In this document: positions 1-36,761 of the stretch, one piece after another
How the letters are laid out: every line of letters starts with the position of its first letter
Numbering within the stretch: position 1 is the first letter of the stretch
Assembly: GCA_009777315.1 (NCBI GenBank)
Contig: WRMD01000008.1
Location: forward strand, 1-36,761
DNA from: Candidatus Saccharimonadota bacterium
GTDB lineage: Bacteria; Patescibacteriota; Saccharimonadia; Saccharimonadales; Saccharimonadaceae
Reading direction: 5' to 3'
Length of the DNA stretch: 36,761 nt
The notes under the pieces: model-generated
What the model saw: the letters and a program-made list of their open reading frames with translations, nothing else
Told to the model about the DNA's origin: nothing
Databases searched by the model: none
Program-made: the position numbers and the translations under genes

Positions 1-154
1 AACTAACCCTAAGTAAGCCAAAAAGGACTAGACCATCCCCACTAAGTAACCATGAGCAAGACAGACAAGGAAGCCAGGAGGGCATAACTCTACTCTACAC
101 CAACAGCAGTGGGGAGGCCAAGGAGGGAAAAGTTAATTATGTTATAATATATAT
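1..154. other. Intergenic region upstream of tRNA-Ser
   Basis: I see no gene here. The only recognisable signal is a TATAAT at 143-148, placed correctly to serve as the -10 box of the tRNA that starts at 155. No convincing -35 box is visible. Confidence 0.5.
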
Positions 155-242
155 GGAAGGATGACCGAGTGGTTTATGGAGCCTGTCTTGAAAACAGGTG
201 TGGGGCAACTCACCGAGGGTTCGAATCCCTCTCCTTCCGCCA
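155..242 (+). tRNA. tRNA-Ser (anticodon UGA)
   Basis: The acceptor arm pairs GGAAGGA (155-161) with TCCTTCC (232-238), followed by the discriminator G and an encoded CCA. The anticodon stem CCTGT/ACAGG encloses the loop CTTGAAA, which gives anticodon TGA and so decodes UCA-type serine codons. A long variable arm (TGTGGGGCAACTCACC) marks a class II tRNA, as expected for serine, and the T arm carries GGTTCGAATCC. It ends only 10 bp from the stop codon of the convergent surface-protein gene, and I see no terminator between them. Confidence 0.96.
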
Positions 243-252
243 AGCATAAGCA

Positions 253-3200
253 TTATAATCTAGCCGATTTTTTTCGTGTGATGAGCCATGCGGCTGATCC
301 TACGCCAGTGAGTACAAACAGTAAGGCGTATCGGCTACGCGTGGCAAAATCTAACATCTGGCCCAAGAAGCCGGTGTTTGGTACGGCGGCTTGGAGAGCC
401 CAGCCGTTGAAGTCCCACTGATCGGTGTCGGCATCGACGTCGTTGTTGTTCATCTGGCCGTTAATTCTGTCTAGAGGATCGTTGGTATAGGGGTTGTGGG
501 CATTAAAGATAAAGGCAGTCACGCAGATGTCGCCGTCCCATGACACATTGCTTTTGGCTATGGTGATGGTTAGGGTTTCGGTCTGGCCTGGAGTCATGTT
601 ACCGAGGCTCCAGGGGATAATGTGGTTGTCTTCCTCTGACCCTGGGTAGATGGCTCCGAGCGTCCCGGTGCTGACACCGGTCGTCCAAGGAGTGTCGGTG
701 AGCGCATCGACGATGATGTTTGTCATTACGTCTTCTTGGGTTGTTGGGCTGGCGTTTTTGGCGGTGATTGTCCAAGAGACGGTGTCTGTAGTTTCGGTGT
801 AATCTGAAAGGGACACTTTTAGGTTAACCTCCCAGCCGTTAAAGTCCCATTGGTCCAGGTCGGCGTCGACATCATTGTTGTTCATTTGGTTGTTGGCTCT
901 ATCTTGTGGGTCGCCAGTATATGGGTTAGCAGTGTTGAAAATGAAGGCCGTTATGCAGAGGTCGCCATCCCATGTGACATTGCTTTTGGCTATGGTGATG
1001 GTTAGGGTCTCGGTTTGGCCTGGGGTCATGTCGCCAAGGTTCCAGGGGACTAGAGAGTTTTCGGGCTGGAGGTAGGGATAAAGCGCGGTGTCGTATGACG
1101 GAGTTCCGACAGTGCCAGCGGTTGGGCTGATGACCCAGGCGGTGTCGTCTTTTGCGTCAACGATTAGGTTTGCGGTGACTCCTTCTTGTAGGGTGCTGCT
1201 TGAGTTTTTGGCGGTGATGGTCCAGGAGATGGTGCTAGCGGTCTCTGTGTAATCTGAGACGGAGATCTTGAGGTCGGGCTGGTTGACTGGGGTAGTAGTT
1301 GAGCAGGTGTCTATGCCATAGGTATCGATGCATATTCCTTCTGCGGCTCCGTTTGGTCCGGATGGGGAGACGACGTTTCGCATGATGTGGTTGCCGGTGG
1401 GGTTTCCGGATGGAGGTAGAACTCGCACTAAGTATGTTATATAAACGGTTTGATCAATATCCAGTGGTCCGCTCCAGCGTAGGGTTGTGCCTTGGACTAG
1501 GGGAGTGTTGGCGGCGGTACCGCCGAGGTCATCTCTATAAGAAGGTGCATCATAAGAGGCGTAGATGTCTGCGCCGATGACAGCGTCGTCAAGTACATCC
1601 GAAAGGTCATCGGCAATTATTACCGGATAGTCTGCGGTGTATGGAGAGGAGCCGGTGTTTTCGATGGCAATAGTGTAAATCACCCAGTCGTTTGGTGTGG
1701 TGCCGTTAGGGGTTATTTCAGTTATTGAAGTCCGGTCCCAGCTCATAACGGTTTTGTTGATTGTGTAGGCTGGGTCGCCAATGAGAGTTTGCGTGGAACA
1801 TTCACCGGAGCAGCTGCTGTCGGGGTCGGTCGCAGCTACAGTGTTATTTAGCTCTCGATTGCCGGTGCCATCTGGTGTGTCGACTGTTACGGAGTAGGTG
1901 ATAGTTTTGGTTTGTCCGGCTAGGAGGTCGCCGCTCCAATTTAAGGTGTTTCCGCTTAGGATGCAGGTTTCGGAGCCGTTGGCGGTGGTGGTGAGGCAGT
2001 TGGAATTGTACGAAGCATCATCAAGGACGTCGGACATGTCGTCTGAGAAGGTGGCTGGTGTGGTCGCGGTAGTATAGTCTTCTTCGCCGGTGTTTTGGAC
2101 GGTGATGGTATAAGTGACGGTATCGCCTGGGCGAACGTGATTTGGGTCAATTGCGGTGGCTGTTTTGCTTATGATGTAGCCGCTGGGGGCGGTGCAATTT
2201 TCGACGCTGGCGGTGTCATTGTCGGGGTTGGGGTCGGATTCGTTGCCGGTGACAGTGGCGGTGTTGGTGACGCACATATTGAAGGTGTTTGGAGTTGATA
2301 CGGTGATGTTGAATGACTGGGAGTCGAGAGCCGCCAAGGCGCCAGAGGTACAGATAATGGTTCGTCCGCTAGGATCGTCGGTTGAAACGTAACAGTTAGG
2401 GTCCATAGAGATAATGGTCGTGCCAGCGTTGATGGTGTCGGTTATATAAAAACCGCTACTGGCCACACCATCGGGGTTGTTATTGCGGACGGTTAGGGTA
2501 TAGGAGATGTTGGCGCCGGCGATGTATTGGGTTGGATCGGATCCGGCATAGTTTCCGGTGTCGGCAGTTTTTTCTAGGCTTAGATCTATTGGTTCACCGG
2601 CGTATGATGCGCCGTCGTTGGTACTGCTTGATGGGCCGTGCAGCATGGCGCCTTCGGTGAATGTTGGCGACGCGGAAGCAGGATCGGTAATAATGATTTG
2701 GTGAATGTTTCCGGTTTGGTTGTTGGAGATGCCGAGGTTGCCGTTGCCATAAAGCCACTGGGCGCCAAAACTGGCGCTGTTCCATTGGATGCTGGAGAGG
2801 CCGCCTAGGCTAAACCAGTCTAACATGCCATATCTATCGCTGCCGGAAGTGATGTCTATGCGGTAGATCCCATTGGGGAAGGCAGCAGTACTTCCGCCGC
2901 CGCCATAAACTGCCCAAATATAGCTATCACCGGAATCAGGGTCAATCATACAGACCATATCGGCGACGTTGGGGAGTGTGTTGGTCCCACCATATCCTGC
3001 GGTGAGGTTGAGCGGGACTGCGGTTGGGACGGCGGCGGTTACGTCGATGGAGTATATTCTGGTTGTGTTTTGTGAAGGCGAGATCCAAAGAGTGTTTGGT
3101 GGGTTACAGGTGCCGATGGTTCCTGCGTTGTAGGTTTGGGAGCCTGGTAATACTGGTAGGCCAGCGATTGACCCGCTTGGGCCGAGGCCGATGGTGGCGC

Positions 3201-3561
3201 CGGTCGCGTCGATTTGGATAAGGCGGTTGGTGCTGGTATTGATAGCATAGAGGAACATGTCAGTGGGGTTGAAGCCCATGGCGTTATATGTGATGGTTTG
3301 GACTGGGCCGAGGGTGGCGAAGTTGGCTGTGTTGGTGCCGGGTACTTGGACCGCTTCGTAAAGTCGGGTTGGGCTGCCCTGGGAAACGAAAATCCTGCTT
3401 GGTCCGGCTTGGAAAGGCACAGGCGCGGCGTAAACTGGGCGGCTTTGTCGGGTCATAAAGGTAGCGAGAATGAGAAAAATAGATGTCAGCAGTGCGCCGA
3501 TGAGGAGAAATAAGGGGATTTTAAATCTGTGGCGATTTAGCTTGTTAATACTTTCTGTCAT
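253..3561 (-). CDS. Large secreted surface protein with propeller-like and DUF11-type repeats, sortase-type anchor
   Basis: The start at 3561 was chosen because AAGGAG lies 6 nt before it; an in-frame ATG at 3588 has no ribosome site. The protein is about 1,102 aa. A signal anchor (about residues 11-40) is followed by a region of about 260 residues resembling a DUF6923-like propeller. Then come a DUF11 domain with a Cys pair, two domains with the DDxSDVLDDA motif typical of isopeptide-type surface repeats, and two near-duplicate C-terminal domains (SDYTETxxxxSWTITAKN through NNNDVDADxDQWDFNGW). The end reads VPNTGF, a hydrophobic segment, then RKK, a sortase-like signal with P for L at the first position. 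It is probably displayed on the cell surface for adhesion or host contact. The family assignment is confident; the ligand is unknown. Confidence 0.85.
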   Translation of the reverse strand: MTESINKLNRHRFKIPLFLLIGALLTSIFLILATFMTRQSRPVYAAPVPFQAGPSRIFVSQGSPTRLYEAVQVPGTNTANFATLGPVQTITYNAMGFNPTDMFLYAINTSTNRLIQIDATGATIGLGPSGSIAGLPVLPGSQTYNAGTIGTCNPPNTLWISPSQNTTRIYSIDVTAAVPTAVPLNLTAGYGGTNTLPNVADMVCMIDPDSGDSYIWAVYGGGGSTAAFPNGIYRIDITSGSDRYGMLDWFSLGGLSSIQWNSASFGAQWLYGNGNLGISNNQTGNIHQIIITDPASASPTFTEGAMLHGPSSSTNDGASYAGEPIDLSLEKTADTGNYAGSDPTQYIAGANISYTLTVRNNNPDGVASSGFYITDTINAGTTIISMDPNCYVSTDDPSGRTIICTSGALAALDSQSFNITVSTPNTFNMCVTNTATVTGNESDPNPDNDTASVENCTAPSGYIISKTATAIDPNHVRPGDTVTYTITVQNTGEEDYTTATTPATFSDDMSDVLDDASYNSNCLTTTANGSETCILSGNTLNWSGDLLAGQTKTITYSVTVDTPDGTGNRELNNTVAATDPDSSCSGECSTQTLIGDPAYTINKTVMSWDRTSITEITPNGTTPNDWVIYTIAIENTGSSPYTADYPVIIADDLSDVLDDAVIGADIYASYDAPSYRDDLGGTAANTPLVQGTTLRWSGPLDIDQTVYITYLVRVLPPSGNPTGNHIMRNVVSPSGPNGAAEGICIDTYGIDTCSTTTPVNQPDLKISVSDYTETASTISWTITAKNSSSTLQEGVTANLIVDAKDDTAWVISPTAGTVGTPSYDTALYPYLQPENSLVPWNLGDMTPGQTETLTITIAKSNVTWDGDLCITAFIFNTANPYTGDPQDRANNQMNNNDVDADLDQWDFNGWEVNLKVSLSDYTETTDTVSWTITAKNASPTTQEDVMTNIIVDALTDTPWTTGVSTGTLGAIYPGSEEDNHIIPWSLGNMTPGQTETLTITIAKSNVSWDGDICVTAFIFNAHNPYTNDPLDRINGQMNNNDVDADTDQWDFNGWALQAAVPNTGFLGQMLDFATRSRYALLFVLTGVGSAAWLITRKKSARL

Positions 3562-3588
3562 GTAGTGCTCCTTAATCTTGACATGCAT

Positions 3589-3759
3589 TTTAACCTCATC
3601 ATGCTTATGGGTATATTATAAACTATGATGATTAACATAAGGCTAATGTTGTGCCACAAAGTGCTAGAAAGTTTTCCACAGTTTATGTTTTGGGGCTTGA
3701 GCAGGAATAGTGTGGTATAGTTGTTAGATAATTATAATGTTAAAAGGAGGAGTGGTTCC
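3589..3759. promoter_or_regulatory. Divergent intergenic promoter region
   Basis: For the surface protein on the minus strand, a TATAAT reads leftward at 3617-3612. For the plus-strand gene at 3760, TATAAT lies at 3733-3738 and an alternative TGTGG-TATAGT at 3716-3721. The -35 boxes are weak for both genes. Confidence 0.45.
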
Positions 3760-4230
3760 ATGAAAAAATATGTTGTGCTTGCGGGTCTGCTAATGGTGAC
3801 GGCAGTTGCAGTGAACTTGATAATTACAGATGGGTTTTCGGAGGCGCGCCGTGGCCAGCGATACATGGATAATCAGCAAAACGTTCAGTGGGAGCGTCCA
3901 GCCTATCACCATGGAGAGGGCTGCCCATATGCTTATGAGGATTGTCCGTACGCTCACGAGGACTGTTTACACTGGAGGGGGGATGTGGATGGGCAGACTT
4001 TGACGATGCCTCGAGGTCAGGGTCAGTCGCAATCGCAGAGCCAGAACCAGAACCAGCCGCGAAATCAGGGTCAGTCGCAGCGGGGGTATCGGGATGAGCG
4101 CCTAACTCTGCCGCAAGGGCAGGGTTCGACTACTAATAGAGGCGGGATGAACGCGGGTGGTGGACACCAAGGTGGTGGACAGCACAACGCTGGCGGGCAT
4201 AATAGCGGCGGTCGGCACGGCTGGCGATAA
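3760..4230 (+). CDS. Small secreted His/Gln/Gly-rich protein
   Basis: The start follows GGAGG by about 9 nt. The protein has 156 aa. It begins with MKK and a hydrophobic core (residues 4-25), a probable signal peptide or signal anchor. Residues 50-70 hold a repeated CPYxxEDC-type motif with three cysteines and several His and acidic residues. The second half is low complexity: Gln/Ser/Asn tracts, then Gly/His-rich repeats (GGGHQGGGQH, GGHNSGGRHGWR). I do not recognise a family. The Cys/His content would fit metal binding, but this is only an inference. It runs convergently into metG with 17 bp between the stop codons. Confidence 0.7.
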   Translation: MKKYVVLAGLLMVTAVAVNLIITDGFSEARRGQRYMDNQQNVQWERPAYHHGEGCPYAYEDCPYAHEDCLHWRGDVDGQTLTMPRGQGQSQSQSQNQNQPRNQGQSQRGYRDERLTLPQGQGSTTNRGGMNAGGGHQGGGQHNAGGHNSGGRHGWR

Positions 4231-4247
4231 GCTTTAGTCGTGAAGCT

Positions 4248-5723
4248 TTAATCGTGTTTGGGGAAGAGGATGGGGGCTTTGTCTTTGATGCCGTCGGGCG
4301 TGAAGTGGGCGCGGATTTTGGCGGAGGTTTCGGGTAGAAACGGGTCGATTTCGGAGGCGATTTGGATGATATTTGAAACGATTTCGGTGAGGAGGGTGTT
4401 GAGCTGTGGTAGGCTTGCGTCGTCTTTGGCGAGGACCCAAGGCTTTTCGGCGTCGATGCGGCGGTTTTGGATGCGGATGCGTTCCCAGATCTGGTCGAGG
4501 GCTGTGGAGAACTCGAGGTCGTTCATGGTGGCTTGGGAAGAGTCGGTGATTTTGTCTTGTTCGGGCCTGATAAGGCCGTCGAAGTATTTGGTGCACATGT
4601 TGGAGACGCGGGAGACGAGGTTGCCGAGGTCGTTGGCGAGTTCGGTGTTGTAGGCGGTGTTGAACTTGTCCCAGGTGAAGTCGCCGTCGTCGGTGGTTGG
4701 AATGTGGCGGGCGAAGTAGTAGCGGAAGGCGTCGGCGCCGTATTTGTCGATGATTTGGTCGGGTGAGACGACGTTGCCGAGGGATTTACTCATCTTTTCG
4801 CCGTCGATGGAGACGTGGCCGTGGGCGAGGAGGACTTTCGGGAGTTTAAGACCGAGGCCGAGGAGCATGGCGGGCCAGATGACGGCGTGGAAACGGAGGA
4901 TGTCCTTGCCGATGACTTGGACGTCGGCAGGCCAGGCTTTGGGGTTTTCGTGGTCGGGGTATTCGAGGTCGGGGCCGGTGATATAATTTGATAAAGCGTC
5001 GATCCAGACGTACATGGTTTGGTCGGGGTCGCCGGGAACGGGGATACCCCAGGAGACTTGACTTTTAGGGCGGGAAATGGAGACGTCGGGGGCTTTTTCG
5101 AGGAGATTGAGGATCTCTTTAGCGCGGAAATCGGGGAGGATTTTGATGTAGTCGCCGTTGTCACCGGCGAGGGCGTCGGCGACGGACATTTCGGAGCCTT
5201 TTAGTAGGGCTTTTTTGATGTCGGGGAGGAAGGTTTGAAGGCGGAGAAAGTAGTTTTCCTCCTCGACTTTAGTGAAAGGGCGGTGGTGGATGGGGCATTT
5301 GCCGTCTGACTCTTTGACTTCGGAGTCGGTGTAGAAGGCTTCGCAGCCTTCGCAATACCAGCCGGAGTAGGTGTTTTTGTAGATGTGGCCGGCTTGGTCG
5401 AGTTTTTGCCAGATTTCGGCGACGCGGCGTTTGTGGTCGGGGCTGGTGGTGCGGACGAAGCGGTGGTCGGAAACGTTCATTTTGGTGAGGAGATCTTTGA
5501 AGAGGACGGAGTTTTGGTCGGTCAATTTCTCGGGGGTGAGGTCGAGGTCTTTGGCTTTCTGGGCGACTTTTTGGCCGTGCTCGTCGGTGCCGGTCTGGAA
5601 GAGGACTTTTTCGCCGAGGGCGAGCTGTTGGCGGGCCCAGAGGTCGGCGAGGAGATAGTCGAGGGCGTGACCGATGTGGGGCGGGCCGTTGAGATAGGCG
5701 ATGGCGGTGCAGATGTATTTCAT
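4248..5723 (-). CDS. metG: Methionyl-tRNA synthetase
   Basis: This class I synthetase charges tRNA-Met in the cytoplasm. The N-terminus has the HIGH-type motif as HIGH (PPHIGHALDY, near residue 17). An inserted zinc-knuckle region carries CEGC at about residues 125-130, and KMSKS is at residues 310-314. At 491 aa it ends after the anticodon-binding helices and lacks the C-terminal tRNA-binding appendage seen in many MetRS, as is common in reduced genomes. A TGC-TATAAT on the minus strand (5736-5731) lies 7 nt before the ATG, so the mRNA is probably leaderless. The promoter overlaps that of the divergent gene. Confidence 0.96.
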   Translation of the reverse strand: MKYICTAIAYLNGPPHIGHALDYLLADLWARQQLALGEKVLFQTGTDEHGQKVAQKAKDLDLTPEKLTDQNSVLFKDLLTKMNVSDHRFVRTTSPDHKRRVAEIWQKLDQAGHIYKNTYSGWYCEGCEAFYTDSEVKESDGKCPIHHRPFTKVEEENYFLRLQTFLPDIKKALLKGSEMSVADALAGDNGDYIKILPDFRAKEILNLLEKAPDVSISRPKSQVSWGIPVPGDPDQTMYVWIDALSNYITGPDLEYPDHENPKAWPADVQVIGKDILRFHAVIWPAMLLGLGLKLPKVLLAHGHVSIDGEKMSKSLGNVVSPDQIIDKYGADAFRYYFARHIPTTDDGDFTWDKFNTAYNTELANDLGNLVSRVSNMCTKYFDGLIRPEQDKITDSSQATMNDLEFSTALDQIWERIRIQNRRIDAEKPWVLAKDDASLPQLNTLLTEIVSNIIQIASEIDPFLPETSAKIRAHFTPDGIKDKAPILFPKHD

Positions 5724-5724
5724 A

Positions 5725-5754
5725 TTGTTAATTATAGCACCACCGTGCTATAAT
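5725..5754. promoter_or_regulatory. Overlapping divergent promoters of metG and the WxLIP-like gene
   Basis: A perfect 10-bp inverted repeat, ATTATAGCAC at 5731-5740 and GTGCTATAAT at 5745-5754, is separated by CACC. Each arm is an extended -10 (TGCTATAAT) facing away from the other. The plus promoter also has TTGTTA at 5725-5730 with an 18-bp spacer, and a possible minus -35 (TTGTCC) lies at 5761-5756. RNA polymerase bound on one strand would cover the other promoter. Confidence 0.7.
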
Positions 5755-5772
5755 GGGACAAACGGAGGTTAA

Positions 5773-6714
5773 ATGAAGAGATTTTTTGGGGCATTGCTTG
5801 CAACTTTGGTAGTGGCGGGGGCGGTGTTGATACCGGCAACACCAGTAATGGCAGAAGAAGATGCGACGGTTAGTATTAGGCTGGAGAGCGCTTTGGTTAG
5901 TTTGGCGCTGGAGCCGGGTGAGTTGCGATCGGGTGAGTTTAAGGTGACGAACAGCGGTAGTTTGCCGTTTGATATGACAGTGTCGCCGGAGTTTTTCACG
6001 CCGGGCGCGATAAATGGTGATCGGTTTACGTCGGAGGGGCGATTTACGGAGATTCAGCGCTGGATTCGATTGGCGACGACGGAGTTTCGTCAGGTGATGC
6101 CGGGTGAGAGTGTGGCGGTGCGCTATACAATTGACGTGCCGGTAGACGCGCCAGGTGGGGCGCAGTATGCTGGGATTAACGTGACGGTTGGTGGCGGTGA
6201 TATGGATAGTGACTCGATGGGTGTGGCGGTAGCGCGACAGCTACAATATAGGATTTACGCTGAGGTGGGCGGTGAGACCGTGGATCGGGGTAATGTGGCG
6301 GCGTTTGATATTCCGAAATGGGTGCGAAGCGGGGATTTGGTGACGAGTTTGGCGCTACGCAACGAGGGAAACACGCACTTTACGGCAGCGAACACGCTGA
6401 TTGCGCGAACAGTGTTTGGGCGTGAGGTGTATCGATCGGATGATGGTGAAAACTCGCAGTTTGTTTTTCCGGAGACTGATTCGGCAGTGGTAGAGCTGAC
6501 GATGGCGCAACCGAGGATTGGGATTTACCGGGTGACACAAAGCACGATGATTACTGGGCGAACGATTGAGCACGCTGGCTGGGTGATTGTGGCGCCGACT
6601 TGGCTGATGGTGATTGTGATTGTTGGTTTGATAGCGGCGCTGGCGCTACTGGCAATATGGATTGTGCGGATGGTGAAGATGGATCGACAGAAGAAAGAGG
6701 CGGCGTCGGTTTAG
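5773..6714 (+). CDS. WxLIP-like (DUF916-type) surface protein, membrane anchored
   Basis: GGAGG lies 7 nt before the ATG. The 313-aa protein has a signal peptide with cleavage near residue 27 (VMA-EE). It then shows two Ig-like beta domains resembling the DUF916/WxL-interacting-protein fold (SLALEPGELRSGEFKVTNSG, VMPGESVAVRYTIDVP, APGGAQYAGINV), and a C-terminal membrane helix (about residues 276-300) with a short basic tail. In Firmicutes such proteins bind WxL proteins and peptidoglycan at the surface. No WxL partner is visible in the window. Its promoter overlaps that of metG. Confidence 0.7.
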   Translation: MKRFFGALLATLVVAGAVLIPATPVMAEEDATVSIRLESALVSLALEPGELRSGEFKVTNSGSLPFDMTVSPEFFTPGAINGDRFTSEGRFTEIQRWIRLATTEFRQVMPGESVAVRYTIDVPVDAPGGAQYAGINVTVGGGDMDSDSMGVAVARQLQYRIYAEVGGETVDRGNVAAFDIPKWVRSGDLVTSLALRNEGNTHFTAANTLIARTVFGREVYRSDDGENSQFVFPETDSAVVELTMAQPRIGIYRVTQSTMITGRTIEHAGWVIVAPTWLMVIVIVGLIAALALLAIWIVRMVKMDRQKKEAASV

Positions 6715-6752
6715 TCAATAAGACACAGAGGTTTCTTCCTTCCTTAACTAAA

Positions 6753-6786
6753 CCAAAAAAGCCGGAGTGAATCCGGACTTTTTTGG
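6753..6786. terminator. Bidirectional terminator between convergent genes
   Basis: The stem CCAAAAAAG.CCGG pairs with CCGG.CTTTTTTGG around the apical sequence GGAGTGAATCC, so a T run is present on either strand. It sits between the WxLIP-like gene (+) and the HIT gene (-). The same apical sequence recurs in the hairpin at 22463-22498. Confidence 0.85.
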
Positions 6787-6797
6787 TGCAATTTTGG

Positions 6798-7199
6798 TCA
6801 TAAATTCATTTTAATCTTTAAGGCTACGGCCTCCATTTCTGCTTCTGACATTTCGACGACGCGCTCGTAGTACCAGTTTTTATCGCGCGGGGTGAGGTGG
6901 ATGTGGACGTGAGGTAGGGTGTTGCCGCTGGCGCGCATGATGATACGGGCCTCGAGGGCACGTTCCATGGCGACGGCGAGCTTTTTGACGGTGTGCATGA
7001 CGGCGGTGAATTCATCGGGCGGGAGCTCGTAAAACTTGTCAACTTCTGATTTGGAAAGGACGAGGACGTGGCCGGGCGAGCTGGGCTTAGTGTCGAGGAT
7101 GGCCAGAGTGTGGGCGTCTTCATAGATACGGTAGGCCGGGGCCTCGCCACGGATGATAAGGGTGAAGATGTTTTTGGGATAGAGGGTGTCCTTGGTCAT
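6798..7199 (-). CDS. HIT family hydrolase
   Basis: This is a nucleotide-binding hydrolase of the histidine-triad family, probably acting on nucleoside phosphoramidates or dinucleotides. At 133 aa it has the family's usual size. The conserved features are ILDTKPSSPGHVLVLSK in the first half and the triad LPHVHIHLTP near residues 95-104. The start at 7199 matches the beginning of the domain; an upstream in-frame ATG would add an unrelated 83 residues overlapping lemA. A TGC-TACACT box on the minus strand (7211-7206) lies 6 nt before the ATG, so a leaderless mRNA is likely. Confidence 0.93.
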   Translation of the reverse strand: MTKDTLYPKNIFTLIIRGEAPAYRIYEDAHTLAILDTKPSSPGHVLVLSKSEVDKFYELPPDEFTAVMHTVKKLAVAMERALEARIIMRASGNTLPHVHIHLTPRDKNWYYERVVEMSEAEMEAVALKIKMNL

Positions 7200-7259
7200 A
7201 AAATCAGTGTAGCATGAGGGGTGGGGTGCGTGGTATACTGGAGGAAAGGAGAAAAGTAT

Positions 7260-7823
7260 ATGCTTTGGGTATGGATTTTGGTAGGTGTCGTAGCAGTGTT
7301 GCTGTTGGCGGTTTGGGTAATCTACAATGGACTGGTGCGGTTGAATGAGCGGGTGGATGAAGCGTGGAGCGACATCACGGTACAGCTGAAATATCGGGCG
7401 GATTTGATACCGAACGTGGTGAACACGGTGAAGGGCTACGCGAAGCATGAGAAGGAAGCGTTTGAGAGTGTGACGAAAGCTCGATCAGAGGTGATGGCGG
7501 CGGGCGCGAATGATGTGAAGGGCGCGGCGAGGGCTGAAGATCATATGTCGGCGGCGCTGGGGCGGATTTTCGCGATTGCGGAGGCGTACCCGGAGTTGAA
7601 GGCGAATACGAATTTTGTGAAATTGCAGGATCAGCTGCAAGATACGGAGGAGAAGATTCAGGCGGCAAGGCGGTTCTATAATAATGGCGTGAAGAGCTTG
7701 AACGTGAAGGTGAAGATGTTCCCGAGCAACGTGTTTGCGAAGAGGTTGGGTTTTAAGGCGCGAGAGTATTTCGAGGTGAAGGATCGAGCGGCGATAGAAG
7801 AGGCGCCGGAAGTAAGTTTTTAA
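7260..7823 (+). CDS. lemA: LemA family membrane protein
   Basis: The 187-aa protein has one N-terminal membrane helix (residues 2-22) followed by a long helical domain with the LemA signatures NERVDEAWSDITVQLKYRADLIPNVV at the start and QAARRFYNNGVKSLN near residue 140. GGAGG and AGGAG lie shortly upstream of the ATG, and a TGG-TATACT box stands near 7232. It is followed after 26 bp by htpX; lemA-htpX pairs are common in bacteria and point to a shared role in envelope protein quality control. The exact role of LemA is unknown. Confidence 0.94.
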   Translation: MLWVWILVGVVAVLLLAVWVIYNGLVRLNERVDEAWSDITVQLKYRADLIPNVVNTVKGYAKHEKEAFESVTKARSEVMAAGANDVKGAARAEDHMSAALGRIFAIAEAYPELKANTNFVKLQDQLQDTEEKIQAARRFYNNGVKSLNVKVKMFPSNVFAKRLGFKAREYFEVKDRAAIEEAPEVSF

Positions 7824-7849
7824 GGGTTTAGGTTCGGAGATTTAGGGCG

Positions 7850-8722
7850 ATGTATAGCGCTATAGCGAGCAATAAGCGGAAGACGGTGCTGATGATGGCG
7901 GGCTTCGTGCTGCTGGTGGCGGCGATTGGCGGGGCGTTCGCGTGGTCTTTACAGGATTACTGGATTCTGGTGTGGGTGATGACGTTTGCCGTGATTTATG
8001 CTGGGTTTCAGTATTTTGCGAGTGGTAGTTTGGCGATAGCGACGACAGGGGCGAAACAGGTAGATCGGAAGAGTAATCCGCGGCTGTATCGGATTGTGGA
8101 GAATTTGGCGATAGCGACGGGGTTGCCGATGCCGGAGGTTTATATTATCGAGGATCCGGCGTTGAATGCGTTTGCGACGGGGCGGAATCCGAAGCATGCG
8201 AAGGTGGCGGCGACGACGGGGCTGCTGGATGCGATGAATGATCGAGAGGTGACGGCGGTGATGGCGCACGAGATGAGCCATGTGCAGAATTATGATATTC
8301 GGCTGTCGACGATTGTGTTTGGGCTGGTGATGGTGATTGGGCTGTTGGCGGATTTTGGCGTGCGGATTGCGTTTTTTGCGGGGGATAGGGATAATCGGTC
8401 GCCGTTTGGGTTGGTTTTGATGATTTTGACGGCGATATTGGCGCCGCTGGTGGCGACTTTGACGCAGATGGCGGTAAGTCGGAACAGGGAATATTTGGCG
8501 GATGCGAGTGCGGCGCTGATGACGCGGGATCCGGAGGGGATGATTAAGGCGCTGGAGGTGTTGAAGGAGAAGGCGCGGCCGATGAAGCGGCAATCGACGG
8601 CGACGGCGAGTTTGTTTATTTCGAATCCGATGAAGGAGAAGAAGATGGCGGGGCTGTTTTCGACGCATCCGCCGCTGGATAAGAGGATTGAGCGGCTGCG
8701 GAAGAGTGAGAAGACGTTTTAG
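7850..8722 (+). CDS. htpX: HtpX-like membrane zinc metalloprotease (M48)
   Basis: This membrane protease is expected to degrade misfolded membrane proteins. It has 290 aa, two N-terminal membrane helices (about 13-33 and 38-58), the zinc motif HEMSH at residues 140-144 and the third ligand in NREYLADASAAL near residue 214. Two further helices lie between these motifs. It probably shares a transcript with lemA. Its TAG is followed almost at once by the structured repeat that starts at 8727. Confidence 0.96.
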   Translation: MYSAIASNKRKTVLMMAGFVLLVAAIGGAFAWSLQDYWILVWVMTFAVIYAGFQYFASGSLAIATTGAKQVDRKSNPRLYRIVENLAIATGLPMPEVYIIEDPALNAFATGRNPKHAKVAATTGLLDAMNDREVTAVMAHEMSHVQNYDIRLSTIVFGLVMVIGLLADFGVRIAFFAGDRDNRSPFGLVLMILTAILAPLVATLTQMAVSRNREYLADASAALMTRDPEGMIKALEVLKEKARPMKRQSTATASLFISNPMKEKKMAGLFSTHPPLDKRIERLRKSEKTF

Positions 8723-8726
8723 CGGC

Positions 8727-8890
8727 AAACCAGCTGCCGGGGACTTAGCAAAAGCCTCATCAGGTACGGAATTCCTCTGCAAACAGAATGGTTTTTCTCT
8801 GTCGCCACAGAGAAAAACCTTCTTCCCCCTCGCTTTGCCAAGCTCCGGGACGTTGCAGAGGAATTGTACCTTGACACGGCTTTTATCTAG
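8727..8890 (+). repeat. Multi-hairpin structured repeat, copy 1
   Basis: This sequence is nearly identical to 22213-22380 and structurally similar to 13862-14033. An outer stem pairs AAAAGCC (8750-8756) and GGTAC with GTACC and GGCTTTT (8878-8884). A 13-bp stem pairs AATTCCTCTGCAA with TTGCAGAGGAATT. Inside are a 12-bp hairpin with loop TCGCCA (8790-8819) and a small hairpin GCTT-TGCC-AAGC (8832-8843). It follows htpX directly and precedes a 27-bp end repeat at 8975. It may be a structured RNA or a single-stranded DNA fold; the active strand cannot be told from sequence alone. I found no protein in it that fits all three copies. Confidence 0.75.
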
Positions 8891-8903
8891 CTCGCTAAAG
8901 CTC

Positions 8904-8944
8904 GCATGAATTAGCTAAAAGTGTGATTTTAGCATAATTCATGC
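8904..8944. terminator. Long hairpin, possible terminator or part of the repeat element
   Basis: GCATGAATTAGCTAAAA pairs with TTTTAGCATAATTCATGC around a GTGTGA loop, with one mismatch. There is no T run directly after the stem, so terminator function is uncertain. It stands between structured repeat copy 1 and the 27-bp end repeat. Confidence 0.45.
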
Positions 8945-8974
8945 CTTCGGCGTTCGTTATCACTCACAGATCTT

Positions 8975-9057
8975 CCCCACCCCCTACGGGTAGACACGGC
9001 GTCCAGCAAGGAAAGGAAGAAAACCTTGGTTTTCTTAGTGTGTGACAGTGGCGAAGG
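8975..9057 (-). repeat. Solo 27-bp cassette end with nearby 14-bp end (collapsed cassette)
   Basis: Positions 8975-9001 are the reverse complement of the conserved cassette 3' end (CTACCCGTAGGGGGTGGGG core). Positions 9044-9057 are the reverse complement of the cassette 5' end CCTTCGCCACTGTC. Only about 42 bp separate them, against about 180 bp in the full cassettes, and the coding content is gone. The interval holds a perfect 20-nt palindrome, AAGAAAACCTTGGTTTTCTT. The sequence next to the 27-bp end (GTCCAGC) matches that at the other solo copy (22385). Confidence 0.75.
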
Positions 9058-9066
9058 GAGAGGTTA

Positions 9067-9088
9067 AGCCCCCGATCGCTCGGGGGCT
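9067..9088. terminator. Hairpin downstream of the 217-aa gene
   Basis: A perfect 9-bp stem, AGCCCCCGA with TCGGGGGCT, closes a TCGC loop. It lies about 40 bp past the stop codon of the minus-strand gene at 9130. The T run on that side is short (TTAA), so it would be a weak terminator. Confidence 0.5.
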
Positions 9089-9129
9089 GTGATTGTGTTA
9101 GCTTTTGAAGGGTTTTTGGTTGGTGCGAA

Positions 9130-9783
9130 TCAGGCGGCGTGGAATCGTTTCTGCGCTTTGAGGTGCTCAATTTCGGCGCGCAGTTTGGCGTTTTCCTCCT
9201 CAAGGGCGCGGTAGGAAGTGGTGGTTTCGACGAAGGGTAATTCATCGTATTCGGTAAACTTCATTTCAATATTCGACAGCTCTTCAATGTAGGCCATGCG
9301 GTCGGCTTTGTCGGCGTTGGACAGGACGATCCAGCCCATGGAGAAATTGGCGGGGCCGATTTCGTGGCCGCCGCGATAGCCGGCTTTATCTAATTCCTCA
9401 CAGATGAAGGGGCGGACGGGCGCCAGGAAAAGGTTTCCGGTTTCGTTGATGAACAAAACGTGCCCGCCATGCGTGGAATAGTAGCCGATACCAGAAGCGT
9501 AGATTATGCTCTGGCTGTCTTTGAAGCTAAAGCCGTACCGAGAAGCTTTGGCGTGGTCCATGCTGTGAGTGTCGAAGCAGCCGGGGAAAGCCCAGCTGTT
9601 GCCGGTGTTTTCGATGAGGCGGGCGCGGTCGGGGTATTGGCCTTCGTTGTCGCCGCCGCCGTGGTGGTCGGTGAACTTTTCGCCGGTTACTTGGACGACG
9701 AAAGAGTAGACTTCGGCGGGGAGCGATTGGAGCTTTCTGACCTCGGCGATTTGCTGAGCCTTGTTTGACAGTTGGTTTTGCAT
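9130..9783 (-). CDS. Unrecognised cytoplasmic protein with C-terminal coiled coil
   Basis: The start at 9783 has AAAGGAGGA spaced 6 nt before it; an upstream in-frame ATG has no such site. The protein has 217 aa, no signal peptide and no membrane helix. Residues 35-180 form a compact domain rich in Gly, His and aromatic residues (DHHGGGDNEGQYPDRARLI, YYSTHGGHVLFINETGN). The last 30 residues (YRALEEENAKLRAEIEHLKAQK) are a leucine-zipper-like coiled coil. I do not recognise the family. It has the most canonical promoter in this part of the window and a leader of about 85 nt, which suggests high or regulated expression. Confidence 0.75.
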   Translation of the reverse strand: MQNQLSNKAQQIAEVRKLQSLPAEVYSFVVQVTGEKFTDHHGGGDNEGQYPDRARLIENTGNSWAFPGCFDTHSMDHAKASRYGFSFKDSQSIIYASGIGYYSTHGGHVLFINETGNLFLAPVRPFICEELDKAGYRGGHEIGPANFSMGWIVLSNADKADRMAYIEELSNIEMKFTEYDELPFVETTTSYRALEEENAKLRAEIEHLKAQKRFHAA

Positions 9784-9873
9784 GAAAAATCCTCCTTTAA
9801 AATAGGTAATTGGGGTTGTGGTCAAGCTAACTTATTGAGGTGCGAATAGGAAACATCTCCTACTCTACCTACC

Positions 9874-9902
9874 ATTATAGCACACCACAAGCGGAAAGTC
9901 AA
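9874..9902 (-). promoter_or_regulatory. Consensus sigma-70 promoter of the 217-aa gene
   Basis: On the minus strand TTGACT and TATAAT are separated by 17 bp, with an extended TGC before the -10 box. Over 31 nt it matches the DGR target promoter at 17130-17158 and flanking bases at 27 positions. Confidence 0.88.
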
Positions 9903-9994
9903 TAGTTCTAACGGTTATTTTGGGGGTTAACAGGGGTGCGGGAAGGGTGGAAATGTGGTGGAAAATGGGTGCTTTTTCGTGGTATGATTAGGGT

Positions 9995-11110
9995 ATGGGT
10001 ATAGTTTTTGTGTTGGGTGTGCTGGTGATTGTGCTGACGACGGTGGTGGTCGTGATGATGATACAGATGGCGAAATTGAAACAGACGGATGGGGATGAAG
10101 GTGAGGGGCAAGGAGATGCGGTGGCGGGGATGTTGAAGCAGGATCTGGTGGCGTTAAATGAGCGGATTGAGCGGCTGAATGAGTCGGTGAATGACAAGAT
10201 GACGAAGAATAGTGAGCTGGTGCGGGGGGCGATTGAGAAGAATAATGAACAGATGCGGGGGAGTGTGCAGAAGCAGCTGGGCGAGAGTGCGCGGATCGTG
10301 CAGGAGGTTTCGCAGAGATTGACGAAGCTGGATGAGACGAATAAACGAGTGGTGGGGGTGGCGGATGAGCTGAAGACCTTGCAGGCGGTGTTGCAAAATC
10401 CGAAGCAGCGAGGGGTGTTTGGGGAGGTGTTTCTGGAGAGCGTGCTGGAAAATGTGCTGCCGGTGGGGCAATATGAGATGCAGCATAAGTTTAAGGGTGG
10501 GGATATTGTGGATGCGGTGATTTTGCTGGATAAGGGGAAGATGTTGCCGGTGGATAGTAAGTTTAGTTTGGAGAACTATAACAGGATGCTGGAGGCGAGT
10601 GGGGAGGAGAAGAAGAAGCTGCTGAAAGCGGTGAAGGATGATCTCAAGGGGCGGATTGATGAGACGGCGAAGTATATTCGGCCGAATGAGGGGACGATGG
10701 ACTTTGCGTTTATGTTTATTCCGAGTGAGAGTTTGTATTATGATATGTTGATAGCGAATGTGGGGACGGCGGGGAGCGCGCGGGATTTGATAGATTATGC
10801 GTTTCGGGATAAGCGGGTGATAATTGTCAGCCCGACGACGCTGCTGGCGTATCTGCAGACGATTTTGCAGGGGTTAAGGAGCTTGCAGATTGAGGAGCAG
10901 GCGAAGGATATTCAGAAGCGGGTGGGGCAGCTGGGGGCGCATATTGAGAATTTTGAGGGGTATATGGTGAAGCTGGGGAATAGTTTGGGGACGACGGTGA
11001 ATCATTTTAATGCGGCGCATAAGGAAGTGGGGAAGATTGACAAGGACGTGGTGAGGATTGCGGGGGGTGAGGTGAGGGTAGAGCCGTTGCAGTTGGACAA
11101 GCCGGCATAA
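9995..11110 (+). CDS. rmuC: RmuC family protein
   Basis: RmuC proteins are predicted DNA-recombination factors with a nuclease-like core. In E. coli, loss raises inversions at short inverted repeats. The 371-aa protein starts with a membrane helix (residues 3-23), then a coiled coil (about 45-125), then the conserved domain (KQRGVFGEVFLESVLENVLP, LPVDSKFSLENY, MDFAFMFIPSESLYYDML, VIIVSPTTLLAYLQTI). TATGAT at 9983-9988 lies 6 nt before the ATG and no ribosome site is present, so the mRNA is probably leaderless. A link to the inverted repeats nearby is only speculation. Confidence 0.93.
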   Translation: MGIVFVLGVLVIVLTTVVVVMMIQMAKLKQTDGDEGEGQGDAVAGMLKQDLVALNERIERLNESVNDKMTKNSELVRGAIEKNNEQMRGSVQKQLGESARIVQEVSQRLTKLDETNKRVVGVADELKTLQAVLQNPKQRGVFGEVFLESVLENVLPVGQYEMQHKFKGGDIVDAVILLDKGKMLPVDSKFSLENYNRMLEASGEEKKKLLKAVKDDLKGRIDETAKYIRPNEGTMDFAFMFIPSESLYYDMLIANVGTAGSARDLIDYAFRDKRVIIVSPTTLLAYLQTILQGLRSLQIEEQAKDIQKRVGQLGAHIENFEGYMVKLGNSLGTTVNHFNAAHKEVGKIDKDVVRIAGGEVRVEPLQLDKPA

Positions 11111-11162
11111 CTCTTCCTTGAGCTTCATCCGAATAGAGCTATGCCATGATATAATATGGGAT

Positions 11163-11876
11163 ATGAAGGTGATAGAGGTAAACGACCTGGTGGTCGGGTT
11201 TGGTGATAAGGTGGTGTTGGATGGGCTGAGTTTTGAGGTGAATAAGGGGGAGATTTTTGGGCTGCTGGGAGGGAATGGGAGCGGGAAGACGACGACGCTA
11301 CGGACGCTACTAAACTTTTATAAGCCGACGTCGGGGACGGCTTTGATTAATGGGCGGAGGTTTGATTCGGAGGTGACGCGAGTGGGGTATCTGCCGGAGG
11401 AGCGGGGGCTGTATGTGAAAGAACGAGTGCTCGACGTGATGACGTATTTTGGGCGGCTGAAAGGGGTGAGGGGCGCGGCGAAATGGTCGAAGAGGTATCT
11501 GGAGAGGGTGGGGCTGGCGGACAAAATGAATGAACGACTGGAGAAGCTGAGTAGCGGGCAACAACAGAAGGTGCAGCTGGGGATTACGATTATTGATGCG
11601 CCGGGGCTATTGATTTTGGATGAGCCGACGAAGGGGTTTGATCCGGTGAATCGGCGACTTTTGATGGATATCATCGAGGAGCGGCGGCAGGCGGGGGCGA
11701 CGATTGTGTTGATAACGCATTATATGGAAGAGGTGGAGCGGCTGTGTGATCGGGCGATTTTGCTGAAGGACGGGAAGGCGAGGGCGTATGGGACGATTCA
11801 AGAGATCAAGAAGAAGTTTGGCGAGAAAAGTCTGGACCAAGTGTTTATTGACATTTATGGCGAGGAGGAGGTGTGA
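11163..11876 (+). CDS. ABC transporter ATP-binding protein (NatA type)
   Basis: The start at 11163 is supported by TATAAT at 11150-11155, 7 nt before the ATG, and by the domain beginning at KVIEVNDLVVGFGDKVVLDG. The protein is 237 aa. Walker A is GGNGSGKTT (near residue 37), the signature is LSSGQQQKVQLG, Walker B is LLILDEP, and the H-loop is ITHYMEE. It energises the permease encoded immediately downstream. The substrate may be sodium, a drug or a peptide; the sequence does not say. Confidence 0.94.
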   Translation: MKVIEVNDLVVGFGDKVVLDGLSFEVNKGEIFGLLGGNGSGKTTTLRTLLNFYKPTSGTALINGRRFDSEVTRVGYLPEERGLYVKERVLDVMTYFGRLKGVRGAAKWSKRYLERVGLADKMNERLEKLSSGQQQKVQLGITIIDAPGLLILDEPTKGFDPVNRRLLMDIIEERRQAGATIVLITHYMEEVERLCDRAILLKDGKARAYGTIQEIKKKFGEKSLDQVFIDIYGEEEV

Positions 11877-11878
11877 AA

Positions 11879-13093
11879 ATGCTGCGGGCGGACACCAGTG
11901 AGGTGGTGCGGTTTGAGATTATTCGGACGTTGAAGCGGGTGAGTTTTTGGGTGGCGGCGCTGTTGCTGCCGATGATTATCGTGGGTTATGTGACGGTGGT
12001 GAGTATGATTGGCAGTGGGGCGGATGATGCGCTGGGGGAGCGGGCGACGCTGGCGGGGATGCGGCTTGGGGTGTGGGATGAGGCGGGGCGGATAGAGCCG
12101 GAGCTGTTGCGAGAGCAGGGGGTGACGGTGTTGGTGAGCGAGGCGGCTGGTCGACGGGCGGTGGCGGATGGGGTTTTGGACGTGGCATATATTATCCCGG
12201 AGAATCTAGAGGTGCGGATATATTTTGAGAGTAGCGGGGTTGATTTTTTGACGGATTATCGGGCGCGGGTGGACGAGTGGCTGCATGCGTCGACGTTGGC
12301 GGGGCTGACCCCGGATCAGCAGATGATTTTGACGCAGGCGTATGAGGTGGAGAGTATCAATCTGACGGACGTGAATGTGCATCGGGCGATGGGGGATTTG
12401 ATCGCGCCGCTGATGGGGCTGGTGGTGTTTTATGCGTTGATTTGTATTTTTGGGAATCGACTGACGGCTTCGACGATTGAGGAGAAGGAAAATCGGATTT
12501 CGGAGATGCTACTGACGGCGTGTTCGGCGCGGAGCTTGATTGTCGGGAAGATGATTGCGTTGATTTTGCTGGGGTTTTTGCAGGTGGCGATACTGGCGGT
12601 GCCGGTGTTATTAGCGTTTATGTTGCTGCAAGATAATCCGCTCGAGGGGGTTTTGGGAGCGCTCGGTGGAGTGGAGTTTGGCTTGGGGACGGTGTTTGCG
12701 TCGCTGGTGCTTTTGCTACTCAGCTATATATTGTTTACGGGGTTGTCGATGTTTATCGGGACGTTGGTGCCGACGGCGAAGGAAGTCGGGGCGTATTCGG
12801 GGATTGTGATGATTGGGGTGATTTTGCCGATCTTCTTTATCGGGGAATATTTGGCGACGGAGCCGAGCGCGCTGGCGAATTTTTTGACGTTCTTCCCCTT
12901 AAGTGCGCCGATTTCGCTGTTTGCAAGGCTGGCGCTGGGGACGATTCCGCTGTGGCAGTTTTGGCTGGCGACGGGGGTTGTGGCGCTGTTCGCTGTGATA
13001 TTTATATTTTTGACGATACGGACGTTCCAGTTGGGGCTGATGGAGTTTTCGAGGAAATTGCAATTTAAGGAAATTATTGGAGGGAAGCAATGA
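11879..13093 (+). CDS. ABC transporter permease (NatB/ABC-2 type)
   Basis: The ATG at 11879 is preceded by GAGGAGG at a good distance; a GTG at 11873 overlapping the upstream stop codon is the alternative. The protein is about 404 aa. One N-terminal membrane helix (about 18-40) is followed by a large extracytoplasmic domain and then five or six helices from about residue 175 onward, the ABC-2 arrangement. A signature-like segment, ENRISEMLLTACSARSLIVGKMIA, connects helices and contacts the ATPase. It forms an exporter with the upstream ATPase and overlaps the next gene by 4 bp. Confidence 0.9.
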   Translation: MLRADTSEVVRFEIIRTLKRVSFWVAALLLPMIIVGYVTVVSMIGSGADDALGERATLAGMRLGVWDEAGRIEPELLREQGVTVLVSEAAGRRAVADGVLDVAYIIPENLEVRIYFESSGVDFLTDYRARVDEWLHASTLAGLTPDQQMILTQAYEVESINLTDVNVHRAMGDLIAPLMGLVVFYALICIFGNRLTASTIEEKENRISEMLLTACSARSLIVGKMIALILLGFLQVAILAVPVLLAFMLLQDNPLEGVLGALGGVEFGLGTVFASLVLLLLSYILFTGLSMFIGTLVPTAKEVGAYSGIVMIGVILPIFFIGEYLATEPSALANFLTFFPLSAPISLFARLALGTIPLWQFWLATGVVALFAVIFIFLTIRTFQLGLMEFSRKLQFKEIIGGKQ

Positions 13094-13857
13094 AAAAAGT
13101 ATTAGCGTTTGATTTGGATATGACTTTGAATGTGGCGAAGACGCCGTTGACGAGAGAAATGGCGGAAGTGTTTAACGAGTCGCTTCGGTATTTTCCGATG
13201 TGTGTGATAAGTGGGCAGAAATATGATCAGTTTGTGGTGCAGTTGATTGAGCCTTTGATGGCGGCGGGGGTGGGGGAAGAGCAGCTGGAAAATCTGCATT
13301 TGATGGTGGCGCAGGGGACGCAGTATTATGTGCGGAAGGATGGCGAGTGGCGGCTGGAATATAATGAGGCGCTGACGGAGATTCAGGCGGATGAGTTGGC
13401 GGCGGCGCTGGAAAAGGCGGCGAAGGAGCTGGGGTACTGGGAGGAGGATAAGTTGGCGGCGGGGGATGAGATTATTGAGAATCGGGAGAGTATGATGGCG
13501 TTCTCGGCGCTGGGGCAGAAGGCTGGGGTGGAGGCGAAAATGGCTTGGGATCCGGATATGAAGAAGCGGAATGCTATTGCGGAATTGGCGCGGAAGGAGG
13601 CGTCGGCGTATGAGTTTGAGGTGGGTGGGACGACGACGATAAATGCGTTTTTGCCGGGGATGAATAAGGTGTTTGGGATGACAAAATTGATGGAGCGGCT
13701 GGGGGTAGGGAAGGGGGATATTTTGTATTTTGGTGATATGACGCAGCCGGGGGGGAATGATTATCCGGTGGTGGAGATGGGGATCGAGGTGGTGACGGTG
13801 GAGAGGTGGGAGGATACGGCGTATGCGCTGCGTGGGGTGAATGGGGTGGTTGGGTAA
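13090..13857 (+). CDS. HAD-IIB phosphatase, eukaryotic-phosphomannomutase-like
   Basis: The 255-aa protein contains the HAD catalytic motif DLDMTL (residues 8-13; nucleophile D8 and acid D10), motif II ISGQKYDQF, and a C-terminal FGDMTQPGGNDYPV that closely matches the PMM loop. HAD-IIB cap insertions lie between them. It could act as a sugar-phosphate phosphatase or phosphomannomutase in sugar-nucleotide supply. The start overlaps the permease stop as ATGA with GGAGG upstream, so translation is coupled to the ABC genes. Confidence 0.85.
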   Translation: MKKVLAFDLDMTLNVAKTPLTREMAEVFNESLRYFPMCVISGQKYDQFVVQLIEPLMAAGVGEEQLENLHLMVAQGTQYYVRKDGEWRLEYNEALTEIQADELAAALEKAAKELGYWEEDKLAAGDEIIENRESMMAFSALGQKAGVEAKMAWDPDMKKRNAIAELARKEASAYEFEVGGTTTINAFLPGMNKVFGMTKLMERLGVGKGDILYFGDMTQPGGNDYPVVEMGIEVVTVERWEDTAYALRGVNGVVG

Positions 13858-13861
13858 GCAA

Positions 13862-14033
13862 CAAAACAGCTTCGAGTAAGTCTTTAGCAAAACCCTCACC
13901 AAGGTACTAATTTCATTCAGACTCGACGTCGCTTCATCCTATCGCCATAGGTGAAGCGCGTCTGACTCTCGGTTTGCCAACCTCCGAGACGTCTTCATGA
14001 AATTGTACCTTGATACGGCTTTCGCATATAATC
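13862..14033 (+). repeat. Multi-hairpin structured repeat, copy 3 (diverged)
   Basis: The primary sequence has drifted strongly from copies 1 and 2 but keeps the same fold. AAGGTAC pairs with GTACCTT, AATTTCAT with ATGAAATT, and GCTTCATCCTA with TAGGTGAAGC around loop TCGCCA (13942-13947). A final hairpin with TTTGCCAA follows. The unpaired pieces TTAGCAAAA, TCGCCA, TTTGCCAA and GACGT are conserved. It starts 4 nt after the HAD gene and precedes the cassette end at 14099. Confidence 0.75.
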
Positions 14034-14098
14034 TCCCAAAGCTATTTCGATGCTGCCTTCTCGATCCATCCTATCCCAACCCATACTAACTATAGCCT

Positions 14099-14316
14099 CC
14101 CCACCCCCTACGGGTAGACACAGCGGAGGGAAGCTCCATCAAACTTGGGACTATTGTTTGTGCCCGTATCGACGATGGTAGCGCCTTCGGTCATACGTAG
14201 GGTTGAGATGTTTGCAGATCCAGACGCCGGAGAGGCGTGCCACATAAGAACATAGTTAGACTGATAACGTAGCCCGTTAGGAGTAGCTGTTCTCGCTGCC
14301 GAGACAGTGGCGAAGG
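14099..14316 (-). pseudogene. FISUMP-like C-terminal cassette C1
   Basis: Read on the minus strand it encodes about 68 residues from SFATVS to SLRCVYP-stop. This corresponds to the second half of a Fibrobacter-succinogenes-major-paralogous (FISUMP) domain, a C-type-lectin-like fold (MWHASPASGSANIS then DGASLRCV). No N-terminal half, start codon with ribosome site, or signal peptide precedes it. The shared ends are GACAGTGGCGAAGG (14303-14316) and the 27-bp end (14099-14125). It lies back to back with the ImmA gene, 43 bp away. It may be a dead gene end or a silent donor segment. Confidence 0.75.
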
Positions 14317-14359
14317 AGGGGGCTACTTTTTCACTTATAATCTGTGGTATCATCATAAT

Positions 14360-14911
14360 ATGGACGATTACAGAAAAGTAGCGATTGATAAAGCTAGGGA
14401 AATCGTGAAAAAATACAACCCAAACATTTTAATACCGTTTCCTTTTGAGAACATACTGAAAGAACATGAGGACGTGGAGGTCTTTAGTGTAGACTTGACG
14501 GCAAACGGTTTCTCTGGATTTATTGCCTATGATGACACTGATGGTAAATTTAAAATAGCCCTAAACTCAAGGGATTCTAAGGAGAGGGCTTATTTTACAA
14601 AAGCACACGAACTGGGGCACTATTTCCTGCATGGAGAGGAGATTAAAAACTATAAGGATGGCGACAAGCTAATTACTGATGAGTCGTCTGTCCTTGACCA
14701 TCCGATAATGTTTCGCGGTAATCTTTCCGGGAACAAAATATTTGAAAGGCAGGCGAACAGCTTTGCTGCTGAGCTAATAATGCCAGAGGAGCAGGTTAGA
14801 AATGCCTGGGACGTTTCTGGCGGCGATTTATCGTATTGCGCGAGGGTCTTTGAAGTTTCGTTGACTGCCATGGCTATTCGGGTTGAGGCGCTAGGGTTAA
14901 GGAATGGATAG
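14360..14911 (+). CDS. ImmA/IrrE family metallopeptidase
   Basis: The 183-aa protein has the zinc motif HELGH (residues 83-87) and the downstream RQANSFAAELIMP helix typical of ImmA/IrrE peptidases. Family members cleave repressors in mobile elements, stress responses or toxin-antitoxin modules. No XRE repressor is visible beside it. TATCAT at 14348-14353 lies 6 nt before the ATG, so it is probably leaderless. It overlaps the next gene by 8 bp. Codon choice is less G-rich than in neighbouring housekeeping genes, suggesting acquisition by transfer. Confidence 0.9.
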   Translation: MDDYRKVAIDKAREIVKKYNPNILIPFPFENILKEHEDVEVFSVDLTANGFSGFIAYDDTDGKFKIALNSRDSKERAYFTKAHELGHYFLHGEEIKNYKDGDKLITDESSVLDHPIMFRGNLSGNKIFERQANSFAAELIMPEEQVRNAWDVSGGDLSYCARVFEVSLTAMAIRVEALGLRNG

Positions 14912-15296
14912 CCCAGATAACCCAAAGGAGAGTAATCTTTCAGATTTACTTAAACTACTAACGACTAAAAGCGACAGTAACTTATTTAAGGGTGGTGAAC
15001 AGAAGTATACTGAAAAAACCGAGAGGGCGCGCAAACAAAAGATTGAGAACGATAATTCAGAGGATGATCAACGCCAGAAGAAGTGGCTACTAGAAAAGTT
15101 GGTTTGGTTCTTGAGGGTTGAAACGGTTGCCTTCTTCGTCTTGGCATTTTTGCAAGGGCTTTTACCAAACACAGGATGGTTCCATCTTGAGAGGTGGAGT
15201 TTCAATTTAATAATAATAGCCACAATCTCACAGATTACCGCTATGCTCATGATTGCGGTGAAGCACTTATTCCCTAAGAAAAACGGCAGATCCTAA
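14904..15296 (+). CDS. Two-TM membrane protein paired with ImmA
   Basis: The 130-aa protein has a polar, charged N-terminal half (residues 1-65) and two predicted membrane helices (about 72-91 and 100-121), with a short basic tail. The ATG overlaps the ImmA stop codon by 8 bp, indicating translational coupling and a joint function. I do not recognise the family. A membrane effector or sensor controlled by the peptidase is a reasonable inference. It ends 4 bp before cassette C2. Confidence 0.75.
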   Translation: MDSPDNPKESNLSDLLKLLTTKSDSNLFKGGEQKYTEKTERARKQKIENDNSEDDQRQKKWLLEKLVWFLRVETVAFFVLAFLQGLLPNTGWFHLERWSFNLIIIATISQITAMLMIAVKHLFPKKNGRS

Positions 15297-15300
15297 CTCT

Positions 15301-15521
15301 CCTTCGCCACTGTCTCTATGGGCTGGCTTCAGCCTTCTTCTACTGCTGGCGGCCTCTATACGGAGGGCTCTCCGCCTGCTCTTTGGTGGGTCTCATCGCT
15401 ACACACAGCAACGAGTGCAGCCGCTATGTATGTTCGCTCGGGTAACATCGCTCCAGGCATAGATCGTGACGGCAAAACTATTGGCGAATCCCTCCGCTGT
15501 GTCTACCCGTAGGGGGTGGGG
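15301..15521 (+). pseudogene. FISUMP-like C-terminal cassette C2
   Basis: It reads SFATVS through SLRCVYP-stop (about 69 residues), with WWVSS and GESLRCV as the lectin-like landmarks. It starts with CCTTCGCCACTGTC (15301-15314) and ends with the 27-bp end (15495-15521). It has no start region of its own, since the upstream gene stops 4 bp before it. Together with C1 it encloses the ImmA pair in inverted orientation. It shares short patches (TGGTGGGTCTC, TCCAGGCATA) with C4, giving a mosaic look. Confidence 0.75.
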
Positions 15522-15540
15522 TGTTGTGCTAAAATGAGGT

Positions 15541-15778
15541 ATGATTGTTTTTGATATATTCGGCTGGGCAGGAATGGTTTTAGTCTTGCTGGCATACTTC
15601 CAATAAGATTAAGAACGGTTGGTTCTACCAAATGCTCAACCTCTTGGCAGCATTATCCATGGCTATTGGGCTATTCCCTAAAAACGCATGGTTCTCATTT
15701 GTTCTTCAAGTAGTTTGGGGAATAATTGCAGTGGTTACCTTAGTTCGCCTGAAAAACAAGAAAAAGCCAGACGCTTAG
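15541..15778 (+). pseudogene. Frameshifted CBU_0592-like small membrane protein
   Basis: The first frame gives IFGWAGMVLVLLAYFQ and stops at 15604-15606. A second frame beginning near 15602 continues KNGWFYQMLNLLAALSMAIG through FVLQVVWGIIAVVTLVR to a TAG at 15776. Joined, they match the layout of CBU_0592-type three-helix proteins (also described as related to SemiSWEET). One inserted base or two lost bases near 15600 would explain it. TAAAAT at 15530-15535 stands 5 nt before the ATG. The unit fits between the 27-bp ends of C2 and C3 with 19 and 6 bp to spare. Sequencing error is a possible alternative. Confidence 0.75.
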
Positions 15779-15784
15779 CACTCT

Positions 15785-15996
15785 CCCCACCCCCTACGGG
15801 TAGACACAGCGGAGGGAGAAGCCGTAAGCTTTAGGATTGTTGCCATCGTTGCCCAGGAAGAGGCCCGTGGCATGGACGATTGCGTTAATTGGATTTGTGG
15901 CTGTGCCAAGAGAAGGTGTCCATGTAAACATATATGGCTCCTGACGAAGACCACCCGTAATAGGAAGGAAGACATCCGCTGTGACAGTGGCGAAGG
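15785..15996 (-). pseudogene. FISUMP-like C-terminal cassette C3
   Basis: On the minus strand it reads SFATVTADVFLPITGG through YGFSLRCVYP-stop. ADVFLPxxG and GFSxRCV are typical of FISUMP domains, so this copy supports the family call best. The ends are the 27-bp repeat (15785-15811) and the 14-bp repeat (15983-15996). A promoter and a terminator-like hairpin stand just upstream (16002-16086). No start codon with ribosome site serves it. Confidence 0.78.
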
Positions 15997-16001
15997 ATAA
16001 C

Positions 16002-16057
16002 AAAAAACCAGGGCCTGGGCTCCTGCATCAGCAAGAGCTGTACCCTGATGTGCTTTT
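16002..16057 (-). ncRNA. Short promoter-proximal RNA or attenuator upstream of C3
   Basis: From the promoter at 16058-16086 a transcript of about 50 nt would run leftward. It folds as CATCAG pairing with CTGATG, then CCAGG-C-CCTGG followed by TTTTTT (16018 down to 16002), a good intrinsic terminator. Read-through would enter cassette C3. This may be an attenuator leader or a small RNA. Confidence 0.55.
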
Positions 16058-16086
16058 ATTATACCAATATCATTTTGAATAGTCAA
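16058..16086 (-). promoter_or_regulatory. Consensus promoter reading toward cassette C3
   Basis: On the minus strand TTGACT, a 17-bp spacer and TATAAT are all canonical. Downstream lie the terminator hairpin at 16002-16018 and cassette C3. Confidence 0.8.
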
Positions 16087-16191
16087 GAATTGCGTGTTGG
16101 CGTTCATAGCCTCCCCCCTAAAAATGGTAGCGACGGTGGCGGAGTAAAGGCTATGCTTTGGTTTGTGAATGCAAGAGGCTAATCTTATAGA
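16087..16191. other. Intergenic region upstream of the reverse transcriptase
   Basis: A minus-strand ATG at 16110 has AGGGGGGAGG before it, but its reading frame overlaps the promoter and runs out of frame into C3, so I do not call a gene. I see no clear ribosome site or strong promoter for the reverse transcriptase. Confidence 0.4.
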
Positions 16192-17133
16192 ATGGGAGAG
16201 GGAGAGCATTTTTATAAACTATTACCGGCTTGGCGACGCTTTCGGCGGGGGAAGCAGAGCATGGAGGTGCTTGCTTTTCATGCTGAGCTTGAGCGACATC
16301 TTGCAGAGCTCGCCAACGAACTTCGTATGGGTGCGTATCGACATGGCGGTTATCGCGAACGTTTAATTGCTGACAAGAAAGAAAGGCGGCTGCTAATAGC
16401 CGGGGTGCGTGATCGACTTGTCCACCGCTTGATTTACGAACGACTGGTTGTGGATTTCGACAACCGATTTGACCCGGACGTTTATAGCGGTCGAGTGGGC
16501 AAGGGGCTTGAGAGGGCGGTCTGTCGTACGCAGGCTCTGCTGTCAAGCCCCGATTGCGGCTACACTTGGCGCCTGGATATCCGTCGCTTTTTTGAAAGCG
16601 TTGAGCACGATGTTCTTTTGAGGCTGCTTCGGGGACATCCGTGCTGGACTCTGTGCCGTCAAGTTATTGACAGCTATGACGTGGGGTTTGGGCGGGGGAT
16701 CCCAATAGGAAATCTTACCAGCCAAGTTTTTGCAAACATTTATCTCAACGAATTTGATCGCTACGTACGCCATCACATTAGACCTCGCGGGTATGTCCGC
16801 TACGGGGATGATGTGGTGTTGTTTTTTGCTACGCGTCGCGCCGCTTACGTGGCAAAGGAACAGGGGAGTAGGTGGCTGGGGAATGAGCTGGGGCTTGCGG
16901 TAAATCCAAAGAACAACTATATAGGCGCCGCTGGTGAGCTTCATTTTTTGGGTCATATAATTACGCCCAGTACTATCGAAGCTGACGCGTTTTGCATCAA
17001 AAAAGCTCGAGAAAGGGTCAATTTTCGGAATTTGGGTAGTTATCAGAGGATTCGTCTGCCAACAGAGGTGAAAGATGCTTTAAATCGGCGTATTTTGGTT
17101 GAAATTGAGGCCATAAATGATTCCATATATTGA
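16192..17133 (+). CDS. DGR reverse transcriptase
   Basis: This enzyme copies TR RNA into mutated cDNA that replaces the VR of the target gene. It has 313 aa. Residues 7-20 (FYKLLPAWRRFRRG) match the usual N-terminus. Motif A is RLDIRRFF with D129, the DGR-type motif 4 is GIPIGNLTSQ (169-178), and the catalytic box is YGDD (204-207), followed by FLGHIIT near 252. Most relatives have YADD or YMDD. The nearest in-frame upstream stop is at 16180, so the start is close to certain. Its stop codon TGA overlaps the -35 box of the target promoter. TR, VR and avd nearby confirm the class. Confidence 0.95.
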   Translation: MGEGEHFYKLLPAWRRFRRGKQSMEVLAFHAELERHLAELANELRMGAYRHGGYRERLIADKKERRLLIAGVRDRLVHRLIYERLVVDFDNRFDPDVYSGRVGKGLERAVCRTQALLSSPDCGYTWRLDIRRFFESVEHDVLLRLLRGHPCWTLCRQVIDSYDVGFGRGIPIGNLTSQVFANIYLNEFDRYVRHHIRPRGYVRYGDDVVLFFATRRAAYVAKEQGSRWLGNELGLAVNPKNNYIGAAGELHFLGHIITPSTIEADAFCIKKARERVNFRNLGSYQRIRLPTEVKDALNRRILVEIEAINDSIY

Positions 17134-17158
17134 CATTTTGCTTATGGTGTGCTATAAT
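17130..17158 (+). promoter_or_regulatory. Consensus promoter of the DGR target
   Basis: TTGACA (17130-17135), a 17-bp spacer and TATAAT (17153-17158) with an extended TGC. It lies across the 3' end of the reverse transcriptase gene, so the target is transcribed on its own at a probably high level. Confidence 0.9.
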
Positions 17159-17159
17159 G

Positions 17160-17260
17160 GGGTAGAACCGGAGGAGTTCCCAATGTGAATGTGGGCGCTC
17201 CTTACGGCGCGTACATTAAAATACAGATGGGAACACCCCGGAATTTATGGAGGTGTTTTT
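17160..17260 (+). promoter_or_regulatory. Structured leader of the DGR target with start-stop codon
   Basis: GGAGGAG (17170-17176) precedes ATG-TGA at 17183-17188 with ideal spacing, immediately followed by ATG at 17189 in frame with the target. GTTCCCA (17176-17182) can pair with TGGGAAC (17228-17234). Alternatively AACACC (17232-17237) can pair with GGTGTT (17252-17257) and bury the main ribosome site GGAGG (17249-17253). The two pairings share bases and exclude each other. Confidence 0.55.
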
Positions 17261-18025
17261 ATGAAATGGAATACTAATTGGCAAGATGCTCAAGTTACCA
17301 CTGCGCAACCGACTACGCTTAGTGAGATTATTACTGAGCGGATAAGGCTTTACGAGCGGCTGGACTGGGTTTTAGAAGTTACAGATGACGACATTCAAGC
17401 GCTTATCGCAGCGGCAGCAGAAACCGAGCAACGGATTATCGCCGCAGGGTTGAACCCCAAACCGCACGGTGTTTACCGCATCGGCATCATTCCGGCGTGC
17501 CTGACGGAGCTTCACCCGCACAAAATGCGGACATTGCTCCGCGATTTGCTTGGCCGGACAGACTATGAGGCTTGGGGCTATGTCAACACCGATTATTACG
17601 ACGAAGCTGACTCCCCGAAAGACATCCCGCATGGGTTTACCGAGAACGACATCGGCAAAGTTTTCTTCCTGGTAGAGGATGAAAACGCTCCCGGTCATAA
17701 CTCAGAGATGCCCGGCTCGCTCCTGGCTGATATGGCTTGGGAAGAGAAACGCAACGCGGCTTGGACTGCGTGGAAGGAAAAGTTCGCCAGTGCCGGCGTG
17801 GTCAAAGCGCTTAATTATGCTCTGCATGGTTTGCTGTGGCTGGGAGATGTTGCCGCCTGGGATAAAGCTCTGGGCCGGGTTGGTGTTTATGACTACATCG
17901 AGCAGCCTTATGATGCGGAGCGGAACCTCTGTCCCTGCGGCGATGTCGACGGCGACGAGGCGGAGTGGCGCGCGCGCTGGCCGGATGCGCGTTCGCGCTA
18001 TGCGGTCGCCTCCGTGGTGTGGTGA
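17261..18025 (+). CDS. DGR target (variable) protein
   Basis: The ATG at 17261 follows GGAGGTG with good spacing; an in-frame ATG at 17189 would add 24 residues. The protein is 254 aa with no signal peptide. The N-terminal half is helical and acidic, and residues 160-220 contain many Trp and Ala. The last 36 codons are the variable repeat, where 13 codons carry A-directed changes relative to TR (for example N to R, N to D, Y to C, M to V). The C-terminus AVASV-W resembles the end of lectin-fold DGR targets, but the usual upstream GG and RGG motifs are absent. The fold is therefore uncertain; a binding or display role is inferred from DGR biology. Confidence 0.85.
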   Translation: MKWNTNWQDAQVTTAQPTTLSEIITERIRLYERLDWVLEVTDDDIQALIAAAAETEQRIIAAGLNPKPHGVYRIGIIPACLTELHPHKMRTLLRDLLGRTDYEAWGYVNTDYYDEADSPKDIPHGFTENDIGKVFFLVEDENAPGHNSEMPGSLLADMAWEEKRNAAWTAWKEKFASAGVVKALNYALHGLLWLGDVAAWDKALGRVGVYDYIEQPYDAERNLCPCGDVDGDEAEWRARWPDARSRYAVASVVW

Positions 18026-18026
18026 A
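17919..18026 (+). repeat. DGR variable repeat (VR)
   Basis: This aligns without gaps to the TR at 18293-18400 (offset 374). Of 18 differences, 17 are at TR adenines (12 A to G, 4 A to C, 1 A to T); the last is C to T at 18020. The first variable base is 17937 and the last adenine-linked one 18017. The invariant 3' part TATGCGGTCGCCTCCGTG is the likely initiation-of-mutagenic-homing segment. Confidence 0.96.
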
Positions 18027-18094
18027 ACTCTTAGCCTTCGGGCCCTTTCGCCTTTCCTTTTTCTTTTTCTTAAACTTCTCGTCTGTTACAATAA

Positions 18095-18139
18095 AGTCAC
18101 GATTTAGCGCGTTAATAACGCCAAAAGTCGTGGCTTTTT
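18095..18139 (+). terminator. Intrinsic terminator after the DGR target
   Basis: AGTCACGA (18095-18102) pairs with TCGTGGCT (18128-18135), with a nested hairpin GCGTTAATAACGC (18110-18122) inside and TTTTT following. It separates the target mRNA from the TR. Between 18027 and 18094 there is only a pyrimidine-rich stretch. Confidence 0.8.
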
Positions 18140-18292
18140 CTTTGTCAAAAGTTAGGGAAGCTACTGGACTTACGAGCGGGCGTGGCAAATCTACCGAGAT
18201 AAGAATCTCACCACACGAGCGCCCAATATATCGTGACCAAAGCAGCCGAGTTATGCGTAACGCGGTGTAAGTAGAAGTATTGGGGATCAAAA
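18140..18292 (+). other. Spacer between terminator and TR
   Basis: I see no gene. By analogy with other DGRs it should form the 5' part of the TR RNA or hold its promoter, but I cannot identify a consensus promoter here. Confidence 0.35.
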
Positions 18293-18400
18293 AGCGGAAC
18301 CTCTGTCCCTACGGCAATGTCAACGACGACAAGGCGAAGTGGAACGCGAACAGGCCGAATGCGAATTCGAACTATGCGGTCGCCTCCGTGATGCGGTGAA
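18293..18400 (+). repeat. DGR template repeat (TR)
   Basis: The 108-nt template is rich in AAC/AAT codons (conceptually NVNDD, NANRPNANSNY), placing adenines where mutagenesis gives the widest amino-acid choice. Between 18311 and 18391 there are 24 adenines, 17 of which differ in the VR; none of the 57 non-adenine positions in that span differ. Confidence 0.96.
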
Positions 18401-18404
18401 TATG

Positions 18405-18426
18405 ACCGAGCTTAGGCTCGGTTTTC
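18405..18426 (+). terminator. Terminator of the TR RNA
   Basis: ACCGAGC (18405-18411) pairs perfectly with GCTCGGT (18416-18422) around a TTAG loop, followed by TTTT. It starts 5 nt after the TR and lies just beyond the stop codon of convergent avd, so it may also stop avd transcription. Confidence 0.82.
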
Positions 18427-18429
18427 GGT

Positions 18430-18768
18430 TTAGCCGATGCTTTTTCGCCAGCCACCCAGCATGCGGCCGATCTCAAGCGTTCGTGCTTGTAGCTGGTGCA
18501 AGGTAGTCTGGTTCGCAAGATTTTGATTGATCATTAGGCGAAGGAATATCATGATCACTTCTTGCAGGGCGCAGGCTTTGATGAGGTAGGGGGCTTTGTT
18601 GGGGCGGGGAGCGTTCTTGGCCATGATTTCGTATTCCAGCAAGCTGAGGATCGCGTCTTCCAGGCGACGGCCGAGGGTTTGTCGCTGTAAACCGCTCAAC
18701 TTTTCGCACACGCGTAAGCTTGCTCCATAAAGCTCTTCGGTCTTTGTAATCAATGGTAAATCGTCCAC
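18430..18768 (-). CDS. avd: DGR accessory protein Avd
   Basis: The 112-aa all-helical, basic protein matches the Avd/four-helix-bundle family (related to the bacterial 23S rRNA insertion protein fold) in length and pattern (LQRQTLGRRLEDAILSLLEY, LIKACALQEVIMIFLRLM). Avd forms a pentameric barrel that binds the RT and TR RNA and is required for retrohoming in known DGRs. It starts with GTG; TATAAT on the minus strand (18781-18776) is 7 nt before it, so it is probably leaderless. Here it is convergent with the TR, whereas in many DGRs it is co-directional. Confidence 0.9.
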   Translation of the reverse strand: MDDLPLITKTEELYGASLRVCEKLSGLQRQTLGRRLEDAILSLLEYEIMAKNAPRPNKAPYLIKACALQEVIMIFLRLMINQNLANQTTLHQLQARTLEIGRMLGGWRKSIG

Positions 18769-18775
18769 AACCTGG

Positions 18776-18843
18776 ATTATAACATGATTTAAGGGATTAG
18801 AGTTTGCTTATGGGTGTTTTTTGTGATAGAGGTGTGCTAGAAT
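18776..18843. promoter_or_regulatory. Divergent promoters of avd and secA
   Basis: On the minus strand TG-T-TATAAT (18781-18776) serves avd. On the plus strand TGTGC-TAGAAT (18838-18843) serves secA, 10 nt before its ATG. No strong -35 box is seen for either. Confidence 0.65.
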
Positions 18844-18853
18844 AGGGAAAGTT

Positions 18854-21586
18854 ATGAAGAGGGAAAAACAACCAGCGGGGGGGGCGAGGAAGAAGCCAAC
18901 GGATAAATTGGCGGATAGGTCAGCGAAGACAAGGTTTTTGCAGCATATTTTTGGTGACGCGCAGAAGGCGACGCTGAAGCGGCTGGAGAAGCGAGTATCA
19001 GAGATAAATGCGCTGGAAGAGAAGTTTAAAAAGATGAAGAAAAAGGAGCTTCAGGGGTATACTGAGGTTCTGAAAGAGAAGTTGAAGAAGAAGGGCGTGA
19101 CGCTGGAGACGGTGTTGCCGGAGGCGTTTGCGTTGGTGCGGGAGGCGTCGGTGCGGGTCTTAGGGATGCGGCATTTTGACGTGCAGATGGTCGGTGGGAT
19201 AGCGCTACATGAGGGGCGGGTGGCGGAGATGAAGACCGGTGAGGGGAAGACTTTGGTGGCGACGCTGCCGCTGTATTTGAATGCTTTGCTGGGTCGTGGT
19301 GTGCATCTTGTGACGGTGAATGATTATTTGGTGCAACATCAGGCGGGCTGGATGGGAGAATTGTATGATTTCCTCGGGATGACGACAGGGGTGATTTCGC
19401 ATGATACGAGCTATGTTTACGAGAAGGATTTTGAGAATCCGGACTTTGAAGATCCATATATGAAGCGGCTAAGGCCGGCGAGTCGGAAGGAAGCGTATGC
19501 GGCGGACATTACTTACGGGACGAATAATGAGTATGGGTTTGACTATTTGCGGGATAACATGGTGAATGATGCGAAGCTGCTGCGGCAGCGGGATTTGTAT
19601 TTTGCGATCGTGGACGAGGTGGACTCGATTTTGATTGATGAGGCGCGGACGCCGCTGATTATTAGTGCGCCGGCAGCGGAGAATCCACAGGCGTATTATC
19701 AGTTTGCGCAGGTGATGAAGATTTTGCAAGATGAAGATTATTTGCATGATGAGAAGCGGCGAAATGTGACCCTGACCGATTCGGGAGTGGAGAAGCTGGA
19801 GCGGATTCTAGGGGTGACGGATCTGTATAACGCGAATAATGTGCAGATGATTTATCATATTGAGCAGGCGCTCAGGGCTGAGGTGGTGTTTAGGCGTGAT
19901 AAAGATTATGTGGTGACGAATGATGGTGAAGTGTTGATTGTCGATGAGCATACGGGGCGGGTGATGAGTGGGCGAAGGTATTCGGAGGGGCTGCATCAGG
20001 CGATCGAGGCGAAAGAAGCGGTGGAGGTAAAACAGGAGTCGAGGACGCTGGCGACGGTGTCGTTTCAGAACTTTTTCCGGTTGTATGAGAAGCTATCTGG
20101 GATGACGGGGACGGCGTTTACCGAGGCGGAGGAGTTTCAGCAGATTTACGCGCTGGATGTGGTGCAGATTCCGACGAATAAGCCGATTACGCGGGTGGAC
20201 GAGGATGATTTGATTTTTAAGACTGAGCTCATGAAGATGAAGGCGGTGGCGGACGAGGTGAAAAAGTTTAACGAGCAGGGGCGGCCGGTGCTAGTGGGGT
20301 CGGCGTCGATTGTGAAGAATGAGATGATTGCGGACTTTTTGCGGAAAGAAGGGGTCGAGTTTGAGATCTTGAACGCGAAGAATAATGAGCGGGAGGCGGC
20401 GATTATCGCGAAAGCCGGTCAGAAGGGGGCGGTGACGTTGGCGACGAACATGGCTGGACGAGGGACGGATATTAAGTTGGGCGATGGGGTGCGGGAGCTA
20501 GGTGGGCTGGTGGTGATTGGTAGTGAGCGGCATGAGTCGCGGCGGATTGATAATCAATTGCGTGGGCGTGGTGGGCGACAGGGCGATCCAGGGACGACGC
20601 AGTTTTTCGTGTCGACAGAAGATGATTTGATGCGGATTTTTCAGGGGGAAAGGTTGGCGGCGATTTTGGGGCGGCTGGGGATTACGGATGATATGCCGAT
20701 TCAGGCGAGGGCGATTAGCCGGACGCTGGAGAGCGCGCAGAAACGGGTGGAAGGGTTTCATTTTGATGCGCGGAAGAACGTGGTGCAGTATGATAATGTG
20801 ATTAACCGGCATCGAAAAGTGGTGTATACGATGCGGCGACGGATTTTGGATGGTGAAGATTTGCAGGGGGACATTCGGAAGTTGCTCCGACAGGTGGTGG
20901 AGGATTTGGTGGCGATACCGGCGAAGTATAATCCACGGTTTACGCAGGATTTTAGGTCGATTTTTAATGCTGATGCGGAGATGATCGGGAAAATCGGGAA
21001 GATTAAGCGTGATAAAGAGCGGATGGAGATGGCGGAGAAGGAAGCGTTGGATCTTTATCGGCGGAAGGAAGTGGAGCTGGGCGAGGATATTATGCGGCCG
21101 CTGGAGCGTGAGGTGTATCTGTCGGTGTTGGATAGTTTGTGGATGCAGCACCTAGAGAATATGCAGCATTTGCGAGAGGGGATTCATTGGCGGAGTGTGG
21201 GGCAGAGGGATCCGCTGGTGGAATATCGGAGCGAGAGTCAGAAGATGTTTACGGATTTGCAGCGGGCGCTACGGGAGACGATTGTGAAATTGCTGCTCAG
21301 TGCGACGAGGCAAGAGGCGTATGAGGCGGCGGGTGATGAAGATTATGAATCGGAGCTGACGCGGATGGCTGGGTCGGCGGTGGATAAGGGCGTGAATGAA
21401 GTAGGGTCGGGGAAGAAGGTTAAGGATAAGGATTTTAAAGAGGGTGAAGTGGTGAAGAAGGCGGCTGGTTCCGGGGCGGTCGGTGCGGCTTCGGGGCGGA
21501 AGAAGAAGTCGGGTAAGTCGGGCGGCAGGTCAGGCGGTAAGGGCAAGTCGGGCAATAAGAAAAATAGAGCTGGCAAGAGGCGCTAA
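18854..21586 (+). CDS. secA: Protein translocase ATPase SecA
   Basis: SecA drives protein export through SecYEG. The 910-aa sequence has Walker A MKTGEGKT (about residues 125-132), the DEAD-like VDEVDSILIDEARTP, the preprotein cross-linking region, motif GRGTDIKLG, and RGRGGRQGDPG. The C-terminal 60 residues are Lys/Gly/Ser rich and lack the Cys-rich SEC-C zinc site found in many bacteria. A 28-residue basic N-terminal extension precedes the core. The ruvA ATG follows its stop codon directly. Confidence 0.97.
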   Translation: MKREKQPAGGARKKPTDKLADRSAKTRFLQHIFGDAQKATLKRLEKRVSEINALEEKFKKMKKKELQGYTEVLKEKLKKKGVTLETVLPEAFALVREASVRVLGMRHFDVQMVGGIALHEGRVAEMKTGEGKTLVATLPLYLNALLGRGVHLVTVNDYLVQHQAGWMGELYDFLGMTTGVISHDTSYVYEKDFENPDFEDPYMKRLRPASRKEAYAADITYGTNNEYGFDYLRDNMVNDAKLLRQRDLYFAIVDEVDSILIDEARTPLIISAPAAENPQAYYQFAQVMKILQDEDYLHDEKRRNVTLTDSGVEKLERILGVTDLYNANNVQMIYHIEQALRAEVVFRRDKDYVVTNDGEVLIVDEHTGRVMSGRRYSEGLHQAIEAKEAVEVKQESRTLATVSFQNFFRLYEKLSGMTGTAFTEAEEFQQIYALDVVQIPTNKPITRVDEDDLIFKTELMKMKAVADEVKKFNEQGRPVLVGSASIVKNEMIADFLRKEGVEFEILNAKNNEREAAIIAKAGQKGAVTLATNMAGRGTDIKLGDGVRELGGLVVIGSERHESRRIDNQLRGRGGRQGDPGTTQFFVSTEDDLMRIFQGERLAAILGRLGITDDMPIQARAISRTLESAQKRVEGFHFDARKNVVQYDNVINRHRKVVYTMRRRILDGEDLQGDIRKLLRQVVEDLVAIPAKYNPRFTQDFRSIFNADAEMIGKIGKIKRDKERMEMAEKEALDLYRRKEVELGEDIMRPLEREVYLSVLDSLWMQHLENMQHLREGIHWRSVGQRDPLVEYRSESQKMFTDLQRALRETIVKLLLSATRQEAYEAAGDEDYESELTRMAGSAVDKGVNEVGSGKKVKDKDFKEGEVVKKAAGSGAVGAASGRKKKSGKSGGRSGGKGKSGNKKNRAGKRR

Positions 21587-22144
21587 ATGATAGCACGGCT
21601 GGCCGGGATGGTGGTGGAGAAGGCGCTGGACAAAGTGATAATTGATGTGGGCGGCGTGGGGTATGAAGTGTATGTGCCGAGTCATGATTATGATGCGCTG
21701 ACGTTGGATGAGGCGGCGACGATTTATACGCACCATGTGGTGCGGGAGCAGGCGGAGGAGCTGTATGGGTTTTCGAGTTTGGCGGCGAAGCAGTTGTTTA
21801 GGCTGTTGATTTCGGTGAACGGGGTGGGGCCGAAGGCGGGGATAAGTGTAATGAGCTTGGGGCCGCCGGAGGGGATTCGGAATGCGATTGCGAATGCGGA
21901 TTTTGCGTTTATCGGGCAGGCGGCGGGCGTGGGGAAGAAGACGGCGGAGCGGGTGGTGGTGGATTTGCGGGACAAGGTGGGGGTGGCGTCGAGTGCGGGG
22001 CTAAGCTTTGCGGTGGCGTCGGATGATGCGCTAGATGCGCTCTTGGCATTGGGGTTGACTTTGAATGATGCGACGGCGAAGCTGGCGGAGGTGGATGGTG
22101 GGTTGCCGACGGAAGAGCGGATTCGGTTGGCGTTGCAGAAGTAG
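21587..22144 (+). CDS. ruvA: Holliday junction helicase subunit RuvA
   Basis: RuvA binds four-way junctions and loads RuvB for branch migration. The 185-aa protein has the N-terminal OB fold (MIARLAGMVVEKALDKVIIDVGGVGYEVYV), the helix-hairpin-helix region (LISVNGVGPKAGISVMS, AAGVGKKTAERVVVDLRDK) and the C-terminal domain that contacts RuvB. The start codon abuts the secA stop codon, so the two genes are probably translationally coupled. No ruvB or ruvC lies in this window. Confidence 0.96.
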   Translation: MIARLAGMVVEKALDKVIIDVGGVGYEVYVPSHDYDALTLDEAATIYTHHVVREQAEELYGFSSLAAKQLFRLLISVNGVGPKAGISVMSLGPPEGIRNAIANADFAFIGQAAGVGKKTAERVVVDLRDKVGVASSAGLSFAVASDDALDALLALGLTLNDATAKLAEVDGGLPTEERIRLALQK

Positions 22145-22154
22145 CTTCTAAGAA

Positions 22155-22184
22155 GCCAAGGTTTCTTCTAACCTTATTTGGCTC
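22155..22184 (+). terminator. Hairpin downstream of ruvA
   Basis: AGCCAAGGTT and AACCTTATTTGGCT can form a stem of about 11 bp with one bulge. There is no strong T run, so function as a terminator is tentative. Confidence 0.4.
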
Positions 22185-22212
22185 GCTAGGCTCGGACAAT
22201 AAGTAAAGCTTT

Positions 22213-22380
22213 AAAACCAGCTGCCGGGGACTTAGCAAAAGGCTCGTCAGGTACGGAATTCCTCTGCAAACAGAATGGTTTTTCTCTGTCGCCACAGAGA
22301 AAAACCTTCTTCCCCCTCGGTTTGCCAACCTGCGGGACGTTGCAGAGGAATTGTACCTTGACACGCCTCTTGCATATAAT
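22213..22380 (+). repeat. Multi-hairpin structured repeat, copy 2
   Basis: It matches copy 1 over about 150 bp. The differences fall mainly in paired positions and keep pairing: AAAAGGC (22237-22243) pairs with GCC (22365-22367) where copy 1 has GCC and GGC; GGTT-TGCC-AACC (22319-22330) replaces GCTT-TGCC-AAGC. The 3' edge is directly followed by the 27-bp end repeat at 22385. Confidence 0.8.
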
Positions 22381-22384
22381 CCTT

Positions 22385-22439
22385 CCCCACCCCCTACGGG
22401 TAGACACAGCGTCCAGCTAAGAGACACCTAGCGGTTTCT
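22385..22439 (-). repeat. Solo 27-bp cassette end plus hairpin
   Basis: Positions 22385-22411 are the reverse complement of the cassette 3' end. They are followed by GTCCAGC and a hairpin, AAGAGACACC with GGTTTCTCTT. The copy at 8975 has GTCCAGC and a different-sequence hairpin at the same place. No cassette body is attached. Confidence 0.75.
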
Positions 22440-22462
22440 CTTCCTCTTCCCTTTTAGGTAAA

Positions 22463-22498
22463 GTCAAAAAGGCAGGAGTGAATCCTGACCTTTTTGAC
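22463..22498. terminator. Bidirectional terminator with GGAGTGAATCC apex
   Basis: GTCAAAAAGG pairs with CCTTTTTGAC around CAGGAGTGAATCCTG. The layout and apex match the terminator at 6753-6786. It would end a minus-strand transcript starting near 22587 and could also stop plus-strand read-through from ruvA and the repeat. Confidence 0.8.
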
Positions 22499-22587
22499 GA
22501 ACTATTACCCGATAAGACGGTGGTGAAGGAAACAAGAACGACCCCTGTTGTAACAGGGGTGGGGGGCTTGGGATATAATTATCTCTA
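22463..22587 (-). ncRNA. Candidate small RNA between promoter and terminator
   Basis: A consensus promoter (22622-22594) and a terminator (22498-22463) bracket about 125 nt on the minus strand. Inside is a strong hairpin, ACCCCTGTT with AACAGGGGT (22541-22560). There is no credible coding sequence. I could not match it to a known RNA family by eye; leader remnant is the alternative. Confidence 0.6.
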
Positions 22588-22593
22588 TTCTAC

Positions 22594-22622
22594 AGTATAG
22601 CACACTAGACGTCAAAAGTCAA
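22594..22622 (-). promoter_or_regulatory. Consensus promoter of the candidate small RNA
   Basis: On the minus strand TTGACT, 17 bp, TATACT with an extended TGC. It is closely similar in type to the promoters at 9874 and 17130. Confidence 0.82.
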
Positions 22623-22643
22623 TAGATTTATGCTTATTTGTCT

Positions 22644-22858
22644 CCTTCGCCACTGTCACTGCGGATATTTTTGTTTCAGTTCTTGGCATATATGGCAGAT
22701 ATGAGAATGGTCATGCATGGTGGTGGGTCTCGAGCCCCTACACAGGATATCATGCGTCTCACACAATCATGAATGCTATCAGCATAAATCCAGGCATATC
22801 TGTGAGAGCTAAGCCAGATGGTATACCCCTCCGCTGTGTCTACCCGTAGGGGGTGGGG
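22644..22858 (+). pseudogene. FISUMP-like C-terminal cassette C4
   Basis: It reads SFATVTADIFVSVLG, then AWWWVSSPYTGYH, and ends with IPLRCVYP-stop, again only the C-terminal half of a FISUMP domain. The 14-bp end is at 22644-22657 and the 27-bp end at 22832-22858. It sits between the small-RNA promoter, which points away, and the alaS promoter. It has no start codon or ribosome site of its own. Confidence 0.75.
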
Positions 22859-22894
22859 AGGACTCGCTTCTCGGAGATATGCTATACTACCTCT

Positions 22895-24784
22895 ATGGAT
22901 AGCAATACGATACGAGAGAAATATTTAAAGTTTTTTGAGGGCAAGGGGCACAAGATAGTGGAGCCGGCGAATTTGGTGCTGGAGGATGATCCGACGACGC
23001 TGTTTACCGGGAGCGGAATGCAGCCGTTGATGCCGTATTTGCTGGGGCGGAAGCACCCGGAGGGGGAGCGCTTGGCGAATAGCCAGCCGTGTTTTAGGTC
23101 GCAGGACATTGATGATATTGGCGATAATAGGCATACGACGTTCTTTGAAATGTTGGGGAACTGGTCGCTGGGGGATTATTTTAAGGAGTTTCAGATACGG
23201 TCATTTTGGCAGTTTTTGACGGAGGAGCTGAGGCTGGCTCCATCGAAGATTTACGTGACGTGTTTTATCGGCGACGAGGAAAACGGCATACCGCGAGATG
23301 ACGAGGCGGCGGAGATTTGGCAGAAGGTTTTTAAGGAGGCTGGGGTTTCGGCGGGCATCGTGGAGATCGGGTCGGCGGTGGATGGCGACGAGCGAGGGAT
23401 CAAGTCGGGGGAGCGGATTTTCTTTTATGATGACAAGGAGAATTGGTGGAGTCGGGCTGGGGGGATTGCGACGACACCGGTGGGGGATCCGTGTGGGCCG
23501 GATAGTGAGGTGTTTTATGATTTTGGTGAGGCGGCGCATGATCCGGCGTATGGTAAGGCGCATCCGGCGAGTGATAGTGGGCGGTTTTTGGAAATTGGGA
23601 ATCAGGTCTTTATGCAGTATCGGCGGACGGAGAGTGGATTTGAACTGCTTGAGCAGAAGAATGTGGACTTTGGCGGTGGCTTAGAGCGGTTGACGGTGGC
23701 GGCGATGGATACGCCGGACGTGTTCAAGGGATCGCTTTTGGAGCCGATTATTGATAAATTGGAAGTGTTGTCGCATCAGGATTATTCGGATCACAAGGTG
23801 GAAATGCGGATTATTTCGGATCACTTACGGGCGGCGGTGTTTTTGGCGACGCAGGGGCTTACGCCGAGCAATAAGGCGCAAGGCTATGTGCTGCGGCGGC
23901 TGCTCAGGCGAGTGATCGTGAAGGCGCAGAGGTTAGGGCTGGTCGACAACTTTTTTGCTGAAATCGTGCCGGTGGTGAGTGAGATTTATGGCGGGTTCTA
24001 TCCGACGATAAAAACGCGTGAGGCGGAAGTGATTAGTGTGCTGGTGCGGGAGGAGACGCTGTTTCGGAAGGCGTTGGCGCGGGGCTTAAGGGAGCTGGAA
24101 AAACTGGCGAACGGGCCGGAGGGCGAAGTGATTGATGGGGAGGAGTTGTTTAAGCTGCAGGATACTTATGGGTTTCCGTTAGAGGTGGCGGTGGAGGAGA
24201 TTAAGATTCGTGGGCTCGTGTTGTCGGAGAAGTATGCGCAGGAATTTGAGGCGGCGCTCGGGGAGCAGCGAGAAAGGTCGCAGACGGCGAGTAAAGGGAT
24301 GTTTAAAGGTGGTCTGGAAGATGAGTCGGAGATGACGATTAAGTATCATACAGCGGCGCATTTGCTCGACGCGGCGCTACGGTTGATTGTGGATCCGAAG
24401 ATTGCGCAGAAGGGGGCGAATATCACGCCGGAGCGGCTGAGGTATGATTTTTCGATTGATCGGAAGTTGACGCCGGAGGAGATTGCCGCGGTGGAGCAGA
24501 AGGTGAACGAGTGGATTGAAGCGGATTTGCCGGTTACGTTTGAAGAAGTGGATGTGGATTATGCATTTGAGACCCTGGGGGCGCATGGAGTGTTTCGGGA
24601 TAAATATGGTGATAGGGTGACGGTTTATACGATTGGGTCGGGGGACGACGTTGTAAGTTGTGAGATTTGTGGTGGGCCGCATGTGAAGCATACGGGGGCG
24701 ATTGCGGATGGTAAGATGTTTAAGATCGTGAAAGAAGAGTCGTCGTCGGCGGGTGTGCGGCGAGTGAAAGCGCAATTGCAGTAA
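22895..24784 (+). CDS. alaS: Alanyl-tRNA synthetase
   Basis: This class II synthetase charges tRNA-Ala. The start at 22895 is supported by TGC-TATACT at 22883-22888, 6 nt upstream (probably leaderless); an upstream in-frame ATG at 22853 would fall inside the cassette end. The 629-aa protein has the catalytic core (LFTGSGMQPL, NRHTTFFEMLGNWSLGDYF, GGGLERL) and the editing domain with HTAAH (485-489) and CEICGGPH (589-596). It ends there, lacking the C-Ala dimerisation domain of full-length (about 870 aa) enzymes. Confidence 0.96.
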   Translation: MDSNTIREKYLKFFEGKGHKIVEPANLVLEDDPTTLFTGSGMQPLMPYLLGRKHPEGERLANSQPCFRSQDIDDIGDNRHTTFFEMLGNWSLGDYFKEFQIRSFWQFLTEELRLAPSKIYVTCFIGDEENGIPRDDEAAEIWQKVFKEAGVSAGIVEIGSAVDGDERGIKSGERIFFYDDKENWWSRAGGIATTPVGDPCGPDSEVFYDFGEAAHDPAYGKAHPASDSGRFLEIGNQVFMQYRRTESGFELLEQKNVDFGGGLERLTVAAMDTPDVFKGSLLEPIIDKLEVLSHQDYSDHKVEMRIISDHLRAAVFLATQGLTPSNKAQGYVLRRLLRRVIVKAQRLGLVDNFFAEIVPVVSEIYGGFYPTIKTREAEVISVLVREETLFRKALARGLRELEKLANGPEGEVIDGEELFKLQDTYGFPLEVAVEEIKIRGLVLSEKYAQEFEAALGEQRERSQTASKGMFKGGLEDESEMTIKYHTAAHLLDAALRLIVDPKIAQKGANITPERLRYDFSIDRKLTPEEIAAVEQKVNEWIEADLPVTFEEVDVDYAFETLGAHGVFRDKYGDRVTVYTIGSGDDVVSCEICGGPHVKHTGAIADGKMFKIVKEESSSAGVRRVKAQLQ

Positions 24785-24790
24785 GAAGGT

Positions 24791-25939
24791 ATGCAGTCGA
24801 TTTTACAGTTTTTGGAAGAGTTTTTGAGAAAGGTGCAGAAGCCTAGGACTAAGCAGGGCCAGAAGTGGAGAGGCTTGGCGGGGTATGCGGCGGCGTTTCT
24901 GCTGATCGTGGGGGCGTTGTTCGTGGGGTCGCAGCGGGACGCGGATGCGGTGAATATGAACGCGTTTTTTTCGAATGATGATCGGCTGACTTATAATGCG
25001 AGCCACGCGAACGTGGTAGAGACGGCGGTGGTAGCGGAGCTAGCGAGTACGGCGAATCTGCCAGTGCGGAGTAACGCGGTACTGACGGCGACGTCACTTC
25101 TGATTTTGCGGGATGCGGTGCTGACGACGGCGACAGCGGAACGGCCGATTATTTCGCCGGGCGGGACAGCGGATAATTTGGGCAGGTTTTATCGGGTGTT
25201 GCCGGGTGATACGGTGGAGATAGTGGCGGCGGCGAATGGGATTAGCGCGCAGACTCTCAGATGGGCGAATCGGATACACGCGAACACGAACGCGCTGACG
25301 GAGGGGGCGGATATTTTTATTCCGGCGATGGATGGGGTGATTTATACGGTGCAGGCGAGTGATGTGATCGAGCGGATTGCGGAGCGGTATCAGGGTACGC
25401 CGGAGCAGATAGCAGCGCAGAATGATCTGCCGAGAGTGGGCGGAGTGGTGCAGCTGCATGCGGGGGAGCGGATTTTGATACCGAATGGGATTTTGCCGGC
25501 GAATGAACGACCAGAGTTCGTGACGCCGCGGCCGCCGACGACTGTGACGCCGCGGCCGCCGCAGATTCTGCCGCCAGGGGTGAGTAACCCGTATGCGTGG
25601 GGGTTTTGTACTTGGTATGCGTTCGCGCGACGGGTTGAGATGGGGCTGCCGGTGGGGCGACATTGGGGGAATGCCGCGACTTGGACGATTAGGGCGCGGG
25701 CGGATGGATTTAATGTGTCGAGGTATCCGGCGGTGGGGGCGATTATGCAGAACGTGGGCGGGATTAATGGCGGGTTGGGGCATGTGGCGATTGTGGAGTC
25801 GATTGATCGGGAGAATAATACGTTAACGATTTCGGAGATGAACGCGCGGCGCGGGGGTGGTGGCTGGGGTAGGGTGAACTTTTTCACGTTTCCGTTGGAT
25901 CAGGTGAGTGGCGGGACGCAATATTGGTATATTCATTAG
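24791..25939 (+). CDS. Secreted LysM-CHAP peptidoglycan hydrolase
   Basis: The 382-aa protein has a membrane segment at about residues 29-48 (signal anchor), two LysM modules for glycan binding (about 133-178 and 183-233), a Pro/Thr-rich linker, and a C-terminal CHAP domain (about 262-382). The CHAP domain has the catalytic Cys in GFCTWYA and His in GLGHVAIVE. Such enzymes cleave peptidoglycan peptides or the amide bond and act in growth, division or attack on a partner's wall. It follows alaS by 6 bp and precedes ksgA by 5 bp, suggesting one transcript. Confidence 0.92.
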   Translation: MQSILQFLEEFLRKVQKPRTKQGQKWRGLAGYAAAFLLIVGALFVGSQRDADAVNMNAFFSNDDRLTYNASHANVVETAVVAELASTANLPVRSNAVLTATSLLILRDAVLTTATAERPIISPGGTADNLGRFYRVLPGDTVEIVAAANGISAQTLRWANRIHANTNALTEGADIFIPAMDGVIYTVQASDVIERIAERYQGTPEQIAAQNDLPRVGGVVQLHAGERILIPNGILPANERPEFVTPRPPTTVTPRPPQILPPGVSNPYAWGFCTWYAFARRVEMGLPVGRHWGNAATWTIRARADGFNVSRYPAVGAIMQNVGGINGGLGHVAIVESIDRENNTLTISEMNARRGGGGWGRVNFFTFPLDQVSGGTQYWYIH

Positions 25940-25944
25940 AAAGT

Positions 25945-26694
25945 ATGAAACAGAGGAAAGAATTAGGGCAACACTGGTTGAGAGACAGGGAGATACTGAC
26001 TTCAATTGCCGCTTGCGCGGGTGAGGGGGAGTTTGCGCTGGAAATCGGGCCAGGCTTAGGGACTTTGACATCGGCACTGCTGAAGAGATTTAGGCGGGTT
26101 GTGGCGGTGGAATATGACGGGAAGTTGGCGGAGAAGCTGCCGAAACAGTTCGTTGGTTCGGGGTTAACGGTAGTGAACGAGGACATTTTGCAGTTTGATA
26201 CCGCAGGGTTGCCGGAGGGGTATGTGGTGGTGGGGAATGTGCCGTATTACATCACGGCGCCGATTGTGCAGAAGTTTTTGCAAGCGAAGAATCGCCCGAG
26301 TAGGATGGTGTTTTTGGTGCAGAAAGAGGTGGCGGAGCGAATTGCTGGCGTGGGTGGGTGGAGCTTGCTGGGGCTAAGTGTGGCGGCGTACGCTGATGCG
26401 ACTCTCGGGCCGTATGTGGGTCGAGAGCACTTTGAGCCACCACCGAAGGTTGACAGCCAGGTGATAATCATGGAGATGCTGGCCGAAAATCGGCTGGAGG
26501 GGCTGGACGAAGAGAGGTTTTGGCGGCTGCTTAGGGCGGGTTTTAAATGGCCGAGAAAGAAGTTAGTGAATAATCTATCAGGGGTGGGGGTGACGGCGGA
26601 GACCTTGCGTGAGATGGGGTTGAATGAGAGCGTGCGAGCGGGGGAGCTGGATTTAGAAGCTTGGAAAGAATTATACAATAAAATAAAACGCTAA
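25945..26694 (+). CDS. ksgA: 16S rRNA dimethyladenosine transferase
   Basis: KsgA (RsmA) dimethylates two adenosines near the 3' end of 16S rRNA during 30S maturation. The 249-aa protein has the SAM-binding motifs LGQHWLRDR, LEIGPGLGTLT, VAVEYD and the catalytic NVPYY starting at N98, then FEPPPKVDSQV. The ATG at 25945 begins the conserved MKQRKELGQHWL; an earlier in-frame ATG at 25924 overlaps the previous gene. Confidence 0.96.
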   Translation: MKQRKELGQHWLRDREILTSIAACAGEGEFALEIGPGLGTLTSALLKRFRRVVAVEYDGKLAEKLPKQFVGSGLTVVNEDILQFDTAGLPEGYVVVGNVPYYITAPIVQKFLQAKNRPSRMVFLVQKEVAERIAGVGGWSLLGLSVAAYADATLGPYVGREHFEPPPKVDSQVIIMEMLAENRLEGLDEERFWRLLRAGFKWPRKKLVNNLSGVGVTAETLREMGLNESVRAGELDLEAWKELYNKIKR

Positions 26695-26697
26695 TGC

Positions 26698-26726
26698 TTG
26701 CAATTATCACACCAGAGTGATAAAAT
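26698..26726 (+). promoter_or_regulatory. Promoter with inverted-repeat operator-like site
   Basis: TTGCAA (26698-26703), a 17-bp spacer and TAAAAT (26721-26726). The spacer holds the inverted repeat TTATCAC-ACCAGA-GTGATAA (about 26705-26724), so a regulator bound there would block the polymerase. Confidence 0.65.
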
Positions 26727-26774
26727 AGAGTCAAATCAATTAAGGTTTTTAATTAGGGATTTGAAGGGTTAGCA

Positions 26775-27740
26775 ATGAGCAAAGATGGTCAGGATGATAA
26801 TCAGGACAGCCTGTTTGCGGTGCCGGAGTTAGAGCTTCCACCGGTGCAGGATGATTTGGAGACCGGTGCAGAGGTGGTAGCGCGAGCGGCTGAGACTGGT
26901 GCGGTGGCTGTGAAGCCGATTCAGGATGAGTTGCCAAAGGTGGTTGAGACTGAAGAGCAGGTTGAGGAGCCGGTGACGGTGACTGAGGCTCCGGCTACAG
27001 AATCGTTTGAAACCGCGGCTTCTACGACTTCAGCGAAGACGAAGAAAGTGCTTTTGGCAGGTGCAGTCAGCGCGATGGTAATAGGTCTGCGAAATGGTTG
27101 GGCGGTGGCGAAAAAGTGGATGGGCGAGAACAAGGCGGCGACTGGCGCGATTATTGGCGGCACGGCGGCTTTGGTGGGGTTTTTGGTATGGTTCCTTGGC
27201 TTTAGGGTGTCGATGCCGGCCGATGTGGTGAGCCCGAATGGGGGCGATGGCGATGACAACCAAACAGCGGAAGAAGTTGTGATTCCGAGGGATTTGGTGT
27301 GTACGCTGGATGGCGCGACGACGGACAGCATCTATGGATTTGACGGGTTCTTGCAGCTGGATGTGTTGCGAGTGATTACTTTTACCTCGCAGGATATGCC
27401 GCGGACGATGTCGCAGGATTTGGTGTACGCGTTTGATAGCAGTAACGCGGTGACGGCGGCGTTCGCGCGATTTAGCGGTTCGCTAGAGGAGAGGTTCCCG
27501 GCGGAGGGACGGCCGTTTATGCTGACTATCTTGCCGCTTCATGGCGGAAAAAATGGTGAGAATACGATTTCGGTTTCGGCGAGTGGTGAGTTGCTGAGGA
27601 TGACGGATGCGACGGTAGCGCAATTCGGGCTGGTGCCGGACAACGTTGAACGACCGGACGGCGAGACGATCCGGGTGGCGAATTATTCACGAGAAGACTT
27701 GGCACGACGGTTCGTTGGCCAGGGCTGGCGGTGTGAATAG
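26775..27740 (+). CDS. Unrecognised one-pass membrane protein with extracytoplasmic domain
   Basis: The 321-aa protein has an acidic, Glu/Val/Pro-rich cytoplasmic N-terminus (about 1-90), an amphipathic or hydrophobic patch (about 95-107), a membrane helix (about 126-148), and an outside domain of about 150 residues with two cysteines (DLVCTLDG and the C-terminal GWRCE) that may form a disulfide. GAAGGG lies before the ATG. No family is recognised. It converges with mnmA, whose stop codon lies 0-1 bp away. Confidence 0.75.
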   Translation: MSKDGQDDNQDSLFAVPELELPPVQDDLETGAEVVARAAETGAVAVKPIQDELPKVVETEEQVEEPVTVTEAPATESFETAASTTSAKTKKVLLAGAVSAMVIGLRNGWAVAKKWMGENKAATGAIIGGTAALVGFLVWFLGFRVSMPADVVSPNGGDGDDNQTAEEVVIPRDLVCTLDGATTDSIYGFDGFLQLDVLRVITFTSQDMPRTMSQDLVYAFDSSNAVTAAFARFSGSLEERFPAEGRPFMLTILPLHGGKNGENTISVSASGELLRMTDATVAQFGLVPDNVERPDGETIRVANYSREDLARRFVGQGWRCE

Positions 27741-28781
27741 TTAGCTAATAATACCACTGCCGAGGCATTGACCATCGTTGTAAAAGGCGATGGTTTGTCC
27801 TTGGGCGAGGCCGCGTTGTTCTGTGGTGAAGGTGAGGGTGGTGTCGGTGAGGGTGGCTGGGATGAGCGGCGCTTGGTGGCGGATGCGGGCTTGCAGTTCG
27901 GTGGGTTGGCCGGTCTGGTCTGTCGTGTCGTCGATCCAGTGGAGGTCGCGGAGCTCTATGGATTTGTACCAGAGGGTGGGGGAGGCGAGGTTTTGGGAGA
28001 CAACGATGCGGTTGTTTTTGATGTCTTTTTTGACGACGTAATATGGTAGATTGGAGCTGGCATGGAAGCCGTGGCGCTGGCCGATGGTGTAGAAAACGGC
28101 GCCGTCGTGAGTGCCGATTTTTACATTGGTTTCTTGGTCGATAACGTCGCCCGGTTCGGCAGTAATATATTGGGAGAGGAATTCACGGATGCCGACTTCG
28201 CCGATGAAGCAAATGCCCATGGATTCGGGTTTCTGGGCGACATGCAAGCCGTGTTTTTTGGCGAGGGCCTTGACTTCGGATTTGGTGAGATCGCCGAGCG
28301 GGAAGAGAGTTTTTTGGAGGGCTCCGGCGGTAACGCGGGAGAGGAAATAAGTTTGGTCTTTCTTGTCGTCTTTGGCTCGGTAGAGACGGCCGTCCTCAGT
28401 CTTGGCGTAGTGGCCGGTGGCGATGAGGTCGGCGCCGTGGGCGAGGCAGGTATCGAGAAAGAGGTTGAATTTGATTTCTTGGTTGCACCAAATGTCGGGG
28501 TTTGGGGTGTGGCCTTTTTGGTATTCGTCAATCATGTAAGTAACGACGCGATCGAAGTAGGGTTTCTCGAAGTCGAAAACGTGGAAGTCGAGGCCGAGGT
28601 GGGTGGCGACGCGTTTACTGTCGGCGAGGTCTTCGGCCCAGGGGCACTTGGCGCCGGGCAGGGATTTGGACCAGTTTTTCATGTAGACGCCGACGACGTG
28701 GTAGCCTTGTTCTTTTAGGAGCAGGGCGGAAACAGAGGAATCAACGCCGCCAGACATGCCGAGGTAGACGGTTTTAGACAA
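27741..28781 (-). CDS. mnmA: tRNA-specific 2-thiouridylase MnmA
   Basis: MnmA thiolates U34 of certain tRNAs using sulfur delivered from a cysteine desulfurase. I chose TTG at 28781, giving LSKTVYLGMSGGVDSS and 346 aa, because upstream residues do not belong to the family. The ATP-binding SGGVDS is at 10-15, the catalytic Cys99 is in IWCNQEIKF and Cys191 in MGICFIGE. The start overlaps the cysteine desulfurase stop codon by 8 bp, so the sulfur donor and its user are translationally coupled. Confidence 0.94.
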   Translation of the reverse strand: MSKTVYLGMSGGVDSSVSALLLKEQGYHVVGVYMKNWSKSLPGAKCPWAEDLADSKRVATHLGLDFHVFDFEKPYFDRVVTYMIDEYQKGHTPNPDIWCNQEIKFNLFLDTCLAHGADLIATGHYAKTEDGRLYRAKDDKKDQTYFLSRVTAGALQKTLFPLGDLTKSEVKALAKKHGLHVAQKPESMGICFIGEVGIREFLSQYITAEPGDVIDQETNVKIGTHDGAVFYTIGQRHGFHASSNLPYYVVKKDIKNNRIVVSQNLASPTLWYKSIELRDLHWIDDTTDQTGQPTELQARIRHQAPLIPATLTDTTLTFTTEQRGLAQGQTIAFYNDGQCLGSGIIS

Positions 28782-29952
28782 TCGCGAGCCTTTTGGTTTC
28801 TTGTTGGATGAACTTGAGAGTGTCCGCAGGGATGCGTTTAGATTCGGTGCGGATGGCGTCAAGGATGGCTTCGGCTGCGGGCTGCATTTGGTCGAGCGTG
28901 TTGGTCGAGCCGAGGGTGATACGCAAGTAGCCAAAAATCCATTCCGGCCGGTAGCCATAGGCTTTTAGGGTTGGATTTTCCTCGTGGTTTTTGGCGCTGC
29001 AAGCGGAGCCGGTAGCTACGTAGACGCCCTTGGTTTCGAGGAGATAGACGAGGCGTTCGGCGTCGATGCCGGGAGCGATAATAGTGATGAAATTGGCGAG
29101 GGTTTTGCCGGTGCGAGTGGCGAGAATACAGTATTCGTCTAGGAGATTGAAGTCGCGGTGGAAGTGTTTGTAGAACTCGTCCGTAAGCTTATTATAGTGC
29201 TTTTGATTGGCGTGGGCGTGGCCTTGGGCGTGTTTTAGGGCGGTGGCAAAGCCGATGACGCCGGCGACGTTTTCAGTGCCGGAGCGGAGACCGTTTTCTT
29301 GACCGCCACCGCTGATTAATGGCGTGAGTTCGACGCCGGCTTTAGCGTAGAGCAAGCCGACCTGCTTTGGGCCACCGATTTTGCTGGCGGAAATGGTCAT
29401 GAGGTCAATGCCGAGACGGGCGACGTTGAGGTTGATGAGGTTGGGGGCTTGGGAGGCGTCGGTGTGGAGATAGATGGGGGTGTTGTTGCCGGATTTTTTG
29501 CGGTTGGCGCGCTCGGTCTTGACGGCTGCCGCGATTTTGGCTATGGGTGCGATGCTGCCAAAAATGGAGTCGGCGAGGGCGACAGAGATGAGTTCGGTAT
29601 CGGGCTTGATAGCTTCTGTGATATAGCCGCGACGGACGATGCGAGAATTGGGTCGAGCTGCGGCTGCGGCGCGAACAGCCGGGTGCTCCATGTCGGAGAT
29701 AATGACGTTCTTGAAAGGTTGGAAGGCGAGATGGATGGACTCGGTGGCGCCAGCGGTGAGGGTGATTTCGGCAGACTTGGCGCCGAGGGCCATGGCGAGT
29801 TCTTGGCGGGCGTTTTCGTAGGCTTCGCGGACGCGGATGGCCGGGAGGTAGAGAGCAGAAGGGTTGAAGAATTGATCAGATAAGTATGGTTCCATCGCAA
29901 TGCGGACAGCGGGTAGGAGCGGGGTGGCCGCCGCATGGTCGAGATAGATCAT
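28774..29952 (-). CDS. Cysteine desulfurase (NifS/IscS family)
   Basis: This PLP enzyme converts cysteine to alanine and passes sulfur on. The 392-aa protein begins MIYLDHAAATP; the cofactor lysine is K191 in SASKIGGPKQVG (Ser occupies the place of the usual His before Lys), and the active cysteine is C318 in GVYVATGSACSAKNH. With mnmA directly downstream and no IscU nearby, its main role here is probably tRNA thiolation. It overlaps the upstream gene by 4 bp. Confidence 0.93.
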   Translation of the reverse strand: MIYLDHAAATPLLPAVRIAMEPYLSDQFFNPSALYLPAIRVREAYENARQELAMALGAKSAEITLTAGATESIHLAFQPFKNVIISDMEHPAVRAAAAARPNSRIVRRGYITEAIKPDTELISVALADSIFGSIAPIAKIAAAVKTERANRKKSGNNTPIYLHTDASQAPNLINLNVARLGIDLMTISASKIGGPKQVGLLYAKAGVELTPLISGGGQENGLRSGTENVAGVIGFATALKHAQGHAHANQKHYNKLTDEFYKHFHRDFNLLDEYCILATRTGKTLANFITIIAPGIDAERLVYLLETKGVYVATGSACSAKNHEENPTLKAYGYRPEWIFGYLRITLGSTNTLDQMQPAAEAILDAIRTESKRIPADTLKFIQQETKRLAIV

Positions 29953-30425
29953 TTGCCCTCGTAATAACGTTTCGCGAGGGTGAAATACTTTCTAGTGGCT
30001 TTGTCGAAGTTCTCTAGCTCTTCATCCTTGAGGTAGACATTGGGGCGGGCTAGGCGGACTTTTTTGACGCCGCGTTTGTCGACTTGGTAGCGGGTAGTTT
30101 GGCTGGCAGGCTGACCGTCGGGTGCGGATTCTTCTTCGTGCCAGATCCAGATGTCGGGGCTCAAGTTAAAAAACTCGCGGTGATGTCCTTCAGGTAGGGC
30201 GCCAAAGATATTGCGGCCGACAGAACTCTCCTCGTCGAGGAGGGACTTTTCTAGCCGGCGGTTCCTGAGGCTGATTTTGGCGCGGAGGGTTTTCGGACGT
30301 TTTTTGAGGTAATCCTTACGCATGGTTTCAAGCTCCTCGCCGTATTCTAGGGCGCGGGCGGCCACTTCGGCGCTGTTTTGTTGCACCTTCTTGACACGGT
30401 TGAATTGTTCGGTAGTTCCTATCAT
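29949..30425 (-). CDS. Unrecognised basic protein in the tatD-desulfurase operon
   Basis: The 158-aa protein is charged (many Lys, Arg and Glu), with no signal peptide or membrane helix. The N-terminal 70 residues look helical or coiled coil; the centre has FFNLSPDIWIWHEEE, and the end LENFDKATRKYFTLAKRYYEG. It overlaps both neighbours by 4 bp (tatD upstream, desulfurase downstream), so it is certainly co-translated with them. I recognise no family. Confidence 0.8.
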   Translation of the reverse strand: MIGTTEQFNRVKKVQQNSAEVAARALEYGEELETMRKDYLKKRPKTLRAKISLRNRRLEKSLLDEESSVGRNIFGALPEGHHREFFNLSPDIWIWHEEESAPDGQPASQTTRYQVDKRGVKKVRLARPNVYLKDEELENFDKATRKYFTLAKRYYEGK

Positions 30426-31231
30426 AGCTTTCCCTTCTCGGCCGGTAAATTAAAGAGATTTGAAGCGTTTTTAGTGGTGACTTTAGCGATTTCGTCTGAG
30501 GTGAGGCCTCGACTTTTCGCGACCCATTCACCAACGTTCTTGACATAGGCCGGGTGATTTATTTTACCACGGAATGGCTTTGGTGTCAAGAAGGGAGCGT
30601 CAGTTTCGAGCAAAAGACGGTCTAGAGGGATGGCGTTGAAGGCTTCTAGCTGGAATGGGTCGCGAGTGAAGGTAGCGATACCGTTAAGGCCGATGTAGAG
30701 ATCGCGTTTTAGGAGCTCCTCGACAGGCTTGATGTGGTCGGAAAAGCTGTGGGCGACGCCTCTTAACCCGGGGAAGTTGTCGAGGACGGCGAGGGCGTCA
30801 GGGTAAGCTTCGCGGATGTGGAGGATGACGGGGAGGTCGAGATCTTGAGCGAGTTGGAGCTGCTCTTCAAAGAGGCGGATTTGGGCTTTTTGGTCAAAAT
30901 CGGGGTAGTGGTAGTCGAGACCGATTTCGCCGAAAGCGACGACTTTTGGGCTGTTTTTTAGTTCTTGGATTTGGTGTAGGTTTGGTAAATCTGTGGTCTC
31001 GCTGGGGTGGATGCCAACGGTGGAGTAGACGTTATCGTGAGCTTCGGCGAACCGGACTGCAGCCTGGCTATCGGCCGCGTCGGTGCCGATGGTGATGACG
31101 GTGGTGACGTTGTTCTTGGTAGCTATGGATAAGTAATCTTCGGGCGTGAGCGGGGGTGGGAGGTGGCGCGATTTGGCGAGTTCGGCGAACATCTTAGAGT
31201 CGTGGATATGGCAATGAGTGTCGATGAACAT
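30422..31231 (-). CDS. tatD: TatD family metal-dependent deoxyribonuclease
   Basis: The 269-aa TIM-barrel protein carries the metal motif DTHCHIHD at residues 4-11, GEIGLDYHY near 98, ILHIREA, and LLETDAPFLTP near 200. TatD-like enzymes are Mg-dependent 3' exonucleases or hydrolases in DNA repair and turnover. Its ATG follows the stop codon of the lytic transglycosylase without a gap, and it overlaps the next gene by 4 bp. Confidence 0.94.
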   Translation of the reverse strand: MFIDTHCHIHDSKMFAELAKSRHLPPPLTPEDYLSIATKNNVTTVITIGTDAADSQAAVRFAEAHDNVYSTVGIHPSETTDLPNLHQIQELKNSPKVVAFGEIGLDYHYPDFDQKAQIRLFEEQLQLAQDLDLPVILHIREAYPDALAVLDNFPGLRGVAHSFSDHIKPVEELLKRDLYIGLNGIATFTRDPFQLEAFNAIPLDRLLLETDAPFLTPKPFRGKINHPAYVKNVGEWVAKSRGLTSDEIAKVTTKNASNLFNLPAEKGKL

Positions 31232-31960
31232 TTAATACCAGCCGTGTTGACGCCAGAAACGATAGGCTCCGGGGTAGCCGCCGTAGCGATTTTGGACGTA
31301 TTCATGTTGCCAGCGGATAGAGTGGACAGGGTCGTTCCAGTTGTCGCCTTTGCGGCTGCAGGGGAAGGCTTGGGCGAGACCGCAGGCGCCGGAGCGAGGG
31401 TTGATGGCGTTGGGGTTCCAGGAGCTCTCGCGGAAGATGATGAAGCTGGCGTAGCCCCAGTGCTCTTCGGGGACGCCGGCAGCGGCGAGCCAACCGGAGC
31501 GTTCGGCGTTGAGGTGTTGGTGAGTAGGGGCGCTACCGCCGACGGCTTGAATAACTGTGTTGATGATGGAGGGGCGGGCGGGGCGGTCGTACGGATCCCA
31601 GTCGCTGAGGGCAATGCGAGCGCGGTCATCGAGCGGGGAGCGTCCGGTGCGGAGGAGCTCGGCGACATCCTGGGAGAGGTCGACGCGGTGGATGTCGATT
31701 TCAAAGGGGCTAGCAGTGATCTCGGTCATAAGGTTGGGGACGACTTCGTCGCCGAGGCCGAGGTCGATACGAAGGGCGCGGACAGCTTCGCCGACGGTTT
31801 GGGCGGAGGTTTGGGCGACGTGGGTGGTGTGGCCGTCGTAGATAATGACGAAGTTGGTGGTGTAGGAAGAAGAGCCGCTGGCTTGGACGACGCCCTGGAC
31901 GCCGGCCGCTACCAGAGAAAGAATGGCGAGGATACCCACGAAAACGGTCGATGTTTTCAT
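31232..31960 (-). CDS. Secreted lytic transglycosylase-like protein with DUF348-like domain
   Basis: The start at 31960 is supported by TGC-TATAAT on the minus strand (31972-31967), 6 nt upstream. The 242-aa protein has a signal peptide (about 1-27), a DUF348/ubiquitin-like domain (about 32-95) and a C-terminal lysozyme-like SLT domain. In the latter the likely catalytic Glu178 (FRESSWNPNAINP) is followed by SGACGLAQAFPCS and a C-terminal RYGGYPGAYRFWRQHGWY. It probably cleaves peptidoglycan glycan strands. It heads the five-gene minus-strand operon. Confidence 0.88.
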   Translation of the reverse strand: MKTSTVFVGILAILSLVAAGVQGVVQASGSSSYTTNFVIIYDGHTTHVAQTSAQTVGEAVRALRIDLGLGDEVVPNLMTEITASPFEIDIHRVDLSQDVAELLRTGRSPLDDRARIALSDWDPYDRPARPSIINTVIQAVGGSAPTHQHLNAERSGWLAAAGVPEEHWGYASFIIFRESSWNPNAINPRSGACGLAQAFPCSRKGDNWNDPVHSIRWQHEYVQNRYGGYPGAYRFWRQHGWY

Positions 31961-31966
31961 AGTTGT

Positions 31967-32000
31967 ATTATAGCATGATGACCTCTGTTTATGATACAAT
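31967..32000. promoter_or_regulatory. Divergent leaderless promoters
   Basis: TATAAT on the minus strand (31972-31967) and TACAAT on the plus strand (31995-32000), each with an extended TG, stand 6 nt before the transglycosylase and ATPase start codons. Only 46 bp separate the two start codons. Confidence 0.75.
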
Positions 32001-32006
32001 AGGGTT

Positions 32007-34607
32007 ATGCTTTTTTACGATGAAACCAGCGAGGCAATTCTCGAGCGTTTTGAAGTGGACCGAGATCAGGGGCTATCGCGGGCGAGGGCAGCGCGGATTC
32101 GGGAGAAGGTGGGGCCAAACGCCCTGAAGGTAAAGACTGACCCGCTTTGGAGGAAAATCTTAGAGCCGTTTATAGATGTTTTCATGTGCATACTGTTGGT
32201 GGCGCTGGTGCTGTCGGTGATACGCGGCGAGATATTTGATGGGATTATTATTGGGGTGATTATCGGGGTGAATGTGGCAATCTTCTACTTTCAGTCTTGG
32301 TCGACGGCAAAGATTTTAAGGAACTTGAAGAAACAAAACTTGCAAGATGTGTCGGTGGTGCGAGAAGGTAAGACGATATGGTTGCCAGCGACGGAGCTAG
32401 TGCCGGGCGACATAATTCACTTGGTGGAGGGTGAGAAAGTGCCGGCGGATGCTAGGGTGATTGGCGAGCATGCGGTGACGGTAGACGAGGCGATTTTGAC
32501 GGGTGAGAGTAGGCGGATCCAAAAGACGAGCCGCAAGATGCGAGAGGACGATTTGGAGATTTATGAGCAGGCGAATATGCTATTTGCCGAGTCGTTTATC
32601 GTGTCGGGGGAGGTGACGGCGGTAGTGGTGCGAACGGGGAGCGAGACGGAGTTTGGGCGGATTGCGGATCTGGCGCAGGTGGACTTGGTGCAGCTGAGCC
32701 CGATGCAGAAGAAGATAAATCAGCTGATCAAGTTAACGGCGATCGTGGTGGGGGTTGTAGCAGTGTTGGTGCTTTGCCTAGAGCTTTGGAATGGGATGAG
32801 CCTGGCGGAGAGTTTTAACGTGATCATGGCAATGACGGTGAGCGCGGTGCCGGAGGGTCTGCCGGTGGTGATCTCGGTGGTGTTGGTGTTAGGGATGCGA
32901 AGGATGGCGAAGAAGAAGGTGCTGGTGACGAATATGCGGGCGGTGGAGACGATGGGGACGATTAATGTGATTTGTACAGATAAGACGGGGACGCTGACGG
33001 AGAATAAGTTGAGTGTGCAGGAGGTGTGGGCGCCGAAGGGGAATCGAAGTTTGTTGAACTTCGCGCTGAGAGCTGCGGTGATTGAGGGGCGAGGGCCATC
33101 GGATCCGTTGGATGTAGCGATGTTGAATTATTTGGAGCCGCAAGGGGAGGATAACATTGTGGCGAGCGTGGGGGTGCGGCGAGGTGAGACGGTGAATGAT
33201 TTTACACATGAGGGGACTTTTCCGTTTGAGCAGAGACTATCAATGAGCGGGAATTTGTGGAAGAGTAAAGGTAAGTATCTGTTGGTAGTGAAGGGGGCGC
33301 CGGAGCAGATTTTGGCTAGGTGTGACTTGTCCGCTAAGCAGGACGAGGCGGCAGCCGAAGAATTGGCGCTGCTGACGAATAAGGGTTATCGGGTGATTGC
33401 GTTAGGTTTGGCTAAGTTGGACGGGAAGATTTCGTCTTTCGCCAGGCTGAGACAAGATGGCGATTGGCAGTTTGCCGGATTTATGGCTATTGCGGATGGG
33501 TTGAGGCCGGAGAGCAAGGGGGCGATTGCGGTGGCGCGGCATGCAGGGGTGAGTGTACGGATGATTACAGGAGACCATTTTGATACGGCATATACGATCG
33601 GCAAGAAGTTGGGGTTGGTGAAGAATCATTCAGAGATTATGGACTGCCGGGAGATGGAGGTGTTGACGGATGACGAGTTGCATAAGCAGATACAGGGTAT
33701 TTATGTGTTTTCGCGGGTGACGCCGGAGCAGAAGTTTCGATTACTTCAGATTTTTGAGCGAGATAACATTACTGCGATGACCGGTGATGGGGTGAACGAT
33801 GTACCAGCGCTGACGAAGGCGCATATCGGGCTGGCGATGGGGAGTGGGTCGAGTATCGCGCGTGATGCGGGGGATATTGTGCTCCTGGATGATAACTTCA
33901 AGAGTGTGAATGAGGCGATGCGCGAGGGGCGGACGATCGTGGAGAACATTAAGCGGGTGTCGGTTTATCTCTTCGCGACGAATAGCGCCGAGATGTTGAC
34001 CGTAGTTGGGGCGTTGCTTTTAGGCTTGCCGCTGCCGCTCTTGCCGATCCAGATGTTATGGGTGAATGTAGTGACGGATTCGTGCTTGGTGATCCCGTTG
34101 GGGCTAGAGAAGCCTGAATCGAATGTGATGGAACAGGCACCAAATGCGGCTGACGCACCACTGCTTTCGCGAGTGATGGTATTTAGGATGTTATTGATGG
34201 CGGTGTCGATGATGTTGTTTGCGCTGTCCGTATATATGTTCTTTATACCGCGCCTAGGTTATGCGGCGGCGGGCACGATGACGTTTATCGCACTGGTGGC
34301 TATACAGATTGCTTTTGTGTTCAATATGCGGAGCAATTACGAGTCGATATTTAAGCGGATACGGGTGCTGAGTTGGCCGATGATGGCGGGGTTGCTGGCG
34401 AGCTTATTTGCACAATGGCTGGCGTTCGCGACGCCGTTTGGACGGTTGTTACAGATTCAAGAGGTGCCGCTTTGGAGCGCGGTGATTGTAGTGGGCTTGG
34501 CAATAGTGACAGCAACGACAGTGGTGGAGGTGCATAAGTTGTGGGTGAAGAGGGCGAAAGCGGGGCCGGGAGTAAAGTCGCCGTCAGCAAGGTTGGCAAA
34601 AAACTAA
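32007..34607 (+). CDS. P2-type cation-transporting ATPase
   Basis: This membrane pump is most similar in motif pattern to Ca2+-type (SERCA/PMCA-like) P-type ATPases. The 866-aa protein has the N-terminal cation-ATPase domain, the actuator TGES (about 165), M4 PEGLP, the phosphorylated Asp325 in CTDKTGTLT, KGAPE in the nucleotide domain, TGDGVND starting at T591, and six C-terminal helices. The plus-strand -10 box 6 nt before the ATG indicates a leaderless mRNA. The transported ion cannot be fixed without M4-M6 comparison; Ca2+ or Mg2+ is likely. Confidence 0.93.
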   Translation: MLFYDETSEAILERFEVDRDQGLSRARAARIREKVGPNALKVKTDPLWRKILEPFIDVFMCILLVALVLSVIRGEIFDGIIIGVIIGVNVAIFYFQSWSTAKILRNLKKQNLQDVSVVREGKTIWLPATELVPGDIIHLVEGEKVPADARVIGEHAVTVDEAILTGESRRIQKTSRKMREDDLEIYEQANMLFAESFIVSGEVTAVVVRTGSETEFGRIADLAQVDLVQLSPMQKKINQLIKLTAIVVGVVAVLVLCLELWNGMSLAESFNVIMAMTVSAVPEGLPVVISVVLVLGMRRMAKKKVLVTNMRAVETMGTINVICTDKTGTLTENKLSVQEVWAPKGNRSLLNFALRAAVIEGRGPSDPLDVAMLNYLEPQGEDNIVASVGVRRGETVNDFTHEGTFPFEQRLSMSGNLWKSKGKYLLVVKGAPEQILARCDLSAKQDEAAAEELALLTNKGYRVIALGLAKLDGKISSFARLRQDGDWQFAGFMAIADGLRPESKGAIAVARHAGVSVRMITGDHFDTAYTIGKKLGLVKNHSEIMDCREMEVLTDDELHKQIQGIYVFSRVTPEQKFRLLQIFERDNITAMTGDGVNDVPALTKAHIGLAMGSGSSIARDAGDIVLLDDNFKSVNEAMREGRTIVENIKRVSVYLFATNSAEMLTVVGALLLGLPLPLLPIQMLWVNVVTDSCLVIPLGLEKPESNVMEQAPNAADAPLLSRVMVFRMLLMAVSMMLFALSVYMFFIPRLGYAAAGTMTFIALVAIQIAFVFNMRSNYESIFKRIRVLSWPMMAGLLASLFAQWLAFATPFGRLLQIQEVPLWSAVIVVGLAIVTATTVVEVHKLWVKRAKAGPGVKSPSARLAKN

Positions 34608-34628
34608 CCCCCGAATAAATCGGGGGTT
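34606..34628. terminator. Terminator between ATPase and surface protein
   Basis: AACCCCCGA (34606-34614) pairs perfectly with TCGGGGGTT (34620-34628) around ATAAA, followed by TGTTGT. It overlaps the ATPase stop codon region and lies 22 bp from the stop of the convergent gene. Confidence 0.75.
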
Positions 34629-34650
34629 GTTGTAATACGTTTAGCGTTTG

Positions 34651-36761
34651 TTATGCGTCGTCGCCTTGGCCTTCGTTGGAAGATTCGGGCTCGGATGAAG
34701 GTTCAGTTGTGAGCGTATCGTTGGTTGGCTCGTTTTCGATGATTTCGTTTTCTACGATAGTACTTCCGGCTCCCTCGCCGTTGGTAGTCTCGTTGTTAAC
34801 GTTACCATCTTCGTTTTCGCTTCTGTCGCTTTCGGTGATTTCATCGCTGCCTGTCTCGTTGGAGGTGAAATCATCGTTGCTTGTTTCGCCGCCACCGGAT
34901 CCGTCGTTGCCTGTTTCGTCGTCGGTGGATCCGTCGGTAGACTCGTTACTGCCTTCGTTGTTTCCTTCTTCGCCTTCCTCGCCGTTTTCGCTGCCCTCGA
35001 TGATTTCATCGTCTTCTCCCTCGTCTCCTTTGGTGACTCCCTCGTCACTTGTGGAGGTGTTGGGGATGGTTGATTCAATCGGGGTGCTGGAGGCTGAGAA
35101 GCCACCGAAGCTGAAGCCGCCAAAACCGGAGCCGCTGATGTCGAACGGTAGAAGCACGATAGTTATTAGCTCGGTCGCTGTTTTGTTGAGATAGTTACAG
35201 TGGATGTCGACGCTCATCGCGATGGAGGAGGAGTCATAACTCCCGATGGTGATGGTGCGAACCTCAATATAGCTGTATTGCTGGTGTGAAAGGAGGTCCT
35301 GCAGTTTTCCTCTTAGCCAAGCTTCGGCGTTAAATGTGGGGTTGTCTCCATGTTCATCCCATGGTACGTCGAACAGCCCTTCCGTTTTTGCCTCGCCTAT
35401 GTCAAAAAGAGCGTCGTTGAGTGCAAATTCTGGCAGAGTGTCTGTGCCTGTGTCTTTCGCCCAGGTAGCGGTGAACGTGACGTCGGCAGTAATCGGGCCG
35501 GTCCAGGATGCTGTGCCGAGAACATTGCTGATGCCCGGCGTGTCAGATGCCCAAGTTAGAGTGTAGCCGTCAGCATAGCCAGCTGGAGGTACTACGGTTG
35601 GTACCATAGCCTGGTTGCCGTTGGTGATGGTCTGTGACGCTAGTGCCAGTGAGTCGCTGGAAAAGTTGCCTTCGCCTGGGTAAAACGTTACATTCCAGGA
35701 CTCTAGGATGATAGCCTCCCACTTAGCAGTGATGCTGGTGTTGCCCTGGATGTTAGTGTAATCTCCGTCCCAACCGTCAAAAGTGTAACCTTCTTTGGTT
35801 GGATCAGCGGGTGGTATTGCGTCCTTGCCTCTCTCTACGATTATGACGATGGGGGTTGTGTCGTTGTCGATTTCGCCGCCAGCTAAGTTGAAGGTGACTT
35901 CGAAGAAGTCGTCGTCAAGCTCCCACTGTGCTACGAAGGCTACGTTTGCAGTGATTGGAGATGTTTCGCCGCCTGCGTTGATGGTGATTCCGGCGTCATT
36001 GTCTGTCGTCCAGCCCGTGAGCTTATAGCCGTGTCTTGTCACGCCTGCTGGTGCAGTCGTTGTTTCACCGTGGGGTACTGTTTCGGACAGATGGGATTTG
36101 TCGTCTAGTGTACCGCCATTGAAGTTGAAGAAGACGTTGTGTTCTTGCGGAGTGCCGGCGAGGTGCCTTTCGACGGAAACCAGCTTGGGGGCAGTTGTCG
36201 CTTCGCGGAGGCTCAGGGTGACGTGCCAGGTGCTGTAGGTGTTGGGGTCTGAGTCGTCCTGCCAAGCGACTGATACGGTGATGTCGGTGTCGATGGTGTC
36301 GGGGTTGTTGATGTCGGACTCAATGGCTGCTATCAACTTTGCTGCGACTTCGCTGGCGTCGAAGCTGCTTAAATCGTTAGCGTCGATGATATAGGATTCC
36401 TGAACCCGCTTCAGCGCCTCGTTGATTGCGATTTGGTCAGCTGACAGTTTAAGCGCCCACTTGGCTACAAAACGCATGTCATCGGTGATGTTGTTGAAGA
36501 TGGAGTCGTCGATGAGTATGCCGTCCAATTCCCAACCTTCAAAATCGTAGCCTTCGTAGGTTGGTATTGGGGGTGTCGTTGAGTCGCCTTCATTGACGAT
36601 GTTCGTAATGATAGACTGGATGCCTCCGACATTGCCGCCGTTAAGGTCGAACTCTACTGTAAATGTCCGTACCCACTGAGCAGTGAAGGTGATATTGTCG
36701 GTGACATTTTCCCAGCCGCTTGCCGGATCCCAACCTTCGAAGGTGTAACCATCTCTAGTTG
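34651..36761 (-). CDS. InlB-repeat surface protein, 5' end outside the window
   Basis: The frame stays open to the window edge (36761), so the ATG at 36528 is internal. The visible 703 residues contain several Listeria-Bacteroides (InlB B-type) repeats marked by GYTFEGWD, GYDFEGWE, GYKLTGWTTD and GYTFDGWDGD, each ending in a VAQW/TAKW-type strand. Two helical or beta spacer domains and a long acidic Glu/Asn/Ser/Thr-rich tail (about the last 150 residues) follow. There is no C-terminal sortase motif or membrane helix in the visible end, so attachment, if any, would be near the N-terminus. It is probably a surface or secreted adhesin-like protein. Confidence 0.85.
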   Translation of the reverse strand, partial: TRDGYTFEGWDPASGWENVTDNITFTAQWVRTFTVEFDLNGGNVGGIQSIITNIVNEGDSTTPPIPTYEGYDFEGWELDGILIDDSIFNNITDDMRFVAKWALKLSADQIAINEALKRVQESYIIDANDLSSFDASEVAAKLIAAIESDINNPDTIDTDITVSVAWQDDSDPNTYSTWHVTLSLREATTAPKLVSVERHLAGTPQEHNVFFNFNGGTLDDKSHLSETVPHGETTTAPAGVTRHGYKLTGWTTDNDAGITINAGGETSPITANVAFVAQWELDDDFFEVTFNLAGGEIDNDTTPIVIIVERGKDAIPPADPTKEGYTFDGWDGDYTNIQGNTSITAKWEAIILESWNVTFYPGEGNFSSDSLALASQTITNGNQAMVPTVVPPAGYADGYTLTWASDTPGISNVLGTASWTGPITADVTFTATWAKDTGTDTLPEFALNDALFDIGEAKTEGLFDVPWDEHGDNPTFNAEAWLRGKLQDLLSHQQYSYIEVRTITIGSYDSSSIAMSVDIHCNYLNKTATELITIVLLPFDISGSGFGGFSFGGFSASSTPIESTIPNTSTSDEGVTKGDEGEDDEIIEGSENGEEGEEGNNEGSNESTDGSTDDETGNDGSGGGETSNDDFTSNETGSDEITESDRSENEDGNVNNETTNGEGAGSTIVENEIIENEPTNDTLTTEPSSEPESSNEGQGDDA

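Follow-up and report, generated by a model that had tools for sequence, protein, structure and literature searches.

The locus described here is a complete chromosomal diversity-generating retroelement (DGR) of a Saccharimonadales bacterium. Our preferred reading, to which comparative sequence analysis leads us to give a probability of roughly 60%, is that it would serve one target in cis and a second in trans within a prophage by guide-directed homing, using an RNA of ~330 nt in which a guide segment and two helices (P1 and P2) precede the template repeat (TR). The window, i.e., the whole stretch of 36,761 nucleotides that was analysed, is contig C8 of an assembly of 834 kb (87% complete). 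A sequence-only reading of this DNA had proposed a complete DGR, and the designation holds because the locus has a reverse transcriptase (RT) with the motif IGNLTSQ, an accessory variability determinant (avd), a TR, a variable repeat (VR) and substitutions at adenines only.

The RT (313 aa; 16192..17133, on the + strand like every feature below except avd) carries YGDD in addition to IGNLTSQ, the latter fitting the DGR-type motif IGxxxSQ. It matched RVT_1 (8.1e-14) and the PHROG RT (1.5e-65), and a profile of the RT clade found PDB 8ub7, a 328-aa RT, as the best solved structure (1.1e-35). A sigma-70 consensus promoter for the target gene, TTGACA-17-TATAAT with an extended -10, matches the consensus at 12/12 positions (17130..17158) and precedes the cis target gene (254 aa; 17261..18025), which has its VR at the C-terminus and for which the ATG at 17261 has a better context than 17189. 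G009, G130 and the prophage described below encode homologues of the target product. It matched no Pfam or PHROG family, C-type lectins included, a pattern search of viral and genome collections found no relatives, and the family was found in only 3/295 genomes of the bacterium's family; an AlphaFold2 model of the cis target, built with five homologues, had a mean pLDDT of 48. The convergent avd (112 aa; 18430..18768, - strand) was recognized by bAvd PF22296 (6.7e-9) at 36.6 bits, 3.4 bits short of the Pfam cut-off of 40, and by tblastn to related loci, being 52-65% identical to the avd genes adjoining the DGRs of close relatives. Profiles, relatives and solved-structure matches thus bear out the earlier view that RT and Avd flank the repeat pair.

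VR and TR (17919-18026 vs 18293-18400) form a gapless alignment of 108 nt, and a base-by-base recount reproduced exactly the 18 mismatches reported previously, i.e., 12 A>G, 4 A>C and 1 A>T at template adenines plus 1 C>T at 18394. The probability that at least 17 of 18 mismatches would land on the 29 TR adenines is 3e-11 (hypergeometric), and the recount also returned zero changes at the 57 non-adenine positions of 18311-18391, as had been claimed. Counting all 17 adenine changes as mutagenesis did not stand, however. Two of the mismatches, A>G at 18391 and C>T at 18394, lie inside the block at the VR 3' end (IMH; GTGTGGTGA, 18017..18025) and its TR counterpart (IMH*; ATGCGGTGA, 18391-18399), and they are the two differences between IMH and IMH*. 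Since the prophage VR has the same letters as the cis VR at these two positions, and related loci show the same kind of difference in this block, 16 adenines is the better count for the mutagenised set; in VR1 proper (17919..18016), 16/26 template adenines are altered and no other base.

The order of the genes had been called unusual, which is true against the BPP-1 DGR (mtd-avd-TR-brt) and untrue within the clade, where it is conserved. RT > target/VR > TR > convergent avd recurs in G003, G130, G096, G111, G125, G120 (with a broken RT) and G411, which belongs to a different family of the same order; G009 fits it across contig ends, and the locus of G200 is truncated at the contig start. In all, eight other genomes share the order, of which one is from a second family, and a further locus is truncated. 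Because it recurs in this way among Saccharimonadales DGRs, we regard it as a property of the clade. A sister set (G047, G021, G020, and G073) has VR > TR > convergent avd > RT.

To characterize the RNA, the VR-avd interval was aligned in eight genomes, which revealed a conserved stretch ~90 nt ahead of TR. RNAalifold, run on the trimmed alignment, folded this structured element (18203..18300) into the long-range helix P1 (18217-18228 with 18278-18288) and an inner hairpin, P2 (18246-18253 with 18258-18265, UGCG loop), with 18 pairs of which 16 show changes on both sides. Pairing was retained in 95.1% of cells, compared to 67.6% in shuffled alignments (a control that ignores relatedness) and 34-52% in slid ones (a control that preserves it); P1 was paired in every sequence, and 0/500 shuffles matched any pairing measure. 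A covariance model of the element matched G411 and G200, both outside its training set and both at TR/avd, and in G411 the RT is present in the same order. Rfam returned only a tRNA in the whole window.

The presumed start of the TR RNA is an extended -10-like sequence (TGTTACAAT, 18084..18092) that precedes the element. Since similar sequence stands upstream of the element in related loci, the TR RNA is probably its own transcript. It would open with a 5' hairpin (18093..18137) that has a 13 bp outer stem and an inner GCGTTA/TAACGC, and would extend from ~18093 to a terminator-like hairpin (18404..18427) that follows TR within 4 nt, which gives the ~330 nt. Several relatives have a similar hairpin past TR, in others avd starts directly, and G047 and G021 have no terminator. 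There is no structured spacer of the BPP-1 type 3' of TR at this locus, where the hairpin is followed directly by the convergent avd.

Directly 5' of the first P1 pair, 5-9 nt complement the IMH of VR and are mismatched to the IMH* of TR. In the window, this candidate guide (TCACCACAC, 18208..18216) is a perfect 9-nt complement of the VR1 IMH, with which it forms an inverted repeat, and matches 7 nt of the prophage IMH. In 10/10 genomes one and the same leader base ended the longest Watson-Crick run with VR; these runs averaged 7.1 nt, as opposed to 4.6 for non-cognate combinations (p=2e-5, the floor of the permutation test), while runs with TR averaged 5.5 vs 4.7 (p=0.03). The five bases beside P1 were paired with VR in 50/50 cases and with TR in 36/50. 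Where VR and TR can be discriminated, 14/14 positions fit VR and 0/14 fit TR, and every TR has an A opposite a guide C. In 14 further DGRs of the same order that had not been used in forming this rule, runs with VR again exceeded non-cognate ones (6.79 vs 5.20, p=2e-5) and those with TR gave p=0.06. The leader also fits VR where the two repeats differ by a non-adenine change, as in G047b (GGCGAGG vs GGCCAGG in TR) and G073 (GGAGTGCT vs GGACTGCT in TR), and an 8-nt guide match persists in L023, in which VR and TR lie on opposite strands. The guide is merely 5 nt in G096 and G120. In these two genomes, as in G009, pairing of the guide region extends further into the flank of TR than into that of VR, and a template-priming role may dominate there.

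A search of the assembly with TR found three places, namely TR itself, VR1 and a second VR (VR2) at G000:C13:6457-6560, on another contig of the assembly. Compared with TR, VR2 is altered at 21 template adenines and at 4 other positions. It lies in a gene of 238 aa that has an ATGA overlap with a VRR-NUC gene; RecT and a PDDEXK-FtsK (exonuclease-FtsK) fusion are encoded upstream, and an Lcl_C-type lectin gene and an M23/CW_7 endolysin downstream. Pilus genes are found further along the contig, which indicates that the prophage is integrated in this genome and cut by the contig start. The product is homologous to the cis target (44% identity over the last 150 residues), and the DGR probably diversifies the prophage protein as well. 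Comparison of VR1 with VR2 at template adenines showed 5 positions altered to different bases and 7 altered in one repeat only, and these distinct substitutions are indirect evidence of repeated mutagenic homing. Given the four non-adenine differences, the last homing into VR2 may be old, or may have been carried out by the DGR of a relative. The assembly yielded neither a second RT above 1e-20 nor a second TR. A remote second target occurs in the relative G009 too, but in a chromosomal setting.

These observations can be accommodated in a mechanism in which RT and Avd would bind the TR RNA via P1/P2. The guide would pair imperfectly with the 3' end of TR (IMH*) and prime cDNA from the template at its 5' edge, ~18390, and RT would copy upstream through TR, misreading adenines. 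The guide would next pair perfectly with the sense strand of the target at the IMH, such that guide and attached cDNA would form one continuous antisense strand over the VR 3' boundary. In this proposal VR would be rewritten and TR spared because TR is mismatched to the guide, always including the A opposite a guide C; it is thus the RNA guide that we infer to set the direction between target and template. A trans target could then be any gene, the prophage gene included, that combines VR homology with a matching IMH. Homing is reported to favour the target strand to which the cDNA is complementary if that strand is the template for lagging-strand synthesis (PMC12875486); the orientation of the guide agrees with this preference, since the guide would pair with that same strand.

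The main rival explanation is that the segment only primes TR as a template-primer homoduplex, with the IMH being a product, the RNA/cDNA junction copied into VR by post-homing repair. Indeed, pairing of the leader with the 3' end and flank of TR exceeds that of non-cognate controls too (core p=1.5e-4; 12/12 in G120), and BPP-1 cDNA is primed by a spacer adenine (PMC12875486). A retron-like stem closed by the leader and the TR 3' flank is likewise true in some genomes, yet VR fits the core better in all of them, and this stem survives only as a rival. However, VR fits better than TR at all 14 discriminating positions, TR fails p<0.05 in the independent set, and in BPP-1 it is the recipient IMH, a short stretch distinct from TR at the 3' end of VR, that sets the direction of information transfer (PMC3240598). 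We therefore consider priming alone a serious but doubtful account.

Two other explanations appear considerably less probable. The locus might be an ordinary DGR with a conserved RNA, its IMH complement being an inherited similarity without function. Guide and IMH are in fact related across the clade, to the extent that non-cognate combinations already pair at 70%, but the seven different guide/IMH combinations are all perfect and the permutation test gave p=2e-5 in two separate sets, which makes inherited similarity improbable. The remaining explanation, which we judge very improbable, is that the VR end and the leader form a cis inverted repeat (a cruciform or mRNA hairpin) that serves as the stem-loop required 3' of the IMH in BPP-1. 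Both parts do lie on one strand in most loci, 166 nt apart in the window. Nevertheless, L023 retains its 8-nt match although its VR and TR lie on opposite strands, so that a cis hairpin is excluded in that locus, VR2 keeps 7 nt with no leader nearby, and short hairpins of their own can be read directly past several VRs, e.g., GCCTCagtccttaGAGGC past VR2. Guide-directed homing is therefore the reading that we prefer.

The locus resembles BPP-1 in its RT-Avd-TR-VR logic, its adenine-only changes, the IMH/IMH* differences at the VR 3' end, a conserved RNA structure next to TR, and an IMH complement of 9 nt within that RNA. It differs in that the structured spacer of BPP-1 is 3' of TR, while the Saccharimonadales element is 5' of TR and a terminator follows TR; RT precedes the target and avd is convergent; and the target is bacterial, with a second one in a prophage. 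In BPP-1 the spacer segment AGGTGGTCA (Sp 48-56) is the exact complement of the VR IMH TGACCACCT, where TR reads TGCCCATCA. A 9-mer complement in a neighbourhood of 550 nt has P=0.08 by length alone, and this match is suggestive. For BPP-1, Sp A56 is the priming base of the cDNA and TR 117 its first position, so that a guide here would reach up to the priming base and the cDNA would begin at the VR position next to it. Among 12 other phage DGRs no IMH complement exceeded chance, and a comparison, without a formal test, of DGRs that the RT profile picked up in other phyla showed no consistent complement. Given these phage DGRs and the BPP-1 probability, we make no claim that the rule is general to all DGRs. 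A wider proposal is held only tentatively, at somewhat less than even odds: that DGRs are RNA-guided, a template-RNA segment by the priming site (5' of TR in Saccharimonadales, within the spacer at Sp 48-56 in BPP-1) pairing with the IMH on the target sense strand, thereby setting the direction between VR and TR and allowing trans targets, prophages included.

Likenesses to other retroelements were also considered. As in a retron ncRNA, in which msr precedes msd, a structured and presumably priming part is 5' of the copied part; unlike in retrons, there is no retron effector and no msDNA, the cDNA is for homing, and a TR/VR pair is clear. This pair, together with the lack of an Rfam match, ruled out a retron. 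The guide also recalls the EBS-IBS interaction of group II introns, in which a short stretch of RNA base-pairs with target DNA beside the retrohoming site, and the RTs are related, 6ar1 being among the best PDB matches. Here, however, the RNA itself would never be inserted and there is no ribozyme; a group II intron was rejected as no ribozyme domains were present and Rfam gave no match, retron or intron, in 14900-18900 at E up to 0.1.

As a cellular DGR in a Patescibacterium with a reduced genome, the locus resembles the Patescibacteria/CPR elements of DGR clade 2, according to Roux et al. (2021; PMC8144416). In the literature searched, passages of PMC8144416 included and the 2017 Nature Microbiology survey not, we found no description of this gene order, RNA element, guide or prophage target for Patescibacteria/CPR DGRs. 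Nor did that literature hold an account of a 5' element, a rearranged RNA or an IMH-specific guide in any DGR; these appear to be new, though a prior description is possible, key subscription papers such as the cryo-EM study of 8ub7 and its sister entries being outside the search.

How mutagenised cDNA reaches its target is described as not yet fully understood (PMC12875486). The rule that an RNA segment beside TR complements the IMH and not IMH* held in 10/10 DGRs of one clade and was repeated in an independent set. If the proposal is true, the guide would explain how DGRs tell target from template, and would provide a simple rule for locating remote targets and for retargeting DGR tools. That a bacterial DGR has a trans target within a prophage also prompts one to ask whose benefit the diversity serves.

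In the clade of Saccharimonadales diversity-generating retroelements (DGRs) with the order RT, target, TR and convergent avd, to which the DGR of the window belongs, adenine changes were strongly skewed toward G, as seen in the TR/VR pairs of the window and of contig stretches L022, L048 and L076-L079. Changes to G made up 12 of 17 in the window, 19 of 21 in the prophage VR2 and 16 of 20 in L022. The second target gene of the relative G009, whose neighbors are Fe-S and nrd genes, carried adenine changes only, and G009's two target genes have a common 3'-end repeat at which the assembly is broken (L021 1-901, L037 1-894, L040 1400-1900). Several genomes have a second, more divergent DGR RT beside that of the clade (L023, G003:C20; L071, G125:C23; L160, G111). 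In L029 (G030:C17) and L079 (G120:C19) the RT gene is interrupted by a stop or frameshift. Since TR and VR appear intact in G120 despite its split RT gene, these interruptions suggest recent loss.

An exact 22-nt repeat, TGTCTACCCGTAGGGGGTGGGG, occurred 117 times in the 834-kb source assembly (reversed control, 0). Copies lie in the window at 8975-8996(-), 14099-14120(-), 15500-15521(+), 15785-15806(-), 22385-22406(-) and 22837-22858(+), and in L004, on the prophage contig G000:C13, at 10991, 11450, 18507, 19020 and 19235; they are often paired at one site, tail-out, with 400-510 nt between. In nearly all copies sampled, the repeat closes a frame of some 65-75 aa that lacks a start and reads SFATVS...WWxSSLxS...PG...YGxSLRCVYP. 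A conserved left edge, TTCGCCACTGTC, lies about 170-200 nt upstream of the repeat, and the interior between them is hypervariable. One such putative silent lectin cassette adjoins an IrrE/ImmA-like M78 peptidase gene (window 14360-14911; PF06114, 2.9e-19), which lies upstream of the DGR and has relatives of phage-repressor type.

The startless frames resemble the C-terminal part of the prophage's Lcl_C/Fib_succ_major-type gene. The repeat-ended frames appear to form an archive of silent cassettes for lectin ends, scattered through the source assembly. The prophage on L004, among whose genes is a single-frame, 602-aa fusion of a PD-(D/E)XK exonuclease with an FtsK alpha/motor domain (8168-9976, minus strand), carries a full-length Lcl_C-type lectin gene (4821-5453, minus strand). 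Its C-terminal end, ...WWTSSLSSG...GFSVRCVYDLS, is similar to the dispersed cassettes, for which this lectin gene could be an expressed partner.
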